Shown: piece by piece, positions 1-64,000 of the stretch
Layout of the letters: each line of letters opens with the position of its first letter
Position numbering within the stretch: position 1 is the first letter of the stretch
Source: an uncultured Bacteroidota bacterium
Lineage (GTDB): Bacteria; Bacteroidota; Bacteroidia; AKYH767-A; 2013-40CM-41-45
Direction: 5' to 3'
Length of the DNA: 64,000 nt
NCBI GenBank assembly: GCA_937871435.1
Contig: CALMQM010000102.1
Location: forward strand, 1 to 64,000
Position numbers and translations under genes: made by a program
Notes under the pieces: model-generated
Told to the model about the DNA's origin: nothing
The model's database searches: none
Seen by the model: the letters and a program-made list of their open reading frames with translations, nothing else

Positions 1-521
1 ACAAAATCAGGAACTTCATCATCATTCACTCCATTCATGATCACCATATTCACTTTTACATGAAATCCGTGTTCCATAAGTAAATGAATATTGGACATTA
101 CACGATGAAAATGCTCACGTTTTGTAATTTTTGCAAATCGCTCCGGCATCATCGTATCCAGACTTACATTCAACGAACGAATGCCTGCCTGTTTGAAGCG
201 ATCGATAAAATCATGGACAAAAACGCCATTGGTCGTCATGGTAATTTCTTCGAGACCGAGGGATCTCATGGAAGTAAGATGCTCCAGAATTTGTCCTGCA
301 TCTTGTCTTACCAATGGTTCACCACCTGTAAGTCTGACCTTTGTCACTCCCATTTTCACGAATGTCTCTGTGATTATTTTGAGTTCATCCGTTTGCATGA
401 GTTTATCTTTCGCTGAAAAGACAGGATGATCCGGCATGCAATACGTGCAACGCAGATTACATACATCCGTCAATGAAATACGGAGATAATTGTGTATACG
501 TCCAAATTTATCAATCAACAT
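1..521 (-). CDS. moaA: MoaA, GTP 3',8-cyclase (partial, N-terminal 173 residues)
   Basis: Radical-SAM enzyme that converts GTP to 3',8-cyclo-GTP, the first step of molybdenum cofactor synthesis. Reading the minus strand from ATG at 521 gives a protein opening MLIDKFGRIHNYLRISLTDV, followed by the radical-SAM cluster motif C21-NLR-C25-TY-C28 and then MPD. This is the typical MoaA start. The frame runs open to base 1, so the rest of the protein, including the second C-terminal iron-sulfur site, lies outside the window. It is the last visible gene of a minus-strand formate dehydrogenase and cofactor cluster, 67 nt downstream of the catalytic subunit stop. That context supports MoaA over other radical-SAM proteins. 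Confidence 0.93.
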   Translation of the reverse strand, partial: MLIDKFGRIHNYLRISLTDVCNLRCTYCMPDHPVFSAKDKLMQTDELKIITETFVKMGVTKVRLTGGEPLVRQDAGQILEHLTSMRSLGLEEITMTTNGVFVHDFIDRFKQAGIRSLNVSLDTMMPERFAKITKREHFHRVMSNIHLLMEHGFHVKVNMVIMNGVNDDEVPDF

Positions 522-588
522 TTCTTTCCGTTTTCAATTACTCTCTCTGTTTGTTTCGTATCCCTGATTTCATTTCGCAAACCAAAAC

Positions 589-3288
589 TTACTTTTTACG
601 AATCCTGCAGGCTACAACTTTATATTCAGGACATTTTGCTTCTGAATCACTAATGCTCGATGTAATTACATTCATCATAATTTCCGGAAAATGAAAAGTA
701 GTACTCATCACTCCGCTCTTCATTTCATCAGAAATTTTTGCCTTGATCACAATTTCTCCACGCGCCGATTCAACTGTAACAAGCTCACCATCGCCTATGG
801 AATTCTTTCGCGCATCTTCCGGATTGATTAGAAGTACATCTTCTTTCAGAATCCTACTGTTGCGGGTGCGACGTGTCATCACGCCGCTGTTGTAATGCTC
901 CAATTCCCTCACGGTTGTAATGATGTATGGAAATTCTTTTCCATGATCAACAATCTCAGCGGTTTCTTTGAATGCATTATGGATGAATTTACCTTTTCCT
1001 CTTTTGAAAGTATCGAGATGTAATATTTCTGTATCACTTCCATCTTCCAGTACCGGCCATTGTTTACCGTTAATTCCCAACTCTTCCCATTTCACTCCTT
1101 TGAAGAATGGAACAATTCCGGAAATTTCTTTGAGTTGCACGGCAGGATCATAATCCGGTTCAGGATAGCCCATTTTGTTCATCAGGTCAACGATGATTTG
1201 TCCGTCTGCCTTGGTGTTTCCAACAGGATCCACCACCTTATTCACCCGCTGAATGCGTCGTTCACCATTAGTAAACGTTCCGCTCTTTTCAAGGAAAGAA
1301 GCACCGGGTAAAATCACATGAGCCATCTTAGCTGTTTCGCTCATAAACAACTCCTGAACTATGAGCAAATCCAGCTTCTCCAGAGCCTTCTTCACATGAT
1401 GTGTATTCGGATCTGTCTGAACTAAATCTTCACCAATGATCCATACAGCTTTCAGGCGGTCGTTCAGTGAAGCATCATACATCTCCGGAATTTTATAACC
1501 GATTTCTTTTGGAAAAGGAGATTTGTAAAACAATTCGTATTTTGAAATCACTTCAGGATCTTTCAAATCCAGATAACCTGCTCCCTGATAAGGCTGACAT
1601 CCCATATCCGCAGCACCCTGAACGTTATTCTGTCCACGCAAAGGATTCACTCCTACACCACGTCTTCCGATATTCCCTGTAATCATCGCGAGGTCCGCAA
1701 TCAGCATGACCGTAAATGTTCCCTGTGAATGTTCAGTGACACCAAGTCCATGGAATGACATGGCATTCTTCGCGCTCGCATAAGCGACAGCGGCATCCCG
1801 CACTAAGTTTCGATCTACTCCGCTAACCTTCTCCAGCTCCGGGATATTCAACGCAAGAATTTCTTTTTTGAATTCTTCATATCCTTCTGTTCTGCTTTCA
1901 ATAAATGCCTTGTCTTCCAATCCTTCCTTAATGATGTAATACAGCATCATGTTCAGCACGGCGGCATTGGTTCCGGGTCTGAGTTGGAGATGGAATTGTG
2001 CATATTTTGTCAGCTCTGTCTTTCTTGGATCAATTATTATCAACGTCTTCCCTTTCATCGCTACCTGCTTCATCTTCGCACCGGTTACCGGATGAGAAGC
2101 AGTAGGATTGGCGCCAATCACCATCATGCAGTCTGTGTATTGCAAGTCAATGATGGAGTTGGTTGCAGCTCCTGTTCCAAAGGTTCGCTGCATTCCGATA
2201 GCTGTAGGAGAATGACACACACGCGCGCAGCTGTCAATGTTATTGGTACCGATCACAACACGCATAAACTTTTGCATGAGGTAATTTTCTTCGTTGGTAC
2301 AGCGAGCGGAAGAAATTCCGGCTATGTAATCCGGTCCGTAAGTTTTTTTGATTTCTGTAAATCGGGAAGCAATAAAGTCATATGCTTCGTCCCAGCTTAC
2401 TTCTTCGAACTTGCCATTCTTTTTGATCATCGGTTCACGCAGGCGGTCAGGATGATCGTAAAAAGAAAACGCGTAACGGCCTTTCAAACAGGTGTGCCCT
2501 TCGTTCACGTCCGCGTCAAACGGAGCCTGAATAGATTTTACTTTGTTATCAGCAACTGCGACATCGAGATTACAACCGACACCGCAATACGTACATACTG
2601 TACGAACTTTTTCCTGCGGTACAACCGACTTTGATTCAAATACATCGGAGATCGCTGAAGTAGGACAAGCCTGAGCACAGGCGCCACAACTCACACAATC
2701 CGATTCATTGAACGTGGTATTCATTCCCTTAATAATGTGGCTGTCAAAACCACGACCGGCCATACTGAGAACAAATTGTCCCTGCACCTCATCACATGCA
2801 CGCACACAGCGGGCACAGTTGATGCATTTGGAAAAATCGGATGTCATGTAAGGATGAGAGAGATCTTTCTTTTTATCCAAATGATTTTTCCCTGCCGGAT
2901 ACCGTACATCGCGGATCCCTACTTTCGCAGCGACTGTTTGCAATTCACAATTGTTATTGACTTCACAGGTCAAACAATCCAATGGATGGTCTGTGAGCAC
3001 CAATTCAACAATATTCTTCCTGAGCTTCGTGATACGTGGAGTGGAAGGAAAAATATAACTTCCTTCCATCACAGGAGTATGGCATGAAGCCTGTGCCTTT
3101 ACAGGTCCATCCGATTTCAGTGCCACATCCACACTGCACACACGACAGGCGCCATAAGGATCAAGATTGGGCGCATCGCATAAAGTAGGAACCAAATCCT
3201 CACCGGAATTTCTTTTGATAAAAGAAAGAATGGTTTCTCCATCTTTCATCTCGAAAGGCTGATTGTCTATATAGGCTATCTTAGACAT
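589..3288 (-). CDS. fdhA: NAD-linked formate dehydrogenase, molybdenum catalytic subunit (FdsA/FdhA type)
   Basis: Oxidises formate to CO2 at a bis-MGD molybdenum centre; 899 residues. Seen in order: a NuoG-like 2Fe-2S ferredoxin domain (C37, C48, C51, C69); a His-Cys3 4Fe-4S site (H101, C105, C108, C114); two ferredoxin 4Fe-4S motifs (C155/158/161/165 and C198/201/204/208); the molybdopterin-domain cluster CTYCGVGC with a later Cys near 267; and the active-site motif SCARVCHSPT with C358-H359. The metal ligand is therefore cysteine, not selenocysteine. The C-terminal part has the molybdopterin dinucleotide-binding fold. The preceding gene supplies an NADH/FMN subunit, so electrons most likely go to NAD+. 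No Tat signal is seen, consistent with a cytoplasmic enzyme. Start ATG is 5 nt after the upstream stop. Confidence 0.93.
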   Translation of the reverse strand: MSKIAYIDNQPFEMKDGETILSFIKRNSGEDLVPTLCDAPNLDPYGACRVCSVDVALKSDGPVKAQASCHTPVMEGSYIFPSTPRITKLRKNIVELVLTDHPLDCLTCEVNNNCELQTVAAKVGIRDVRYPAGKNHLDKKKDLSHPYMTSDFSKCINCARCVRACDEVQGQFVLSMAGRGFDSHIIKGMNTTFNESDCVSCGACAQACPTSAISDVFESKSVVPQEKVRTVCTYCGVGCNLDVAVADNKVKSIQAPFDADVNEGHTCLKGRYAFSFYDHPDRLREPMIKKNGKFEEVSWDEAYDFIASRFTEIKKTYGPDYIAGISSARCTNEENYLMQKFMRVVIGTNNIDSCARVCHSPTAIGMQRTFGTGAATNSIIDLQYTDCMMVIGANPTASHPVTGAKMKQVAMKGKTLIIIDPRKTELTKYAQFHLQLRPGTNAAVLNMMLYYIIKEGLEDKAFIESRTEGYEEFKKEILALNIPELEKVSGVDRNLVRDAAVAYASAKNAMSFHGLGVTEHSQGTFTVMLIADLAMITGNIGRRGVGVNPLRGQNNVQGAADMGCQPYQGAGYLDLKDPEVISKYELFYKSPFPKEIGYKIPEMYDASLNDRLKAVWIIGEDLVQTDPNTHHVKKALEKLDLLIVQELFMSETAKMAHVILPGASFLEKSGTFTNGERRIQRVNKVVDPVGNTKADGQIIVDLMNKMGYPEPDYDPAVQLKEISGIVPFFKGVKWEELGINGKQWPVLEDGSDTEILHLDTFKRGKGKFIHNAFKETAEIVDHGKEFPYIITTVRELEHYNSGVMTRRTRNSRILKEDVLLINPEDARKNSIGDGELVTVESARGEIVIKAKISDEMKSGVMSTTFHFPEIMMNVITSSISDSEAKCPEYKVVACRIRKK

Positions 3289-3293
3289 TGTTG

Positions 3294-4952
3294 TTACGAT
3301 TGAGGTGTAAAGTAAGGACTCAACTCATCCTGAAAATAATTCAGCGCATTTTTAATCGGCAATGGCAGTCCGCCACCGAGCGCGCACAAACTTGCAGACT
3401 CCATGGTATCAATTAAATCACGGAATAATTCATCATCAATCTTGAATGAACTTATTCTTGCTTTCCGAATCAGTTCAAAACCACGAGTGGAGCCAAGTCT
3501 GCAAGGGAAACATTTCCCGCAACTTTCGTGTGCACAAAACTCAAACAGGTGTTCGAGGTAATCAATCATAGGGAAATCTTCCGGTATTCCAATTACGGAA
3601 GCATGACCTAACAAAAATCCGTTTTGAGCGAATGATTCGAAATCAACAGTCAGATCTTTTATTTTTGAAACAGGAACAAGTCCGCCCAATGGTCCTCCGA
3701 TATGCAATGCTTTTGTTTTCCGCCTGAATCCTTTTCCAAGTTCATCAACAACAGTTGATAGCGGCGTTCCCATATCTACCTCGTACATGCCCGGTCTGTT
3801 AAAGCTACTATCGAGACAAACCAGTTTTGTTCCTGTAGATCGTCCTTCTCCGCGGGAAGAATATCTGGCTCCGCCATTTTCCAGAATGTAAGGAAGAACT
3901 GCAAGTGTTTCCACATTATTCACAACTGTCGGCTTATTAAACAAACCCTGTTGGGTCGGATAAGGAGGGCGAACCCTGACTTCTGGTCTTTGACCTTCGA
4001 TAGAAGAAAGCAAAGCCGTTTCTTCCCCGCAGATGTATGCACCTTGCGCGGCGATAATTTTAAAATCAAAATTGAATTCAGAACCAAGGATTGCATCCCC
4101 GATGAATTTCTTTCCCCGAATTTCGTCAATCGCCTGTTGACAGATGTTGATGGCTTCCGGATACTCCGCACGGATGTACACTACACCATATTGCGCACCG
4201 GTGACATAACCGGCTATCATCATTCCCAGCAATAGCCGGTGAGTTTGCTTTTCGAGAATGTATCGATCTGAATAGGCACCGGGATCGCCTTCGTCGGCAT
4301 TGCAAACAATGAATTTTGTATTTCCTTCACTGTTTTTGCATGACTCAAGTTTCATTCCTATCGGAAATCCGGCTCCTCCTCTTCCCCGCAAACCTGATTT
4401 TTTTATTTCTTCAAGAAGATCCGAAGTCGGAGTCTGAAGCATTTTCTTCAGCAGATTATAATAACCATCTACTCCGGGAAATTCGGCGGTGAGTATCGGT
4501 TCTCCTATTGCTTCGACATGATAATTATCCCCGGCAACATTCTTCTTTGCTTTGATTTCTTCTAATTGATTCAATGCTTTTCCGGAATAATTTTTTCCAT
4601 CTACATGAAATGCCGCATTCTCATGACAACGACCAAGGCAACACATCTCACCAACTTCAGAAGCATCCCAGTGTTTTAAAACTTCGTTCTTCACTTTCTC
4701 CTGAGTTCCTGCGGCAAGACATGCACTGCCATTACAGATGTAAACTTTCTTTCCCTTATTTTCGGGTTTCAGAAAATCATAAAAGGTAGCTGTGCCATAT
4801 AAATTTGCATCACCTATAATAAATTCTGTGGCAAGTTGCGCAAGATCCTTTTCGGAAGGTGTACCATTTGCTTTTGCCAGTACACCTATTTCTTCGAATA
4901 GATTTTTTGACAGACCTTTTCTTCCTGACAGTTCACTTATGTTCTTTGACAT
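3294..4952 (-). CDS. fdhB: Formate dehydrogenase diaphorase subunit, NuoE-NuoF fusion
   Basis: Passes electrons from the formate dehydrogenase clusters through 2Fe-2S, FMN and 4Fe-4S to NAD+. The first ~120 residues are a NuoE/FdsG-like 2Fe-2S domain with CNGSAC (C73, C78) and CCLGRC (C104/C105, C109). The rest is NuoF/FdsB: the FMN motif GRGGAGFPIGMK, an acidic NADH-site segment (CNADEGDPGAYSDR) and the 4Fe-4S motif ESCGKCFPCR with a later CALGG. In FdsABG enzymes FdsG and FdsB are separate; here one ORF carries both. The frame extends up to ATG 5006, but MSKN at 4952 is preferred because the extra 18 residues look unlike the family. This start leaves 60 nt after fdhD; the longer start would leave 6 nt. 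Confidence 0.9.
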   Translation of the reverse strand: MSKNISELSGRKGLSKNLFEEIGVLAKANGTPSEKDLAQLATEFIIGDANLYGTATFYDFLKPENKGKKVYICNGSACLAAGTQEKVKNEVLKHWDASEVGEMCCLGRCHENAAFHVDGKNYSGKALNQLEEIKAKKNVAGDNYHVEAIGEPILTAEFPGVDGYYNLLKKMLQTPTSDLLEEIKKSGLRGRGGAGFPIGMKLESCKNSEGNTKFIVCNADEGDPGAYSDRYILEKQTHRLLLGMMIAGYVTGAQYGVVYIRAEYPEAINICQQAIDEIRGKKFIGDAILGSEFNFDFKIIAAQGAYICGEETALLSSIEGQRPEVRVRPPYPTQQGLFNKPTVVNNVETLAVLPYILENGGARYSSRGEGRSTGTKLVCLDSSFNRPGMYEVDMGTPLSTVVDELGKGFRRKTKALHIGGPLGGLVPVSKIKDLTVDFESFAQNGFLLGHASVIGIPEDFPMIDYLEHLFEFCAHESCGKCFPCRLGSTRGFELIRKARISSFKIDDELFRDLIDTMESASLCALGGGLPLPIKNALNYFQDELSPYFTPQS

Positions 4953-5012
4953 GTTTATATTTTTCAAAAGGAATCCTGATGTACAGTGATCCCTATAAGT
5001 CATCAATGTGTT

Positions 5013-5834
5013 TTATTGGGTACTCATCACAATCGGTTGAATCCTTTCGCCATGACTGTACACCGTAAATTTATTGTCGCGACAAAATGCAAGCAGTGTG
5101 ACGCCAAATTTCTCTGACATTTCAACTGCCATGGATGAGGGTGCGGAAACAGAAGCCAACACAGGAATACCTGCTACGTAGCATTTGCTGACGATCTCAT
5201 AAGAAACTCTGCCACTCACGAGGAGACATTTGGCACGATTCAATTGGCCTTTCAGAATGAGAGAACCGATTACTTTATCTGCTGCATTGTGTCTGCCAAT
5301 ATCTTCTGCTACCGAGAGTAGCTCTCCATCCATCGTGAATGCTGCAGAGGCATGAGATCCTCCGGACTGACGAAAGGTATCCTGACCGGCATTCATTTTG
5401 TCAAATAACTCCGGAATCAGTTTGGCATCCAATGTTTCCTTACAATAAATTCCTGCAGTCTCGGGACCTTTATCGAATTCCGATTTCCCGCAGATGCCAC
5501 AGGAAGAAACAGACATAATACTTCTGCTGTTGTTAATGCCATCACCCAATTTACCATTGGGTATCTGGACATCGATCCAGGTGATATACCCTGCATCGCT
5601 TCTTTCACGGATAGTCAGCAAAGGAAGAGTGGTTAAATCCCGGTAAATATTTTCTGTAAATAAAAGTCCTCTTACTAATTCGTCCTCCATGCCCGGAGTG
5701 CGCATTGTTACTGTGAATGGTTTTCCATTGATAGTTATCTTCAAGGATTCTTCTACTGTGAGAATATCTTCTACAGGAAAATCATTTCCGGAAAGAAATT
5801 TATGCCCTTTTACCCGTGCGATTGAATGATCCAT
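5013..5834 (-). CDS. fdhD: FdhD, formate dehydrogenase accessory sulfurtransferase
   Basis: Transfers sulfur from a cysteine desulfurase to the bis-MGD cofactor, which is needed for formate dehydrogenase activity. The 273-residue length is normal for the family. The essential CxxC pair is present in SVSSCGICGKSE (C112, C115). Other family segments visible are DELVRGLLFTE near residues 51-61 and the later ASAAF and EDIGRHNAADK motifs. The gene lies between the MoaC/MogA fusion (5-nt gap to its stop) and the diaphorase subunit, so cofactor sulfuration and apoenzyme synthesis are coupled in one transcription unit. Confidence 0.95.
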   Translation of the reverse strand: MDHSIARVKGHKFLSGNDFPVEDILTVEESLKITINGKPFTVTMRTPGMEDELVRGLLFTENIYRDLTTLPLLTIRERSDAGYITWIDVQIPNGKLGDGINNSRSIMSVSSCGICGKSEFDKGPETAGIYCKETLDAKLIPELFDKMNAGQDTFRQSGGSHASAAFTMDGELLSVAEDIGRHNAADKVIGSLILKGQLNRAKCLLVSGRVSYEIVSKCYVAGIPVLASVSAPSSMAVEMSEKFGVTLLAFCRDNKFTVYSHGERIQPIVMSTQ

Positions 5835-5839
5835 GGCAG

Positions 5840-6751
5840 TTAATCATGACGGAGCGCTTCCATCACCCTAAAGATATGGAGAATGTGTGGAAACAACGCA
5901 TCCATACTTTCTTCTGCTCCTTTTGTAGACCCGGGAAGCGCCAAAACAAGGGTTTCTCCAATAAGTCCGGCAATACTTCTGGAAAGCATGGAATAGGGAG
6001 TTCGTTCCTGTCCATAACTTCTCATTGCTTCAGCAATTCCAGGAATTTCCCTGTTTAATAAGGGTTTAATTGCTTCCGGGGTCACATCCCGTTTGCTCAA
6101 ACCGGTGCCTCCGGTGAGAATTACCATGTTGTATTTCTTGTCAACACAAAAAAGTACTTGTTCCCGAATTCTGGTTTCTTCATCCGGAATAACCGTGTAT
6201 TCACCTATGTTTATCTGAAGATGTTCGAGTTTATGAATAATAGCCTTGCCTGCTCTGTCTTCTTTTGTTCCGGATGAGATCGAATCACTGCAAACAATAA
6301 TTGCTGCGGAGAGGCTTTTTCTGTATTCTTCTTTATAATCAGTTTTGCCGCCTTTCTTTTCAAGCAATCGAATGGAAGCAATTTCAATTTGCTTATCGAC
6401 AGGCTTCAGCATATCATATGCAGTCAGCGCAGCAATGGAAGCACCATGCATGGCTTCCACTTCAACACCGGTTTTATAAATGGTTTTCACCTCCACTTCA
6501 ATTCTCAACTCAAGTCCTTCAGTAAAGTAACGAACAGCAGCATATTCAACCGGTAATGGATGACAATCGGGAATAACAGAATGTGTATTTTTTATCGCGA
6601 GGAGTGCCGCAGCTTTCGCCATTTCAAAAACATCTCCCTTCGGAACAGTTTTGTTCAGCAAGCTGTCCATCGCTGACTGACTGCTCAGTCGCACAATGGC
6701 CTGGGCTCTGGCAAATCGTAAGGTGGAAGATTTGTGGGTAATGTCAATCAT
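5840..6751 (-). CDS. moaCB: Bifunctional MoaC/MogA molybdenum cofactor protein
   Basis: Two pathway steps in one 303-residue chain. Residues 1 to about 135 are MoaC (cyclic pyranopterin monophosphate synthase), with the substrate segment VIPDCHPLP near 59-67 and the catalytic-lysine region KPVDK at 116-120. Residues from about 146 on are a MogA/MoaB-type molybdopterin adenylyltransferase, with IIVCSDSISSGTKEDRAG and the nucleotide loop TGGTGLSKRD near 213-222, then EIPGIAEAMR. MoaC acts after MoaA; MogA adenylylates molybdopterin before MoeA inserts the metal. Such fusions are annotated as MoaC/MoaB bifunctional proteins in Bacteroidota. It is followed immediately by fdhD and preceded by moaE with a 12-nt gap. 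Confidence 0.93.
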   Translation of the reverse strand: MIDITHKSSTLRFARAQAIVRLSSQSAMDSLLNKTVPKGDVFEMAKAAALLAIKNTHSVIPDCHPLPVEYAAVRYFTEGLELRIEVEVKTIYKTGVEVEAMHGASIAALTAYDMLKPVDKQIEIASIRLLEKKGGKTDYKEEYRKSLSAAIIVCSDSISSGTKEDRAGKAIIHKLEHLQINIGEYTVIPDEETRIREQVLFCVDKKYNMVILTGGTGLSKRDVTPEAIKPLLNREIPGIAEAMRSYGQERTPYSMLSRSIAGLIGETLVLALPGSTKGAEESMDALFPHILHIFRVMEALRHD

Positions 6752-6763
6752 AAAGGCTAATAA

Positions 6764-7213
6764 TCAGGTGTTTTTTTTCCAGACGTATTCATCATTCTCA
6801 AAAACTTCTTTACCCCAAACAGGAATTTTATTTTTAATGAATTCCACCATTTCTTTGCAAGCTTCAGTCGCAGCATTCCGGTGCTTTGAGGAAATGAATA
6901 CAAATAAATTTATTTCTCCTGCATTCACGGTTCCAAGACTGTGATGCACATGCATGCAGGTGATGTCATACTTTTCAAATAATGTTTCACGAAATTCTGA
7001 ATACACTTCATCCGCCATTGAATTGTAGGTGGTGAATTCAATTGCTTTTACCTTTTTCCCTTCTATCTCATCCGCACGAATTTGTCCTAGAAAAATCTGG
7101 TGCGCGCCGATATCTGTCTTACTGCTGTGCTTCTGTATCGATGTCGCGATGAACTCCGGTGAAACCGGTCCATCTACGAACATACTTTTTAATTTCCGGA
7201 TCTTTTGTTCCAT
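6764..7213 (-). CDS. moaE: MoaE, large subunit of molybdopterin synthase
   Basis: With MoaD-thiocarboxylate, converts cyclic pyranopterin monophosphate to molybdopterin. The 149 residues from MEQKIRK carry family segments GAHQIFLGQIRADEIEGK, IEFTTYNSMADE, HHSLGTVNAGEINLFVF, SSKHRNAATEAC and the C-terminal IPVWGKEVFENDEYVW with the active-site lysine of WGKE. The frame continues upstream to 7261, but that would overlap moeB by 44 nt. The start at 7213 leaves a 4-nt gap and fits MoaE N-termini better. Its partner moaD is one gene further upstream, across moeB. Confidence 0.93.
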   Translation of the reverse strand: MEQKIRKLKSMFVDGPVSPEFIATSIQKHSSKTDIGAHQIFLGQIRADEIEGKKVKAIEFTTYNSMADEVYSEFRETLFEKYDITCMHVHHSLGTVNAGEINLFVFISSKHRNAATEACKEMVEFIKNKIPVWGKEVFENDEYVWKKNT

Positions 7214-7217
7214 CACA

Positions 7218-8345
7218 CTATTCAATCGACTCAATATAGTTAACCCATTCTTCAGCGCCACCTTTCAATTTGACGAGATTGTCAAATTGATATTTTGAAG
7301 AAAGTATTTCAATCGCTTTTTCGCTCCGGTCACCGCTTTTGCAGTACACGACCACCTCTACATCTCTGGAAATTTTATCGCATTCTTTTTCCAGCAAAGG
7401 CAATGGAATTTGCAAATCGATGATTCCATCAGCTTCAGGCCATTCACCCGGCTGGCGTACATCCAGAAAACGGTATTGTTTTCCGCTTTGGAGAAAGCGG
7501 TGTAATTCTTCAGCAGTAATTTCTTTCATAAAGGAATTTGTATGGCAATCGCTAAAGTACATCCTTGTTTTTAATTCATCTAATGATTGCGGCCAGCTAA
7601 ATTGAGCATCCGGATTGTTTTCAATTTCAAGTATGTTAGTTTGCATACTGAGGGAATTCAGCAACAACAATTTACCACTGAGCGGCATGCCAATGCCTGT
7701 AATTATTTTTATCACTTCCCCGGCTTGCATTGTTCCGATCATTCCCGGCAACACTCCCAGAACACCGGTTTCCTCACAGGTGTTGACCGAATTGTCAACC
7801 GGCATTTCAGGATACAATGAACGGTAATTGACTGCGGATAATTCTCCGGGAGGAAAATTGAATACGGACACTTGACCTTCATACCTGTGAATACTACCAT
7901 ACACCATCGGCAATTTCAATAACGTACATACATCATTGATAAGATAGCGTGTTCCGAAGTTATCACTACAATCAACTACAATCTCGTATTCACTTGCAAT
8001 TTCAGCAGCGTTAACCGGAAGAAATCGCTCGGCATAAGCTCTGATCCGGATCCCAGAATTGAATCCCTGAATTCGCTCCGCCGCAACCAACGCCTTGGGT
8101 TTTCCCAAATCAGATTCCGTATACAGAACTTGTCGTTGCAAATTACTCAGTTCAATGAGATCATCATCCACAATGCCTATTGTTCCTACTCCGGCAGCAG
8201 CCAGGTAATGTAATACCGGACAACCCAAGCCTCCGGCACCTATCACAAGTACGCGTGCTTGTTTTAGTCTGGCCTGACCATTCTCTCCCATTTCGGGCAA
8301 TTGGATTTGTCGGCTAAAACGAAGTTTGTCTTTTTCGGTCAGCAT
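7218..8345 (-). CDS. moeB: MoeB/ThiF-family adenylyltransferase with C-terminal rhodanese domain
   Basis: Activates the MoaD C-terminus by adenylation; the rhodanese domain probably supplies the sulfur. The E1-like domain (about residues 1-250) has the nucleotide loop GAGGLGCPVLHYLAAAGVG, the DDDLIELSNLQRQVLY segment and NTCEETGVLG. Residues from about 275 form a rhodanese domain with the loop VVVYCKSGDRSEKA, whose Cys is the expected sulfur carrier. The two CxxC zinc pairs of E. coli MoeB are not visible: the first position reads NYRSLYP where CYRC is expected, and the second lacks Cys as well. The gene sits 3 nt after moaD, its likely substrate. A role in thiamine (ThiS) or cysteine-carrier activation cannot be excluded. 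Confidence 0.9.
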   Translation of the reverse strand: MLTEKDKLRFSRQIQLPEMGENGQARLKQARVLVIGAGGLGCPVLHYLAAAGVGTIGIVDDDLIELSNLQRQVLYTESDLGKPKALVAAERIQGFNSGIRIRAYAERFLPVNAAEIASEYEIVVDCSDNFGTRYLINDVCTLLKLPMVYGSIHRYEGQVSVFNFPPGELSAVNYRSLYPEMPVDNSVNTCEETGVLGVLPGMIGTMQAGEVIKIITGIGMPLSGKLLLLNSLSMQTNILEIENNPDAQFSWPQSLDELKTRMYFSDCHTNSFMKEITAEELHRFLQSGKQYRFLDVRQPGEWPEADGIIDLQIPLPLLEKECDKISRDVEVVVYCKSGDRSEKAIEILSSKYQFDNLVKLKGGAEEWVNYIESIE

Positions 8346-8348
8346 GAT

Positions 8349-8582
8349 TTATCCTCCTGAAAATGGTGGCATGAATGCAACCTCGTCGGCGGCATCGAGT
8401 GCCGGATTGTGATGAACTACTTTTCTGTTCAAGGCTATAAGAAATTGTTTCCCGGAGGCTGCAGGGAATGCTTCAGAAAATTTATTGCGCAATGATTGAA
8501 TATCCTGAACATCGTTGAGTGTCAATTCATGCCTTCCTGCTATATCCGCAAGCTCACCAAATAACTTCACTTTAATATTCAT
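8349..8582 (-). CDS. moaD: MoaD, molybdopterin synthase sulfur-carrier subunit
   Basis: Small ubiquitin-fold sulfur carrier, 77 residues, ending PPFSGG. The terminal Gly-Gly is the site that MoeB adenylates and that becomes a thiocarboxylate for MoaE. The opening MNIKVKLFGELADIAGRHEL is typical of MoaD. Its start codon overlaps the mobA stop by 4 nt (ATGA), implying translational coupling. Confidence 0.94.
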   Translation of the reverse strand: MNIKVKLFGELADIAGRHELTLNDVQDIQSLRNKFSEAFPAASGKQFLIALNRKVVHHNPALDAADEVAFMPPFSGG

Positions 8583-9172
8583 GCCTGATGATTTTCAAAT
8601 TTGCTTAGTTCATCCGGAGTATTCAAGTTCGTAAACAATTTTTCAGCATCCGGATATTTAGTATCTACATGTACACGCTTTAATTTCATTTGCGCAATGC
8701 AATCCTGCAATTTGTATTTACCAGTCTGAATTCTTGCCTGCAATTCCACTCTGCAACGTTGATCGTACACCGAACAAAGTGGCTGCATTTTTCCTTCATG
8801 TACAGGAACCAATACATCTTCTTCTCCTGATAACTGCACAAAACTACTGATGAAATGAGACGTGATGAATGGAATATCGCAACTTAATACAAAGTTCTTC
8901 GCCGTATTCGAATAGGTTAGTCCACTGTAAATTCCACCCATCGGGCCTACTCCTGGAAAAATGTCCGGAAAGCATGGTAAGTTGAATTCATTGTAACGCT
9001 TATCGTGAACAATTAAAATAATTTTATCTGTTACAGGACGAACTGCATCAATCACATGTTGAATGAGAGGCTTCCCCTGAAACAGAACCAGTCCTTTTTC
9101 CGATTTCATCCTGGAACTTTCTCCACCGGCTAAAATAACAACATTGAATTCGTTAACAGACATGGTCTTCAA
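8579..9172 (-). CDS. mobA: MobA, molybdenum cofactor guanylyltransferase
   Basis: Links GMP to Mo-molybdopterin to make the guanine dinucleotide (MGD) form that formate dehydrogenases need. The 197 residues contain the nucleotidyltransferase signature LAGGESSRMKSEK near the N-terminus, KPLIQHVID, GVGPMGGIYSGL, the metal-binding SCDIPF and VPVHEGKMQPLCSVY. The usual Gly after RM is replaced by Lys (RMKSEK). The presence of MobA matches the bis-MGD enzyme downstream. It overlaps both moeA and moaD by 4 nt. Confidence 0.94.
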   Translation of the reverse strand: MKTMSVNEFNVVILAGGESSRMKSEKGLVLFQGKPLIQHVIDAVRPVTDKIILIVHDKRYNEFNLPCFPDIFPGVGPMGGIYSGLTYSNTAKNFVLSCDIPFITSHFISSFVQLSGEEDVLVPVHEGKMQPLCSVYDQRCRVELQARIQTGKYKLQDCIAQMKLKRVHVDTKYPDAEKLFTNLNTPDELSKFENHQA

Positions 9173-10362
9173 TTTACAGGTAGAGTAAAAACATCCACAT
9201 GTTCTCCTTCACGAATCTGAATATGATCAGCAGGTAAATAAACCAACGCATTCGCTCTTGCAAAACTTTGAAGATTATCTGAATCCTGACCATCCAATAT
9301 TGACACTACATCATCTTGGATGTTCGCTTTGAGGAAAAGCGAACGTTCTCCCTTTCCCTGAAATGCCTGAAGTGATTTCAACCTACTGCTTTCTTTTCCC
9401 TGCAAAGTTTGGCCGCTCATTGCATTCAACGATGGCAATATATACTGATACATGCATACCAGTGCCGCTGCCGGATTACCTGGCACGGCGAAGATGAGTT
9501 TTGCTCCTTTCCAACCAACAAAAAATGGTTTACCGGGTTTTTGAGAAACTTTGTAAAATAGCTCCTTTACACCGAGCTCCTTCATCACTTCTTTTACAAA
9601 ATCATATTTGCCAACAGAAATTCCACCAGAGATAATCGCCACATCAGAATCACTCATAACTTTTTGCAAGCTCTGCAATACCTGCGCTTTTGTATCTCTG
9701 GATCTTTTTTTAATGCTAACCTCATAGCCGTTTTGTTGCAAAGCAGAACAAAGCATTTCCAGATTGCTCTCGTAAATTTGTCCGGGCTTAATTTTATTCC
9801 CGGGAGAAATCAATTCATTGCCGGTTACAAGAACTCCGGTTATCGGACGCTTGAATACTTTTACTTTTGTTCGGCCGATTGAACATAAAAAACCGATTGC
9901 AGCCGGAGTGAGCAAAATTCCCTTATTCAATGCAGTGGTTCCTTTTTTCAGCTGGTTTCCTTCCCTCCGGATATTTGCATTCTCCTGAATGTATTTGGAT
10001 GAAACGGCAATCTTTCCATCTTTCAGAGTCACATTCTCCTGCATAACCACACACATCGCGTTGGAAGGAACAGCAGCTCCGGTAAATATCCTTACCGCAG
10101 AATTATTTTTCATCCTGCCGATTGGAGAATCTCCGGCTTTTACTTCGTCTTGTAGACTAAAAAGAATCTCGCCTTCAACAGAACCGCTGCAGCAAATAGC
10201 ATATCCGTCAACAGCAGATTGATCAAAAAGCGGAAGGTTAACAGTAGTTTTTATATCTTCTGCAAGTACATAACCACAACTGTCCGTTACTTTCCTTTGA
10301 ACAGACACCGGTTTCTTAAGTGAACTTTTCAATCTTCTCTTTGCTTCTTCAACAGATATCAT
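9169..10362 (-). CDS. moeA: MoeA, molybdopterin molybdotransferase
   Basis: Inserts molybdate into adenylylated molybdopterin, releasing AMP. The 397-residue length is normal. Family segments seen: DQSAVDGYAI near residue 45, IFTGAAVPSNAMCVVMQE, REGNQLKKGT, TGNELISPGNKIKPGQIYESN, ISGGISVGKYDFVKEVM and the PGNPAAALVCMYQY segment. The C-terminal domain IV is present. Its ATG overlaps the stop of the upstream transporter gene, and its own stop overlaps the mobA start, each by 4 nt. Confidence 0.95.
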   Translation of the reverse strand: MISVEEAKRRLKSSLKKPVSVQRKVTDSCGYVLAEDIKTTVNLPLFDQSAVDGYAICCSGSVEGEILFSLQDEVKAGDSPIGRMKNNSAVRIFTGAAVPSNAMCVVMQENVTLKDGKIAVSSKYIQENANIRREGNQLKKGTTALNKGILLTPAAIGFLCSIGRTKVKVFKRPITGVLVTGNELISPGNKIKPGQIYESNLEMLCSALQQNGYEVSIKKRSRDTKAQVLQSLQKVMSDSDVAIISGGISVGKYDFVKEVMKELGVKELFYKVSQKPGKPFFVGWKGAKLIFAVPGNPAAALVCMYQYILPSLNAMSGQTLQGKESSRLKSLQAFQGKGERSLFLKANIQDDVVSILDGQDSDNLQSFARANALVYLPADHIQIREGEHVDVFTLPVN

Positions 10363-11090
10363 ATCATCAACAGTTTTCCTGCCGCAAAGATCAAAACCAC
10401 TGCAAGCAAATATTTCAATGCAACAGAATTAAATTTATGACTTCCCCAATAAGAACCCAACAAACCTCCGCTAACGCTTGCGAGTGCCCACCATACCATG
10501 TGATCGGGGAACACAATCCCTTTTGATACTAATCCGAAAATTCCGGAAATTGAATTGACCAGTATAAAAGGTGCAGACAAAGCTGCAGTTTGTTTAATAT
10601 CAGCCCATCGGAACAACAGTAGTACTGGTGACAATAAAATTCCGCCTCCTATACCAATCATACCGGATAAAAATCCGATTGCTCCACCAATACACAATGC
10701 ATAAACGAACGGCATTTTTCTGATTTCAGCACTCTCAGGTCGGTTGGTGAAACCGATAATTCTGAAAACAGAAACAAGCAAACATACCCCCAGTATGATT
10801 TTGAATAGCTGTGGAGATATGGTTACCAAAGCACCGAGAAATGCCAAAGGAACGGATAAGATAATCAGAGGAATAAAGATTTCTCTTTTAAAATATCCTC
10901 CCCTGTAGAATTGAATTGTTGCAATGCCCGACACAAGAACATTGAGAAACAATGCGGTTGGTTTGATAACCTCAGGAAGAAAATTAAGCAAAACCATTAA
11001 TGCGAGGTACCCGCTTGCACCACCATGACCTACAGTGGAATACACAAAGGCCACCAGGAAAAACAACAGGATGATCAGGCCAAAATCCAT
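10359..11090 (-). CDS. TauE/SafE (TSUP) family membrane transporter
   Basis: A 243-residue polytopic membrane protein with about seven or eight hydrophobic segments. The family's two-repeat hallmark is visible: STVGHGGASGYLALM near residues 18-33 and GFLSGMIGIGGGILLSPVLLL near 138-158. TSUP proteins move small sulfur-containing or organic anions such as sulfite or sulfoacetate; the substrate cannot be read from sequence. It is the first gene of the minus-strand cluster and overlaps moeA by 4 nt, so it is probably co-transcribed. In this setting it may handle sulfite, sulfate/molybdate-like oxyanions or formate, but that is inference. No modABC molybdate transporter is seen in the window. Confidence 0.85.
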   Translation of the reverse strand: MDFGLIILLFFLVAFVYSTVGHGGASGYLALMVLLNFLPEVIKPTALFLNVLVSGIATIQFYRGGYFKREIFIPLIILSVPLAFLGALVTISPQLFKIILGVCLLVSVFRIIGFTNRPESAEIRKMPFVYALCIGGAIGFLSGMIGIGGGILLSPVLLLFRWADIKQTAALSAPFILVNSISGIFGLVSKGIVFPDHMVWWALASVSGGLLGSYWGSHKFNSVALKYLLAVVLIFAAGKLLMI

Positions 11091-11279
11091 TCCACTAATT
11101 TAGGCAATAATGCTCAATAAAAATGTCATTTTATTTCACCACCTCCGGTTGCTTTTTATTCAATACTGGTACCGATAAATCAAAAATAATATTGGACAAT
11201 CCCGTGAATACTGAAAGAATCTAACAGATTAGGCGCTAAGTGTTAAAATTTTTATTTTCACCAACCCTAAATTAATCCT

Positions 11280-12407
11280 ATGAAAAAAGTTGTGGTACTC
11301 GGTGCAGGAAGAGTCGGCCAAACAATGGCTATTGATCTTTGTAATGAATACAAAGTTTGTTCTGTTGATGTGAGCGAAAAAATACTCGCAACACTTTCTG
11401 CAACCCATCCCATTCTAACAAAAACTGCTGATTTATCAAACGCACATGCAATTGAAAAAGCAATTGAAGATGCCGATTTGGTAATCGGTGCAGTTCCAGG
11501 ATTTATGGGATTTGAAATGGTGAAAACTGTTATCAATAGTGGGAAGAATATTGTCGACATTTCTTTTTTTAATGAAGATATTTTTTTGTTGGATGATGCC
11601 GCGAAGAAAAAGAATGTCGTCGCTGTGATGGATTGTGGTGTAGCACCGGGAATGGACAACATCATTCTTGGTTATCATAACAAGAGAATGAAGGTAGAAA
11701 AATTTGAATGCCTTGTTGGCGGCCTTCCTGTTGTGAGAACCTGGCCATACGAATACAAAGCACCTTTTTCTCCAATAGATGTCATCGCGGAATACACAAG
11801 ACCGGCACGATTTGTAAAAGATGGTGCACTGGTTACAAGACCTGCTCTCAGTGATCCGGAATTACTGGACTTTCCTCAAATAGGAACACTTGAAGCATTT
11901 AATACCGATGGCTTGCGAAGTCTGATCAGGACGATGAAGATCCCGGACATGATTGAAAGAACTCTCCGCTACCCCGGACATATTAATTACATGAGAGTAC
12001 TTCGTGAAAGTGGTTTTTTTAGTGAAGACCTCATCAACATTGACGGCCATCAAATAAGACCGATTGATGTAACATCCAAATTGCTTTTCCCGATGTGGAA
12101 ATTAAAAGAAGGAGAAGAAGAATTTACAATCATGCGCGTCACTGTAAGCGGAACTGAAAATGGTTCAGCAAAAACCTACACCTACGACCTACTCGATCGC
12201 TATGATTTGGCGACTAAAACACCTTCCATGTCCAGAACGACAGGATACACATGTACAGCCGTAGCGCGTCTTGTGTTGGAAAATATATACACCCGAATTG
12301 GCATCAGCCCACCTGAATTTGTTGGAGAAGATGAAAATTGTTTTTACTCTGTAATGAGAGATTTGTCGGAACGAAATGTGAAGTACAATCTGTCGGTTAC
12401 TTCCTGA
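11280..12407 (+). CDS. Saccharopine dehydrogenase-family oxidoreductase
   Basis: NAD(P)-dependent enzyme of lysine metabolism or a related amino-acid dehydrogenase, 375 residues. The N-terminus is a Rossmann fold with GAGRVG at residues 8-13. A central conserved stretch reads MDCGVAPGMDNIILG, and a saccharopine-dehydrogenase C-terminal domain follows with LRYPGHINYMRVLRESGFF. The family includes saccharopine reductase (L-glutamate-forming), lysine 6-dehydrogenase and carboxynorspermidine enzymes; the exact substrate is not resolved. It is single and divergent from the molybdenum cluster, with 189 nt between starts. An AT-rich TATTTTCA about 20 nt upstream of the ATG may be its -7 element. Confidence 0.8.
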   Translation: MKKVVVLGAGRVGQTMAIDLCNEYKVCSVDVSEKILATLSATHPILTKTADLSNAHAIEKAIEDADLVIGAVPGFMGFEMVKTVINSGKNIVDISFFNEDIFLLDDAAKKKNVVAVMDCGVAPGMDNIILGYHNKRMKVEKFECLVGGLPVVRTWPYEYKAPFSPIDVIAEYTRPARFVKDGALVTRPALSDPELLDFPQIGTLEAFNTDGLRSLIRTMKIPDMIERTLRYPGHINYMRVLRESGFFSEDLINIDGHQIRPIDVTSKLLFPMWKLKEGEEEFTIMRVTVSGTENGSAKTYTYDLLDRYDLATKTPSMSRTTGYTCTAVARLVLENIYTRIGISPPEFVGEDENCFYSVMRDLSERNVKYNLSVTS

Positions 12408-12463
12408 ATGGTAAAGGAAAGTGTGAGCGGAAATTTATGGAAGTGAAAGAGAATGAAGGAAGG

Positions 12464-12542
12464 AACAGAATCAGAATCAGAATCAGAAACAGAAACAGAA
12501 ACAGAAACAGAAACAGTATTAGAAACAGAATCAGAAACAGAG
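12464..12542. repeat. Hexamer microsatellite (AGAAAC/AGAATC)n
   Basis: About thirteen tandem 6-bp units alternating between AGAATC and AGAAAC, with one AGTATT and a degenerate last unit. It lies 57 nt after the saccharopine dehydrogenase-like stop and 49 nt before the 3' end of the tRNA-Arg gene. The short reading frames crossing it (RIRIRN-type peptides) are repeat artefacts. Confidence 0.9.
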
Positions 12543-12591
12543 CGAGTGAACAGTTTGGATATAGCCAGCTTGTTCATATGTTTGAATTAAG

Positions 12592-12663
12592 TAGTCCCGG
12601 GCAGAATCGAACTGCCATCAAGAGTTTAGGAAACTCCTATTCTATCCGTTGAACTACGGGACC
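12592..12663 (-). tRNA. tRNA-Arg (anticodon CCT)
   Basis: On the minus strand the sequence begins GGTCCCGTAGTTCAACGGAT and folds as a full cloverleaf. The acceptor stem GGTCCCG pairs with CGGGACT (one G-U). The anticodon stem GGAGT/ACTCT encloses loop TTCCTAA, giving anticodon CCT. The T-stem GGCAG/CTGCC encloses TTCGATT. The discriminator is A and CCA is not encoded. It reads AGG codons. No clear terminator is seen downstream; the hexamer repeat lies there instead. Confidence 0.95.
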
Positions 12664-12816
12664 AAAAGGAGTGCGAAAATATCCTTTCCTTTCGATTTTT
12701 AAAAGGTTTGGTTAATTATCAAAGAAATCAGCTATTTCAGTGAATGTGTAATTTGCCTATTATCAGGTAGAACTGCATGAAAAAACTATTTTCTTTGCGA
12801 ATTGTTTTCCAATCAT

Positions 12817-13224
12817 ATGTCCAGCGAAAATCCTTCCTCACATTACAAACCCGGCTCTTGCAATATCGGTCAGAAGGAACTCGCTGTAAGAAAGAAATTC
12901 CTTTCCGTTTTCCTGCCCATCACACTTTTTCTTTCCTTCGGCGCTTTTTATTGGGATACTTGCCTCACACTCTGGATTTGTTTGCTTGGTTCTGCATTTT
13001 GCACAATCGTACTCTTCCTTGAAATAAAATTTAAATTCTGTATCCTCTTCGGAATTTTCAGTCTGTATAATTTTGATCGACTGGGCACACTCCACGAATC
13101 AAAAAAAGCTGTTGATCAAAGTAAAGACCGAAAACGTGTTTTAGAAATTTGTATCCAATCAATGCTGTTTGCTCTCATTTATTCTATCGGAATTCATCTC
13201 CTCGCTTCTTTTGTTCACTCCTGA
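12817..13224 (+). CDS. Hypothetical membrane protein, 135 residues
   Basis: I do not recognise this family. From ATG 12817 (a TTG at 12802 is also in frame) the protein has a short polar N-terminus of ~25 residues. Hydrophobic segments follow around residues 28-50 (FLSVFLPITLFLSFGAFYW), 52-70, 72-85, and at the C-terminus (MLFALIYSIGIHLLASFV). A charged stretch with HESKKAVDQSKDRKR lies between. It therefore looks like a small integral membrane protein with four helices. It stands alone between tRNA-Arg and the convergent ligase gene, whose stop is 3 nt away. Coding is supported by length and hydrophobic pattern only. Confidence 0.55.
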   Translation: MSSENPSSHYKPGSCNIGQKELAVRKKFLSVFLPITLFLSFGAFYWDTCLTLWICLLGSAFCTIVLFLEIKFKFCILFGIFSLYNFDRLGTLHESKKAVDQSKDRKRVLEICIQSMLFALIYSIGIHLLASFVHS

Positions 13225-13227
13225 TCG

Positions 13228-15315
13228 TCAATGTTCCGATCGAATGTATGCATCATACATACTGTGATTAAACTCCGATCCGCTTTTCTGTCCGTCTTTA
13301 AAAGTATGAATCAACAAACTATCATTGGCAATATAATTCAGATAGCCCAACCTTGCATCTGCAACAGAGAATCGTATACTGTCTTTCGCCGCAACGGAAT
13401 AAAGAATTGCCGGTAAAAATGTTTTGTAATTCTTCGCATCCCGGAAGGACAATTTTTTATCCGGTATTTTACGGATAGTTGCCAAAGCTGAATCCGGCTG
13501 ATGAATATTAAAATACGCCGCGCTCAGATTTAACAACCCTTCAATAAACTGCGGAGTAATCTGCAAGCCTGCCTTGTAATGTGCAATCGCTTCATCAGAC
13601 ATTCCACTCTGCTCATACGTAGTTGCCAAATCATTGAGTACCCTCAAATGATAAGGGTTGATTCTTTCGGCGGCTTCAAATGCATTTTTTGCTCCCGCTA
13701 AATTCCCTGAATAAAAACATGCCATCCCATTGTACCAGATCACAGGTGTAGTGGTGCCATCCAATTGAAAGAACCAATTTCTGGCCATGTTCGCCTCACG
13801 GTTCATCGCATTGAAATTTTTCCTGAACTGATAATATTGGGCCTGCTTTAAATGTATTTCTCCGCTGAACCAAAATAATGAAGCAATAGTGCTACACGTT
13901 GCCAACAGAAACATCACTGAATAAAATATCCTCATCTTCCATTTCTCCCACTCAATACTTACGAGCGCAGAATTTTTATGTGAAAATATGAGCGCAGTCC
14001 AGCACATCAACAATAACATCACATAATATCTTGATCGTGGGTAGCCAAAAAATGACAAGACAGCAAATCCTGAAATTGCCATTGCGGATAACAACAAGAA
14101 AAACCTGTCGTCCTTGTTTTCACAGGTTTTCAGAGATCTGAGAATTTGCCGCAAGAGCAAAACAAAAAAGCCCACATAGAGTAGTAAGCCGGGAATTCCC
14201 TGCTCTGACCAAACCAACAAATAATCATTATGCGGATGCTCAAAATGAACCACTCCGGTGTTCAGAAAATCTGTGCCTCCTACTCCATATTTCACTTGTA
14301 GAATTTTCCAGTTGTTTAAGCCTGCTCCTATAACAGGATTTTCCCTGATCAACCGAAAACTGTTTTTCCAGATTAAAATACGTTCAAACACACTGTTATT
14401 ATTCTGATTGGAAGTTGAACTGAATGTTTCCGGATGTGACCAGTACATTCTTGCAGCATCAATTTTCCTGGAAAGAGTCGCAGTATTACTGGAATTAAAA
14501 TACAGGAACAATACACCTCCCAAAATGACAACTGATATCAATCCAATAATCAAACGCTTTTTACTCCGAGCAGTTGTTCGGGAGCTTTTGTTAGAAGAAA
14601 CACTGTATCGGGACAAAATCAGCAGCACTATAAAACCCACTATTACCGCCAGCCAGCTCGAAATAGTTTGCAACAGGATGATCCATACCAGGCAAATAAA
14701 TACACCTGTCCAGGCGAGAATCATCCACTTCCTGTTTTTCTCTCTGATGTTAATAAGCTGAAGAGGCAACAAAAGCGTTATCACTTCAGCAAAAAAATTC
14801 TTATTGGAAAGAGAAGAACTGATATTCAGATCAATCACAATTGGTGTTCCTTTCCTGAAATAATCAACCACTAACGGAAACAGCTGCTTAGCTCCATAAA
14901 ATGTAAAAATCATTAATGCGAGAAAACCCGCACGTGAAATCCATTGCCAGGAATTTGGTTTGTTCTGAACCAATACAAAACACAACAGAAGAAACAACCA
15001 AATGGAAGTCATCCTCAACCATTCCTGCGTTGCATCCCCGGTATTGATAGATGAGTTTATGGATATCAGCATCCACACCTGGTGAATAAGAATAAACCAA
15101 AACAGAATATTCGGAAGTCTGACAGTAACATTATCTCTGCCCGGAAACAACAGGAAGGAAAAGGAAAATAACGCCAATGTGAGTGAAGTGAAAAAGTAAC
15201 GGGGAACAAGAACCGGATCCTGGGTGATACGAAAATTCACCAACGGCAAAACAAGAAAAAAGACAGCCAGAAACAAAAGAAAACGGTAATCTCCGATCTT
15301 TTTAGTCATTGCCAT
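13228..15315 (-). CDS. O-antigen ligase/polymerase-like membrane protein with C-terminal TPRs
   Basis: A 695-residue protein. The first ~480 residues carry about twelve hydrophobic helices. The Wzy/WaaL-type periplasmic loop includes GAGLNNWKI and then HFEHPHNDYLLVWSEQG near residues 356-371, the hallmark of O-antigen ligase and related polymerases. Residues from about 500 on are soluble, with TPR-like helices (AKNAFEAAERINPYHLRVLNDL, then SDEAIAHYKAGLQITPQF). The likely role is polymerising or transferring envelope polysaccharide. It diverges from a Wzz-like gene, which supports a glycan-chain function. Start is ATG 15315 or the in-frame ATG 15309. Confidence 0.8.
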   Translation of the reverse strand: MAMTKKIGDYRFLLFLAVFFLVLPLVNFRITQDPVLVPRYFFTSLTLALFSFSFLLFPGRDNVTVRLPNILFWFILIHQVWMLISINSSINTGDATQEWLRMTSIWLFLLLCFVLVQNKPNSWQWISRAGFLALMIFTFYGAKQLFPLVVDYFRKGTPIVIDLNISSSLSNKNFFAEVITLLLPLQLINIREKNRKWMILAWTGVFICLVWIILLQTISSWLAVIVGFIVLLILSRYSVSSNKSSRTTARSKKRLIIGLISVVILGGVLFLYFNSSNTATLSRKIDAARMYWSHPETFSSTSNQNNNSVFERILIWKNSFRLIRENPVIGAGLNNWKILQVKYGVGGTDFLNTGVVHFEHPHNDYLLVWSEQGIPGLLLYVGFFVLLLRQILRSLKTCENKDDRFFLLLSAMAISGFAVLSFFGYPRSRYYVMLLLMCWTALIFSHKNSALVSIEWEKWKMRIFYSVMFLLATCSTIASLFWFSGEIHLKQAQYYQFRKNFNAMNREANMARNWFFQLDGTTTPVIWYNGMACFYSGNLAGAKNAFEAAERINPYHLRVLNDLATTYEQSGMSDEAIAHYKAGLQITPQFIEGLLNLSAAYFNIHQPDSALATIRKIPDKKLSFRDAKNYKTFLPAILYSVAAKDSIRFSVADARLGYLNYIANDSLLIHTFKDGQKSGSEFNHSMYDAYIRSEH

Positions 15316-15364
15316 ATTCGATTACACCAATTTGAATGCAGTTTACAAAATAATTGAAAATCGC

Positions 15365-16381
15365 ATGGAAAATTTTCTTAAAATTACCCGATCACCTGAT
15401 TCTATGGAGACCCTGCAAAACGATACCGCTCAAATCAAAGCAAGAAATGTAAGCACCCACGACTTACTTCATGCAATCAGTAAATTAAAATGGTTGATTC
15501 TGATTTTTTCAATCGCTTTCGGATTTTTTTCATTCTGGTTTGTCAAAACAAGAGTTCTTACCTATACTTCCTTTGCATCCTTTTATATCACTGACAATGC
15601 TTCCACTTCACTCACTGTCCCCAATGTAGACACCAAAACGCTTGATGGTCTGCTGACAGGCGAAAACTTCAACCGTATTTACCAACTCTTTCTCAGTACC
15701 AGGACTCAAAATTATCTCATCAGAAAATTTCATCTGATGGAACATTATCATATAGATAGTACGAAGGAATTCAGTCACGAAAGGGTTGTAAATAAACTCA
15801 AGAAAAATATTGAAATAAAAAAATCACCGTTCAATCTCGTTACAATAACCGTGAGTGACGAGTACCGCTATCTCGCAGCTGAAATGGCCAATGAAATAAT
15901 TTCTTTCGTTGATAAGCTGAACAAAGAAATTCTCATTGAAACACTGCAGAGAAAAATCTCCATCTACAAAGGACTGATTACAGAAATTCAGAAGACAAAT
16001 CTTCAGCGAACAAAGGAAATTGAAAATATCCTCCACAACATGAATGTGGCCTATGCCGAATCCGAGAACAAAAAACAAACCACTTCCACTTTGCTTGAAC
16101 TGCAACAGAGAATGAGTGGAATTATCAGTGAAATTGAACAATCCAATACTGAGCTCTCACGAATTCAACGTTACAATTTGCTTTCCATGCAAATGTTGAA
16201 GCAGAAAAACATCGCCACCATGGTGATGATTCAGTATGCTACACCGAGTTCCAACTCTCTCAATCCGCAAGCTTTGCTCGTTACAATGGTACTTCTCCTG
16301 CTCCTGATGACTTTCTTTATTTTACTTTTGTACTGGAAATTGAGATATGGAGTGTATTTCCGTCTCTTCATAAGAAGGTGA
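15365..16381 (+). CDS. Wzz-like polysaccharide chain-length/coupling protein
   Basis: Seen: an N-terminal membrane helix (KLKWLILIFSIAFGFFSFWF), a long periplasmic region with coiled-coil stretches (ISIYKGLITEIQKTNLQRTKEIE), and a C-terminal membrane helix (ALLVTMVLLLLLMTFFILLLY). This topology is that of Wzz/PCP proteins that set polysaccharide chain length. No kinase domain is attached. The frame opens with TTG at 15332; ATG 15365 or 15404 are the credible starts, given that the divergent gene begins at 15315. It pairs with the O-antigen ligase-like gene and precedes ispD by 26 nt. Sequence similarity to Wzz is weak, so the call rests on topology and context. Confidence 0.68.
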   Translation: MENFLKITRSPDSMETLQNDTAQIKARNVSTHDLLHAISKLKWLILIFSIAFGFFSFWFVKTRVLTYTSFASFYITDNASTSLTVPNVDTKTLDGLLTGENFNRIYQLFLSTRTQNYLIRKFHLMEHYHIDSTKEFSHERVVNKLKKNIEIKKSPFNLVTITVSDEYRYLAAEMANEIISFVDKLNKEILIETLQRKISIYKGLITEIQKTNLQRTKEIENILHNMNVAYAESENKKQTTSTLLELQQRMSGIISEIEQSNTELSRIQRYNLLSMQMLKQKNIATMVMIQYATPSSNSLNPQALLVTMVLLLLLMTFFILLLYWKLRYGVYFRLFIRR

Positions 16382-16407
16382 GTGTATATCATTAAATCCG
16401 AATCTTA

Positions 16408-17097
16408 ATGTTAATCAGGTATTGTATTGTTGTCGCCGGAGGAAGCGGGAGCAGGATGAAATCCGATATCCCAAAACAATTTTTAGAGATTGGTAAAAAA
16501 CCAGTCCTGTTACTTACCCTGGAACATATCAGAGCCTACGATCCTGATGTCAGAATTATTCTGGTATTACCGGATGATCAAAAGGATCGTTGGGAAAAAA
16601 TTAAAGGGAATATCCACTTTTCACACCCGATTCAGACTGTATCTGGCGGACTTACAAGGTTTCAATCAGTGAAAAACGGTCTTCAATTGGTGCCGGAAAA
16701 TTGCCTCGTAGCTATTCATGATGCTGTGCGACCTTTTGCTTCTCCTTCACTCTTCGCGAGATGTTTTGAAGAAGCTGAAAAATTCGGAAACGCGATTCCG
16801 ACATGGCAGGTATTCGAATCCTTACGCAGAATCTCAAACAATTCCTCCACTCAGGTGGATCGTTCCGAATATCTGTTGGTACAAACCCCACAATGTTTTC
16901 AATCATCTCTTCTAAAAAAAGCTTTTTTACAAACCGAAGATCCTTCCTTTACAGATGATGCCTCTGTACTGGAGAAAAGTGGCGAGACTATTCATCTTAC
17001 CACAGGTGAAAAGTGGAATATTAAAATTACACATCCTGAAGACATGCTTATCGCCCCTGGTTTATTGTCTTTAGATACGACCCGAGTAACCAAATGA
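16408..17097 (+). CDS. ispD: IspD, 2-C-methyl-D-erythritol 4-phosphate cytidylyltransferase
   Basis: Third step of the MEP isoprenoid pathway: couples CTP to methylerythritol phosphate. The 229 residues contain the CTP-binding signature VVAGGSGSRMKSDIPKQF (R16 and K23 are the expected catalytic residues), AIHDAVRPF and TDDASVLE near the C-terminus. All are diagnostic of IspD. The related TarI/CDP-ribitol cytidylyltransferases share the fold, but motif spacing favours IspD. The downstream neighbour is convergent. Confidence 0.93.
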   Translation: MLIRYCIVVAGGSGSRMKSDIPKQFLEIGKKPVLLLTLEHIRAYDPDVRIILVLPDDQKDRWEKIKGNIHFSHPIQTVSGGLTRFQSVKNGLQLVPENCLVAIHDAVRPFASPSLFARCFEEAEKFGNAIPTWQVFESLRRISNNSSTQVDRSEYLLVQTPQCFQSSLLKKAFLQTEDPSFTDDASVLEKSGETIHLTTGEKWNIKITHPEDMLIAPGLLSLDTTRVTK

Positions 17098-17111
17098 ATA
17101 GTGTATGAACA

Positions 17112-17138
17112 TAAAAAAAGCCTGACTAATTCAGGCTT
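17112..17138 (-). terminator. Intrinsic terminator of the DUF4468 gene
   Basis: Stem AAGCCTGA/TCAGGCTT (17118-17125 and 17131-17138) with a 5-nt loop. On the minus strand it is followed by a run of seven T. It lies 20 nt past the minus-strand stop at 17158 and also separates the convergent ispD. Confidence 0.85.
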
Positions 17139-17157
17139 GTATGTCAATGATTTCTTT

Positions 17158-17727
17158 TTACCAGCTGTCCTTGTCCTTCACCGGCTTTTCTTTCATCACA
17201 CCGTTCTTCAGACTGGTAATCGTCTCCTTCGTATAAGTATCCAGTTGTAATAAATATTCATTGTATACAGGAGTGTACAGCTGAGCTTTTGTATCCATCC
17301 ACTTTTCGCATGCGTAGTAAGATTGCTGCTTCCAGTTATAGGCAGTAAATTCATATTTAAATCTTCCGTCTTTCGCTGCCACCGTCAGGGTGTATTGTAT
17401 AAGACCTGCATCTGTTTTTGTTCCTTCTTTATCTGCCGGATTGTAGATCTTAAATCTTGGCTTGCCCACAACTCTGAATTTGATGGAATCATTCTCACGG
17501 ATTACTTCTGTCGGATTTTTAAAGTAAGTTTTGAACCAGGCCTGAATCCGGGAATAAAGTATCTCCGCTTTCAGATCTTTGACTTCGACCACTTCTTCAT
17601 ATGTGATCAACCGTGTAATACTGTCAACTGGCATTGCAGGCATTGGCGTTGCGACAGTTTTTTGGGCGTAAGAACGAAATACAGTAAGCGTCATGACCAG
17701 CATGACCACAGACAATTTTCTCATCAT
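17158..17727 (-). CDS. DUF4468-like exported protein
   Basis: A 189-residue protein with a Sec signal peptide (RKLSVVMLVMTLTVFRSYAQ). The mature part has the pattern of DUF4468 (a TBP-like fold found in Bacteroidota periplasmic proteins): AEILYSRIQAWFKTYFKNPTEVI, then IKFRVVGKPRFKIYN and YTLTVAAKDGRFKYEFTAYNW. The molecular function is unknown. It is a single gene between convergent ispD and the upstream carboxypeptidase (64-nt gap) with its own terminator. Start ATG 17727 or 17724. Confidence 0.7.
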   Translation of the reverse strand: MMRKLSVVMLVMTLTVFRSYAQKTVATPMPAMPVDSITRLITYEEVVEVKDLKAEILYSRIQAWFKTYFKNPTEVIRENDSIKFRVVGKPRFKIYNPADKEGTKTDAGLIQYTLTVAAKDGRFKYEFTAYNWKQQSYYACEKWMDTKAQLYTPVYNEYLLQLDTYTKETITSLKNGVMKEKPVKDKDSW

Positions 17728-17791
17728 GGTTTTTAATTTAAGCTGTAAAAATAAGAGAAAATTGGAATCGAAATCCGTATGGAAATTCTAA

Positions 17792-19354
17792 TTATCCCTG
17801 CACCGGGACTTTAATTTTCATTCCTGGCTTTAATCCATGAATGTCCGAAATCTTGTTAATAGATTTCAATTGTTCAACAGTAGCTCCTTCGTATTTTTTT
17901 GCAATGCTGAAAAGTGTGTCACCGGGAGCTACAGTATGGTAAATAAATCGTGCATCAACAGTTTTGGGAGCTTCTTTCACCACAGGAGTTTCTGATTTCT
18001 TCTCCTCATTCATCGCTACAGAAGCATTCGTATCGTTTGTTTTATCTTGTACAGATTGTGACAACATCTCCTTTTCATCTTCTGACAAAATAGGCTTATC
18101 GTCTTCTTCTTCCGTTCCATTGGCGGGTTTACGGATAAAGACTTTGTGACAAACAGTAGTATAAATTGATAAGCGCTGACCGCTTATCGGATATTTCTGG
18201 CGAAGTGAACGTTTGTTCCAACTGCGCAGTTGTGCCACAGTGCAACTGTAACGACTTGCAATCTGACTCAGTGTTTCACCTCTTTTGACAACATGCGTTT
18301 TTCTTACTTTCTCAACCACGGTAGCATACTCACCCGAAACACTTTCAACATTCATGTCCGCGGCAGCTGTAAGTACTGAAGAAGATCCTGAGAAAGGACT
18401 CAGCCTGTCAAGAGCAATGGTAGAATAATAATCACTGAACATGTCCCTTACCACTTCATTCCGGATCTGAGGTCCACGGCAGCCAAAAACGACGCTCACC
18501 AAACGATGTTCGCATTTATTTACTGTCGCAACCAGACAAAAGCCGGCTCTGCGAGTATATCCTGTTTTCAATCCGTCGACTACACCGCTATATTCAATCG
18601 TAAGCTTATTATGATTGCGGATAACACTTGTTGATTTTCCATTGTCAATGGAAGCATAGCCCATTCCTGCAATTTCCAATACTTCATCGTATTTGAGTAA
18701 TTCCAGAGAAAGTAAAAGCTGATCTGTTGGTGATGAAGAATTATCCAGACTTGCATGTGACGCAGGCAATCCTGTTGGATTTCCGTAGTACGTGTCTGTC
18801 ATTCCCAATTCTTTCGCTCTCGCGTTCATTCGCTCAAGCGATGTTTTGAGATCTCCACAACTGATATAGCGAGCCATTTGCTCAGCACATTCATTATTGG
18901 AAGCTATCATCGCTGCCTTGAACACATCACGCAGTGTATAATTAACAGATGTATAAACTGTTTTTCTTTTATGTCTTCTTCCGGTAACTGTTTCACGCAC
19001 CCAGTGAACATTGTCTTCCCAACTGAATTTCCCGGCGCGAACATCTTCTACTGTGAGCAAGGCAACCATCATTTTAGTAAGAGAAGCGATAGGGTACGCT
19101 GACTGCATATTCTTTTGCCAGACAATTTTTTTGTTGACAACATCATACAATAAACCTGCTCTCACTTCGCCTTCATTCACACGGAAATTCGTGTCCGCTT
19201 CGTACACAAAAGATTTGGAAAGACTGTTGAGCTTGAGTGCAGACAAACTATCATCTCTGTCAAAGCCGGTAGCGCCTGCACGCAATGGCAGCAATGCAGC
19301 CACACATGCCGAGATGGCAAAAAACCGCTTAAGGAGGTGATTTAAATTGTGCAT
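17792..19354 (-). CDS. D-alanyl-D-alanine carboxypeptidase (S11) with two LysM domains
   Basis: Trims the terminal D-Ala from peptidoglycan stem peptides in the periplasm. A signal peptide covers about residues 1-29. All three S11 motifs are present: S91-LTK (SxxK), S152-NN (SxN) and K263-TG. Two LysM peptidoglycan-binding domains follow: one near residues 355-400 (VVKRGETLSQIASRYSCTVA) and one at the C-terminus near 473-518 (HTVAPGDTLFSIAKKYEGAT). An acidic linker lies between them. Most DacA-type enzymes end in an amphipathic membrane anchor; here LysM modules replace it. It is a single-gene unit. Confidence 0.92.
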   Translation of the reverse strand: MHNLNHLLKRFFAISACVAALLPLRAGATGFDRDDSLSALKLNSLSKSFVYEADTNFRVNEGEVRAGLLYDVVNKKIVWQKNMQSAYPIASLTKMMVALLTVEDVRAGKFSWEDNVHWVRETVTGRRHKRKTVYTSVNYTLRDVFKAAMIASNNECAEQMARYISCGDLKTSLERMNARAKELGMTDTYYGNPTGLPASHASLDNSSSPTDQLLLSLELLKYDEVLEIAGMGYASIDNGKSTSVIRNHNKLTIEYSGVVDGLKTGYTRRAGFCLVATVNKCEHRLVSVVFGCRGPQIRNEVVRDMFSDYYSTIALDRLSPFSGSSSVLTAAADMNVESVSGEYATVVEKVRKTHVVKRGETLSQIASRYSCTVAQLRSWNKRSLRQKYPISGQRLSIYTTVCHKVFIRKPANGTEEEDDKPILSEDEKEMLSQSVQDKTNDTNASVAMNEEKKSETPVVKEAPKTVDARFIYHTVAPGDTLFSIAKKYEGATVEQLKSINKISDIHGLKPGMKIKVPVQG

Positions 19355-19580
19355 CCCCGTTTTTTAATACTTGTTATTCTAATATACGATTGCGCAGAAT
19401 CTCTGTCAATAATTTTCCCCGTATGTATCCCAAAAGAATAATTAAAAGGAAACAGCTATTATACTGAATTTTTACAAAAAACGTTACTTTTTGAGAAATA
19501 TTATGAAGAATTTGGAAGAAAAAAGTGTTAAAATTCTTCGATTTCTTTTCCGCGAACGACCGGAGGTCTTGGTAAACGAA

Positions 19581-19910
19581 TTACAATTTGGAGTAAATGA
19601 ACAGTTTAACCAAATCCTTTTGTGAATCAGTGAGTTTGGTCCTGGTGAACATTTCAGGAAGAAGGTTCTCCCAATGCTCTTTGCTTTTCTCTGTTGGCAG
19701 GTGCAGACTGTGACACCCGCTGCAATTGTTTACATACAATTTGTATCCGAGCTTCAGGCTATCCAGACTCACTGTTTGTCCCTTTTCCTGCATCCTTACT
19801 ACATCTTCATTCACCGGTTTCAGCAATGGCTTTCCGGCGCTGCAGGCAATCACAAAAAAGATCGCCATACAGCAGACAACAGTTAACCCAACTCCCGGAA
19901 TTTTTTTCAT
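19581..19910 (-). CDS. Small c-type cytochrome lipoprotein
   Basis: A 109-residue protein. The N-terminus is a lipoprotein-type signal with a lipobox-like VIAC (C23). One heme c attachment motif is present, CSGCH (C63, C66, H67). M87 in LLPEMF is the candidate distal ligand. It is therefore a monoheme, membrane-anchored electron carrier on the periplasmic or outer-membrane side. It starts 8 nt after the barrel-protein stop, so the two form a unit under the operators near 20751-20850. Its partner oxidase or reductase is not identifiable here. Confidence 0.85.
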   Translation of the reverse strand: MKKIPGVGLTVVCCMAIFFVIACSAGKPLLKPVNEDVVRMQEKGQTVSLDSLKLGYKLYVNNCSGCHSLHLPTEKSKEHWENLLPEMFTRTKLTDSQKDLVKLFIYSKL

Positions 19911-19918
19911 GATAATTT

Positions 19919-20713
19919 TCAGAATGCAAATGACATCAATACTCTCGCTTCCACTTTTTCATGCTCATCAAGTACCAGATTCTCTGTGGAACCTTCTTCT
20001 TTTTTCGCATTGAATAATTGTGGCAATACATTCAAATTAATGAACCAGCGATCGCCACTGAAATGTAATGTCGGTCCGGCAAACCATGCTGAATGCTCCC
20101 ACTCTCCTTCTTTGATTTCATTGTGATTACGGACCTCCAACCCAAGACCGGCATGTTTGCCAATCATATGCATATAGGCAAGATCCAATTCCACAGGTGT
20201 TTCTACTTCCGTTTCAATTTCTCCATCTTCCGCCTCGTATTCAATTTCATATTCTCCAACGATATTGGCTGCAAAAATATTTTTTCCAATCTGTTTGTCA
20301 AGTATCAGTTTACCTTCCAGTTCAATTTCATCTCCTTCAAATCCAATTTCAGCATACAGAGCTGATCCAATTTTATTTGCTACCGGGTCACTCAGTTTGA
20401 ATTTCCATTCGTTTGAGAAGCCGATGCTGTAATCTTTCACCATAAAGCTGTCAATCGGACTGTATGCAACACTTCCAAAGTTGAGATAAAAAGCAGTCTG
20501 AACTTTCTTTCCTAAACCCAATTCAAGTTCAAGCCGCTGATCCATGGCATTGTAAAAATGTGTTTTTCCACTTCTCAATGTATTCCAATATTCCAATTCC
20601 ATTGCTCCCAATGGAAGGACATTGCTTTGATAAGTTCTTGTAAATACTCTGTCTTGAGCTTTGAGCTGAAATGTTACCAGAATGACTGCAATAAGGGGAA
20701 GTACTTTTTTCAT
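19919..20713 (-). CDS. Outer-membrane beta-barrel-like protein
   Basis: A 264-residue exported protein with signal peptide MKKVLPLIAVILVTFQLKAQ. The body alternates polar and hydrophobic residues in short strands and ends in ARVLMSFAF; a terminal Phe is typical of outer-membrane barrels. A very acidic loop (GEYEIEYEAEDGEIETEVET) stands out and could bind cations. No enzymatic motif is seen. The frame extends to 20788, but ATG 20713 starts the signal peptide. It is followed at 8 nt by the cytochrome c lipoprotein. The upstream region has two Fur/PerR-like palindromes, so metal- or redox-dependent expression is likely (inference). Confidence 0.7.
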   Translation of the reverse strand: MKKVLPLIAVILVTFQLKAQDRVFTRTYQSNVLPLGAMELEYWNTLRSGKTHFYNAMDQRLELELGLGKKVQTAFYLNFGSVAYSPIDSFMVKDYSIGFSNEWKFKLSDPVANKIGSALYAEIGFEGDEIELEGKLILDKQIGKNIFAANIVGEYEIEYEAEDGEIETEVETPVELDLAYMHMIGKHAGLGLEVRNHNEIKEGEWEHSAWFAGPTLHFSGDRWFINLNVLPQLFNAKKEEGSTENLVLDEHEKVEARVLMSFAF

Positions 20714-20736
20714 GAGTTGTTTAAATTTTTCGGTGG

Positions 20737-20744
20737 CAAAACTA
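20737..20744 (-). promoter_or_regulatory. Candidate -7 box of the barrel/cytochrome unit (proximal)
   Basis: Minus strand TAGTTTTG matches the Bacteroidota TAnnTTTG -7 consensus. It is 23 nt upstream of the ATG at 20713. The palindrome at 20751-20773 occupies the expected spacer and -33 region, so a bound regulator would block it. No TTG -33 element is evident. Confidence 0.5.
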
Positions 20745-20750
20745 TATTTT

Positions 20751-20773
20751 TTATTTAGAACGATTCTAAATAA
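20751..20773. promoter_or_regulatory. Fur/PerR-like operator, proximal copy
   Basis: Perfect inverted repeat TTATTTAGAA-CGA-TTCTAAATAA with 10-bp arms. Its core TTAGAAC-G-ATTCTAA has the 7-1-7 layout of Fur-family boxes (compare the PerR consensus TTATAATNATTATAA). It overlaps the region upstream of the -7 box at 20737-20744. No regulator gene is in the window. Confidence 0.6.
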
Positions 20774-20827
20774 GATAATTTTTAACAAAAAATCATCAAT
20801 TAGACCCTGATTTACAGGTATTTAATT

Positions 20828-20850
20828 TTATTTAGAATGATTCTACAAAA
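20828..20850. promoter_or_regulatory. Fur/PerR-like operator, distal copy with adjacent -7 box
   Basis: The left arm TTATTTAGAA is identical to the proximal copy; centre TGA; the right arm TTCTACAAAA matches for five bases. The 7-1-7 core is TTAGAAT-G-ATTCTAC. On the minus strand a second TAGTTTTG lies at 20846-20853, directly before this operator. This second promoter would therefore be bound at its start site rather than over its spacer. Confidence 0.5.
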
Positions 20851-20952
20851 CTATATCCGACAATTGAACGGGATAATGACGCAAGTCATCTGATCAAAAA
20901 AATTTTATCAGGAGGTCTGAGAAAGAAGATCCTGAACGTTTTTAGTTAAGTA

Positions 20953-22158
20953 TCAAAATAAAGGAAGCACCTGGGAAGTATCGTTCAGGTTACCACTCGA
21001 TTGGTCGATGCCGCTTACCAAATTTACTCCGGGAATTTTGTTCTTTTCAAAACTTCCCAATTCACGATGCATTCCCAAAAACTCAGCTCCATTAAGTGTT
21101 GACCATTTCAATAAATGATCGAGTGAAATTTCCGGGTACTTGCGATGGATACTTTTCAATTCATCCAGGACTGATAAAGTCCAGTTAGATGCGTAGCTGT
21201 CGGTTCCAACAGTAATGTTTGATACGTTTGAAAGAAAAAGAGGAATATCCGGCAAACGATTCTCGATAAACAAATTTGCATTCGGACAAAAGCACCACCA
21301 GATCATTTTACTGAACTGCATCGCTCGTTCAATATCCTTTTGAGTACTGTATGTATTGTGTACCAGTTGGATTTTAGAACAGGAAGACATTTGGATCAAT
21401 GTCGATGCAAGCGATGGATGTCCGGTGGCTTTCCATTCTTTGAAAAAGGGAACTGCATTATCGAGAAAATCAAATAGCTCACCCTTTCTGCTGAGGAACA
21501 TTTCGTTCTCACTTTCAGTTTCCTGATTATGCATACAAACAGGACTGCCACATATATACGCATATTCATTGATCAGCCGGAACAATTTTGAAGATACAGT
21601 ATATGGAGCATGTGGAACCAGGGTTCCTTCCAGTCCCAGTTCGTTTAGCTGATCCAACAATTGTTTTCCTTTTTCAAAAACTCCTTCTGCCCTTTCCGGA
21701 TGAAAGTCGAACATCTCGACAAACGTCAAATAGTGAATTCTGCTTTGTGATTTTAGTTGAAATGAATGGTCCGTATTGGAAATATCACCCACAGCTACAA
21801 TACCGTTCGAGACCATTTCTCTGTCTGCATCTTCCAGCGCTTCCAATATTTCTTCAGTAGAAGATTGCCGCATGCTTGAGACCTGCTTAAGAAAAGCAGG
21901 CAATCTTTTCCGTTCGTCTAATTTTCCTTTCAGATGCGACAATTCTAGATGACAATGTGCATTCACAAATCCGGGACACAATATTCCATGAAAAATTTCC
22001 AGTTTACCGGGATCAGAATTCAAACGTTTAAATTCCTCCGGGTGAATCTTCGGGTCAATTATTTCTATCACTCTTCCATCATCTTCCATTACCAGAATCC
22101 CATGTTTCACAGGAGGTGTGGAAATCGGATATAGTATATCTGCCTGGAGAAAGCGCAT
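20953..22158 (-). CDS. Amidohydrolase-superfamily deaminase/chlorohydrolase-like enzyme
   Basis: A 401-residue metal-dependent hydrolase of the TrzA/SsnA/cytosine-deaminase branch. Motifs seen: the metal-binding NAHCHLELSH (H68, H70), VPHAPYTVS near residue 186, CMHNQETESE, LVHNTY and the metal-ligand Asp in VGTDSYASN. The N-terminal small beta domain carries the GILCPGFVNAH lead-in. Family members deaminate or dechlorinate purine- or triazine-like rings; in quinone biology a related enzyme deaminates aminodeoxyfutalosine. The polyprenyl synthase about 3 kb away makes a menaquinone role possible, but that is weak inference. It is a single gene, divergent from rlmN. Confidence 0.82.
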   Translation of the reverse strand: MRFLQADILYPISTPPVKHGILVMEDDGRVIEIIDPKIHPEEFKRLNSDPGKLEIFHGILCPGFVNAHCHLELSHLKGKLDERKRLPAFLKQVSSMRQSSTEEILEALEDADREMVSNGIVAVGDISNTDHSFQLKSQSRIHYLTFVEMFDFHPERAEGVFEKGKQLLDQLNELGLEGTLVPHAPYTVSSKLFRLINEYAYICGSPVCMHNQETESENEMFLSRKGELFDFLDNAVPFFKEWKATGHPSLASTLIQMSSCSKIQLVHNTYSTQKDIERAMQFSKMIWWCFCPNANLFIENRLPDIPLFLSNVSNITVGTDSYASNWTLSVLDELKSIHRKYPEISLDHLLKWSTLNGAEFLGMHRELGSFEKNKIPGVNLVSGIDQSSGNLNDTSQVLPLF

Positions 22159-22396
22159 TTTTCCTGATGTTTATTTCTGATCAAATGTAGAGGAAAATAA
22201 GTGAGTGAAATCTTCACTTTTTCCAAAATTATGAAAATGAAATCTGAATAGGCAAGAGTATCATCCTGCCAATTCCAGTTGAACTTGAGCTCATATGAGG
22301 AAAACGGAATTCAGAAGCGTTTGTAATCAGAGGATAGAATTTATATTCAACTCAGGGAGAAGTGGATGAGAATAAGAACAAGCCTTATAAATTCCC

Positions 22397-22404
22397 TACC
22401 TTTG
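22397..22404 (+). promoter_or_regulatory. Candidate -7 box of rlmN
   Basis: TACCTTTG is an exact TAnnTTTG match ending only 4 nt before the rlmN ATG at 22409. Transcription would then start at or next to the start codon, giving a leaderless or near-leaderless message. No clear -33 TTG is seen. Confidence 0.45.
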
Positions 22405-22408
22405 CCGC

Positions 22409-23482
22409 ATGCAGCCATTTGCAGAAAAACCCAACATCCGACAACTTTCCAAATCTGATCTGGAAAAGTGGTTCATTGACCACGGCGAACAAAAATTCCG
22501 TGCGACCCAGGTGTGGGAATGGCTCTGGCAAAAAAGTGCCCGTTCTTTTGAAAGCATGTCTAATCTTTCCAAAGCATTGAGAGAAAAATTGCAATCTCAT
22601 TTTTCAATACCGGCCGCGTCAATAGATACTTTCCAGGTAAGCAGAGACCGAACAATTAAAAATGCATTTCGATTGTACGATGGAAATATCGTTGAAGGAG
22701 TTTTGATTCCAACGGAAACGCGCATGACAGCTTGTGTTTCTTCTCAGGTTGGATGTAGTCTGACTTGTAAATTCTGTGCTACAGGTAAACTGGAACGATT
22801 GAGAAACCTGAATGCGGATGAAATTTACGATCAGGTGGCAATCATTCGTGAACAGGCAATCCAGAATTACAACATTCCGCTCTCGAACATTGTGTACATG
22901 GGAATGGGCGAACCTTTACTGAACTATTCTAACGTTCTTCAGAGTATTGAACGCATTACTTCACCTGATGGCCTGGGAATGTCACCGCAACGAATCACAG
23001 TCAGCACTGCCGGCATTTCGAAAATGATTCGCAAGCTTGGCGATGATGAAGTAAAGTTCAATCTCGCACTTTCGCTCCATGCGGCGAATGAGACAAAAAG
23101 GAACCAGATCATGCCGATCAATGAAAGCAATTCATTGGAAGCGCTTGCTGAATCGCTGAATTATTTTTATGACAAAACGGGAAGCAGAGTCACTTTCGAA
23201 TACATCGTATTCAATGGATTTAATGACTCGCTCATCGATGCGAAAGAGCTGGAAGATTTTTGCAGGAAAGTAAAAGCTAAAGTGAATCTGATCGAATACA
23301 ATCCCATTGATGGTGGAGAATACCTCAATGCCAGAGTCGACAAAATTGAAGCATTCAAAAATTATCTTGAAAACCAAGGTGTAATTGTCAATATCAGAAG
23401 AAGTCGCGGTAAAGATATTGATGCGGCTTGTGGACAGTTAGCCAACAAAAACGAGCATGCAGTTGTTAAATTAAAGAAATAA
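22409..23482 (+). CDS. rlmN: RlmN, dual-specificity 23S rRNA/tRNA adenine-C2 methyltransferase
   Basis: Radical-SAM enzyme that methylates A2503 of 23S rRNA and A37 of some tRNAs. The 357 residues include the cluster motif C116-SLT-C120-KF-C123 followed by ATG. The conserved VYMGMGEPLLNY, SLHAANETKRNQIMPIN and IEYNPIDGG segments are present. The acceptor cysteine region DIDAACGQL places C341 as the methyl-carrying Cys. The second conserved Cys of the RlmN family is also present, so this is RlmN or Cfr-like; the length and N-terminal HhH-like domain favour RlmN. A Bacteroidota -7 box sits next to its ATG. Confidence 0.95.
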   Translation: MQPFAEKPNIRQLSKSDLEKWFIDHGEQKFRATQVWEWLWQKSARSFESMSNLSKALREKLQSHFSIPAASIDTFQVSRDRTIKNAFRLYDGNIVEGVLIPTETRMTACVSSQVGCSLTCKFCATGKLERLRNLNADEIYDQVAIIREQAIQNYNIPLSNIVYMGMGEPLLNYSNVLQSIERITSPDGLGMSPQRITVSTAGISKMIRKLGDDEVKFNLALSLHAANETKRNQIMPINESNSLEALAESLNYFYDKTGSRVTFEYIVFNGFNDSLIDAKELEDFCRKVKAKVNLIEYNPIDGGEYLNARVDKIEAFKNYLENQGVIVNIRRSRGKDIDAACGQLANKNEHAVVKLKK

Positions 23483-23556
23483 TTCCTCTCAGAATTTTTC
23501 AATTTCGTTGCATTGCGTACATTGTTTGTTCGTCAACACCTGAACCCATTCTTCCA

Positions 23557-24822
23557 ATGAAATTTACATTCATTTTCAGGAATTCACTCTTCTGTTTGCT
23601 TGGAATTTTTATTTCCCTCAATTGTTTGGGCCAATCTGATACTCCGTGTCAGGCCCCGATAATTGCTGTGAATAGTGATACGTGTGTATTTCTTTCGTCG
23701 ACAACAGCTGGTGCTGCTTATCAAAGTGATTCAGCGAATGGAGGAGTTCCTCCCTGTGCTTTTCCCGGTTCACCTGATGTTTGGTATGCAGTGATTGTTC
23801 CGGCATCCGGAGCCATTGCATTCACGTCAGAAGCCGGTACTATCACTGATGGCGGAATGGCAGTATATTCAGGCCCCTGCACACAACCACAATTACTGGA
23901 ATGCGACGATGATGCAGCTGCAGGTATGATGGCAGTTGTAGATCGTTCTGATTTTATTCCGGGCGACACTCTTTTCATTCGATTTTGGAAAGCAGCCGGA
24001 AGTGGTACCGGTACTTTTTCTCTCTGCGCAATTGAGTCCCATTCCGATTGTCCGGTTGCACAACAAATCTGTGAAACAACACGGGTGAATGGCAATGCCT
24101 ATGGCCCGGGGTCGAATCAGGATGCTTTCGCTTACTATTGTGACATCTCAGAATTTCAATCACACTGGTTCCGCTTTCGCTTTTTGACAGCCGGGACATT
24201 TATTTTTAAACTCTTTCCCGATTCTTTAGCCATAGGCATGTATCCTGATTATGACTGGCTTTTGTACAGAAGCTCCGGGACAGGATTTTGTGACACATTC
24301 ACTTCACAGACTTCGCCGGATGTCTGTAATGGTAGCAGCTCGATGGGACCGAATGGAGAAACAGGGTTGGATGTAAGCGGTACTTCGAATTCTGTACCTG
24401 CAGGTCCGGGAAATCCATTTTGCCCAATACTAAATGTATCTGCCGGTGACGACTATTATTTACTGGTAAATAATTTCAGCACTTCTTCCACAGGATTTAC
24501 ACTCACTCTCGGTGGAACTGCTTTATTGGACTGCAATACAGAACCTACCTTTACAAGCGCTGAACCCGGACGAGAGCACACAACTGTTTTTCCAGTTCCA
24601 GCTCACGATTATATTTGTTTCAGAATGCATCTCCCGGATCTACATCGTGACTATACTTTGTCTGTATACGATCATGAGGGAAACAAAATTTATTTAAACA
24701 CCAATCCTGACTCATCCGGTTGGTGTATACCGACTGAAACTTTTGGACAAGGGATGTTTTTTTACCGCATAACCGGAACAATGAACCAGACAATTTCCAG
24801 AGGGAAATTTGTTGTTGAATGA
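23557..24822 (+). CDS. Secreted protein with T9SS C-terminal sorting domain
   Basis: A 421-residue exported protein. The signal peptide ends near SLNCLGQ (residues 1-26). The middle has Cys-rich segments resembling repeated beta-sandwich domains, with DTPCQAPIIAV, GSPDVWYAVIVPASG, SLCAIESHSDCPVAQQIC and DDYYLLVNNFSTSSTGFTL. The last ~75 residues form a type-A T9SS sorting domain: TVFPVPAHDYICFRM near residue 347 on, then FFYRITG and the terminal SRGKFVVE. It is therefore exported through the outer membrane and probably attached to the surface. No catalytic motif is recognised. Confidence 0.82.
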   Translation: MKFTFIFRNSLFCLLGIFISLNCLGQSDTPCQAPIIAVNSDTCVFLSSTTAGAAYQSDSANGGVPPCAFPGSPDVWYAVIVPASGAIAFTSEAGTITDGGMAVYSGPCTQPQLLECDDDAAAGMMAVVDRSDFIPGDTLFIRFWKAAGSGTGTFSLCAIESHSDCPVAQQICETTRVNGNAYGPGSNQDAFAYYCDISEFQSHWFRFRFLTAGTFIFKLFPDSLAIGMYPDYDWLLYRSSGTGFCDTFTSQTSPDVCNGSSSMGPNGETGLDVSGTSNSVPAGPGNPFCPILNVSAGDDYYLLVNNFSTSSTGFTLTLGGTALLDCNTEPTFTSAEPGREHTTVFPVPAHDYICFRMHLPDLHRDYTLSVYDHEGNKIYLNTNPDSSGWCIPTETFGQGMFFYRITGTMNQTISRGKFVVE

Positions 24823-25009
24823 ATTGATTCGTCTATAGCACATTGAATTTCACAGATTAGGATTCCATTCCATACATTGTTTTTTGCGGAATGGAATAAA
24901 GTCCGAACTAACTTATACTGAACCTTCTAATACATTCAATTTACCTCAGATAAGACTGAGCATTCTTAAGGTCTGCTAAGAAAAAAGTGTGTATTTTCGC
25001 CCTCCGCAT

Positions 25010-25987
25010 ATGTCTTTATCATTAAATGAGATCAAAGCACCGATTGCTTCGGTGATGGATGAGTTCGAGTTCAAGTTCCGCGCTTCAATGAAGAGTACGG
25101 TTCCGCTGCTTGATCGCATCACTCATTACATTGTCAAAAGAAAAGGCAAGCAAATGCGCCCGATGTTTGTTTTTCTTTCCGCAGGCTTACTCGGACAGGT
25201 TAACGAACGAAGTCACAGAGCTGCTACACTCATTGAACTTTTGCATACTGCCACTCTGGTACATGATGACGTGGTGGATGATTCGAATGAACGACGGGGT
25301 TTTTTTTCTTTAAATGCATTATGGAAAAATAAAATTGCAGTACTGGTAGGCGACTACTTACTCAGTAAAGGATTGCTTCTTTCCGTCGACAACAGCGATC
25401 ACGATTTATTGAAAATCGTATCTGAAGCAGTCAGGATCATGAGTGAAGGAGAATTGATGCAGATTGAAAAAGCAAGAAGACTGGATATCAGTGAAGAGAT
25501 TTATTTTGAAATCATCCGACAGAAAACCGCTTCACTCATCGCTTCCTGTTGTGCAGGTGGTGCATGTGCAGCCGGAGCCGGACAGGAAGATATCATTCGT
25601 ATGCACCATTTCGGCGAATGTATTGGTATGGCTTTTCAAATAAAAGATGATTTATTTGATTATGGTCCGGATGGGGTAATAGGTAAACCAACGGGAATCG
25701 ATATCAAAGAAAGTAAGATGACCCTGCCTCTGATTCATGCGCTCAGCAAAGCAGCTTATGCGGATAAGAAACGAATCATCAACATCATTAAAAATCACAA
25801 TACGGATGATGCAAAAGTGAAGGAAGTAATTGCATTTGTGAAACAATCAGGAGGAATGGAATATGCCACCAAAAAAATGATGGAATACCAGGAACAAGCT
25901 TTTCGTGTGTTGGATTATTTTCCTGAAAACACATACAAAACTTCACTGAAAGAACTGGTGCGTTATACTACAGAAAGAACTCACTAA
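25010..25987 (+). CDS. ispB: Long-chain polyprenyl diphosphate synthase (IspB-like)
   Basis: Trans-prenyltransferase that extends FPP with IPP to make the side chain of menaquinone or a related lipid. The 325 residues from ATG 25010 carry the first Asp-rich motif in LVHDDVVDDSNERRG and the second in FQIKDDLFDY. GKQMRPMFVFLSAGL marks the IPP-binding N-terminus. A GTG at 24989 is in frame but adds residues atypical of the family. The following alpha/beta hydrolase starts 5 nt after its stop, so they probably share a transcript. Product chain length cannot be read. Confidence 0.9.
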   Translation: MSLSLNEIKAPIASVMDEFEFKFRASMKSTVPLLDRITHYIVKRKGKQMRPMFVFLSAGLLGQVNERSHRAATLIELLHTATLVHDDVVDDSNERRGFFSLNALWKNKIAVLVGDYLLSKGLLLSVDNSDHDLLKIVSEAVRIMSEGELMQIEKARRLDISEEIYFEIIRQKTASLIASCCAGGACAAGAGQEDIIRMHHFGECIGMAFQIKDDLFDYGPDGVIGKPTGIDIKESKMTLPLIHALSKAAYADKKRIINIIKNHNTDDAKVKEVIAFVKQSGGMEYATKKMMEYQEQAFRVLDYFPENTYKTSLKELVRYTTERTH

Positions 25988-25992
25988 ACAGG

Positions 25993-26997
25993 ATGAGCTT
26001 CAATAAATTTTATTATCTCCTTTCCGCTCTGCTTGTTTTTTTTGCAGCGTTCATTTATTTGTCTCCCGGATTCATTGCTCCTGATTTTATTTATCCTGAA
26101 CGTATTGATTCACTGTATGTCAGTTTTCATTCCCCGTCATCTTTTCCTGATTCGGAACAAACAGATGCAGGAGATTTTTCAGAAGAACATTACAATCCAT
26201 CCGATTTTGCAATCGACTATTCCGTATTCAATGTGAACATGAAGACTGGCGGACAACTCCGCGGATGGTATATTGCCGCTGAGGATACTCCTGCGAATAC
26301 AATTTTGCTCATTCATGATCTCAATGAAAGTAAAATCAATTACCTCGATCACATCAAACAACTTCATGATCGTGGATTTAATGTGTGTGTGATGGATTTG
26401 CGTGCACACGGAAACAGCGATGGAACCGAGTTTTCGCCGGGTGAGCCGGAAATCGAAGACATGAAACTGGTAATGGATACATTGCTTTCAAATCGCGAAA
26501 CACATCACCTCATCCTGATGGGAAAAGGTATAGGCGCTGCGATCGCTACACAGGCAGCTTTGTTCGACGGACGTTGTGATGTACTGATCCTTGAAAGTCC
26601 GATCCTGAATTTGAGTACTTATCTCGACAGATATGCTTATCGCAAATGGAGTTTTCTGAAAGCTTTTTGGTATCCGGTTTTCCGAAGGAAAGTGGAAAGT
26701 CTGATGGAATTTCCTATCCGTGATCTTGACCTTAGAAACCTTGTGAAATACATTAAAACTCCTACATTGTTCGTGGCTGTACCGGACAATGAACTGGTTT
26801 TCACAACAGAAATCCTTTCTATTTATGAAAATTCTGTTGCTACCCGAAAAGAATTATTTTTGTTGAATCAGGGTGACAAGGTTGATATTCCAGGGGGTGA
26901 AGTCTATTACAACCGAATTTCCGAATTCATCAACGGAGCTATTCCAAAAAAAATAAAAAAAACCAAGTACAAAAAACTGGCTCTCCATGATCAGTAA
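25993..26997 (+). CDS. Alpha/beta hydrolase with N-terminal membrane anchor
   Basis: A 334-residue protein. Residues about 5-25 (FYYLLSALLVFFAAFIYLSPG) are a signal or anchor helix. The fold is alpha/beta hydrolase: ILLIHDLNESKINYLDHIKQL, VMDLRAHGNSDGTEFSPGE and a nucleophile-elbow region reading LMGKGIGAAIATQAAL. The elbow has GKGIG, where most hydrolases have GxSxG, so the nucleophile serine appears to be missing. The protein may be a non-hydrolytic member of the family. It lies between a polyprenyl synthase and dnaG, whose start overlaps this stop by 11 nt. Confidence 0.75.
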   Translation: MSFNKFYYLLSALLVFFAAFIYLSPGFIAPDFIYPERIDSLYVSFHSPSSFPDSEQTDAGDFSEEHYNPSDFAIDYSVFNVNMKTGGQLRGWYIAAEDTPANTILLIHDLNESKINYLDHIKQLHDRGFNVCVMDLRAHGNSDGTEFSPGEPEIEDMKLVMDTLLSNRETHHLILMGKGIGAAIATQAALFDGRCDVLILESPILNLSTYLDRYAYRKWSFLKAFWYPVFRRKVESLMEFPIRDLDLRNLVKYIKTPTLFVAVPDNELVFTTEILSIYENSVATRKELFLLNQGDKVDIPGGEVYYNRISEFINGAIPKKIKKTKYKKLALHDQ

Positions 26998-28954
26998 AGA
27001 TACCATCGACAGAATTTTCAATACTGCACGTATTGAAGAAGTCGTAGGTGACTTTGTTCCCCTCAAAAAAAGAGGTGTGAACCTGCTCGGACTTTGCCCT
27101 TTTCACAATGAAAAAACTCCAAGCTTCAATGTAAATCCGGTACGAAATATTTACAAATGTTTCGGTTGCGGGAAAGGCGGCAATGCCGTGAACTTCATCA
27201 TGGAGCACGAGCAATACAGTTATCCTGAAGCGCTCCGTTATCTCGCAAAAAAATACAACATCGAGATTGAAGAATCTCTTCCTGATCCGAAGGAAGAATT
27301 GATGCGTGACGAAAAAGAAAGTTTATTCGTCATCAATACATTTGCCCAAAAAACTTTTTCCGAATCATTGTTCGATACTGAAGAAGGTCGATCCATCGGC
27401 TTAAGTTATTTTAAAGAGCGAGGATTTACGGAAGACACCATTCGCAAATTTCAACTGGGATATTCCCTCAATGAATGGAGTGCATTTACAGATCTCGCTT
27501 TGAAAAACGGATACAAGGAAGAATTTCTGGAGAAAACCGGGCTCATGATTATAAATGATGCCGGAAAAAAATACGACAGGTTCCGTGGTCGTGTCATGTT
27601 TCCGATTCACAACCTGAGTGGAAGAGTAATCGGTTTTGGTGGTCGTGTACTGAAGAAAGATGAAAAGTCTGCCAAGTATGTCAACTCTCCGGAATCTGAA
27701 ATCTATCATAAGAGTCAGTCATTATACGGAATCTACTTCGCCAAAAAAGCCATCGTCCAGCGCGACACCTGTTATCTTGTAGAAGGATACACCGATGTTA
27801 TTTCTCTGCATCAGTCGGGCATAGAAAACGTAGTAGCCTCATCCGGCACTTCCCTGACAGTAGAACATATCCGACTCATTGGTCGCTACACCAAGAACAT
27901 TACTGTACTCTACGATGGTGATGCAGCCGGAATTAAGGCATCAATCAGAGGGATCGATCTGATTCTCGAAGAAGGCCTGAATGTCAAAGTAGTGCTTTTT
28001 CCTGATGGCGATGATCCGGATTCTTATAGCCGAAAACACAGTCACAGTGAACTGCTCGATTTTGTCAATACCCACGCACGCGACTTCGTCATGTTCAAGA
28101 CAAGTCTGCTGCTTGATGAAGTAAAAAATGATCCGGTAAGAAAAGCAGGTTTGATTCGTGATGTGGTGGAAACCATCGCTCGCATTCCGGATCCTATTAT
28201 CCGCTCGATGTATCTGAAACAATCGAGTGCCATGATGGACATTGATGAGAATTTGCTCATCACGGAACTCAATAAAATTCGCAGACAGGCATTGAAGAAA
28301 GAAATGCCTGCGAATGATATTGAAGAACTGTTACCGGAAATTCTTGTTACGCATAAACAACAGGCGGAAGATCTGAGTACAGAAATTCAGGAAAGAAATA
28401 TTATTCGACTTCTTTTCAATTTTGGCAATCACGAATTACATTTTTATGAGGATGTAGAAAATCCAGATCGTCCGGGACACATGGAAACAAAGGATATTGT
28501 TGTGAAGGTTTCCCGATACATCGTCGATGAAATTGCTCATGATGATCTTGTTTTTGAGAACAAATTGTATGATCTCATTTTACAATCCTATACCAGACTG
28601 GTAACAGAACAAAATGAGATTGATCCGCAGGTGTTTCTGAACTCCGAGGATCCTCAGGTGAGTGAACTTACTGTTGAATTGTTGAGCCCAAGATATTTTC
28701 TCAGCGAAAACTGGGAAGTGATGCACAAAATCATTGTTCCCGTTGAAGAAGTGGTACTGAAAGATGCTGTCGAAAAAGCAGTTTTTCATTTAAAGAATAA
28801 AAAAGTACTCAAGATGATAGACGACAATCAGAAAAAAATCAAAGCCGCGCATGAAACCGGTTCTGATTATACAGAACTGATGGAGATGGAAAAAAAATTA
28901 CAAAATGTAAAAATGGAAATCTCTAAGGTGTTGGGAATTGATATTTTGAAATAG
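26987..28954 (+). CDS. dnaG: DNA primase DnaG
   Basis: Makes RNA primers at the replication fork. The 655-residue length is normal. The CHC2 zinc finger is C37-x2-H40 with C58-x2-C61 (LCPFHNEKTPSFNV, then YKCFGCGKGG). The Toprim catalytic core has VEGYTDVISLHQSG and the acidic YDGDAAGIKAS. The DnaB-binding C-terminal region is present. Its ATG overlaps the upstream hydrolase gene by 11 nt. The last 10 nt of the gene, including the TAG stop, are the first copy of a 36-bp tandem repeat that continues downstream. Confidence 0.96.
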   Translation: MISKDTIDRIFNTARIEEVVGDFVPLKKRGVNLLGLCPFHNEKTPSFNVNPVRNIYKCFGCGKGGNAVNFIMEHEQYSYPEALRYLAKKYNIEIEESLPDPKEELMRDEKESLFVINTFAQKTFSESLFDTEEGRSIGLSYFKERGFTEDTIRKFQLGYSLNEWSAFTDLALKNGYKEEFLEKTGLMIINDAGKKYDRFRGRVMFPIHNLSGRVIGFGGRVLKKDEKSAKYVNSPESEIYHKSQSLYGIYFAKKAIVQRDTCYLVEGYTDVISLHQSGIENVVASSGTSLTVEHIRLIGRYTKNITVLYDGDAAGIKASIRGIDLILEEGLNVKVVLFPDGDDPDSYSRKHSHSELLDFVNTHARDFVMFKTSLLLDEVKNDPVRKAGLIRDVVETIARIPDPIIRSMYLKQSSAMMDIDENLLITELNKIRRQALKKEMPANDIEELLPEILVTHKQQAEDLSTEIQERNIIRLLFNFGNHELHFYEDVENPDRPGHMETKDIVVKVSRYIVDEIAHDDLVFENKLYDLILQSYTRLVTEQNEIDPQVFLNSEDPQVSELTVELLSPRYFLSENWEVMHKIIVPVEEVVLKDAVEKAVFHLKNKKVLKMIDDNQKKIKAAHETGSDYTELMEMEKKLQNVKMEISKVLGIDILK

Positions 28955-29045
28955 GGACAAGGGACCGGGGACGAGGGACGTTTGAAATAGGGACAAGGGA
29001 CCGGGGACGAGGGACGTTTGAAATAGGGACTGGGGACGAGGGACG
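28945..29045. repeat. 36-bp tandem repeat that includes the dnaG stop codon, built of GGGACNN heptamers
   Basis: Three copies start at 28945, 28981 and 29017. Each begins TTTGAAATAG, which in copy 1 is the end of dnaG with its TAG stop, followed by GGGACAA, GGGACCG, GGGACGA and GGGACG. The first two copies are identical over 36 bp. The third is 7 bp shorter, exactly one heptamer. Copies 2 and 3 thus carry duplicates of the gene's 3' end. Confidence 0.92.
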
Positions 29046-29061
29046 ATTAATAATTTTCAAT

Positions 29062-29125
29062 CAACCCGAAACCCGAAACAAAAAAACAGGAACCGGAAAC
29101 TAAGAACTAAGCACCCGGAACTAAA
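29062..29125. repeat. Degenerate AAC-start heptamer array
   Basis: From about 29062 the sequence keeps a 7-bp phase: AACCCGA, AACCCGA, AACAAAA, AAACAGG, AACCGGA, AACTAAG, AACTAAG, CACCCGG, AACTAAA. The motif is unrelated to the GGGAC heptamers 20 nt earlier but has the same period. It ends at the stop of the convergent pseudouridine synthase gene. Confidence 0.75.
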
Positions 29126-29127
29126 AA

Positions 29128-30723
29128 TCAATCTTCACTACTCCCTTTTCCAGCAAACTTTTTATTCCCGGTAATCATTTTCAGATTTGCAATCTCCATC
29201 TCACTCAGAAATCTCCAGCGACCTCTTGGCAAATCCTTTTTAGTGAGGCCTGCAAAAATTACTCTGTCGAGTTTCTTCACACTGTAGCCGAGATGTTCGA
29301 ACAAACGACGCACGATCCGGTTTTTTCCGGAATGCAACTCCACCCCAAGAACTGATTTGTCATCCGTTGTATAGGCAATATCATCTACTTTGATAAAACC
29401 ATCTTCCAGGTTAACACCTTCAATGATTTTGTCCATGTCTGATGTTTTCAATGACTTGTCGAGTTCTACCTGATACACTTTTTGTACTTCAAAGCTCGGA
29501 TGCGTTAGTTTTCGTGCAAGGTCGCCGTCATTTGTAAACAGCAACAAACCGGTTGTGTTGCGGTCGAGACGACCTACAGGATATACTCTTTCTTTTCCTG
29601 CATTCGCAATCAGACTCATCACTGTTTTGCGTTCTTCAGGATCATCTGTAGTTGTAATGAAATCCTTTGGTTTGTTGAGCAACACATACACGAGCTGTTC
29701 TCCACGTAAAGTTTCATTGTTGTATTTCACAACATCACCCGACTGTACTTTGTAACCCATTTCAGTGACGATTTTATCATTCACTGTGATCACTCCGGCT
29801 TTGATCATTTCATCTGCTTCACGTCGTGAGCAAATTCCGGCATTCGCGATGAACTTATTCAGTCGTGTCAGTCCTTCATCAGCAGCGGATTGTTTCGGTG
29901 GTCGCGGAGATTTCTCAAATCGGGCAGACTTTTTTCTGTCTCCGTAAAACTCGTGATCTTCCTTTCGGTTCCACTTTCGTTCTGGACTTCTACTGTCCGT
30001 GTTACGCCTTCCGGTTCCACTTTTTTCTTCGAATTTGTTAGCTGAACGCTCTCGTTCCGATGTACGAATGCGTGGTCTTGGAGATATTCTTTCTTCTTTC
30101 TTGTTTACGCCAATAGACTTTCTCTCGTATGAATCTGATTTTCCTGACTGACGTTCATCTGTCTCTTTCTGCAGGTAAAATCCTTCAGAAGAACTCCTCT
30201 TGGCTGTATTGCTATCGCTGTCTTTTGTCCTGTTTGAAAAGTTTTTTCTGTCCCTAAGGCCACGTGAACCTACATCACGGCTACGTTCAATACGATTTCC
30301 CGGGGTGCGTGAAACTCTGTCCTTTCCTCCTTCGCTCTTCCCGAACGTACGCTTCTCAGTGCGTGGCGATCTGGTTTTATCGGAATAATTCTTCCGGTCT
30401 CTGTTTCCTTCAAATGGTTTTCGGCTTTTTCCATCTTTCTTTTCTCCATCTCGGACAAAACGCTTTCCTGAATCTGGTCGTGAAGAACGACCGGAGTCAT
30501 CACGGAATCTTTTTTCTTTTTGAAATCCCTCTGATCGGGAATTTTCTGAACCGGATGTTTTTTCAAAACGATTACGGGAGGGTCTGCGGTCAGAACCTGA
30601 TTCATTCGACTTAGCGAATCGCGAAGGTTTTCCTGAACGTGCTTTGAATCCTGATTTTTCAGGTCTGCCACCACTTTTTCCACCACGACGTCCACCCGGG
30701 CCGCTCTTTGTAAACTTAGCCAT
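29128..30723 (-). CDS. rRNA pseudouridine synthase (RsuA/RluB family) with long basic N-terminal extension
   Basis: Isomerises uridine to pseudouridine in rRNA. The catalytic portion begins near residue 283 with an S4 RNA-binding domain (LNKFIANAGICSRREADEMI). The RsuA-type core follows, with the catalytic-Asp motif VGRLDRNTTGLLLFTNDG near 384-401 and LHSGKNRIVRRLFEHLGY. The first ~280 residues are low complexity, rich in Arg, Lys, Ser, Gly and Asp, and almost certainly disordered; they double the usual length. Extensions of this kind are common on Bacteroidota RluB homologues. The start at 30723 (MAKFTKSGPGG) is preferred to the upstream in-frame ATG at 30744. Confidence 0.9.
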   Translation of the reverse strand: MAKFTKSGPGGRRGGKSGGRPEKSGFKARSGKPSRFAKSNESGSDRRPSRNRFEKTSGSENSRSEGFQKEKRFRDDSGRSSRPDSGKRFVRDGEKKDGKSRKPFEGNRDRKNYSDKTRSPRTEKRTFGKSEGGKDRVSRTPGNRIERSRDVGSRGLRDRKNFSNRTKDSDSNTAKRSSSEGFYLQKETDERQSGKSDSYERKSIGVNKKEERISPRPRIRTSERERSANKFEEKSGTGRRNTDSRSPERKWNRKEDHEFYGDRKKSARFEKSPRPPKQSAADEGLTRLNKFIANAGICSRREADEMIKAGVITVNDKIVTEMGYKVQSGDVVKYNNETLRGEQLVYVLLNKPKDFITTTDDPEERKTVMSLIANAGKERVYPVGRLDRNTTGLLLFTNDGDLARKLTHPSFEVQKVYQVELDKSLKTSDMDKIIEGVNLEDGFIKVDDIAYTTDDKSVLGVELHSGKNRIVRRLFEHLGYSVKKLDRVIFAGLTKKDLPRGRWRFLSEMEIANLKMITGNKKFAGKGSSED

Positions 30724-30851
30724 TGTTTGATTTCTAAGCCGCAAAGGTATGAAAAAAGGCGGCTCTTCAGGGCGAAAGAAGTGGACCCTTAGGGAAAAAC
30801 CCTAGCACAATTCAGCTCTTCTATGCAATTTATTGTAAATGTCGGATTCGG

Positions 30852-31217
30852 TCAAACCATGGGGTAAAAAGCATCTACAATATGTTCAATCGAAGTATAT
30901 TGTTCGTTAGTAATCACAATCATGATATCGAATCGTCCTTCTTTTTCCGGAAATTCAGTTTTTACATACTCATCCGCGGCTTTGATAATTTGCTTTTGCT
31001 TTTTAACCGGAACCAATAAAGACGGATCACTCAGGTAGGCGGAAACTCGTGTTTTCACTTCAACGAATACAAGCATTCCATTCTCCTCCGCAACTATGTC
31101 AACCTCCGCATGATCAAAGTAATAGTTCTGCCGAAGGATGTTATATCCATGCTTGCGCAGATACTCACACGCGAGCATCTCTCCTTTCCTACCAAGCTCC
31201 TTATCCTTTGTACTCAT
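30852..31217 (-). CDS. YraN family (UPF0102) putative endonuclease
   Basis: A 121-residue member of the Holliday-junction-resolvase-like fold. Seen: the N-terminal GRKGEMLACEYLRKHGYNILRQNY, the acidic AEVDIVAEENGMLVFVEVKTR, which carries the D and ExK residues expected of a PD-(D/E)xK nuclease, and then RFDIMIV. No cellular role is firmly established for the family. It overlaps the LD-carboxypeptidase gene by 4 nt. Confidence 0.9.
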   Translation of the reverse strand: MSTKDKELGRKGEMLACEYLRKHGYNILRQNYYFDHAEVDIVAEENGMLVFVEVKTRVSAYLSDPSLLVPVKKQKQIIKAADEYVKTEFPEKEGRFDIMIVITNEQYTSIEHIVDAFYPMV

Positions 31218-32125
31218 GAATGAAATTTCAATTCCATTTTGTCAGTTACTTTCAGCGTAGCTTCTCTTCCAAAAATCAACGGATAATTATTCGGAATATG
31301 TCCGGCTGGAAATCCGTACAACACCGGATAATTGTATTCAGAAACGGCATCGTGAATGATTTCTTCAGCGTTTTTACCGAAAGGAATTTCATTGTCTTTC
31401 ATATCATTCATTCCTCCAACAATTAACCCTGCAAGATTTGCAAGCTTTCCGCTGCGTTTCAGATTCATCATCATCCGGTCAATATGATAGAGATATTCAT
31501 CCAGATCTTCAAGGAATAAAATTTTACCATCAGTCTTCAGATCGGTTGGTGTTCCTCCAAGAGAATAAAGTATTGACAAATTTCCTCCTACCAATTCTCC
31601 TTTTGCAGTACCCTGCCGGTTCAACTTTTCCAAGGATGGTTGTTGTTTGGAAGAAGTATATCTGAGCGACTGTCCAAACAATGCATCTTTAAACACCGAC
31701 AAACAATTCGGACTCAGCTTAGGCAGATTAAAAGCCATTGGCGCATGCAGTGTTTCAATGCCAAGTTGATGTACATGCGAATGAATTACTGTGATATCAC
31801 TATACCCTATCAACCATTTTGGATTCTTTACAAATCTTTTGAAATCGACTTTATCCAGGATGCGCACAGTTCCATAACCTCCTCGTGCAAATAGGATAGC
31901 TTGTACATTCTTGTTATTCAGCGCACTCTGTAAGTCTGCTGCTCTTTCTTCGTCTGTTCCGGAAAATTGATTCTGTGACTTGTACAAGTTCTTGCCATAT
32001 TTAACCTGAAGTCCCCAGGATTCCAGGATATCTGCTGTTGGTTTAATTTCAGCCTTGCTTACTTTTCTGGCAGAAGACACGATCATTACAGAGTCGCCGG
32101 GCTTGAGATAGGGAGGTCGGATCAT
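31214..32125 (-). CDS. LD-carboxypeptidase (S66/MccF family)
   Basis: Serine peptidase of murein tetrapeptide recycling, 303 residues. Seen: the N-terminal KPGDSVMIVSSARKVS; ILFARGGYGTVRILDKVDF; the nucleophile motif LIGYSDITVIHSHVHQ with the catalytic Ser in GYSD; and the later Glu/His region with VGGNLSILYSLGGTP, ILFLEDLDEYLYHIDRM and GHIPNNYPLIFG. Family members cleave the L-Lys(or mDAP)-D-Ala bond; a few detoxify microcin C. It starts the two-gene minus-strand unit with yraN and diverges from metG (153 nt). Confidence 0.9.
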   Translation of the reverse strand: MIRPPYLKPGDSVMIVSSARKVSKAEIKPTADILESWGLQVKYGKNLYKSQNQFSGTDEERAADLQSALNNKNVQAILFARGGYGTVRILDKVDFKRFVKNPKWLIGYSDITVIHSHVHQLGIETLHAPMAFNLPKLSPNCLSVFKDALFGQSLRYTSSKQQPSLEKLNRQGTAKGELVGGNLSILYSLGGTPTDLKTDGKILFLEDLDEYLYHIDRMMMNLKRSGKLANLAGLIVGGMNDMKDNEIPFGKNAEEIIHDAVSEYNYPVLYGFPAGHIPNNYPLIFGREATLKVTDKMELKFHS

Positions 32126-32278
32126 ATTCTTATCTTTGCGGCGAAAATATCGGTAAAAAGCTCTTACTTGTGAGCTTCTTGCAATATTTCACACACAAAT
32201 TCACCTTCATATCTTGAACAGTCCTGAATCGTCATACTACTTCAGACCGAAAAGATTATAGGAACAAAAATTTCAGGA

Positions 32279-34336
32279 ATGCCTCGTACACTTGTCACTG
32301 CAGCTTTACCTTATGCCAATGGCCCGGTTCATATCGGACATCTGGCTGGTGCGTATATTCCTGCAGATATTTATGCAAGATTTCTTCGCGCTAATGGTGA
32401 AGATGTCAAATTCATTTGTGGTTCAGATGAACACGGTGTGCCAATTACTTTGCGTGCACGAAAAGAAGGAATCACTCCGCAGGAAGTAGTGGATAAATAT
32501 CACTCAATCATCAAAAAGAGTTTTGCTGACTTTGGAATCAGCTTTGACATTTACCATCGCACTTCGGAAAAAATTCATCATGAAACAGCGGCTGATTTTT
32601 TTACAACCCTGTACAACAAAAATATTTTCACCGAAGAAGAAAGTGAACAATACTACGACGAAAGCGCGCAGATGTTTTTGGCCGACAGATACATTGTAGG
32701 AACCTGTCCGAATTGCAGCAATCCAAATGCCTATGGCGACCAATGTGAAAAGTGCGGGAAAAGTCTGAGTCCCGGCGACCTCATTAATCCACATTCTCAA
32801 CTCAGCGGAAAACCGCCGGTACGAAAAAAAACCAGACACTGGTATTTGCCTTTGGATAAATTCCAGAAAGAATGGCTTGACCAGTGGATCCGCGGTCATG
32901 AAAAAGACTGGAAAAATAATGTCTTCGGTCAGTGTAAATCCTGGCTCGATCAGGGATTGCAGCCTCGTGCTGTTACTCGCGACCTCGACTGGGGTGTTCC
33001 GGTTCCTCTTCCTGATGCGAAAGGAAAAGTGTTGTATGTCTGGTTTGATGCGCCGATTGGGTATATCTCCGCCACCAAAGCTTTGTTCCAGGGAACGAAT
33101 AATCCGGGAGGATGGGAGCCTTATTGGAAAAATAAGGATACTCGATTGATCCATTTCATCGGGAAAGACAACATTGTATTTCATTGCATCATTTTCCCGG
33201 CTATGTTGAAAGCACACGGAGAATTTATCCTTCCTGAAAATGTTCCTGCCAATGAATTCCTCAATCTCGAAGGAGATAAAATTTCGACTTCCCGCAATTG
33301 GGCAGTCTGGCTGAATGAATACCTCGAAGAATTTCCCGGCAAACAGGATGTTCTTCGTTATGCGTTAACAGCTACAGCACCTGAAACAAAGGACAATGAT
33401 TTCACCTGGAAAGATTTTCAGGTGAGAAACAACAGTGAACTCGTTGCAATACTTGGAAATTTCGTCAACCGCACCCTTGTGTTGACACAAAAATACTATG
33501 CGGGAAAAGTTCCTGCGGCACACGAGTTAAAAGACGATGATCAGGCATGTATTCATGCAATGAAAGAGATTCCCGGGAAGATCAGGGAAAACATTTTGCA
33601 ATATCGTTTTCGTGATGCTTTGTTTGAATTGATGAACCTGGCAAGAATTGGTAACAAGTATTTGGCAGACAACGAACCCTGGAAGATTCAGTCGACAAAT
33701 CCTGAGCGTGTAGAAACAGTTTTATACATATCCCTGGAAATTACGGCATACCTGTCTCAACTTATGTCGCCATTTCTTCCTTTCACCGCGGAAAAATTGT
33801 CTTCAATGTTGAATCTGAAACAAAAACCCTGGAACGAATTTTTGGGAAAGCAATTGTTGAAGGCAGGTGATCAATTGGGAGAAGCAAGTCTGCTTTTTGA
33901 AAAAATCGAAGACGATGTGATTGCTTTACAATTACAAAAGCTGGCGAAATCAAAGGAAGCAAATCAACAAAGCGCTTCAACTGCTTCTTCTGCTCCATCG
34001 CCTGCGAAGGCGTCCACAAGTTTTGATGAATTCCAGAAAATGGATATTCGTGTTGGAACTATTCTCACTGCGGAACGTGTTCCAAAGACTGATAAATTAT
34101 TAAAGCTTACGATTGATACCGGTATTGATACACGCACCGTCGTCTCGGGAATCGCTGCACATTATTCTCCCGAAAATATAGTCGGACAGCAAGTGGTTAT
34201 CCTGGTGAACTTGGAACCAAGAAAAATCAAAGGTATCGAATCGCAAGGCATGATTCTGATGGCGGAAAACAGTTCAGGGGAACTTGCTTTTGTAGCTCCA
34301 GTAAAAGGGATGGAGAATGGCGGAACAGTGAAATAA
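32279..34336 (+). CDS. metG: Methionyl-tRNA synthetase with C-terminal tRNA-binding domain
   Basis: Charges tRNA-Met. The 685 residues show [16 protein letters not shown] (HIGH at 18-21), the zinc knuckle [19 protein letters not shown] in the connective peptide, and the KMSKS loop as KISTSRNW near residue 332, the variant typical of Bacteroidota. After a low-complexity Ser/Ala linker, the C-terminal EMAP/OB-fold tRNA-binding domain covers about residues 580-685 ([20 protein letters not shown]). The stop faces the convergent ndh gene 9 nt away, with no obvious terminator between. Confidence 0.97.
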
Positions 34337-34345
34337 AAAATTGCT

Positions 34346-35620
34346 TCAGGATTTTTTCTTGTATGGTCGAATAATCAGTCGGATCGCACGATCGTAGCTG
34401 AAATAATTCCATACCCAGTTGATGAGCACTACCAACCTGTTCCGAAATCCCGCGAGCAACATCAGGTGAATAAATAACCAGGAAATCCAGGCAAAGAAAC
34501 CTTTCAGGTGCAGGAATTTTAAATCTGCCACTGCCCTGCTTCTTCCAATGGTTGCCATTGTTCCTTTATCGAAGTAACGGAATGCTTTCCATTTTTCATT
34601 TGATGAAAGATTCAGATTAGACGCGAGAAGTTTTCCCTGCTGCATGGCAACTGGAGCAAGCATCGGATGAGGTTTGCCATCACCTGCATCCATCGCTGCG
34701 AGATCACCAATAACATAAATATTTTCAAAACCGATCACCCGATTGTACGCGTCAGTTTGAATGCGATTCCCGGGTTTTATTACCTCCGCATGAAATCCCG
34801 GGATAGCATTGCCCATCACTCCGGCTGTCCAGATGAGTGAACGTGTCAACACTTTTTCACCGTTGCTGAGCACAGCAATCTGACCGTCATAGCGCTCTAA
34901 TCTGATTCCGGTAAGAATTCGAATTCCTAATTGTTCGAGCTGAATTTTTGCATGACGGGATGAAAAATCTGACATCACATTTAGTACCTGTTGGGATGCT
35001 TCAACGAGTGTTATGTTCATCAGATTGAGATCCAGTTCAGGGTAGTCATTCGGGAGAACATGCTTTTTTAATTCAGCAAGAGCTCCGGCTATTTCCACAC
35101 CGGTAGGACCTGCACCGGTCACCACGAAATTCATGAGACTTCTTTTCTCTTCAGGATCTTTACTCAGCAATGCTGTTTCAAAATTCTGAAGGATGAAACT
35201 TCGCATATCCAGTGCGTCTGTCACTGATTTCAGTGATAAGGAATGATTTTCAGTTTCTTTATTTCCGAAAAAGTTTGTTCTTGATCCTGTAGCAAGAACG
35301 AGAATGTCATAAGGCAGTAGTCCGATGGAAGAATGTACCACGTTTTGTGCTGGATCAAGTCTTTCTACTTCTGCCAGCCGAAACATAACTTCGCTTTTTT
35401 TCTGAAATATTTTTCTCAGTGGATAGGCTACGGAATCCGGCTCCAATCCACCTGTCGCGACCTGATACAATAAAGGCTGGAAAGTGAAATAATTCTGTTT
35501 GTCAACCACAAGGACTTCATACTTTCTCGTATTCAATCTCCGCCCGATTTCAATACCCGCAAAGCCGGCACCGACAATAAGCACACGTTTCTTGTGATTG
35601 TTTTTTGAAAAAATATCCAT
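34346..35620 (-). CDS. ndh: Type II NADH dehydrogenase (NDH-2)
   Basis: Single-subunit FAD enzyme that passes electrons from NADH to quinone without pumping protons; 424 residues. The FAD-binding dinucleotide loop VLIVGAGFAGIEIGRRL lies near residues 14-30. The active-site pattern YFTFQPLLYQVATGGLEPDSVA is typical of NDH-2. The NADH loop VVTGAGPTGVEIAGALAEL follows, then IYVIGDLAAMD. The C-terminal hydrophobic helices (FAWISWLFIHLMLLAGF) would anchor it to the membrane. It could recycle the NADH produced by the formate dehydrogenase of this window (inference). The start diverges into the large repeat-bearing intergenic region. Confidence 0.93.
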   Translation of the reverse strand: MDIFSKNNHKKRVLIVGAGFAGIEIGRRLNTRKYEVLVVDKQNYFTFQPLLYQVATGGLEPDSVAYPLRKIFQKKSEVMFRLAEVERLDPAQNVVHSSIGLLPYDILVLATGSRTNFFGNKETENHSLSLKSVTDALDMRSFILQNFETALLSKDPEEKRSLMNFVVTGAGPTGVEIAGALAELKKHVLPNDYPELDLNLMNITLVEASQQVLNVMSDFSSRHAKIQLEQLGIRILTGIRLERYDGQIAVLSNGEKVLTRSLIWTAGVMGNAIPGFHAEVIKPGNRIQTDAYNRVIGFENIYVIGDLAAMDAGDGKPHPMLAPVAMQQGKLLASNLNLSSNEKWKAFRYFDKGTMATIGRSRAVADLKFLHLKGFFAWISWLFIHLMLLAGFRNRLVVLINWVWNYFSYDRAIRLIIRPYKKKS

Positions 35621-35959
35621 TGGATATAAAAGAAATAATTGAGTTCGGTACTTGGAATTATTATGCTGTGAGCATGCGTAAAGATGGAATGTTACTGAGC
35701 TTCAAGACTCAAATTTAGTCAATCCAAATCCCTTGAGCTAATTCTTTAACTCAATCTTGTGGGTCAACGGACTTTGCATTTCAGAAAACCAATAACTATG
35801 AATTTTTCTATTTGAATTTTTCGATATATGCTAAGAATGAAATTGTCCTTTCAGTTTCGAGATGCAATACATGGATACTCTCCAAGAAACAAAGTGTTGC
35901 TTGACTATAATTTTGCTCTGGTGGGATCAGGATTGTTCGTTCTGATCTTCGTTTAAATA
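35621..35959. other. Intergenic region between ndh and the hairpin array
   Basis: AT-rich, no confident gene. A minus-strand frame at 35808-35999 begins inside the first repeat (MYNPTKPNPEGMKLFK) and continues 47 codons into unique sequence (IPPEQNYSQATLCFLES). It might be a real small peptide gene whose 5' end is a repeat, but there is no support beyond openness. The ndh promoter must lie in the first ~100 nt; no clear -7 box was found. Confidence 0.5.
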
Positions 35960-36590
35960 ATTTCATCCCTTCGGGATTTGGCTTTGTTGGGTTATACATT
36001 CTCTATAATAATTTCATCCCTTCGGGATTTAGGTTGTGGTTTATGCATTTTCTATACCAGTATCATCCCTTCGGGATTTATTTGTACTGGGTTTGATTTC
36101 ATTTACAATAATTTCATCCCTTCGGGATTTGGCTTTGTTGGGCTATACGTTCTCTATAATAATTTCATCCCTTCGGGATTTGGCTTTTTTGGGTTATACG
36201 TTCTCTATAATAATTTCATCCCTTCGGGATTTGGCTTTTTTGGGTTATACGTTCTCTATAATAATTTCATCCCTTCGGGATTTATTTGTGCTGGGTTTGA
36301 TTTCGTTTACAGTAATTTCATCCCTTCTGGATTTGGCTTTGTTGGGTTGTACGTTCTCTATAATAATTTCATCCCTTCGGGATTTATTTATGCTGGCTTT
36401 AAATTCGTCTACAATAATTTCATCCCTTCGGGATTTAGGTTGTGGTTTATTCATTTTCTATACCAGTATCATCCCTTCGGGATTTATATGTGCTGGGTTT
36501 GATTTCGTTTACAGTAATTTCATCCCTTCTGGATTTGGTTTTGTTGGGCTGTACGTTCTCTATAATAGTTCCATCCCTTCGGAATTTGAT
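35960..36590. repeat. Hairpin tandem array: 13 copies of ATCCCTTCGGGAT at a 51-bp period
   Basis: Thirteen palindromes start at 35965, 36016, 36065, 36116, 36167, 36218, 36269, 36320, 36371, 36422, 36471, 36522 and 36573. Spacing is 51 bp except after copies 2 and 10, where it is 49. Each palindrome can form a 5-bp ATCCC/GGGAT stem with a TTC loop. Copies 8 and 12 read TTCTGGAT and copy 13 reads TTCGGAAT. The sequences between fall into three families: A (GGCTTTGTTGGGTTATACGT), B (AGGTTGTGGTTTATGCATTT) and C (ATTTGTGCTGGGTTTGATTT), in order A B C A A A C A C B C A. Units 5 and 6 are identical. The long frames across it arise because 51 is a multiple of 3. Confidence 0.95.
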
Positions 36591-36671
36591 CTTATCGGGC
36601 AATTTGTACTTCAATGCTCAGATATCATTTTATCATGTCAGGATTTTGATCGTGGAGGTGTCAGCAATCTA

Positions 36672-36750
36672 ACCCCGGGCAAAGGGAGGAACGACCGGAG
36701 CACGGGAAAGGCGTCAGTAAAAAGCCGGGACCTTTCGTTCCAATTTTTTA
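36672..36750. other. GC-rich stem-loop segment, candidate structured RNA or mobile-element remnant
   Basis: A locally GC-rich block in AT-rich surroundings, ending in T6. The outer stem GGAACGA (36688-36694) can pair with TCGTTCC (36735-36741). Alternatively GAAAGG (36706-36711) can pair with CCTTTC (36731-36736). CCGG occurs on both sides. On the plus strand the structure is followed by AATTTTTT and so resembles a long-looped terminator. No known RNA family is recognised. Confidence 0.4.
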
Positions 36751-36915
36751 AAAAATGATTAGAGAAATTCGGGATTCTCAGCAGTGATGTCGCGCTTCAG
36801 TCTTTCCTTTTTTCATTTTCGACTTTTCAGGAGGTCAAAAACGCTCAAAAACTCAGTTTTCCTGATCTTTTTTCATTTTTTTAGAAGAAAAAATAGAGAA
36901 ATCAGCTTATTTGGC

Positions 36916-36923
36916 TATATTTG
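36916..36923 (+). promoter_or_regulatory. -7 box of the rimP-nusA-infB operon
   Basis: TATATTTG is an exact TAnnTTTG match. Transcription should start near 36930, giving a leader of about 50 nt to the rimP ATG. A terminator-like hairpin sits inside that leader. Confidence 0.6.
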
Positions 36924-36949
36924 CATCCGAATTTACGGAGATAATAGAA

Positions 36950-36971
36950 GGGGACGACAGTCCCCTTTTTT
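36950..36971 (+). terminator. Leader terminator (candidate attenuator) upstream of rimP
   Basis: Stem GGGGAC/GTCCCC (36950-36955 and 36960-36965) with loop GACA, followed by TTTTTT (36966-36971). It lies about 20 nt after the predicted start site and 10 nt before the rimP ATG, so it is in the operon leader rather than at a gene end. Confidence 0.7.
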
Positions 36972-36981
36972 ATTGAGCAAC

Positions 36982-37455
36982 ATGACATTAAACGAACAGA
37001 TAACTGCCCTGGTGGAAGAGAAAATTGCCGGTAGCGACAATTTCCTGGTGGAAGTAAAAGTGAGTCCGGCCAAGGTGGTGGTACTGATTGATCATCCTTC
37101 CGGAATCAAAATTGAAGATTGTGTTTCTGTATCTCGCTTTCTTCAGGAAAAGTTAGACTCAACAGATGTGTTCGAAAGACATGAACTGGAAGTGGGTTCG
37201 CCGGGTATGGAGGAACCACTGAAAGTATTGAAACAATACCATAAACGCCTCGGGAAAAACATCAGCGTTCTTACACTGGATGGTGTGCGACGTAACGGAA
37301 TCCTGAAAAACGCCAACGATGATGGCATCGACATTGAAGAAACAGTTATCGTAAAAGAAGGCAAGAAAAAAGAAAAACAAGTTCAACATAATTTTATTCC
37401 ATTCACTAACATTAAAGAAACTAAAGTCATCTTCTCATTCAACAAAATCATTTGA
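36982..37455 (+). CDS. rimP: RimP, ribosome maturation factor
   Basis: Needed for 30S subunit maturation. The 157 residues from ATG 36982 (MTLNEQITALVEEKIAG) show the RimP pattern: VVLIDHPSGIKIEDCVSVSRFL, HELEVGSPGMEEPLK, then the C-terminal SH3-like domain with ISVLTLDGVRRNGILK and NFIPFTNIKETKVIF. The frame is open further upstream to 36784, but that stretch covers the terminator and promoter and is rejected. It heads the conserved rimP-nusA-infB operon, with nusA starting 5 nt later. Confidence 0.95.
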   Translation: MTLNEQITALVEEKIAGSDNFLVEVKVSPAKVVVLIDHPSGIKIEDCVSVSRFLQEKLDSTDVFERHELEVGSPGMEEPLKVLKQYHKRLGKNISVLTLDGVRRNGILKNANDDGIDIEETVIVKEGKKKEKQVQHNFIPFTNIKETKVIFSFNKII

Positions 37456-37460
37456 TCACA

Positions 37461-38726
37461 ATGAAAAAGAACGCACCCGCTGCTGATAAGAACGAGCACA
37501 CAGAATTGGTTGAAGCATTCTCGGAATTTAAAGATCTGAAGAATATTGACCGTGCCAGTATGATGAGCATCCTTGAGGATGTTTTCAAAAACATGCTGAA
37601 AAAGAAATATGGCACAGCTGATAACTTTGACATCGTCATCAATACCGATAAAGGTGACCTGCAGGCTCTGCGCAACCGTTTAATTGTGGAAGATGGCACG
37701 GTAGAAGATCCGAGTACGCAAATTGAATATTCTGAAGCTGTAAGAATTCAGCCCGACTTTGAAGTTGGCGAAGAAGTGTCGGAAGAAGTTCGTTTCATGG
37801 ATTTTGGAAGACGCGCTGTATTGGCCGCTCGTCAGAATCTCATGGCGCGTGTTCAGGAATTGGAGAAAGAAGGTATTTTCAGAAAATACAAAGACCGTGT
37901 AGGCGAAATCATCACCGGTGAAGTTTACCAGACCTGGAAAAAAGAAACTCTTGTAATGGATGACGACGGTAACGAACTGATTTTACCAAAGTCTGAACAA
38001 ATCGGCAGTGACTTTTTCAAAAAAGGTGACAGCGTTCGCGCGGTGGTTTTGCGTGTAGAGATGATTAATGGTACTCCAAAAATTATTTTGTCGCGCACCT
38101 CTCCCCTGTTCCTCGAGAAATTATTCGAACTCGAAGTTCCGGAAGTATTCGACGGTCTGATCACAATCAAGAAAATCGTTCGCGAACCTGGTGAGCGCGC
38201 TAAAGTTGCCGTTGAAAGTTATGATGATCGTATTGATCCGGTTGGAGCCTGTGTGGGTATGAAAGGATCGAGGATACACGGTATCGTACGCGAGCTGAGA
38301 AATGAGAATATTGATGTGATCAATTTCACGACCAACAGTCCGCTCTTTATTTCCCGTGCTCTGGCTCCGGCCAAGATCACATCCATTAAACTGGACGATG
38401 AGAAAAAACGTGCATCTGTATTCCTGAAACCGGATCAGGTTTCACTGGCAATCGGAAAAGGCGGACACAACATCAAGCTTGCAGGTAAACTGACAGGTTA
38501 TGAAATCGATGTGTACCGTGATACAGATGATGACAGCGAAGACGTTGACCTGGATGAATTTGCAGATGAAATCGAACCATGGATCATCGATGAATTGAAA
38601 ACCATCGGTTGTGACACGGCAAAGAGTGTACTGGAATTACCGGTTGAAGACCTGGTAAAACGGACCGACCTTGAAGAAGAAACTATTAAGGAAGTGGTGC
38701 GGATTTTACGCTCTGAATTTGAATAA
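37461..38726 (+). CDS. nusA: NusA, transcription termination/antitermination factor
   Basis: Binds RNA polymerase and nascent RNA, and promotes pausing and intrinsic termination. The 421 residues run as: N-terminal polymerase-binding domain (to ~125), S1 domain (GEIITGEVYQTWKKETLVMD), and two KH domains (VGACVGMKGSRIHGIVRELR with the GMKGSR loop; LAIGKGGHNIKLAGKLTGYEID). A C-terminal helix-hairpin-helix segment (IDELKTIGCDTAKSVLEL) ends it. The start ATG 37461 is preferred to the TTG 37452, which would overlap rimP. Because NusA enhances intrinsic termination, the hairpin in the operon leader suggests autoregulation (inference). Confidence 0.96.
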   Translation: MKKNAPAADKNEHTELVEAFSEFKDLKNIDRASMMSILEDVFKNMLKKKYGTADNFDIVINTDKGDLQALRNRLIVEDGTVEDPSTQIEYSEAVRIQPDFEVGEEVSEEVRFMDFGRRAVLAARQNLMARVQELEKEGIFRKYKDRVGEIITGEVYQTWKKETLVMDDDGNELILPKSEQIGSDFFKKGDSVRAVVLRVEMINGTPKIILSRTSPLFLEKLFELEVPEVFDGLITIKKIVREPGERAKVAVESYDDRIDPVGACVGMKGSRIHGIVRELRNENIDVINFTTNSPLFISRALAPAKITSIKLDDEKKRASVFLKPDQVSLAIGKGGHNIKLAGKLTGYEIDVYRDTDDDSEDVDLDEFADEIEPWIIDELKTIGCDTAKSVLELPVEDLVKRTDLEEETIKEVVRILRSEFE

Positions 38727-38828
38727 TCCGGAAGGAAGACGGACTGATGTTCGTCTTTCCTCCACTCTCAATAAATTACTACCTTGCACAAGCCCTAAAC
38801 TCCGGCTTGCTGTGAGCAGACAAACCCT

Positions 38829-41783
38829 ATGGCAGAAGCAGAAAAGACGATCCGATTAAGTAAAGCGATCAAAGAGTTCAATTTGAGCCTTGATCATATC
38901 GTGGAATTCCTGAACAAAAAGGGATTCACGATAGAAAGCAACCCCAACACCAAGTTGCCCGGGGACGCTTATGCTTTGCTGCTGAAGGAATTTCAGGGCG
39001 ATAAAAGTGCAAAAGAAGAGGCTGTCCAACTGTCTCAAACCAAATTGCGCAAGGACAATCCTGTTGTCCTCGACGCTGAAGGAACTAAGAAGACTACTTC
39101 TAAGAAGGATGACGAATCTTCCGAGATTCTCATCAAGAACATGAGTGTAGCGGATTATCTCAAGGAAGATAAACCTAAAAAGAAAGAAGAACCCAAAGCG
39201 GAAAAACCTGCGAAAGCCAGGGAACCTGAGCCTGAAGTTATTAAGGCGAGTGCCGAAAAAGTAGAAGGACCTAAAGTTGTCGGCCGAATTGAGATTGAAG
39301 ACGAAACTTCCAAGGCTGACAAAAAGAAAAAGACAACTACAAAGAAAAAAGCGGAAACTGAAACTCCACCTGTAAGTCCTGCTGTAGAGGAAGAAAAGCC
39401 GGCTAAAAAAGTTGTAAAGAAGAAAAAGGAAGAAGAACCTGTTGCTGAAGCTCCTGTTGAAACGGAATCAATCAGTACTCCTGTAGCTGAAACCATTGTA
39501 CCAACAGAGGTTGCACCAATAGCGGCCGAAGAGAAAGAGCAAAAAACAGAAGAAACAAAACCAACGGAAGCTGCACCAGAAGAACCAGAGGTTCCAGGTG
39601 AACAACAAAAGGATGAAATCCATCGTGTTCGTTTTGATAAATTAAGCGGTCCGACTGTTCTTGGTAAAATTGAACTTCCGGTTGATCCGCCAAAGAGAAA
39701 ACCTGTCGCTTCATCCACAGGATCAGTTGACGATAAAAAGAAAAAAAGGAAACGTACTGACCGTAAAGCAGGAGGACAACCAATTCCTTCTGAAAAACGT
39801 GATCAACCCAGAAATACTGGCACTTCCGGCCCACCGCGCAATCGCCCGGCCGGCAGCAGACCGCCTGTTGGTAAATCAGAACCTTCTGAAAAAGAAATTC
39901 AGGATCAAATCAAGGCAACTCTTGCCCGTCTGAGCGGTGGAGGTAAATCACGCTCTTCAAAAATCAGAAAAGCCAGACGTGATGAGCGCGCTGAAGTGAA
40001 GAGAGAACAAGCCGAAGAAGCAGCAGGAAACAAGACAATTAAAGTTACTGAATTCGTTACCGCGAATGAACTCGCGAAACTCATGGACGTACAAGTGACT
40101 GATGTTATTTCAACATTCATGTCGCTTGGAATGTTCGTCTCGATCAATCAGCGTCTGGATGCTGAAGCGTTGCGTGTAGTAGCGGAGGAATTCGGATTCG
40201 AAGTGGAATTCGTTTCTGCGGATGTACAGGAAACTATCGGTACAGAAGAAGACCTTCCTGAAGATCTGAAACCACGTTCTCCTATTGTTACTGTGATGGG
40301 ACACGTTGACCATGGTAAAACTTCACTCCTCGACTACATCCGTAAAGCGAATGTAATTGCAGGTGAAGCGGGTGGAATCACACAGCACATCGGGGCATAT
40401 TCCGTACAACTGGAAAATGGAAAAACAATCACTTTCCTTGATACTCCGGGTCACGAAGCTTTTACAGCGATGCGTGCACGTGGAGCAAAAGTGACAGACG
40501 TAGCCATCATCGTGATTGCCGCTGACGACAACGTGATGCCTCAGACGATTGAAGCTATCAACCACGCACAAGCAGCCAATGTACCAATGGTGTTTGCGAT
40601 CAACAAAGTAGATAAGCCGGATGCAAATCCGGAACGCATAAAAGAACAACTTGCGAAAATGAACATCCTGGTTGAAGACTGGGGTGGAAAATATCAGTGT
40701 CAGGAAATTTCCGCGAAGAAAGGAATGAACGTGGAAGCTTTGCTTGAAAAAGTATTGCTCGAAGCTGAACTCCTCGACCTGAAAGCAAATTCCGCACGTC
40801 GTGCAAATGGTACAGTAATCGAATCCATGCTTGACAAAGGACGTGGATACGTGATGACAGTGTTGATCCAGGGAGGGACATTGCATGTTGGTGATGTGAT
40901 TCTTGCAGGATGCTACAGCGGTCGCGTAAAAGCTCTGTTCAATGAACGTGGTTTCCGTATTAAGGAAGCCGGTCCTTCCGCGCCTGCGCAGGTGCTCGGT
41001 ATGACTGGCGCTCCGCAAGCGGGTGATCTGTTCAATGTAATGGAAGATGAGCGGGAAGCACGCGACATCGCGAACAAACGTTTGCAGTTGCAACGTGAAC
41101 AGGGTATCCGTACACAGAAACACATTACTCTGGATGAAATCGGTCGTCGTCTTGCTATCGGTAACTTCAAAGAACTGAACGTAATCGTAAAAGGTGACGT
41201 GGACGGTTCTATCGAAGCACTTGCAGATTCACTTTTAAAATTGTCTACACAGGAAATTCAAATCAATATTATTCACAAGTCTGTTGGAGCGATTACAGAA
41301 TCAGACGTGTTACTTGCTTCTGCTTCCAACGCGATTGTGATCGGATTCCAGGTCAGACCTTCTGTCAATGCGAGAAAACTCGCCGAGACAGAACAGATTG
41401 AAATCCGTTTGTATTCCATCATCTACGATGCAATCAATGAATTGAAAGCAGCGATGGAAGGAATGCTTGCTCCGGAATTCCAGGAGAAAATTGTCGGTAA
41501 TATTGAAATTCGTGACATCTTCAAAATCCCGAAAGTGGGAACTATCGCGGGTTGTATGGTGCTCGATGGAAAAGTATCCCGGAATACTAAAGTACGCGTA
41601 GTACGCGATGGTATCGTTGTATATTCCGGTGAGCTTGGTTCATTGAAACGATTCAAGGATGATGTGAAAGAAGTTTCCGCAGGTTACGAATGCGGATTAA
41701 GCGTTCACAACTTCCAGGATCTGAAAGTTGGTGATGTAATCGAAGGGTACGAACAAGTTGCAGTGAAACGAACTCTGGCTTAA
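38829..41783 (+). CDS. infB: Translation initiation factor IF-2
   Basis: GTPase that places initiator tRNA on the 30S subunit. The 984-residue length is in the range for the family in Bacteroidota. The N-terminal IF2_N domain is at residues 1-60 (IRLSKAIKEFNLSLDHIVEF). A ~350-residue low-complexity region of Lys/Glu/Pro/Ala follows, then an Arg/Lys-rich linker. The GTPase domain has G1 GHVDHGKT near 491, DTPGHEAFTAMRARG (G3) and NKVDKPDANPE (G4). Domains II to IV follow and end EGYEQVAVKRTLA. It ends the operon; a strong terminator lies 28 nt after the stop. Confidence 0.97.
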   Translation: MAEAEKTIRLSKAIKEFNLSLDHIVEFLNKKGFTIESNPNTKLPGDAYALLLKEFQGDKSAKEEAVQLSQTKLRKDNPVVLDAEGTKKTTSKKDDESSEILIKNMSVADYLKEDKPKKKEEPKAEKPAKAREPEPEVIKASAEKVEGPKVVGRIEIEDETSKADKKKKTTTKKKAETETPPVSPAVEEEKPAKKVVKKKKEEEPVAEAPVETESISTPVAETIVPTEVAPIAAEEKEQKTEETKPTEAAPEEPEVPGEQQKDEIHRVRFDKLSGPTVLGKIELPVDPPKRKPVASSTGSVDDKKKKRKRTDRKAGGQPIPSEKRDQPRNTGTSGPPRNRPAGSRPPVGKSEPSEKEIQDQIKATLARLSGGGKSRSSKIRKARRDERAEVKREQAEEAAGNKTIKVTEFVTANELAKLMDVQVTDVISTFMSLGMFVSINQRLDAEALRVVAEEFGFEVEFVSADVQETIGTEEDLPEDLKPRSPIVTVMGHVDHGKTSLLDYIRKANVIAGEAGGITQHIGAYSVQLENGKTITFLDTPGHEAFTAMRARGAKVTDVAIIVIAADDNVMPQTIEAINHAQAANVPMVFAINKVDKPDANPERIKEQLAKMNILVEDWGGKYQCQEISAKKGMNVEALLEKVLLEAELLDLKANSARRANGTVIESMLDKGRGYVMTVLIQGGTLHVGDVILAGCYSGRVKALFNERGFRIKEAGPSAPAQVLGMTGAPQAGDLFNVMEDEREARDIANKRLQLQREQGIRTQKHITLDEIGRRLAIGNFKELNVIVKGDVDGSIEALADSLLKLSTQEIQINIIHKSVGAITESDVLLASASNAIVIGFQVRPSVNARKLAETEQIEIRLYSIIYDAINELKAAMEGMLAPEFQEKIVGNIEIRDIFKIPKVGTIAGCMVLDGKVSRNTKVRVVRDGIVVYSGELGSLKRFKDDVKEVSAGYECGLSVHNFQDLKVGDVIEGYEQVAVKRTLA

Positions 41784-41811
41784 GAAGCCTGCGTTACTTA
41801 AATAAAAGAGA

Positions 41812-41836
41812 GGCCATCGATGAGATGGCCTTTTTT
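41812..41836 (+). terminator. Intrinsic terminator of the rimP-nusA-infB operon
   Basis: Stem GGCCATC/GATGGCC (41812-41818 and 41824-41830) with loop GATGA, followed by TTTTTT. The heptamer repeat array begins immediately after the T-run. Confidence 0.93.
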
Positions 41837-41934
41837 GTTGGTTGTTGGTTGTTGGTTGTTGGTTGATGGTTGTTGGTTGTTGGTTGTTAGTTGTTGGTTG
41901 TTGGTCGATCGTTGTTGGTTGTTGGTTTCGGGTT
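41837..41934. repeat. Heptamer array GTTGGTT, 14 units
   Basis: Fourteen 7-bp units in unbroken phase, mostly GTTGGTT with variants GATGGTT, GTTAGTT, GTTGGTC, GATCGTT and TCGGGTT. It begins on the base after the infB terminator T-run. The minus-strand NQQPTT peptide frame across it is a repeat artefact. Confidence 0.95.
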
Positions 41935-41966
41935 GATATTAATTTAAAAATCCAACTGCCTCTCAC

Positions 41967-42106
41967 ACCTAATACCTAATACTTAGTACCTAATACCTAG
42001 TACTTAGTACCTAATACCTAGTACCTGGTACCTAATACCTAATACCTAGTACCTAGTACCTAATACCTAGCACCCAATACCTAATACCTAGTACCTAATA
42101 CTTAAT
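41967..42106. repeat. Heptamer array ACCTAAT/ACCTAGT, exactly 20 units
   Basis: 140 bp of perfectly phased 7-mers: ACCTAAT and ACCTAGT alternate irregularly, with variants ACTTAGT, ACCTGGT, ACCTAGC, ACCCAAT and ACTTAAT. Most substitutions fall at positions 3 and 6, so the period is kept while the units drift. Confidence 0.96.
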
Positions 42107-42229
42107 CTTGGTTGTCAGTTGTTGGTTGATGGTTGTGTCGCATAAAGCCCCTACCGCCCCACGTCCCTAGCCCCCCCGTCCCTCAACACCTAATACCCAA
42201 TACCTAGTACCTAATACCTTGTACTTAAT
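42107..42229. repeat. Mixed heptamer block: GTTGGTT, reverse-oriented GGGAC, and ACCTAAT units
   Basis: 42107-42134 has four more GTTGGTT-type units directly joined to the previous array. About 42150-42185 contains CGTCCCTAG and CCCGTCCCTC, which on the minus strand are GGGAC heptamers like those after dnaG. 42188-42229 is six exact ACCTAAT-type units. The remaining ~35 nt to the SPOR gene stop also reads CCCCTCGTCCCC. Confidence 0.85.
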
Positions 42230-42264
42230 GAAACATCAACCGCCCCTCGTCCCCAGTCTCTTTC

Positions 42265-42693
42265 TTACCGCAAAGACGGAAGTTTAACTTCATCCGGAAC
42301 AACAAAAGTGGTAGGATATTTTCCTTCCAGTTGTTTGAGTAATTTTTGTGCTTCGTAACGGTTTCTGAAATCGCCAACACGCACTTTAAAATTGGGTTGT
42401 TGGTAAGTGAGATATGCAGGAATATCAGGGAAGCGTGAATTAAAATCGAGTTTAACCTCTGATGCTTTAGGTCTGTTACCACCGAAATAAATCTGTACAC
42501 GATAACCGGGCATGCTTTGCTTTTCCAGATTCACCTGTTTCTGACGGTCTACAAGTTCATCGAGACGAGGATCACGTGTGATGAGTATAGAACTGTCGGA
42601 ATTAGCGGTAGTGATCGTTTTCTGAGCATCACAAAACGAAAATGTGCCAAGCAGACTCAGCGTTAGAAAAAAGCGTTGCATACCATTCATCAT
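42265..42693 (-). CDS. Exported SPOR-domain protein
   Basis: A 142-residue protein with a signal peptide (MQRFFLTLSLLGTFSFCDAQ, from ATG 42681; an upstream ATG at 42693 adds four residues). The C-terminal half is a SPOR domain: YRVQIYFGGNRPKASEVKLD, then PAYLTYQQPNFKVRVGDFRN and RYEAQKLLKQLEGKYPTTFVV. SPOR domains bind denuded peptidoglycan, often at division sites. Nothing else is attached, so it is a stand-alone small periplasmic SPOR protein. It diverges from the MmcQ/YjbR gene (80 nt). Confidence 0.85.
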   Translation of the reverse strand: MMNGMQRFFLTLSLLGTFSFCDAQKTITTANSDSSILITRDPRLDELVDRQKQVNLEKQSMPGYRVQIYFGGNRPKASEVKLDFNSRFPDIPAYLTYQQPNFKVRVGDFRNRYEAQKLLKQLEGKYPTTFVVPDEVKLPSLR

Positions 42694-42773
42694 TTTAACA
42701 AAAGTAATACAATTTCATTTCCAATCTCATTTGAAGCGTTCGCCTCCTTCATTTTTCTTTTTAATTTTAAACT

Positions 42774-43151
42774 ATGAATATTGAAACTCTCAGGTCTTAT
42801 TGCATTCAAAAACCAATGGTTACAGAAGAATTTCCGTTTGATGAAGTGACTCTGGTTTTTAAAGTGCTGAATAAAGCTTTTCTTCTGACAGGTTTGGATG
42901 GGCTGGGTTTGCAATTCAATGTGAAATGCGATCCGGAAAAAGCAATTGAATTAAGAGAACAATACTCTTGCGTCTTACCAGGCTATCACATGAACAAGAA
43001 ACACTGGAACACAATTGTGGATGATGGCACTGTAACGGACAAACAATTAAAAGATTGGATAGATCATAGTTATGATATGGTTGTTGCGGGAATGCCGAAG
43101 AAGGATCAGGAAAAACTTCAAAAAAAAGGATGGAAGAAATCTACCTTATGA
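42774..43151 (+). CDS. MmcQ/YjbR family (DUF419) protein
   Basis: A 125-residue member of the MmcQ/YjbR (CyaY-like fold) family. Seen: the N-terminal ETLRSYCIQKPMVTEEFPFD, then VFKVLNKAFLLTG, LQFNVKCDPEKAIELREQY and PGYHMNKKHWNTI, followed by LKDWIDHSYDMVVAGMPKK. These are the family's standard blocks. They are sometimes called double wing-helix DNA-binding proteins, but the role is not established. Single gene. Confidence 0.9.
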   Translation: MNIETLRSYCIQKPMVTEEFPFDEVTLVFKVLNKAFLLTGLDGLGLQFNVKCDPEKAIELREQYSCVLPGYHMNKKHWNTIVDDGTVTDKQLKDWIDHSYDMVVAGMPKKDQEKLQKKGWKKSTL

Positions 43152-43414
43152 TCGAATAAGCGTGATTTAAGAGGTACTAATTGAAGCACAAAATGCCATT
43201 GATACATCCCGGTATACCTGAAAACAACTAATAATGCTAGAAATGAATTTCAGTTTCCTCACTAATTCCAACTGAGGAAAATTTCAAAAATTCCTGGTAA
43301 GATTTAAAAAAGGAATTGAGTGCAATTTATTATTGAACTAAAGATAATTACTCTCTACCTGATGAGTTCGGGTTCAATGTTTATTCGGATATTTGCAGAC
43401 CAAAATAAAAATGC

Positions 43415-44020
43415 ATGAAAAAGGCACTGAATTACTTTTTGCAGGGTTTGCTGTTTGTTGTTCCAATCGCTGTCACTCTCTGGGTTTTGTTCCGTACAAT
43501 TCTATGGGTCGACAGTTTGCTGCCTTTCCAGATCCCGATCAAAATTCCGGGAATTCCTCAGCTTGAAATTCCGGGTCTTGGTTTGCTGACCATTTTTGTT
43601 GTAGTTGCTCTGATAGGTTACCTGAGTGTGCGTTACATCAGAAATCCTTTGTTTTCTTATGTGGAGAGATTAATTGTAAAAGCACCTTTGGTAAAATTGA
43701 TTTACGGTTCTGTTAAAGATCTGGTGGAAGCTTTCGTCGGAGAAAAAAGACGATTCAACAAACCTGTGTTGGTGCGTCTTGAAAAAGACAATGACATTAA
43801 CCGCATTGGTTTTATTACACAAGAGGATTTGTCGGAAATTGGTTTAGGGAAAGATAAAGTAGCCGTGTATCTCCCCTTCTCTTATAGCTTTGCCGGTGAA
43901 CTGATTGTACTTCCAAGAGAAAATATCAGTCCGATCAATGCTTCCGGAACTGACATGATGAAATTTATTATTTCCGGCGGTGTGACTGAAATTAAAGACG
44001 GAAAAGACCAACAGTCATAA
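43415..44020 (+). CDS. DUF502 family membrane protein
   Basis: A 201-residue protein with two N-terminal membrane helices (GLLFVVPIAVTLWVLFRTI and LGLLTIFVVVALIGYLSV) and a soluble C-terminal domain. Family blocks seen: KALNYFLQGLLFVVPI, PLVKLIYGSVKDLVEAFVGE, NRIGFITQEDL and VAVYLPFSYSFAGELIVLP. The function is unknown; related eukaryotic proteins are implicated in membrane or cofactor processes, with no firm role in bacteria. It may be co-transcribed with the K+ channel gene 55 nt downstream. Confidence 0.88.
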   Translation: MKKALNYFLQGLLFVVPIAVTLWVLFRTILWVDSLLPFQIPIKIPGIPQLEIPGLGLLTIFVVVALIGYLSVRYIRNPLFSYVERLIVKAPLVKLIYGSVKDLVEAFVGEKRRFNKPVLVRLEKDNDINRIGFITQEDLSEIGLGKDKVAVYLPFSYSFAGELIVLPRENISPINASGTDMMKFIISGGVTEIKDGKDQQS

Positions 44021-44075
44021 TTCCACTCTGAATAGAACCGGAAAAGTTAAACCTGTAGAGAAATTAAAATTTCGT

Positions 44076-45047
44076 ATGGCGATTAAAAAAATATTCAAGC
44101 AGGACGAGTTCCGTGAATTGGGTTTTGGAAATAAAGTTGTCGAATCCAATCAGCGACTGATGAACAAAGATGGCAGCAGTAATGTGCGTCGTACAGGATT
44201 GCCATTTTTTAAGTCGATGAGTATTTACCAGACATTAATTACCATGCCCTGGTGGAAATTCAATCTCATCGTGTTCTTTTTTTATATAACGGTAAATTTA
44301 TTTTTTGCCTTGATATATTATTTCGTGGATCCATCCCACCTCAATGGAATGGTGTATGAAAATGAAATGCAAAAATTCTCGGAAGTTTTTTTCTTCAGCG
44401 CGCAATCTCTTACCACAGTTGGGTATGGTCGGCTTAATCCAACAGGTTATTTCGACAGTACTCTCGCATCAATTGAATCTCTCATCGGTTTGCTGGGCTT
44501 TGCCCTCGCAACCGGGTTGTTGTATGGACGCTTTTCCCGTCCCGTCGCGAAAATTCTTTTTAGTCACAACATACTTGTTTCTCCCTACAAAGGAATTTCG
44601 GCTCTCATGTTCCGTGTCGCGAATCGTACTAAAAGTGAATTGGTGGATATTCAGGCAAATGTTGTGTTGTCGTATGTCATCAATGACAATGAACGCCCCG
44701 TACGGAAATTCAGTAATCTCAAACTGGAGCTTACAAAAGTTACATTGCTTTCTACATCATGGACAATCGTCCATCCTATCGATGAAGAAAGTCCATTGTA
44801 TGGCTGGAAAGAAGAAGATTTTCGGAAAAATGACCTTGAAGTACTGGCTTTGTTGCAAGCCTATGAAGAAACATTTGCACAAACAGTACACACCCGTACA
44901 TCTTATACGAATGAAGAATTAATTTATGGAGCGAAATTTCAATCCATCATGCAGGCCGGTCCGAAAGGTTCTGTCATTGTGACCCTCGATAAAATTGATG
45001 ACTCTGTGCCGGTGAATCTGGAACAGGAAATGATACGGACAGCCTGA
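44076..45047 (+). CDS. Inward-rectifier (Kir-type) potassium channel
   Basis: A 323-residue KirBac-like channel. It has an N-terminal amphipathic slide-helix region, a first membrane helix (FNLIVFFFYITVNLFFALIYYF) and the pore region with selectivity filter TTVGYG near residues 112-117. A second helix (LASIESLIGLLGFALATGLLYG) follows, and a C-terminal cytoplasmic immunoglobulin-like domain contains PYKGISALMFRVANRTKSEL and ELTKVTLLSTSWTIVHPIDEES. The overall pattern matches prokaryotic Kir channels. Physiological gating is unknown. Confidence 0.93.
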   Translation: MAIKKIFKQDEFRELGFGNKVVESNQRLMNKDGSSNVRRTGLPFFKSMSIYQTLITMPWWKFNLIVFFFYITVNLFFALIYYFVDPSHLNGMVYENEMQKFSEVFFFSAQSLTTVGYGRLNPTGYFDSTLASIESLIGLLGFALATGLLYGRFSRPVAKILFSHNILVSPYKGISALMFRVANRTKSELVDIQANVVLSYVINDNERPVRKFSNLKLELTKVTLLSTSWTIVHPIDEESPLYGWKEEDFRKNDLEVLALLQAYEETFAQTVHTRTSYTNEELIYGAKFQSIMQAGPKGSVIVTLDKIDDSVPVNLEQEMIRTA

Positions 45048-45158
45048 TTTCATGTTTGATTTATTTTGCATCCTGTTTTGTTTGCATTGAAATCAACCAA
45101 TATGCAAATACTACATTTGAAGAAAAATTCCTTATAAACCTTCTGAATAAAATCTCGT

Positions 45159-45509
45159 ATGCAGATCCGAATTCTGAAATCCAAAATCCACAGGGTTAAA
45201 GTAACCGAAGCCGATCTCAATTACGTAGGAAGCATCACCATTGATGAAGACCTCATGGAAGCTGCCAACCTGATCGAGAACGAAAATGTGGATGTACTGA
45301 ACGTAAACAACGGGGAACGTTTCGACACCTATGTGATAAAAGGCAAAAGAGGCAGTGGACAAATTTGCCTGAATGGCCCGGCAGCAAGAAAAGTAATGGT
45401 TGGCGACATCATTATCGTTGTTTCGTATGCCACAATGGATTTTGAAGCCGCAAAGAAATTCTCTCCATCAATCATTTTTCCGGATGATAGCAATCGGATC
45501 AACAAATAA
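45159..45509 (+). CDS. panD: PanD, aspartate 1-decarboxylase proenzyme
   Basis: Pyruvoyl-dependent enzyme that makes beta-alanine for pantothenate and coenzyme A. The 116-residue length is normal. Self-cleavage is expected at G24-S25 in [12 protein letters not shown]; the new N-terminal Ser becomes the pyruvoyl group. The following [14 protein letters not shown]-like stretch and the LNGPAAR segment are diagnostic. The next gene starts 6 nt after the stop, probably by translational coupling. Confidence 0.95.
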
Positions 45510-45515
45510 TTTGCC

Positions 45516-46538
45516 TTGACAAAAAAGATTTTTTCCATTCTGAAATATATACTGCTGCTTGTTCTTGGTATAGGCATGCTTTGGTTTGCCTTTCGGGGAG
45601 TGGACATTTCCCGCATTATGGAAGAAATCAGTGACGTCAACTGGTTTTGGTTAAGCCTCTCTATCAGTGTTTCATTGGTTGCATTCGTCAGTCGTGCACA
45701 CAGATGGAATATGCTTATTCGTCCTACCGGATATTCCCCCAGCCTTTTCAATACCTGCAATTCTTTGATGGTAGGATATCTTGCAAACCTGGCTTTTCCC
45801 CGACTCGGAGAAGTGACACGTTGTGGTTCACTGAATCGTGTAGAAAAAGTTCCATTTGATGTTTTGCTCGGAACCGTTATTATCGAGAGAACACTTGATG
45901 TAATTTGTTTGTTACTCTGTATTGTACTGACCGCAGTAATCGAATACGAACGCCTTGGCAACTTTTTAAATCAAACAATTTTCAATCCGATGAAAGAAAA
46001 GGCGGCAAGTATGCTTGCCTCTCCCCTGTTCTTTGTAGTGCTGGGATTGATTGTTTTGTTCATCGTCATATTTTTCCTTTACCAAAGAAAAAAGAAAACT
46101 GATTCCGGAAAATCAGGATTGATGCACAAAGCCGCATCATTATTAAAAGGAATAGTTGAAGGTTTGCGTTCTGTAAGAAAATTAGAACATCCGGGATGGT
46201 TCGTCTTTCATACAGTGCTGATCTGGTTTATGTATTTCCTCATGTCCTACCTTTGCTTTTTCGCCCTTCCGGCCACGCAAGGTCTGAGTTGGCATGCAGG
46301 ATTGTTTGTTCTTGTTGTTGGTGGAATGGGTATGTCAGCCCCGGTGCAGGGCGGTATCGGTGCTTACCATTTGCTGGTTTCACAGGGATTGCTGTTGTAC
46401 GGATTGACACACGAACACGGGCTTGCCTTTGCAACCCTCATGCATACTACGCAAACACTGGTAGTTATTGTATTCGGTGCTATTTCGTTTGCATTGCTTA
46501 TTTTTGCACAACGAAAGATCAAAAATGACAACGCTTGA
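45516..46538 (+). CDS. Lysylphosphatidylglycerol synthase-like (UPF0104/AglD) membrane protein
   Basis: A 340-residue polytopic protein with about eight helices. Family features: GIGMLWFAFRGVDISRIMEE, SRAHRWNMLIRPTGY, CNSLMVGYLANLAFPRLGEVTR and VIIERTLDVICLL, then a late GGMGMSAPVQGGIGAYH. The family includes the flippase domain of MprF, but no aminoacyl-transfer domain is present, so lysyl transfer is unlikely. It probably acts in lipid or glycolipid translocation. No ATG fits; the start is taken as TTG 45516. The 3' end overlaps the next gene by 14 nt. Confidence 0.85.
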   Translation: MTKKIFSILKYILLLVLGIGMLWFAFRGVDISRIMEEISDVNWFWLSLSISVSLVAFVSRAHRWNMLIRPTGYSPSLFNTCNSLMVGYLANLAFPRLGEVTRCGSLNRVEKVPFDVLLGTVIIERTLDVICLLLCIVLTAVIEYERLGNFLNQTIFNPMKEKAASMLASPLFFVVLGLIVLFIVIFFLYQRKKKTDSGKSGLMHKAASLLKGIVEGLRSVRKLEHPGWFVFHTVLIWFMYFLMSYLCFFALPATQGLSWHAGLFVLVVGGMGMSAPVQGGIGAYHLLVSQGLLLYGLTHEHGLAFATLMHTTQTLVVIVFGAISFALLIFAQRKIKNDNA

Positions 46539-47028
46539 AATTATTCAAAGGAAGATTTACGACATTCCCTCTCTAAATCATTTCTTATCTGTCCACAGAT
46601 TTTTTAATAGAAAAATAGTTTTTACCAATGGCTGTTTTGATATTCTGCATCTCGGCCATATCGACTATCTCTCCAAAGCTGCCGATCTCGGTGATGTATT
46701 GATTGTTGGAGTGAATACTGATGCTTCTACTTCACGGTTAAAAGGAAAACACAGACCCATTAATTCTCAGGATCAACGATCCATGCTCCTGGCTTCACTT
46801 CATTTCGTGGATGGAGTTGTGCTTTTTGATGAAGACACACCACAGGAACTCATCAAAGCTGTAAGACCCTCCATTCTGGTAAAAGGCTCGGATTATAGCC
46901 CGGAAACCATTGTGGGGGCGGATTTCGTGAAGTCCTATGGGGGGAAAGTACAAACTATCGACTTTTTACCCGGATTTTCTACTTCCTCCATTGAGGAAAG
47001 GATCAGAGCGGGGAAAAATAATTCCTAA
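46525..47028 (+). CDS. rfaE2: RfaE2/HldE-type ADP-heptose (glycerol-phosphate-type) nucleotidyltransferase
   Basis: A 167-residue stand-alone nucleotidyltransferase of the cytidylyltransferase-like fold. It has FTNGCFDILHLGHIDYLSKA (HxGH with H42 and H45), DVLIVGVNTDAS, and the C-terminal VKGSDYSPETIVG and FLPGFSTSSIEERI, which fit the RfaE domain II family (D-glycero-beta-D-manno-heptose 1-phosphate adenylyltransferase). The kinase half is absent and would be encoded elsewhere. It starts within the last 14 nt of the UPF0104 gene, suggesting coupling in an LPS-related unit. Confidence 0.88.
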   Translation: MTTLEIIQRKIYDIPSLNHFLSVHRFFNRKIVFTNGCFDILHLGHIDYLSKAADLGDVLIVGVNTDASTSRLKGKHRPINSQDQRSMLLASLHFVDGVVLFDEDTPQELIKAVRPSILVKGSDYSPETIVGADFVKSYGGKVQTIDFLPGFSTSSIEERIRAGKNNS

Positions 47029-47076
47029 ACCCTGTTCAGGAATCAGAAAAGAGATTATCTTTACTAAAAAGATTCC

Positions 47077-47484
47077 ATGAAACGCAGTCGTGTAATTTTA
47101 CTTTGTGCCCTCTTCCCGGCTTTTTTGGGCTTGTCTTCTTGTGAAAAAACTGAAATGTTCAAAACTGAAAGCAAAATCAAGAAGCAACTTTTAGGCACAT
47201 GGAATCTCATTCCAATACCAAAAACAAATCCGGATCAAACCTGGATTTATGATGATAATGGCAATGTTTTTCTAACTCAGGGAGCCGGCGCACAGGATAC
47301 AGGTGCTTATGAAATTAACACCACCCTTACCAAAGTAGAACTAAAGATTAAAGACTTAGATAATTTTACTGATTACAATGCCACATGGGAGGTTGTATTG
47401 CTGGATAACGACATTTTAGTCATGGCAAATGATCATTCCGGCGCTACAGGAATCAAGGAACTTGATTTTCAAAAAAGAAATTGA
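47077..47484 (+). CDS. Small exported lipoprotein, lipocalin-like
   Basis: A 135-residue protein with lipoprotein signal MKRSRVILLCALFPAFLGLS followed by the lipobox Cys in LSSC. The mature part starts with a charged linker and then has short beta-strand-like segments (LLGTWNLIPIPKTNPDQTW, VELKIKDLDNFTDYNATWEVV). The GTW near the start of the mature domain resembles the small lipocalin-like lipoproteins of Bacteroidota. No ligand can be inferred. It is followed by a weak terminator. Confidence 0.65.
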   Translation: MKRSRVILLCALFPAFLGLSSCEKTEMFKTESKIKKQLLGTWNLIPIPKTNPDQTWIYDDNGNVFLTQGAGAQDTGAYEINTTLTKVELKIKDLDNFTDYNATWEVVLLDNDILVMANDHSGATGIKELDFQKRN

Positions 47485-47570
47485 TAATTAAAACTGCTTT
47501 TCTGACATTAAATTTCAGTCATTAATTCTTCTATTTTAGTTTATCTGCATTTAAACACCTCAAAAGAATC

Positions 47571-47594
47571 GCGATTCATGTAATCGCTTTTTTT
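47571..47594 (+). terminator. Intrinsic terminator after the lipoprotein gene
   Basis: Stem GCGATT/AATCGC (47571-47576 and 47582-47587) with loop CATGT, followed by seven T. It lies 86 nt past the lipoprotein stop and 27 nt before the radA start. Confidence 0.65.
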
Positions 47595-47620
47595 ATTTTC
47601 ACCCCTGCAAAAAAGAATAC

Positions 47621-48997
47621 GTGGCAAAAGTCAAAACAACTTTTTATTGTCAGAATTGCGGTGTTCAATCACCCCGATGGATTGGTCATTGTCCTTCATG
47701 CGGACAATGGAATACGTACGTGGAAGAAATAGTCACCAAAAGTGCTGAACAAAGTGAATGGAAAAAATCAGGTGATAAAAAAGCCAGAGCAGCTCAACCG
47801 CATCGCCTGGATGACATCAGTATTTCTGATGAACACCGTATCGTACTTCCCGACAAAGAACTGAACCGTGTTTTAGGCGGAGGTATGGTTCCCGGTTCGC
47901 TGGTATTAATGGGAGGAGAACCGGGTATCGGAAAATCAACTTTGTTACTTCAGCTTGCATTGCATCTCAGAAATAAAACCGTTTTGTATGTCAGCGGGGA
48001 AGAAAGTGAACAACAAATAAAGATGCGCGCAGAACGATTGAAAATGAAAAGCGATGGATTTTTCATTCTCACCGAAACAGCCTTGGAAAATGTATTTCAT
48101 CAAATAGCTGAAATCAATCCTGCTGTATTGATTGTAGATTCCATTCAGACAATCTTCAGCAATAAAATTGAATCCAGTCCGGGAAGTGTTTCACAAATCA
48201 GAGAATGTACTTCGGAACTCTTACGCTATGCTAAAGAGAGCGCAACACCAGTCTTCCTCATCGGACATATCACCAAGGACGGAATGATTGCCGGACCGAA
48301 AATTCTTGAACACATGGTGGATACTGTTCTTCAGTTTGAAGGTGATCGACACCATGTGTACCGGATCCTGAGAGCTGTGAAAAATCGTTTTGGATCCACA
48401 GCGGAACTCGGGATTTATGAAATGCAGGGAGCAGGTTTAAGGGAAGTGAGCAATCCATCCGAAGTACTTATCGCCCAACGCGAAGAAGCACTCAGCGGTG
48501 TGGCTATAGCAGGTACTATGGAAGGAATCCGGCCTTTGCTTATTGAAACACAGGCACTGGTTAGTTCTGCAGTCTATGGAACACCACAACGCTCTTCCAC
48601 AGGATTTGATTTACGCCGACTGAGCATGTTGCTTGCAGTATTGGAAAAAAGATGCGGATTCAGACTTGGTGCAAAAGATGTTTTCCTGAATATCGCTGGC
48701 GGAATCAAAGTGGAAGATCCGGGAATTGATCTCGCGGTGATTTGTGCCATCCTTTCTTCGAATGAAGATATTGCCATTTCTCCCAAAATTACATTCGCTG
48801 CAGAAGTTGGTTTGAGTGGAGAAATCCGACCGGTTACACGAGTAGAAAGCAGAATCAGTGAAGCTGAAAAAATGGGCTTTGAACAAATCGTTATCAGTAA
48901 ATACAATTTAAAAGGACTGGATAAAAGTAGATTTACCAAAATAAAAGTACACGCTGTTTCCAAAGTGGAAGAAGTGTTTTCACTTTTGTTTGGATAA
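47621..48997 (+). CDS. radA: RadA (Sms), DNA repair and recombination ATPase
   Basis: Hexameric motor that drives branch migration in recombination. The 458 residues show the N-terminal C4 zinc finger (C10, C13, C24, C27: YCQNCG and CPSCG), the Walker A GGEPGIGKSTLL, Walker B LIVDSIQTIF, the RadA-specific VKNRFGS, and a C-terminal Lon-protease-like domain (LNIAGGIKVEDPGIDLAVICAIL-type segment). The start codon is GTG 47621. It ends 70 nt before the convergent giant gene, with a shared terminator. Confidence 0.97.
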   Translation: MAKVKTTFYCQNCGVQSPRWIGHCPSCGQWNTYVEEIVTKSAEQSEWKKSGDKKARAAQPHRLDDISISDEHRIVLPDKELNRVLGGGMVPGSLVLMGGEPGIGKSTLLLQLALHLRNKTVLYVSGEESEQQIKMRAERLKMKSDGFFILTETALENVFHQIAEINPAVLIVDSIQTIFSNKIESSPGSVSQIRECTSELLRYAKESATPVFLIGHITKDGMIAGPKILEHMVDTVLQFEGDRHHVYRILRAVKNRFGSTAELGIYEMQGAGLREVSNPSEVLIAQREEALSGVAIAGTMEGIRPLLIETQALVSSAVYGTPQRSSTGFDLRRLSMLLAVLEKRCGFRLGAKDVFLNIAGGIKVEDPGIDLAVICAILSSNEDIAISPKITFAAEVGLSGEIRPVTRVESRISEAEKMGFEQIVISKYNLKGLDKSRFTKIKVHAVSKVEEVFSLLFG

Positions 48998-49011
48998 CTT
49001 AATAAACCAAT

Positions 49012-49047
49012 AAAAAATCCGTACAACAATTGCTGTACGGATTTTTT
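49012..49047. terminator. Bidirectional terminator between radA and the giant T9SS gene
   Basis: Perfect stem AAAAAATCCGTACA/TGTACGGATTTTTT (49012-49025 and 49034-49047) with an 8-nt loop. The A- and T-runs make it work on both strands; the flanking genes converge on it. Confidence 0.93.
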
Positions 49048-49067
49048 ATTTTCATGGTCAATCATTT

Positions 49068-52000
49068 CTACTGAACTACCAACCTGATTTTTTCCGATTT
49101 ATCTTTTGTTTTCACGTCAATAAAATATACCGCTCTGGCCCAATCTTCAGTATGAATAAACAGAGTTCTTCCGCTTGCTGATGAGATCTCATTGTGATAG
49201 ACAATTTGTCCGGAGGTAGAATAAATATTCATCACCATATCTTCAGTTGTCTTTGGAAGCTGAACTGAAAACGCATCGTGCACCGGGTTGGGATACACAT
49301 CTATTCTGCCCGACTGTTCAGTATTCTCAATTGATGTTGTAATTGTTACCATGATATCATCGGATGCTGTACATCCATGCTGATCTGTAACAGTCACACC
49401 ATAAACACCGGAAGAATTCGCCACAATAGTTTCTGTAGTTTCAGTAGTTGTCCAGGCATAGGTAACAAAACCTGCACCGGCATCCAATATGAGAGAAAAC
49501 CCGGTATTCAGCACCGTATCATTTCCTAAATCCACAACAGGTACCGTAAAGATTTCCGCCTGAACCGGAATTGCTGCACTCGGGCACACATCTCCTGCAA
49601 TGGCGTAATAGATAGTAGATGCATTGATAAACGGTGATGTAAATGAACTTCCACTACCAAGAAGATTTCCTCCTGTCGCGGCATCATACCAATAAATACT
49701 TGCTGTATCTGTCGCTGAAAGAGTTACAGATCCAGGTCCGCAAAGCGAACCATTGATTCCCACAGGATCTGCAGTAACCTGATACACACTCACAGTGAGA
49801 GGAACAATCGCACTTGGACAAATCCCACCTGCCTGAACATAATAAGTTGTCGACTGATTAAGTACAGGTGTGGTATAGGTTGATCCTGTCGCTAATGTTG
49901 TTCCGCCAATTGCAGCACTGTACCAATACACCAAAGCTGTATCTGTTGCGGTGAGTGTGACAGAAGCATTTCCACAAAGTGTGGTATCGGAAACAACCGG
50001 CACAGGTGAAACAGCATTTATCGTTGCTTCTACCGGCAGAATCTGACTTGGACAAATCGTTCCGGCTTGAACATAGAAAGTTGTCGACTGCGACAAGGAT
50101 GGTGTCAAAAACGTTGGACCTGTACTGATCACTGATCCACCACTTGCTGAAGTATACCAGCTTACTACTGCAGTGTCAATCGCAATCAGAGTTACACTAC
50201 CATTTCCACATCGACTCGCACCTGTCACAACAGGATCCTGAGTAATCGCATTTACAACAGCATTCACCGGAATGACTGAACTCAAACATGATCCTGAACC
50301 AGATTGAGTGTAAAATGTAGTCGTTTGTGTAAGAGATTGTGTCGTATATGTCAATCCGGTTGCGAGCAAATTCCCTCCCGGTGCATCGTACCATTCAACA
50401 GGGAAAGGACACACAGCGGTTAATGTAACAGTACCATCTCCACATCGCGAAACTTCCTGTACAACAGGATCAGATGGCGCTGTTGTAATAATCGCGTTTA
50501 CAGGAATTCGTGGACTAGGACATAAGGTCCCGGCTTCAACATAATAAGTAGTTGTACTTGTGAGAGCCGGAGTTGTGAATGTTGCTCCTGTATTGAGTAA
50601 AGTCCCTCCTGCTGCTGCATCGTACCAGAAAATGGTAGCAGTATCAACAGCAGTCAGATCAATACTTCCGGCTCCACATCGTGCAACATCAGCAGCGACA
50701 GGAGTAGCAGTAATATCATGGATAATTGCCTGCACAGGAACTCTTGCACTCGGACAGGAGTTACCAGCTTCAACATAATAAGTCACAGATTGTGAAAGAA
50801 CTGGAGTGGTGAAACTTGTTCCACTGCCTATTTGTGTTCCACCTGTAGCAGCATTGTACCAATGAATGGCAGCAGTATCCGTAGCTGTTAAAGTTAATAT
50901 ACCGGAACCACAACGATTCGCACTTTGTGTTACAGGTGCCGCGGTGACAGCTTGTATGATTGCGGTAACACTTACTCTGTTGCTTGGACAAACAGATCCT
51001 GCTTCAATATAATATGTTGTATTGGATGTTAAAACCGGTGTAGTAAAAGTAGTTCCTGTGAATAACAGGGTTCCTCCGCTTGCACTGTTGTACCATCTGA
51101 TCGTTGCTGTATCGCTTGCTGTCAATACTACGGTTCCGGTTCCGCATCTGCTTACATCCTGAGTAACCGGAGCGGCAGCGACACCATAAATGAATGCCTG
51201 AACCGGAACTCTGTTACTTGGACATAATGAACCGGCTTCAACATAATACGTAGTGGATTGTGAAAGTGATGGAGTTGTGAAAGAAGTTCCGGTTGCAAGC
51301 AAGGAACCTCCGGATGAAACACCGTACCAACGAATAGTCGCTGTATCAGATGCAGTAAGTGTAACAACACCGTTTCCGCAACGACTTGCATTTTGAGTGA
51401 CGGGCGCTGCTGTTACAGCATTAATTGTTGCCAGTGCCGACACTCGTGAACTCGGACATCCGGTTCCTGCTTCAGCATAATAAGTAGTGGAAGAACTGAG
51501 TGATGGCGTTGTAAAATTAGCACCTGTACTCAATACTGCACCACCGCTCGAAGCAGCATACCAACGCACAACTGCTGTATCCGTTGCCACAAGTGTAACA
51601 CTGCCTGTACCACAACGCGAAGCTCCCTGAGTAACAGGTGCAGCAGTGATCGCACTGATGATGGCCTGAACAGACACATAATTACTTTGACAACCAGCAG
51701 AAACTGCCTGAGCATAATATGTAGTCGTGGATGAAAGAACTGGAGTTGTATATGTATTTCCTGTTCCTAACAATGTTCCACCCGGTGAATTATACCAATT
51801 CACTGTAAAGGAAGAATTTGCTGTTAAAGTAACTGTACCTGAACCGCATCTGGTTACAGGAGTAACAACAGGATCTGCCGCTGCAGTCGCAATAATGGCA
51901 TTCACTTGTATGCGAGGACTCGGACAAGCTGATCCTGCTTCTACATAATATGCAGTAGTGACATTGATAACCGGAGTAGTATATGTTGTTCCGGTAGTAA

Positions 52001-55000
52001 GTACTGCTCCTCCGACCGAGGTCGCATACCATCGAATACTTGCTGTATCACTTGCTGTTAATGTAACCGTTCCTGAACCACATCTCGCCACATCCGTAGC
52101 TACCGGTGTAGCTGTAATTGCCTGGATGATTGCCTGCGCCGGAATCCTGCTACTTGGACATACAGTTCCTGCTTCAGCATAATAGGTCGTTGTTGCTGAA
52201 AGTGATGGCGTAACAAAATTAGTTCCGGTAAATAATGAAGTTCCACCGCTTGATGCGGCATACCATCGAATAGCTGCTGTGTCAGTTGCTGTTAATGTAA
52301 CGCTTCCTGTTCCGCATCTGCTTGCATTTTGCGTTACAGGAGAAGCAGCAATCGTCAGAATAGTCGCTACTGCTGATACCGGACTGCTCGGACAAACTGT
52401 TCCCGCTACTGCATAATAAGTTGTCGTGGCAGAAAGTACAGGAGTAGTGAAACTGGTGCCTGTACCTAATAAAGTTCCTCCCGGAGAATTGTACCAGTTA
52501 ATAGTAGAAGATGCAGTAGCTGTAAGGGTTACTGTACCACTTCCACAACGGGAAGCGTTTGTAACAACAGGATTTGAACTGACTGCATTGATAATTGCAT
52601 TCACCTGAACCCGTGAACTTGGACATACTGAACCCGCTTCTACATAATACGCAGTAGTGGACGAAAGAACCGGAGTTGTAAATGAAGTACCCGTCGCTAA
52701 CAAGGTTCCACCACTCGAAGCTGAATACCAATGGATCACTGCTGTATCTGATGCAGTGAGTGTAACACTTCCTGATCCGCAGCGCGTCACATCATTTGTA
52801 ACAGGAGCTGAAGTTGTTGCATTGATAATAGCCTGAGCAGGAACTCTGCTGCTTGGACAAACACTTCCTGCTTCTGCATAATATGTAGTCGTGCTGCTAA
52901 GCGATGGTGTTGTGAATGAAGTTCCGCTTCCAACTTGTGTTCCTCCACTTGCTGCAGAATACCAACGGATAGCGGCAGTGTCTGTCGCGCTGAGTGTAAC
53001 ACTACCCGTTCCGCATCGGCTTGCATTTTGTGTTACCGGAGCAGCAGTTGTAGTTGAAATAATTGCCTGCACAGGAATTCGTGCGCTCGGACAAAACGCT
53101 CCGGCTTCAACATAGTATGTCGTAGTGGAAGAAATAGAAGGAGTAGTGTAACTGTTGCCTGTGGCTAACAACAATCCTCCGCTTGCAGAATCGTACCAGT
53201 AGATGGTTGCTGTATCGCTTGCAGTCAGGGTAACAGAACCACTACCACATCGGCTCACATTCGATGCTACAGGATTCGCAGTGCTGGATGAGATCACAGC
53301 AGAAACTGCAATTCTTGAACTTGGACAAAAATTGCCGGCTTCAACATAGTAGGTGGTTGTTTGTGTAAGCACCGGTGTTGTAAAAGTATTACCTGTTGCG
53401 AGTAACGAACCTCCTGATGCGGATGAATACCATCTCACGGTCGCAGTATCTGTGGCGGTGAGTGTGATGGTTCCGTTTCCGCAACGACTCACATCTTGTG
53501 TCACAGGATTCGCTGTTGTAGAGAGAATCGATGCAACAACTGGGACGCGTGCACTCGGACATGCTCCGCCTGCCATCACATAATACGTTGTAGTTTGCGA
53601 AATAGATGGAGAGTTGAAAGTTGTACCAGTTCCAAGCAATGTCCCTCCCGTACTTGCATCATACCATTCCAATGTGGTCGTGCCACTTGCGGAAAGTGAT
53701 ACACTTCCATTTCCACATCTTGATCCATCCGTACTTGAATTAATTTGTCCTGCAGGATCTACAGTTACCGCAAGCGGACTTGAAATTCCCGAACAACCTC
53801 CGGCACTTACGCTCACTGTATAAGAGCCGGCAAGTGTCGCGGCATAAGTTGAAGAGGTGGCACCGGGTATATCTACTCCATTATTTTTCCATTGGAACGA
53901 ATAACCGGGAGCCGCATTTGCTGTTAGTGTAACTGAGTTGCCCTGACAAATAGCTGTAGCACCTCCTGCAGTTACTGAAACTGATGGTGAAGAATAGGCT
54001 CTTCCGGGTGAGCCACCAAGACATCCCGCAAACCAACTGTTTCCATCATTCGGATCTGTTGCTGAAATAATTCTTTCCAATGTATAGCCCTGTCCATCTG
54101 CACCAAGAGGCCATGGTGCCTGGTCATCATACAAAACGGAAGTGTACAGAACATCTGCATTGGTATACAAGCGCAGATCTTCACCGCCATTATCAAAGTC
54201 AAAACCGAAACCACCAACAACATTGGTAACACCTGGGTTGATCGCAGAAAATTTTGCCAGGTCAGAAGCTACAACAACATATCCATTGGCAGGAATGTTT
54301 GTTGGTGCAGGGAAAGTGTAGGTATGATTGTCAGCACCATCACGAAATTTCCATCCTGAAATATCCAGAGCACTGTTCGATGGATTGTACAATTCAATCC
54401 AGTCTCCACTGTTGGAAGCGGAATCGCTGTTGTAATTAATTTCACTGATCATTAATTGCACCGCTGCCGGCGCACCGGTGAAGTACGCAGTAATCACATC
54501 ATTGCTCGTGAAATTGTAGGTTGTGACCTGATTAAAATCGTTGGTTGCAATCACAGAATTTGAACGCCAGTGATCAAACGTATAACCCGGATTAGGAATC
54601 GCTGTGATGGTTACAGGATTTCCATTGAAATACACTCCACTCCAGGGATAACTTGTAGGAGTAACAGTACTGATCTGGATCCTTCCGGAACCGGCAGGAG
54701 AAGCCTGAATAGTCAACGTGACTTGTGAAGTCATTCCGAAATGCGACTGAATAAATCCACGTGCATTGGATGGACGCGAATTTGCAAAAGTCAACATCGT
54801 GGCGATATTATTTTTCCACTGAGTAGAATCACCTCCACCCCACTTGTCATATTGAAAATGAATATCACTTCTCAAAGAATCTCTGAACAGATACGCCATA
54901 TTTTGCACGCTGGATGGCAACCAGATCGTGTTAATGAGGTCAGCATAACGGTTGATGAAGTAACGTTTAAACTGAGGATTTTGTACAAGCTTTTGAAAAA

Positions 55001-57287
55001 TGTCGGAATTGTAATTGTGCGGAGAAGGATTCAACGCAGTACCCAACATATCGTTAGTCACACCACCTACGAGACCCAGACCAAAATCCAGATCATAGGA
55101 AAGATAACGGAAGCGACCACCTGTTTTGTTTGGTCTCCATAATTTCAGATTATTGTTTCCTCCACCCATCCAGTCATCATTTGGATAATACGTTTCCGAA
55201 GCAAAATAATCTACCATGTTGTCCAGATCCATCATCGTATTCATCGTTGCATAGTACGATGCACCGGTTGGAGATGCAGTGGTGGCATAATTGTACATCG
55301 TCCAGAAAGCCGCATCACTTCCTTTCTTCACTTCAATAGTTGGATAGAAATAACTTTCCTTCAATAAATCAATTTCATCTTTTTTGTATCCGTAATTCCC
55401 TTCGATCCAATGGTGGTCATCGTTTTCTCTTGTGTAATAAACTCCCCATGATTGTCCATTGATGTAAACCAGACAAGGCTCATATGCGAGATAATCAATG
55501 TTGGTGGTGCGCAGCAACCTTTCCATCAAGGGATCACGCATATGACAAACACCTCTGTCATTCCCTGTTGTATGAAGAATAAAATCATCCCACTTGTCAT
55601 TCCAGAGCTTATCTGATTCTAAAGGATAATTCAATTTGGACAGACCATATTTGTCACTCAGCATAATCTCCAGACTTTTTTGATCTGCTGCTCTTGACCA
55701 TCCACCGGTAATTTTTAACCCCGAATTAAATTTAAACGCACGAATTTTATCCCGGTCAAAATATTCGAGATATATCGGTTTTTCCCAGTCCATCCAGTAG
55801 TTTGCACCAAAGTGCGGATTCGATGCCTGAGCATTCGGACCTGCAACGAAAATTCCATTGTTGTAATCGTACAGATTGTAAGGATCAGTCGTCACTGCGT
55901 AAACCGGAAGTTTACAATTCAGATTGATGAAGAATGTGTTGGTCACAGTCTGACTTGGCAAAGCTGTAGATGCAAACACACGAGCCTTCACTGTTGTGGT
56001 GGTAGTGAGAGAAATCGCGCCGGTGTATAAAGTCGAAGTTGAACTTACATCTGTCCCGTCAAGCGAATACCGAATTTGTCCGCCGGGAAAAGAAGTTGAC
56101 AAGACCAGAGATTGTGTACCTGAATAAAATCCGGAAGCTTTTGAGAAGATCGGAATCGTAGCATATCCGCTGAAGCAATTCGCGCTGTTGTTAGATGCGC
56201 CGGGTGTTGGTGTTGCAGTTGTACACCATGTAGCACTTCCATCCGGGTTTCGCCCGATGGAATTGTCAGGTTCAATCACTCCTGAATTTTTACTGTCGAT
56301 TAAAGTACCGGATGCATTAACCAGAAATACTTTTTCACCTGCTCTGTTCAACTTGAACTTCGCATGAAGATATTGTTGAGGTGCAGGATGAAACCAGGAA
56401 GGAACAGAACCAAAATAGGAAACACTGTTGTCTACTAGAAAACTCAACCAGAATCTTCCGCTCAAATCGGTACTCGTCGAAAGATTATTGTGCACTTCTA
56501 TGGCAAGCACATTCGTTCCGTTTTTCAGCAGGGATTTGAGAAGATTTTTTGAGAGATAAAATGAATCCGCGACGCCACCGGAATACATCACTGCTTCACG
56601 GGAAGCCGGAGCCAGATCATTCCATGCCGGGCGAATTCCCGCTATACCTGTGTTGACTCTGGCGATTTCTACTCCATTCAGATACGCAACAAATCCATCA
56701 TCGTAATCCGCATTCAATACTGCTTCAAAAATTTTGGAAGTATCACTAATGCTGAATGTCTTTCTGGTGTAAACTGAGATACACGTGGATACTGTAGTTC
56801 CGTCATCGCTGTCACCAAAACCAATTCCTCCTGTTCCTGAACTCCATGTTCCATCGTTAAATGAAACGTTTCTCCAGTTGGTATCAGGAGGAGCTGAAGT
56901 GTTCACTCTGTATTTCCAGGAATCATTTTCATTTACAGCTGTTTCCCAATGCGTATTCACTGAAGTTTTATCCGTGTCGGAAGCGAACACAAGAAGATAC
57001 CCCCCTGAAGGAATACTGATTGAAGGAAAACGAAAACGGAAATAATTGGTAGAGTCATCGCTGAGTCCGTATCCATTCAGATTCACTGCAGCACCGCCTG
57101 CATTGTAAAGCTCAACCCAATCATCATATTGCAAATACTCATCCTGAATAGTGGTCAGGTTGGAAGTTTGCAACTCATTAATAACGATCTGAGCTTTTGA
57201 AACTGAAGTAAGAAAGAGGATCAGGAAAATTACCAGAACCGAAATGGTTCTTGATACATTGAAGTAGAATTTGTTCATGTGGGGCAA
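49068..57287 (-). CDS. Giant T9SS surface protein: lamin-tail, CotH-like kinase and 18 Ig-like modules
   Basis: A 2739-residue exported protein. Order: a signal peptide (residues ~10-33); a lamin-tail domain (IVINELQTSNL and DDWVELYNAGG); a galactose-binding-like segment; a chitobiase-type beta domain (FSKASGFYSGTQSLVLSTSF); a CotH-kinase-like domain, about 450-820, with KITGGWSRAADQKSLEIM near 533 and YLSYDLDFGLG near 731; a beta repeat; a second lamin-tail domain (MISEINYNSDSASNSGDWIE); and one Ig domain. Then come 18 modules of ~78 residues from ~1186 to ~2597, each starting with a RCGxGxVTLTA-like block and ending with CPSxRxPVxA. A PKD-like stretch and a T9SS sorting domain (VYPNPVHDAFSV) end it. 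It is a likely surface adhesin or spore-coat-type kinase analogue; substrate unknown. Confidence 0.9.
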   Translation of the reverse strand: MPHMNKFYFNVSRTISVLVIFLILFLTSVSKAQIVINELQTSNLTTIQDEYLQYDDWVELYNAGGAAVNLNGYGLSDDSTNYFRFRFPSISIPSGGYLLVFASDTDKTSVNTHWETAVNENDSWKYRVNTSAPPDTNWRNVSFNDGTWSSGTGGIGFGDSDDGTTVSTCISVYTRKTFSISDTSKIFEAVLNADYDDGFVAYLNGVEIARVNTGIAGIRPAWNDLAPASREAVMYSGGVADSFYLSKNLLKSLLKNGTNVLAIEVHNNLSTSTDLSGRFWLSFLVDNSVSYFGSVPSWFHPAPQQYLHAKFKLNRAGEKVFLVNASGTLIDSKNSGVIEPDNSIGRNPDGSATWCTTATPTPGASNNSANCFSGYATIPIFSKASGFYSGTQSLVLSTSFPGGQIRYSLDGTDVSSTSTLYTGAISLTTTTTVKARVFASTALPSQTVTNTFFINLNCKLPVYAVTTDPYNLYDYNNGIFVAGPNAQASNPHFGANYWMDWEKPIYLEYFDRDKIRAFKFNSGLKITGGWSRAADQKSLEIMLSDKYGLSKLNYPLESDKLWNDKWDDFILHTTGNDRGVCHMRDPLMERLLRTTNIDYLAYEPCLVYINGQSWGVYYTRENDDHHWIEGNYGYKKDEIDLLKESYFYPTIEVKKGSDAAFWTMYNYATTASPTGASYYATMNTMMDLDNMVDYFASETYYPNDDWMGGGNNNLKLWRPNKTGGRFRYLSYDLDFGLGLVGGVTNDMLGTALNPSPHNYNSDIFQKLVQNPQFKRYFINRYADLINTIWLPSSVQNMAYLFRDSLRSDIHFQYDKWGGGDSTQWKNNIATMLTFANSRPSNARGFIQSHFGMTSQVTLTIQASPAGSGRIQISTVTPTSYPWSGVYFNGNPVTITAIPNPGYTFDHWRSNSVIATNDFNQVTTYNFTSNDVITAYFTGAPAAVQLMISEINYNSDSASNSGDWIELYNPSNSALDISGWKFRDGADNHTYTFPAPTNIPANGYVVVASDLAKFSAINPGVTNVVGGFGFDFDNGGEDLRLYTNADVLYTSVLYDDQAPWPLGADGQGYTLERIISATDPNDGNSWFAGCLGGSPGRAYSSPSVSVTAGGATAICQGNSVTLTANAAPGYSFQWKNNGVDIPGATSSTYAATLAGSYTVSVSAGGCSGISSPLAVTVDPAGQINSSTDGSRCGNGSVSLSASGTTTLEWYDASTGGTLLGTGTTFNSPSISQTTTYYVMAGGACPSARVPVVASILSTTANPVTQDVSRCGNGTITLTATDTATVRWYSSASGGSLLATGNTFTTPVLTQTTTYYVEAGNFCPSSRIAVSAVISSSTANPVASNVSRCGSGSVTLTASDTATIYWYDSASGGLLLATGNSYTTPSISSTTTYYVEAGAFCPSARIPVQAIISTTTAAPVTQNASRCGTGSVTLSATDTAAIRWYSAASGGTQVGSGTSFTTPSLSSTTTYYAEAGSVCPSSRVPAQAIINATTSAPVTNDVTRCGSGSVTLTASDTAVIHWYSASSGGTLLATGTSFTTPVLSSTTAYYVEAGSVCPSSRVQVNAIINAVSSNPVVTNASRCGSGTVTLTATASSTINWYNSPGGTLLGTGTSFTTPVLSATTTYYAVAGTVCPSSPVSAVATILTIAASPVTQNASRCGTGSVTLTATDTAAIRWYAASSGGTSLFTGTNFVTPSLSATTTYYAEAGTVCPSSRIPAQAIIQAITATPVATDVARCGSGTVTLTASDTASIRWYATSVGGAVLTTGTTYTTPVINVTTAYYVEAGSACPSPRIQVNAIIATAAADPVVTPVTRCGSGTVTLTANSSFTVNWYNSPGGTLLGTGNTYTTPVLSSTTTYYAQAVSAGCQSNYVSVQAIISAITAAPVTQGASRCGTGSVTLVATDTAVVRWYAASSGGAVLSTGANFTTPSLSSSTTYYAEAGTGCPSSRVSALATINAVTAAPVTQNASRCGNGVVTLTASDTATIRWYGVSSGGSLLATGTSFTTPSLSQSTTYYVEAGSLCPSNRVPVQAFIYGVAAAPVTQDVSRCGTGTVVLTASDTATIRWYNSASGGTLLFTGTTFTTPVLTSNTTYYIEAGSVCPSNRVSVTAIIQAVTAAPVTQSANRCGSGILTLTATDTAAIHWYNAATGGTQIGSGTSFTTPVLSQSVTYYVEAGNSCPSARVPVQAIIHDITATPVAADVARCGAGSIDLTAVDTATIFWYDAAAGGTLLNTGATFTTPALTSTTTYYVEAGTLCPSPRIPVNAIITTAPSDPVVQEVSRCGDGTVTLTAVCPFPVEWYDAPGGNLLATGLTYTTQSLTQTTTFYTQSGSGSCLSSVIPVNAVVNAITQDPVVTGASRCGNGSVTLIAIDTAVVSWYTSASGGSVISTGPTFLTPSLSQSTTFYVQAGTICPSQILPVEATINAVSPVPVVSDTTLCGNASVTLTATDTALVYWYSAAIGGTTLATGSTYTTPVLNQSTTYYVQAGGICPSAIVPLTVSVYQVTADPVGINGSLCGPGSVTLSATDTASIYWYDAATGGNLLGSGSSFTSPFINASTIYYAIAGDVCPSAAIPVQAEIFTVPVVDLGNDTVLNTGFSLILDAGAGFVTYAWTTTETTETIVANSSGVYGVTVTDQHGCTASDDIMVTITTSIENTEQSGRIDVYPNPVHDAFSVQLPKTTEDMVMNIYSTSGQIVYHNEISSASGRTLFIHTEDWARAVYFIDVKTKDKSEKIRLVVQ

Positions 57288-57501
57288 ATCTGTCTAGGTA
57301 CCCCAAAATGCCATTTTTTTAGACCTTTTTCAACCTATTTTGACGAACATACGCTTTTACTCCGTAAACGAAATGTTAAAAAAGGGTGGACATTCGTTTT
57401 ACTTGGTGGAAAAACACAATAGCAACCTGATTTTCAGCCGTTTTTCTGCATAACAGCCCTAAATTTTATCAATTAAAAGAGGATTTATTCTTTGATTCAT
57501 T

Positions 57502-57542
57502 CAAAAAAAATTGCCCTGCAAATTCATCATTTACAGGGCAAT
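57502..57542 (-). terminator. Intrinsic terminator of tRNA-Gln
   Basis: Stem TTGCCCTG/CAGGGCAA (57511-57518 and 57535-57542). On the minus strand it is followed by a run of eight T. It lies 14 nt beyond the tRNA 3' end. Confidence 0.88.
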
Positions 57543-57556
57543 ATATTTCCTAAATG

Positions 57557-57629
57557 TTGACCTACTAGGGCTCGAACCTAGACTCTTCTGAACCAAAATC
57601 AGACGTGTTGCCAGTTACACCATAGGTCA
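57557..57629 (-). tRNA. tRNA-Gln (anticodon TTG)
   Basis: On the minus strand it begins TGACCTATGGTGTAACTGGC. The acceptor stem TGACCTA pairs with TAGGTCA. The anticodon stem TCTGA/TCAGA encloses TTTTGGT, giving anticodon TTG. The T-stem CTAGG/CCTAG encloses TTCGAGC. The discriminator is A and CCA is not encoded. It has its own terminator. Confidence 0.95.
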
Positions 57630-57744
57630 ATTTTGGGAGGGCAAAAGTAGAAAAAAGGATATGGAAGAACAAACAATTTCTTGAATTTTGGCACCGAATA
57701 GAGGAAATCATTGAAATCCATTCGTATTCAATACATCGATTCTA

Positions 57745-58521
57745 TCAGTTCTTCGTCGCGATCAGGTAGATATCCCAACAACGGTCGAGGTTGCTCGTTT
57801 GCAAATGAAAATCCTTTGTGCTGATATCGGTTGTCGTCTGGACTTTCTCTTTCAACTTGTTTCGCATCAAATTGGTAACCAGGTTGTATGGCTTCGTTAA
57901 CCATGCCGATGGCAATCGCTGGTGAAGTTTAAATACATCCCATTTAAGGATCATACGGACAAACTTCCCATTCTCCTCGTAATATTTATTCACCCGATCG
58001 TTTCCATTCAGTCCCTGCAATTCAAAAGAAGAAGTAATCGCCCCTACCTCCTGCCTCATCTCATCAAAGGTATATTCATGCACGTGAAATGGATTGCGCG
58101 CAAGTGACATCTTATTATTCGGTGTTGTAATGAGCACTTTCCCTCCCGGCTTCAACACACGAATACACTCACGTATAAACTCTGCCCGGGGATGAATATG
58201 TTCGATGAACTGGAACGATGTAATCACATCGTATGACTGATCCGCAATTGGCAAAGGAGGAATTGTAGCACGTTGAAAATTCAGATTCCGGATCGATGCA
58301 TATTGATTCTTGTTTGCTTCAATCGTCGCTTCATCGTAATCCAAACCGGTAATCTCAGAAGCGAATTCTGCCATCAGAGCAGTTCCATAAGCATTGCCGC
58401 AACCAACATCCAATACTTTTTTTCCATTGATAAATGGCTTTGCAAATTCATAGGCAAACTGACAACGTTGATAGGTTACATTGTTTGCTTCGTCGTGGTG
58501 GGCGCGTTCGTGTGAACTCAT
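57745..58521 (-). CDS. Class I SAM-dependent methyltransferase
   Basis: A 258-residue methyltransferase. The SAM motif I is VLDVGCGNAYGTALMAEF near residues 36-53. Later blocks are ITGLDYDEATIEANK, SYDVITSFQFIEHI and GGKVLITTPN, all typical of the Methyltransf_11/UbiE-like fold. The C-terminal ~90 residues are variable. Substrate is unknown; similar proteins methylate sugars or small molecules in glycan clusters. It is a single gene upstream of tRNA-Gln on the same strand. Confidence 0.85.
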   Translation of the reverse strand: MSSHERAHHDEANNVTYQRCQFAYEFAKPFINGKKVLDVGCGNAYGTALMAEFASEITGLDYDEATIEANKNQYASIRNLNFQRATIPPLPIADQSYDVITSFQFIEHIHPRAEFIRECIRVLKPGGKVLITTPNNKMSLARNPFHVHEYTFDEMRQEVGAITSSFELQGLNGNDRVNKYYEENGKFVRMILKWDVFKLHQRLPSAWLTKPYNLVTNLMRNKLKEKVQTTTDISTKDFHLQTSNLDRCWDIYLIATKN

Positions 58522-58602
58522 ACATTTTAATTATGGCCCAAAGGTAAAATTTCAATAACATTCAACAGCGCTTCTTTGATTTCCTGAAGTCTGTCATTGA
58601 TC

Positions 58603-58641
58603 CAAAAAAAAAGCGAATTCTTCGGCAAGAAGAATTCGCTT
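58603..58641 (-). terminator. Intrinsic terminator of the propeller-like T9SS gene
   Basis: Stem AAGCGAATTCTT/AAGAATTCGCTT (58611-58622 and 58630-58641) with a 7-nt loop. On the minus strand a T-run follows. It lies 20 nt past the stop at 58661. Confidence 0.92.
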
Positions 58642-58660
58642 ATAATTAAGTGTAGCTTTT

Positions 58661-59809
58661 TTAATGAGAAACCACCATCCGGGCTGTTTTCAACTCTCTT
58701 CTATCGGCAACCAGTTTGTAGAAATACACTCCCGATGGCAAATCTGCTGTTTCCATACGAAGAATAGAAACCGGCTCATTCACAAGCACTTCCCGTACCA
58801 TTTTACCAGTGAGATCAAATAATCTAAGTTGTACTCCTCCGGATTGAACCGAATTCATATTCACTGTAAAAGAGTTATTCGATGGATTCGGAGCAGCTGT
58901 AATGGATTCACTCAATGAATTTTCAGAAATACCTGTTGTTGTTGGAATCCAGGCACTGAGGTCAATGTAATACAAATGATTGCCGCTACCATTGTCCTCA
59001 TCCGTCAGGTAAATTTCGTTGTTACTCCAAAAAGTAACAGCTTCTTTTTGTGTCCACGTACCACTGATATTAATTTGTGTATGCTGGCCTTCGAAGAAAT
59101 TTGTGCTTTGAAAATTGCGGAAAAGGTGAAGGTGAGTATTGGAAATTAAAATCAGCGTGGAACCATCCGGACTTATATCCGCGGAAGTTGTGCGGTCATT
59201 GGTATAAAAACTGTCAACCAAAGTGGCTACGTATGTTCCGGGAACATCCGGAAGCATATACATCTTTGTATAGCCTATAGCATCACCGTCAGCTTTGGTG
59301 AACAAAAACAAATGACCATCATAATGGATAAACGATTCCACATCAAAATTCATCCAGGCTGAAGGAAACTGGTGTTGATCAGGATAAGTAAAATTGATCG
59401 CTTCGGCTGTTACAGAACTCGCAGAAGTAGTAGATGGATATTGGGTTCTGTAGATATGCAGATTTGTCCGGTCACATGCATTGTTCCCGAAATCACCGAT
59501 AAACATGTATGTTCTGGAATGATCATGAGTGATGTCTTCCCAATCATTATTTACAGCGCCAACAACATTCACTGTGCGACTGAGTACACCGGAATTGCTT
59601 ACTTTATAGAGATTGTTGTCTCCATATCCATCGTTGTGTGTCCAGAAACTTGCTCCACCTGTGAAGTCAACTCCGGACGATTCAAGAACTTGTGAAGGTA
59701 AATTACCCATCACAGTCGCATTTACTGCATATGACTGCAAATAGGATGTTCCCAGTAGTGTGCAGACAATAAAAGTTCTAAGCAGGTTATTGCGTAATGT
59801 GTTTCCCAT
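58661..59809 (-). CDS. Secreted beta-propeller-like protein with T9SS sorting domain
   Basis: A 382-residue exported protein from ATG 59809 (MGNTLRNNLLRTFIVCTLLG); the frame runs on to 59908, but those residues precede the signal peptide. The body has repeated strand blocks such as SGVDFTGGASFWTHNDG, NNDWEDITHDHSRTYMFIGD, MNFDVESFIHYDGHLFLFTK and TSADISPDGSTLILISN. These suggest a propeller of the phytase/esterase-like or NHL type. The last ~75 residues are a T9SS domain (ITAAPNPSNNSFTVNM, then ADLPSGVYFYKLVADRRE and MVVSH). Catalysis is not evident. Confidence 0.82.
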   Translation of the reverse strand: MGNTLRNNLLRTFIVCTLLGTSYLQSYAVNATVMGNLPSQVLESSGVDFTGGASFWTHNDGYGDNNLYKVSNSGVLSRTVNVVGAVNNDWEDITHDHSRTYMFIGDFGNNACDRTNLHIYRTQYPSTTSASSVTAEAINFTYPDQHQFPSAWMNFDVESFIHYDGHLFLFTKADGDAIGYTKMYMLPDVPGTYVATLVDSFYTNDRTTSADISPDGSTLILISNTHLHLFRNFQSTNFFEGQHTQINISGTWTQKEAVTFWSNNEIYLTDEDNGSGNHLYYIDLSAWIPTTTGISENSLSESITAAPNPSNNSFTVNMNSVQSGGVQLRLFDLTGKMVREVLVNEPVSILRMETADLPSGVYFYKLVADRRELKTARMVVSH

Positions 59810-59883
59810 TGATTTTCGGATTTTGCTTATGTTTTTCCTTCCCCTCGAAAGGATGATTTTAACAAGCAAAATATACGAGGCTG

Positions 59884-59891
59884 CAAATGTA
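59884..59891 (-). promoter_or_regulatory. -7 box of the propeller-like T9SS gene
   Basis: Minus strand TACATTTG matches TAnnTTTG exactly. It predicts a start site near 59876 and a leader of about 65 nt to the ATG at 59809, which supports that start over 59908. Confidence 0.55.
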
Positions 59892-60266
59892 AAATTTTTC
59901 TTAATCAAATGATATTCTTACAGTTAAACGAGCATTTCAGACTCTTCATTTTATCAACAGGGAAACTCGTTTTTTGAAATAATTTGTACACATGTCCTGA
60001 AATGGGAATGAAATTTTTGTGAAATATTTTAGCAGTTTAACATAATGATGGTATAAAGATCCGGAATGAAGCTTTTTCAAGATCGCTTTTAAAAAAAATT
60101 GAGGAATAAAATGATGCTTCCTCCTACCTGATCATCAGAGGATTTAATACAACCATGAATGGTTCCTCCCGACTGATCCAATCCAGTCGAATTTCAGTCA
60201 ATGTGAGGAACGAATTAAGTCCTTTTCATATCCTCCAAAGCCGTTTTTTACTGTGACCATATTTTA
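59892..60266. other. Long intergenic region with nothing recognised
   Basis: About 375 nt of AT-rich sequence between two divergent genes. I see no gene, tRNA, repeat or clear terminator in it. It should hold promoter elements for both flanking genes. Confidence 0.6.
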
Positions 60267-60274
60267 TACCTTCG
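60267..60274 (+). promoter_or_regulatory. Candidate -7 box of the DUF2723 gene
   Basis: TACCTTCG matches TAnnTTTG with one change (C for T). It is 28 nt upstream of the ATG at 60303 and would give a leader of ~20 nt. Confidence 0.35.
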
Positions 60275-60302
60275 CAGGCTATCCAAATTTTCATAATACC
60301 CT

Positions 60303-63300
60303 ATGAATTATCAACGTACCAATAACCTAGTTGGCTGGATTACTTTCCTTATCGCCACGTTTGTGTACATCTCTACCATTGAGCCAACCGGCAGCTTTTG
60401 GGATTGCGGTGAGTTTATCGCTACTGCTCATAAATTAGAAGTAGGACACCCGCCGGGTGCTCCTTTATTCTTGATGTTAGCCAGAATCTTCATTCTCTTC
60501 GGAGGAGACAATGTAAGAATGTTCCCGATCGCAGTGAACATTTTGTCGGCATTGATGAGTTCTTTCACCATCCTCTTTTTATTCTGGACCATCACCGCTT
60601 TGGCAAAAAAGATTGTGATCGGAAAAGCAGAAGCAAGCGCGGATAAAATCATCGCTGTCATGGGAGCCGGTTTAGTAGGCGCACTCGCATACACATTCAC
60701 CGACTCATTCTGGTTCTCGGCAGTTGAAGGTGAGGTATATGCAAGTTCTTCCTTCTTTACCGCAATTGTATTCTGGGCGATTTTCAAATGGGAAAATCAC
60801 AGCGAAGAACCACACAATTTGCGTTGGCTTATTCTCATCGCATATCTCATGGGATTGAGTATCGGTGTTCACTTGTTGAACCTCCTTACCATTCCTGCAC
60901 TTGCCTTCGTTGTATATTTCAAAAAATACAAAGTCTCTACCAAAGGTATCATCTACACGAGTCTTATAGGTGTTCTTGTACTTGGATTCATACAATATGG
61001 AATCATTCAGGGTGTAATTACTCTTGCCGGTACTTTCGACCGCATGTTTGTGAATGGATTCGGAATGCCATTTGGATCAGGAATTATTTTCTACGGATTA
61101 TTAATCATCGGTGGAGTCATCTGGGGATTGATTTATACAAAGAAAAAAAATCATCCGATCTGGAATACAGCTATTCTGTGTTTCACCTTTATCATGATCG
61201 GATATTCTTCATTCGCTCAAATCATCATTCGTTCAGCTGCCAACCCTCCTTTGGATGAAAATAATCCGGAGAATGTTTTCAATTTTATTTCCTACCTCAA
61301 ACGTGAGCAATACGGAGAACGTCCTTTATTCATTGGTCAGTATTACAATGCCCGGATCATTGATCAGGTGACCGGTGATGATACATGGGCAAAAATTGAA
61401 GGAGAGAAAAAATATGTGAAAGGTCCTTCGAAAGTGGAACCTGTATATGAGGCAGACAAAACAACCGTATTCCCACGCATGTGGAGCAATCAACAAAGCC
61501 ACATCAACGAATACAAAAAATGGGCGGATGTAAAAGGTGACCGCACTCCAACCTTTGGAGAAAATCTGAAATTCTTTTTCGTTTATCAAATGGGAGAAAT
61601 GTACTGGAGATATTTCATGTGGAATTTCGTCGGCCGCCAGAATGATTTACAAGGACCGGGCGGTATCACGAAAGGAAACTGGATCAGCGGAATAAAGTTC
61701 ATTGATGAAATGCGACTGGGCCCACAGGACAATTTACCTGAAAGCATGACGAACAACAAAGCCCGGAACATGATGTTCTTCCTGCCATTTATTCTCGGAA
61801 TCATCGGTATGGTTTATCACTATTCACGAGACAACAAAGATGCATGGGTAGTGATGTTACTTTTCTTCTTTACTGGTGTTGCTATCGTTATTTATCTCAA
61901 CGGTACCCCACTCCAACCCCGTGAACGTGACTACGCCTATGCCGGATCGTATTATGCCTTCGCGATCTGGATTGGTCTGGGAGTTCTCTCCTTGTATGAA
62001 TTCCTGAAAAAGCGAATTCCGGCAACAGCTGCCGCTCTTTCAATGACAGCCTTGTGCCTTGTTGCTGTACCGGCCGTTATGGCAAAAGCTGAATGGAATG
62101 ACCACGATCGTTCTGACCGTTATACTTCCCGTGATTTTGCAACGGATTATCTCAATTCCTGTGAACGCAATGCGATCCTGTTTACGAATGGCGACAATGA
62201 CACATTCCCTCTGTGGTATGTGCAGGAAGTTGAAGGAGTAAGAACTGATGTCCGTGTAGTAAACCTGAGTCTACTCAATACTGACTGGTACGTTGATCAG
62301 CTGAAACGTAAATACTATGATTCAGATCCGATCAATATCAGCTGGGCGCAGGATAAATACATGCTGGGTCGCCGTGATTATATTCCGTTTTATGATCGCG
62401 GACTGAAAGAAGCTGTAGAGCTTAAAGAAATGGTGGATTTCATGGGTAGTGATGATGCTCAGGCGAAAGCCCGCACCAATTCAGGTGAAGAAGTAAATTA
62501 TTTCCCGACGAAGAATGTGAAGCTCACAGTGAATAGAGAAGAAGTTCTTGCCAATGGTGTTGTTTCCAAAGATGAAGCGGATAAAATTGTTCCGGTAATG
62601 ACATGGAGTCTCGATGGAAATTACCTCATGAAGAATGACCTCATGATTCTGAACATCCTCGCGAACAATCACTGGAAACGTCCGATTTATTTTGCGACAA
62701 CAGTTGGTTCTGAAAATTATCTCAACCTCGAACCTTACTTCCAACTGGAAGGTCTCACTTACAGAATTGTTCCAATTCGTACAGATTCGAAAAGCGATAT
62801 GGTTCCCGGTCGTGTCAATACAAACATCATGTACAACAACGTGATGACAAAATTCGCCTGGGGTAATATGAATAAACCGGAAGTTTATCTGGATGAAAAC
62901 AACATGCGGATGACAACGAATTTCCGCATTAACTTCAGCCGTCTCGCCGAAGAACTCATGAATGAGAACAAACGGGATTCCGCGATCAAGGTTCTGGATA
63001 AATGCCTGGAAGTGATGCCCGACAAGACCATTCCTTACAACTATTTCATGACTAAAATTGCCGAGCTGTATTACAGAGCTGCCGGAGCATATAACCGTCA
63101 GGATACACTGATGGCGAATGACATGGAATTAACCAAAAAGAATGAACTTATCGCGAAAGCCAATTCTATTTCTGAAAGAATAACTCAGATCTATGGTGAC
63201 AACATAAAATATTATTTGTCTTTGAAGGGAACAAAATACTTCAAACTCATCGATCAGGATATGAATCAGGCATTGTATATCATGCAATCCATGACCAGTA

Positions 63301-63383
63301 TTCTGAAACAAACGAATCAGAAGGAAATTGCAGATAAGACTGAAAAGAAATTCCTTGAGTACGCCAAAGAATCAGGCTATTGA
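60303..63383 (+). CDS. DUF2723 family membrane protein (glycosyltransferase-like)
   Basis: A 1026-residue membrane protein. The N-terminal half has about ten helices and the family signature FVYISTIEPTGSFWDCGEFI near residues 20-39, then VGHPPGAPLF near 48-57. This Asp/Glu pattern resembles GT-C glycosyltransferases such as protein O-mannosyltransferases. The middle has a soluble insertion and more helices (VVMLLFFFTGVAIVIYLNG). The last ~450 residues are mostly soluble, with an Asp-rich NGDNDTFPLWYVQEVEGVR. DUF2723 proteins are very common in Bacteroidota; a role in protein glycosylation is suggested by fold, not proven. Single gene with its own terminator. Confidence 0.88.
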   Translation: MNYQRTNNLVGWITFLIATFVYISTIEPTGSFWDCGEFIATAHKLEVGHPPGAPLFLMLARIFILFGGDNVRMFPIAVNILSALMSSFTILFLFWTITALAKKIVIGKAEASADKIIAVMGAGLVGALAYTFTDSFWFSAVEGEVYASSSFFTAIVFWAIFKWENHSEEPHNLRWLILIAYLMGLSIGVHLLNLLTIPALAFVVYFKKYKVSTKGIIYTSLIGVLVLGFIQYGIIQGVITLAGTFDRMFVNGFGMPFGSGIIFYGLLIIGGVIWGLIYTKKKNHPIWNTAILCFTFIMIGYSSFAQIIIRSAANPPLDENNPENVFNFISYLKREQYGERPLFIGQYYNARIIDQVTGDDTWAKIEGEKKYVKGPSKVEPVYEADKTTVFPRMWSNQQSHINEYKKWADVKGDRTPTFGENLKFFFVYQMGEMYWRYFMWNFVGRQNDLQGPGGITKGNWISGIKFIDEMRLGPQDNLPESMTNNKARNMMFFLPFILGIIGMVYHYSRDNKDAWVVMLLFFFTGVAIVIYLNGTPLQPRERDYAYAGSYYAFAIWIGLGVLSLYEFLKKRIPATAAALSMTALCLVAVPAVMAKAEWNDHDRSDRYTSRDFATDYLNSCERNAILFTNGDNDTFPLWYVQEVEGVRTDVRVVNLSLLNTDWYVDQLKRKYYDSDPINISWAQDKYMLGRRDYIPFYDRGLKEAVELKEMVDFMGSDDAQAKARTNSGEEVNYFPTKNVKLTVNREEVLANGVVSKDEADKIVPVMTWSLDGNYLMKNDLMILNILANNHWKRPIYFATTVGSENYLNLEPYFQLEGLTYRIVPIRTDSKSDMVPGRVNTNIMYNNVMTKFAWGNMNKPEVYLDENNMRMTTNFRINFSRLAEELMNENKRDSAIKVLDKCLEVMPDKTIPYNYFMTKIAELYYRAAGAYNRQDTLMANDMELTKKNELIAKANSISERITQIYGDNIKYYLSLKGTKYFKLIDQDMNQALYIMQSMTSILKQTNQKEIADKTEKKFLEYAKESGY

Positions 63384-63403
63384 TCAGGACTAATTTTTAT
63401 CAA

Positions 63404-63432
63404 GGCTGCCCAATTCAGGCAGCCTTTTTTTT
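63404..63432 (+). terminator. Intrinsic terminator of the DUF2723 gene
   Basis: Stem GGCTGCC/GGCAGCC (63404-63410 and 63418-63424) with loop CAATTCA, then eight T. It lies 20 nt past the stop. Confidence 0.95.
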
Positions 63433-63499
63433 ATCTGCTAACTTTCCTCATTGGAATGCAAATTCAATTGAATAATTTTGTGCATTGCGCAATTCAGGT

Positions 63500-64000
63500 A
63501 TGTATCGTTGGTTGTCCTTATTATATCCTTCACTACTTTGGCATGTTCCGGTCAAAGAGAAAATTCTGTACCTGACTTTTGATGACGGCCCGATTCCGGA
63601 AGTCACACCCTGGGTACTTCGTGAATTGTCTAAACGAAATGCGAAAGCCACGTTCTTTTGTGTAGGAAACAATGTCAAAAAAAATCCGGAAGTATACGCA
63701 CAAATTCTTGCCGAAGGTCATGAAGTAGGGAATCACACCTTTCATCATTTGAATGCATGGAAAAATTCCAATCAGGATTACTATACAGACATAGAATTAA
63801 CAGAAAAAATTGTTGCATCTTCCCTCTTTCGTCCGCCGTATGGTAAAATCAAACTTTCCCAAATTAAAACCCTGAAAAAAAGATTTCGAATTGTCATGTG
63901 GGATGTGCTGAGTAAGGATTATGACAAAGACCTAACAGCAGAAGATTGCCTGAAACGCATTCTGCGATCTGCGAGACCCGGTTCCATTGTTGTATTTCAC
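63500..64000 (+). CDS. Polysaccharide deacetylase, NodB-like (partial, N-terminal 167 residues)
   Basis: Metal-dependent deacetylase acting on N- or O-acetyl sugars of the envelope. From ATG 63500 the protein opens MYRWLSLLYPSLLWHVPVKE, followed by the NodB motif 1 LTFDDG (D28, D29), the zinc-binding H-x3-H in VGNHTFHHLNAW, and motif 3 RPPYGK. The frame is open to the last base, so the C-terminal motifs are outside the window. No signal peptide is evident; the first helix is short. It may act in peptidoglycan or capsule modification; the substrate is unknown. Confidence 0.9.
   Translation, partial: MYRWLSLLYPSLLWHVPVKEKILYLTFDDGPIPEVTPWVLRELSKRNAKATFFCVGNNVKKNPEVYAQILAEGHEVGNHTFHHLNAWKNSNQDYYTDIELTEKIVASSLFRPPYGKIKLSQIKTLKKRFRIVMWDVLSKDYDKDLTAEDCLKRILRSARPGSIVVFH

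Follow-up and report, generated by a model that had tools for sequence, protein, structure and literature searches.

How is the rimP-nusA-infB operon controlled when its promoter is followed at once by what appears to be a terminator? This arrangement occurs in a 64,000-nt stretch of DNA from an uncultured Bacteroidota bacterium, the whole of which we refer to as the window. The elements ahead of the operon and the operon itself are as follows.

A predicted promoter and terminator ahead of rimP

36916..36923, + strand: -7 promoter box TATATTTG, an exact TAnnTTTG by sequence
36929..36930, + strand: probable transcription start site, a purine (G or A) lying 5-7 nt past the box, placed according to where the box lies and which bases start sites prefer
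36946..36969, + strand: terminator hairpin, from the fold, a stem scan and covariation in a related family
36966..36971, + strand: T-run (U-tract) of the intrinsic terminator, six T, from the sequence and the one-sided T content across the phylum
36982..37455, + strand: rimP, ribosome maturation factor, first gene of the operon (NCBIfam NF002531, 1.7e-34; family-wide matches)
37461..38726, + strand: nusA, transcription termination factor and likely effector (TIGR01953, 5.9e-115)
38829..41783, + strand: infB, translation initiation factor IF-2 (TIGR00487, 3e-242)
41806..41836, + strand: terminator-like hairpin at the operon end, from a hairpin scan

The NusA and IF-2 matches lie well over the NCBIfam cut-offs; rimP reaches 118.9 bits with its best model, slightly below that model's NCBIfam cut-off of 123. 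Because the nearest long upstream gene (34346-35620) is on the strand opposite to the operon, operon transcripts are unlikely to come from upstream read-through. Purines are preferred at transcription start sites, and a G or A is available at the expected distance from the box. By eye, no clear Bacteroides-type -33 element was found at the site.

The hairpin core AAGGGGAC-GACA-GTCCCCTT (36948-36967) contains GGGGAC (36950-36955), the loop GACA (36956-36959) and GTCCCC (36960-36965). Its G-arm begins 26 nt past the end of the box, and ten bases separate the end of the T-run from the rimP ATG (36982). The sequence-only reading had described the box, the hairpin, the six T and the 10-nt gap, and its description is correct in every detail. 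The predicted RNA (36929-36971) folds into a single hairpin at -16.1 kcal/mol (z -4.3), which none of 200 shuffles equaled, and a 61-nt stretch gives a z of -5.0. Such a combination is rare in the window: among 46 TAnnTTTG boxes on both strands, only the one at 36916-36923 has a hairpin and T-run in the next 70 nt. In a cruder control on 49 approximate gene starts in the window, 11 had a box and none had a terminator; the rimP start was misplaced in that list, and the site was missed. A covariance model of 18 sequences, this site included, scored 49.8 bits here and 26.8 bits at the runner-up place in the same genome.

The leader leaves little room for an antiterminator, as had been remarked from the sequence: in its 43 nt, with one predicted hairpin about 20 nt into the RNA, neither an antiterminator nor an upstream open reading frame is visible. 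Nor does the roughly 20-nt RNA preceding the stem hold an ATG. Coupled translation, once listed among the possible routes of control, does not fit this layout. The T-run is reached before the rimP start codon exists, and since that codon is transcribed after the terminator, an escape coupled to translation is unlikely.

Conservation ahead of rimP across the phylum

At the order level, rimP was matched in 40 of 42 genomes; two relatives (L013 and L014) completed a set of 42 upstream regions. The box-then-hairpin pattern is present in 41 of these regions, with a spacing of 14-40 nt (median, 23), and the remaining region, L035, fits the pattern by eye. For wider sampling, NusA served as the query (matched in 79/80 class genomes and 128/128 phylum genomes), and the region upstream of rimP was then read. 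At the phylum level, 39 genomes outside the class were picked by hand, so as to spread families, from those with a NusA match that lacked a locus. The sequence-only reading had pointed to conserved, covarying hairpins upstream of rimP across Bacteroidota as the pattern to look for, and they are there: with L144 corrected, 165 of 170 loci carry a terminator in the 260 nt upstream of rimP, where shuffles would give 7.3, and the stems show compensated changes. The loci are related, and the counts are not independent. A terminator within 90 nt of rimP was found at 155 of 169 loci (3 expected from shuffles), while at the same threshold and distance the opposite strand also scores at 58/169. A -7 box lies within 60 nt upstream of the terminator, at a median of 22 nt, in 134 of the 165 rimP loci with a terminator.

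Within the class, 128 of 132 loci have a terminator within 260 nt before rimP; the hairpin is absent from L179, L182, L183, and L220. A fifth locus that failed, L212, has an imperfect hairpin by eye. These four loci, together with one 0.5-Mb genome described below, indicate that the hairpin is dispensable in some lineages. L183 and L220, both of one genus, have lost the hairpin, and only a few bases part their -7 box from the start codon of rimP; the sequence suggests that their rimP mRNA is nearly leaderless. In the class sample, the five genomes that lack a hairpin (G200, G219, G234, G203, and G188) all fall within the bottom six of 78 NusA scores; this association of low NusA score with a missing hairpin (Mann-Whitney p, 1e-4) is confounded by generally fast-evolving lineages. 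G215 was excluded from the comparison, as its contig ends there.

Before counting, we removed L086, L090, and L099 (duplicates of L001, L016, and L038), L012 (taken to be the same contig as L006, the two being of equal length with matching bases), and L170 (at a contig end). L022 and L027, whose hairpin letters are identical to those of L018 and L023, were kept in the counts and left out of the alignments; L035 was also left out of the alignments. An earlier scan of 128 phylum genomes with the 18-sequence model (E up to 0.5) produced weak matches in many scattered places and was replaced by the protein-based locating of loci.

A known attenuator and a probable NusA feedback

The leader of this operon has been studied in other phyla. 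The rimP-leader (Naville and Gautheret 2010) is described as the most ubiquitous transcription attenuator (PMC2965389), and our site is its Bacteroidota form; the mechanism itself is not new. As in that report, a short terminator with a G-rich 5' arm and a C-rich 3' arm lies in the rimP-nusA-infB 5' UTR: given the start proposed above, the hairpin and six T fall between the box and rimP. The report likewise describes no antiterminator and proposes NusA as the effector (PMC2965389), and here too there is no larger conserved element, one hairpin occupying the 43-nt leader. The published GGGc/gCCC motif (PMC2965389) is GGGGAC/GTCCCC at our site, a loose correspondence in which GGG/CCC and the closing C-G pair agree, with an A-U pair between them. 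Three features set our case apart from the published description (PMC2965389): a Bacteroidota -7 promoter about 22 nt upstream, a stem sequence that is free across the phylum, and a unit that persists ahead of nusA without rimP.

Related leaders have been reported in three other bacteria. For Bacillus subtilis, leader attenuation is reported as the means by which NusA regulates its own synthesis (PMC12288461): an intrinsic terminator in the 5' leader curbs transcription into the operon, as it would here (Mondal 2016, via PMC12288461). NusA-stimulated termination is reported for B. subtilis (PMC12288461) and presumed here, and the B. subtilis leader of about 180 nt (PMC2965389) compares with about 50 nt in our case. 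The Streptococcus agalactiae operon gbs0413-gbs0418 is the same operon with the same promoter-proximal layout, and RNA-seq revealed an RNA terminated at an intrinsic terminator 31 nt after its start (PMC4448216); it differs in phylum, in promoter type, and in that our case is read from sequence alone. In Escherichia coli, reduced termination by NusA reportedly brings more transcript of the operon (PMC6511841). By eye, the metY-rimP-nusA-infB leader of E. coli (L224) has GGGCTTTAGGCCC and seven T shortly before rimP; unlike our leader, it is described with two terminators upstream of rimP, several promoters, and an initiator tRNA gene (PMC6511841).

The Rfam family RF01770 (rimP), a 102-position model, is named for the same gene leader. 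It has no match in the window at its gathering threshold (47 bits), none at the site with E up to 5, and none above the cut-off in any of 21 genomes; its permissive matches lie elsewhere than rimP, all below the cut-off, and were taken for chance. A permissive match of STnc50 over the element (24.6 bits against a gathering threshold of 55) was likewise dismissed. Our literature searches on the rimP leader, hairpin or terminator together with nusA retrieved no report on Bacteroidota. The main text of PMC2965389 has no word beginning with "bacteroid," and nusA is not mentioned in the main text of the Bacteroides thetaiotaomicron transcriptome paper (PMC7366714). Our findings add a phylum that has a promoter type of its own to the range of a known autoregulatory attenuator.

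NusA stimulates intrinsic termination, and the leader belongs to an operon whose second gene encodes NusA. We consider it probable that the promoter-proximal intrinsic terminator is an attenuator of rimP-nusA-infB through which NusA exerts negative feedback. RNA polymerase would start at about position 36929 and make some 40 nt before the U-tract, where either a short RNA would be released or the polymerase would continue into the operon. Because no antiterminator and no upstream open reading frame are visible, the outcome would be set by termination efficiency, and the decision would have to lie with the polymerase, NusA, NusG, or a hairpin-bound factor. NusA made from the operon would raise that efficiency; the more NusA there is, the more often polymerase would stop early and the less operon mRNA would be made, a feedback that would keep NusA, and hence RimP and IF-2, at a set level. 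Termination itself, its efficiency, and the role of NusA as effector in Bacteroidota are what we infer. The feedback suggested when the sequence was first read finds support in the literature, where a NusA loop acting on this operon has been proposed or reported for E. coli, B. subtilis, and S. agalactiae. A stem of 8-10 pairs followed by six T looks a good terminator by itself, with perhaps little need of help from NusA.

The same anatomy, with no sensor or antiterminator in sight, would also suit a constitutive brake, a terminator that cuts operon output to a fixed fraction and is deaf to the operon's products. We regard this as unlikely: a weaker promoter would suffice for that purpose, so a near-universal pairing of promoter and terminator is hard to explain, and feedback is reported for this operon in other bacteria.

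Stem changes and the one-sided T-run

If NusA acts through termination strength, does the stem sequence itself matter? In a family that can be aligned by its flanks, two genomes have GAGGCACGC/GCGTGCCTC where close relatives have GAGGGGAC/GTCCCCTC, a swap in which four of the eight pairs are changed on both sides. Covariation in the flank-anchored set (11 sequences, one family) is 0.309 versus 0.098 after shuffling, and 0 of 500 shuffles reached the observed value; the double changes come from two related genomes and may represent one event. Other parts of the phylum have yet other stem sequences. A MAFFT alignment of 39 hairpins was set aside because loops of unequal length were misaligned, and the covariance model was built from 18 sequences with equal loops. 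The covariation in that 18-sequence set was set aside as well: it rests on two outer pairs, and slides of two to three columns score equally high (0.153).

These swaps bear on the idea that a sequence-specific factor other than NusA, a protein or a small molecule, decides termination by binding the GGGGAC/GUCCCC hairpin. A GGGGAC stem does occur in 75 of the 155 terminators scored, most of them having a G-rich stem, and the authors of the 2010 study argued for specific recognition from stem conservation (PMC2965389). Yet whole stems have been exchanged with compensation, within one family and phylum-wide, and the reader of the stem would have had to change too, which makes such a factor improbable.

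Unlike the stem sequence, the T-run persists. When hairpins were picked without requiring T (138 of 169 loci), T made up 72-89% of the first five bases after the stem versus 14-30% of the eight before it; T content was on the 3' side of the stem in 129 of the 138 hairpins and on the 5' side in 6. Judged by sequence, a paired stem, a one-sided U-tract, and freedom of sequence are what an intrinsic terminator needs. A hairpin at the predicted mRNA 5' end and close to a start codon could instead stabilize the mRNA or control translation. This reading is very improbable, since only the 3' side retains a T-run, the hairpin lies 100-210 nt from the start codon in L174, L187, and L191, and the unit is found ahead of nusA too.

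The unit stays with nusA where rimP is missing

Which gene does the unit belong to? RimP is not detected everywhere: PF02576 has a match in 371 of 396 class genomes and none in 6 of 11 genomes of one set. We searched for NusA in 18 further genomes without a clear rimP match and found it in 16. Six of these loci, from families f43 and f58, have a divergent rimP in place (L232, L233, L236, L238, L239, and L241) and were excluded from the rimP-less count. The rimP-less count rests on 16 nusA loci from seven families, all of genomes without a confident rimP (L153, L155, L234, L235, L237, L240, L095, L098, L230, L231, L242, L243, L244, L245, L213, and L181), in 2 of whose genomes PF02576 matches weakly (G217, E 0.028; G335, E 0.041).

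The box-terminator unit persists ahead of nusA where rimP seems gone, which is the new observation of this study: by a machine criterion, box and terminator precede nusA at 14 of the 16 loci. Of the other two, L213 has, by eye, a 4-bp hairpin and six T ahead of nusA, and L181, from a 0.5-Mb genome, has no hairpin there. L098, L230, and L231 represent a single genus and have a spacing of 50-55 nt between box and stem; the hairpin of L231 lies about 290 nt upstream of nusA. Since 14 of 16 rimP-less loci keep it, the switch is tied to nusA (or nusA-infB) and not to rimP, which strengthens the link to NusA drawn from the sequence.

The rimP-less genomes amount to a natural deletion experiment on a question that the 2010 study left unanswered: is the effector RimP, or is it NusA? 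RimP works in 30S maturation, its gene comes first in the operon, and its feedback is named as a possibility in PMC2965389, so the hairpin might have been its autoregulatory target; the rimP-less loci argue against RimP and lead us to reject its feedback as a general mechanism, leaving it scarcely credible.

With NusA as the preferred effector, a broader proposal can be made tentatively, at somewhat under even confidence: that the leader belongs to nusA and not to rimP, serving as a minimal NusA homeostat in nearly all sampled Bacteroidota. Selection would then maintain termination strength and not stem sequence; the leader would remain with nusA after the loss of rimP, and would itself disappear mainly from lineages with the most diverged NusA. 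In that case the leader would make NusA-stimulated termination easy to read out in Bacteroidota, a phylum for which our searches retrieved no study of it, and, at only about 50 nt, would be a compact reporter.

Repeats near the operon and elsewhere in the window

Several repeat arrays were seen along the way. Between the divergent gene and rimP, a tandem array (35956-36588) has about 12 units of 51/102 bp with the motif TTTCATCCCTTCGGGATTT; genome-wide, this motif occurs in 12 copies in that array and in two on contig C113. Directly downstream of infB, at 41835-42229, are arrays of the heptamers TTGTTGG and ACCTAAT. Short tandem arrays are also formed by the hexamer AACAGA (13 copies, 12464-12541) and by a G-rich 36-mer (2.8 copies, 28945-29046). 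In the rimP-less locus L240, short repeats like the CCCTTCGGGATTT motif lie between the leader hairpin and nusA.
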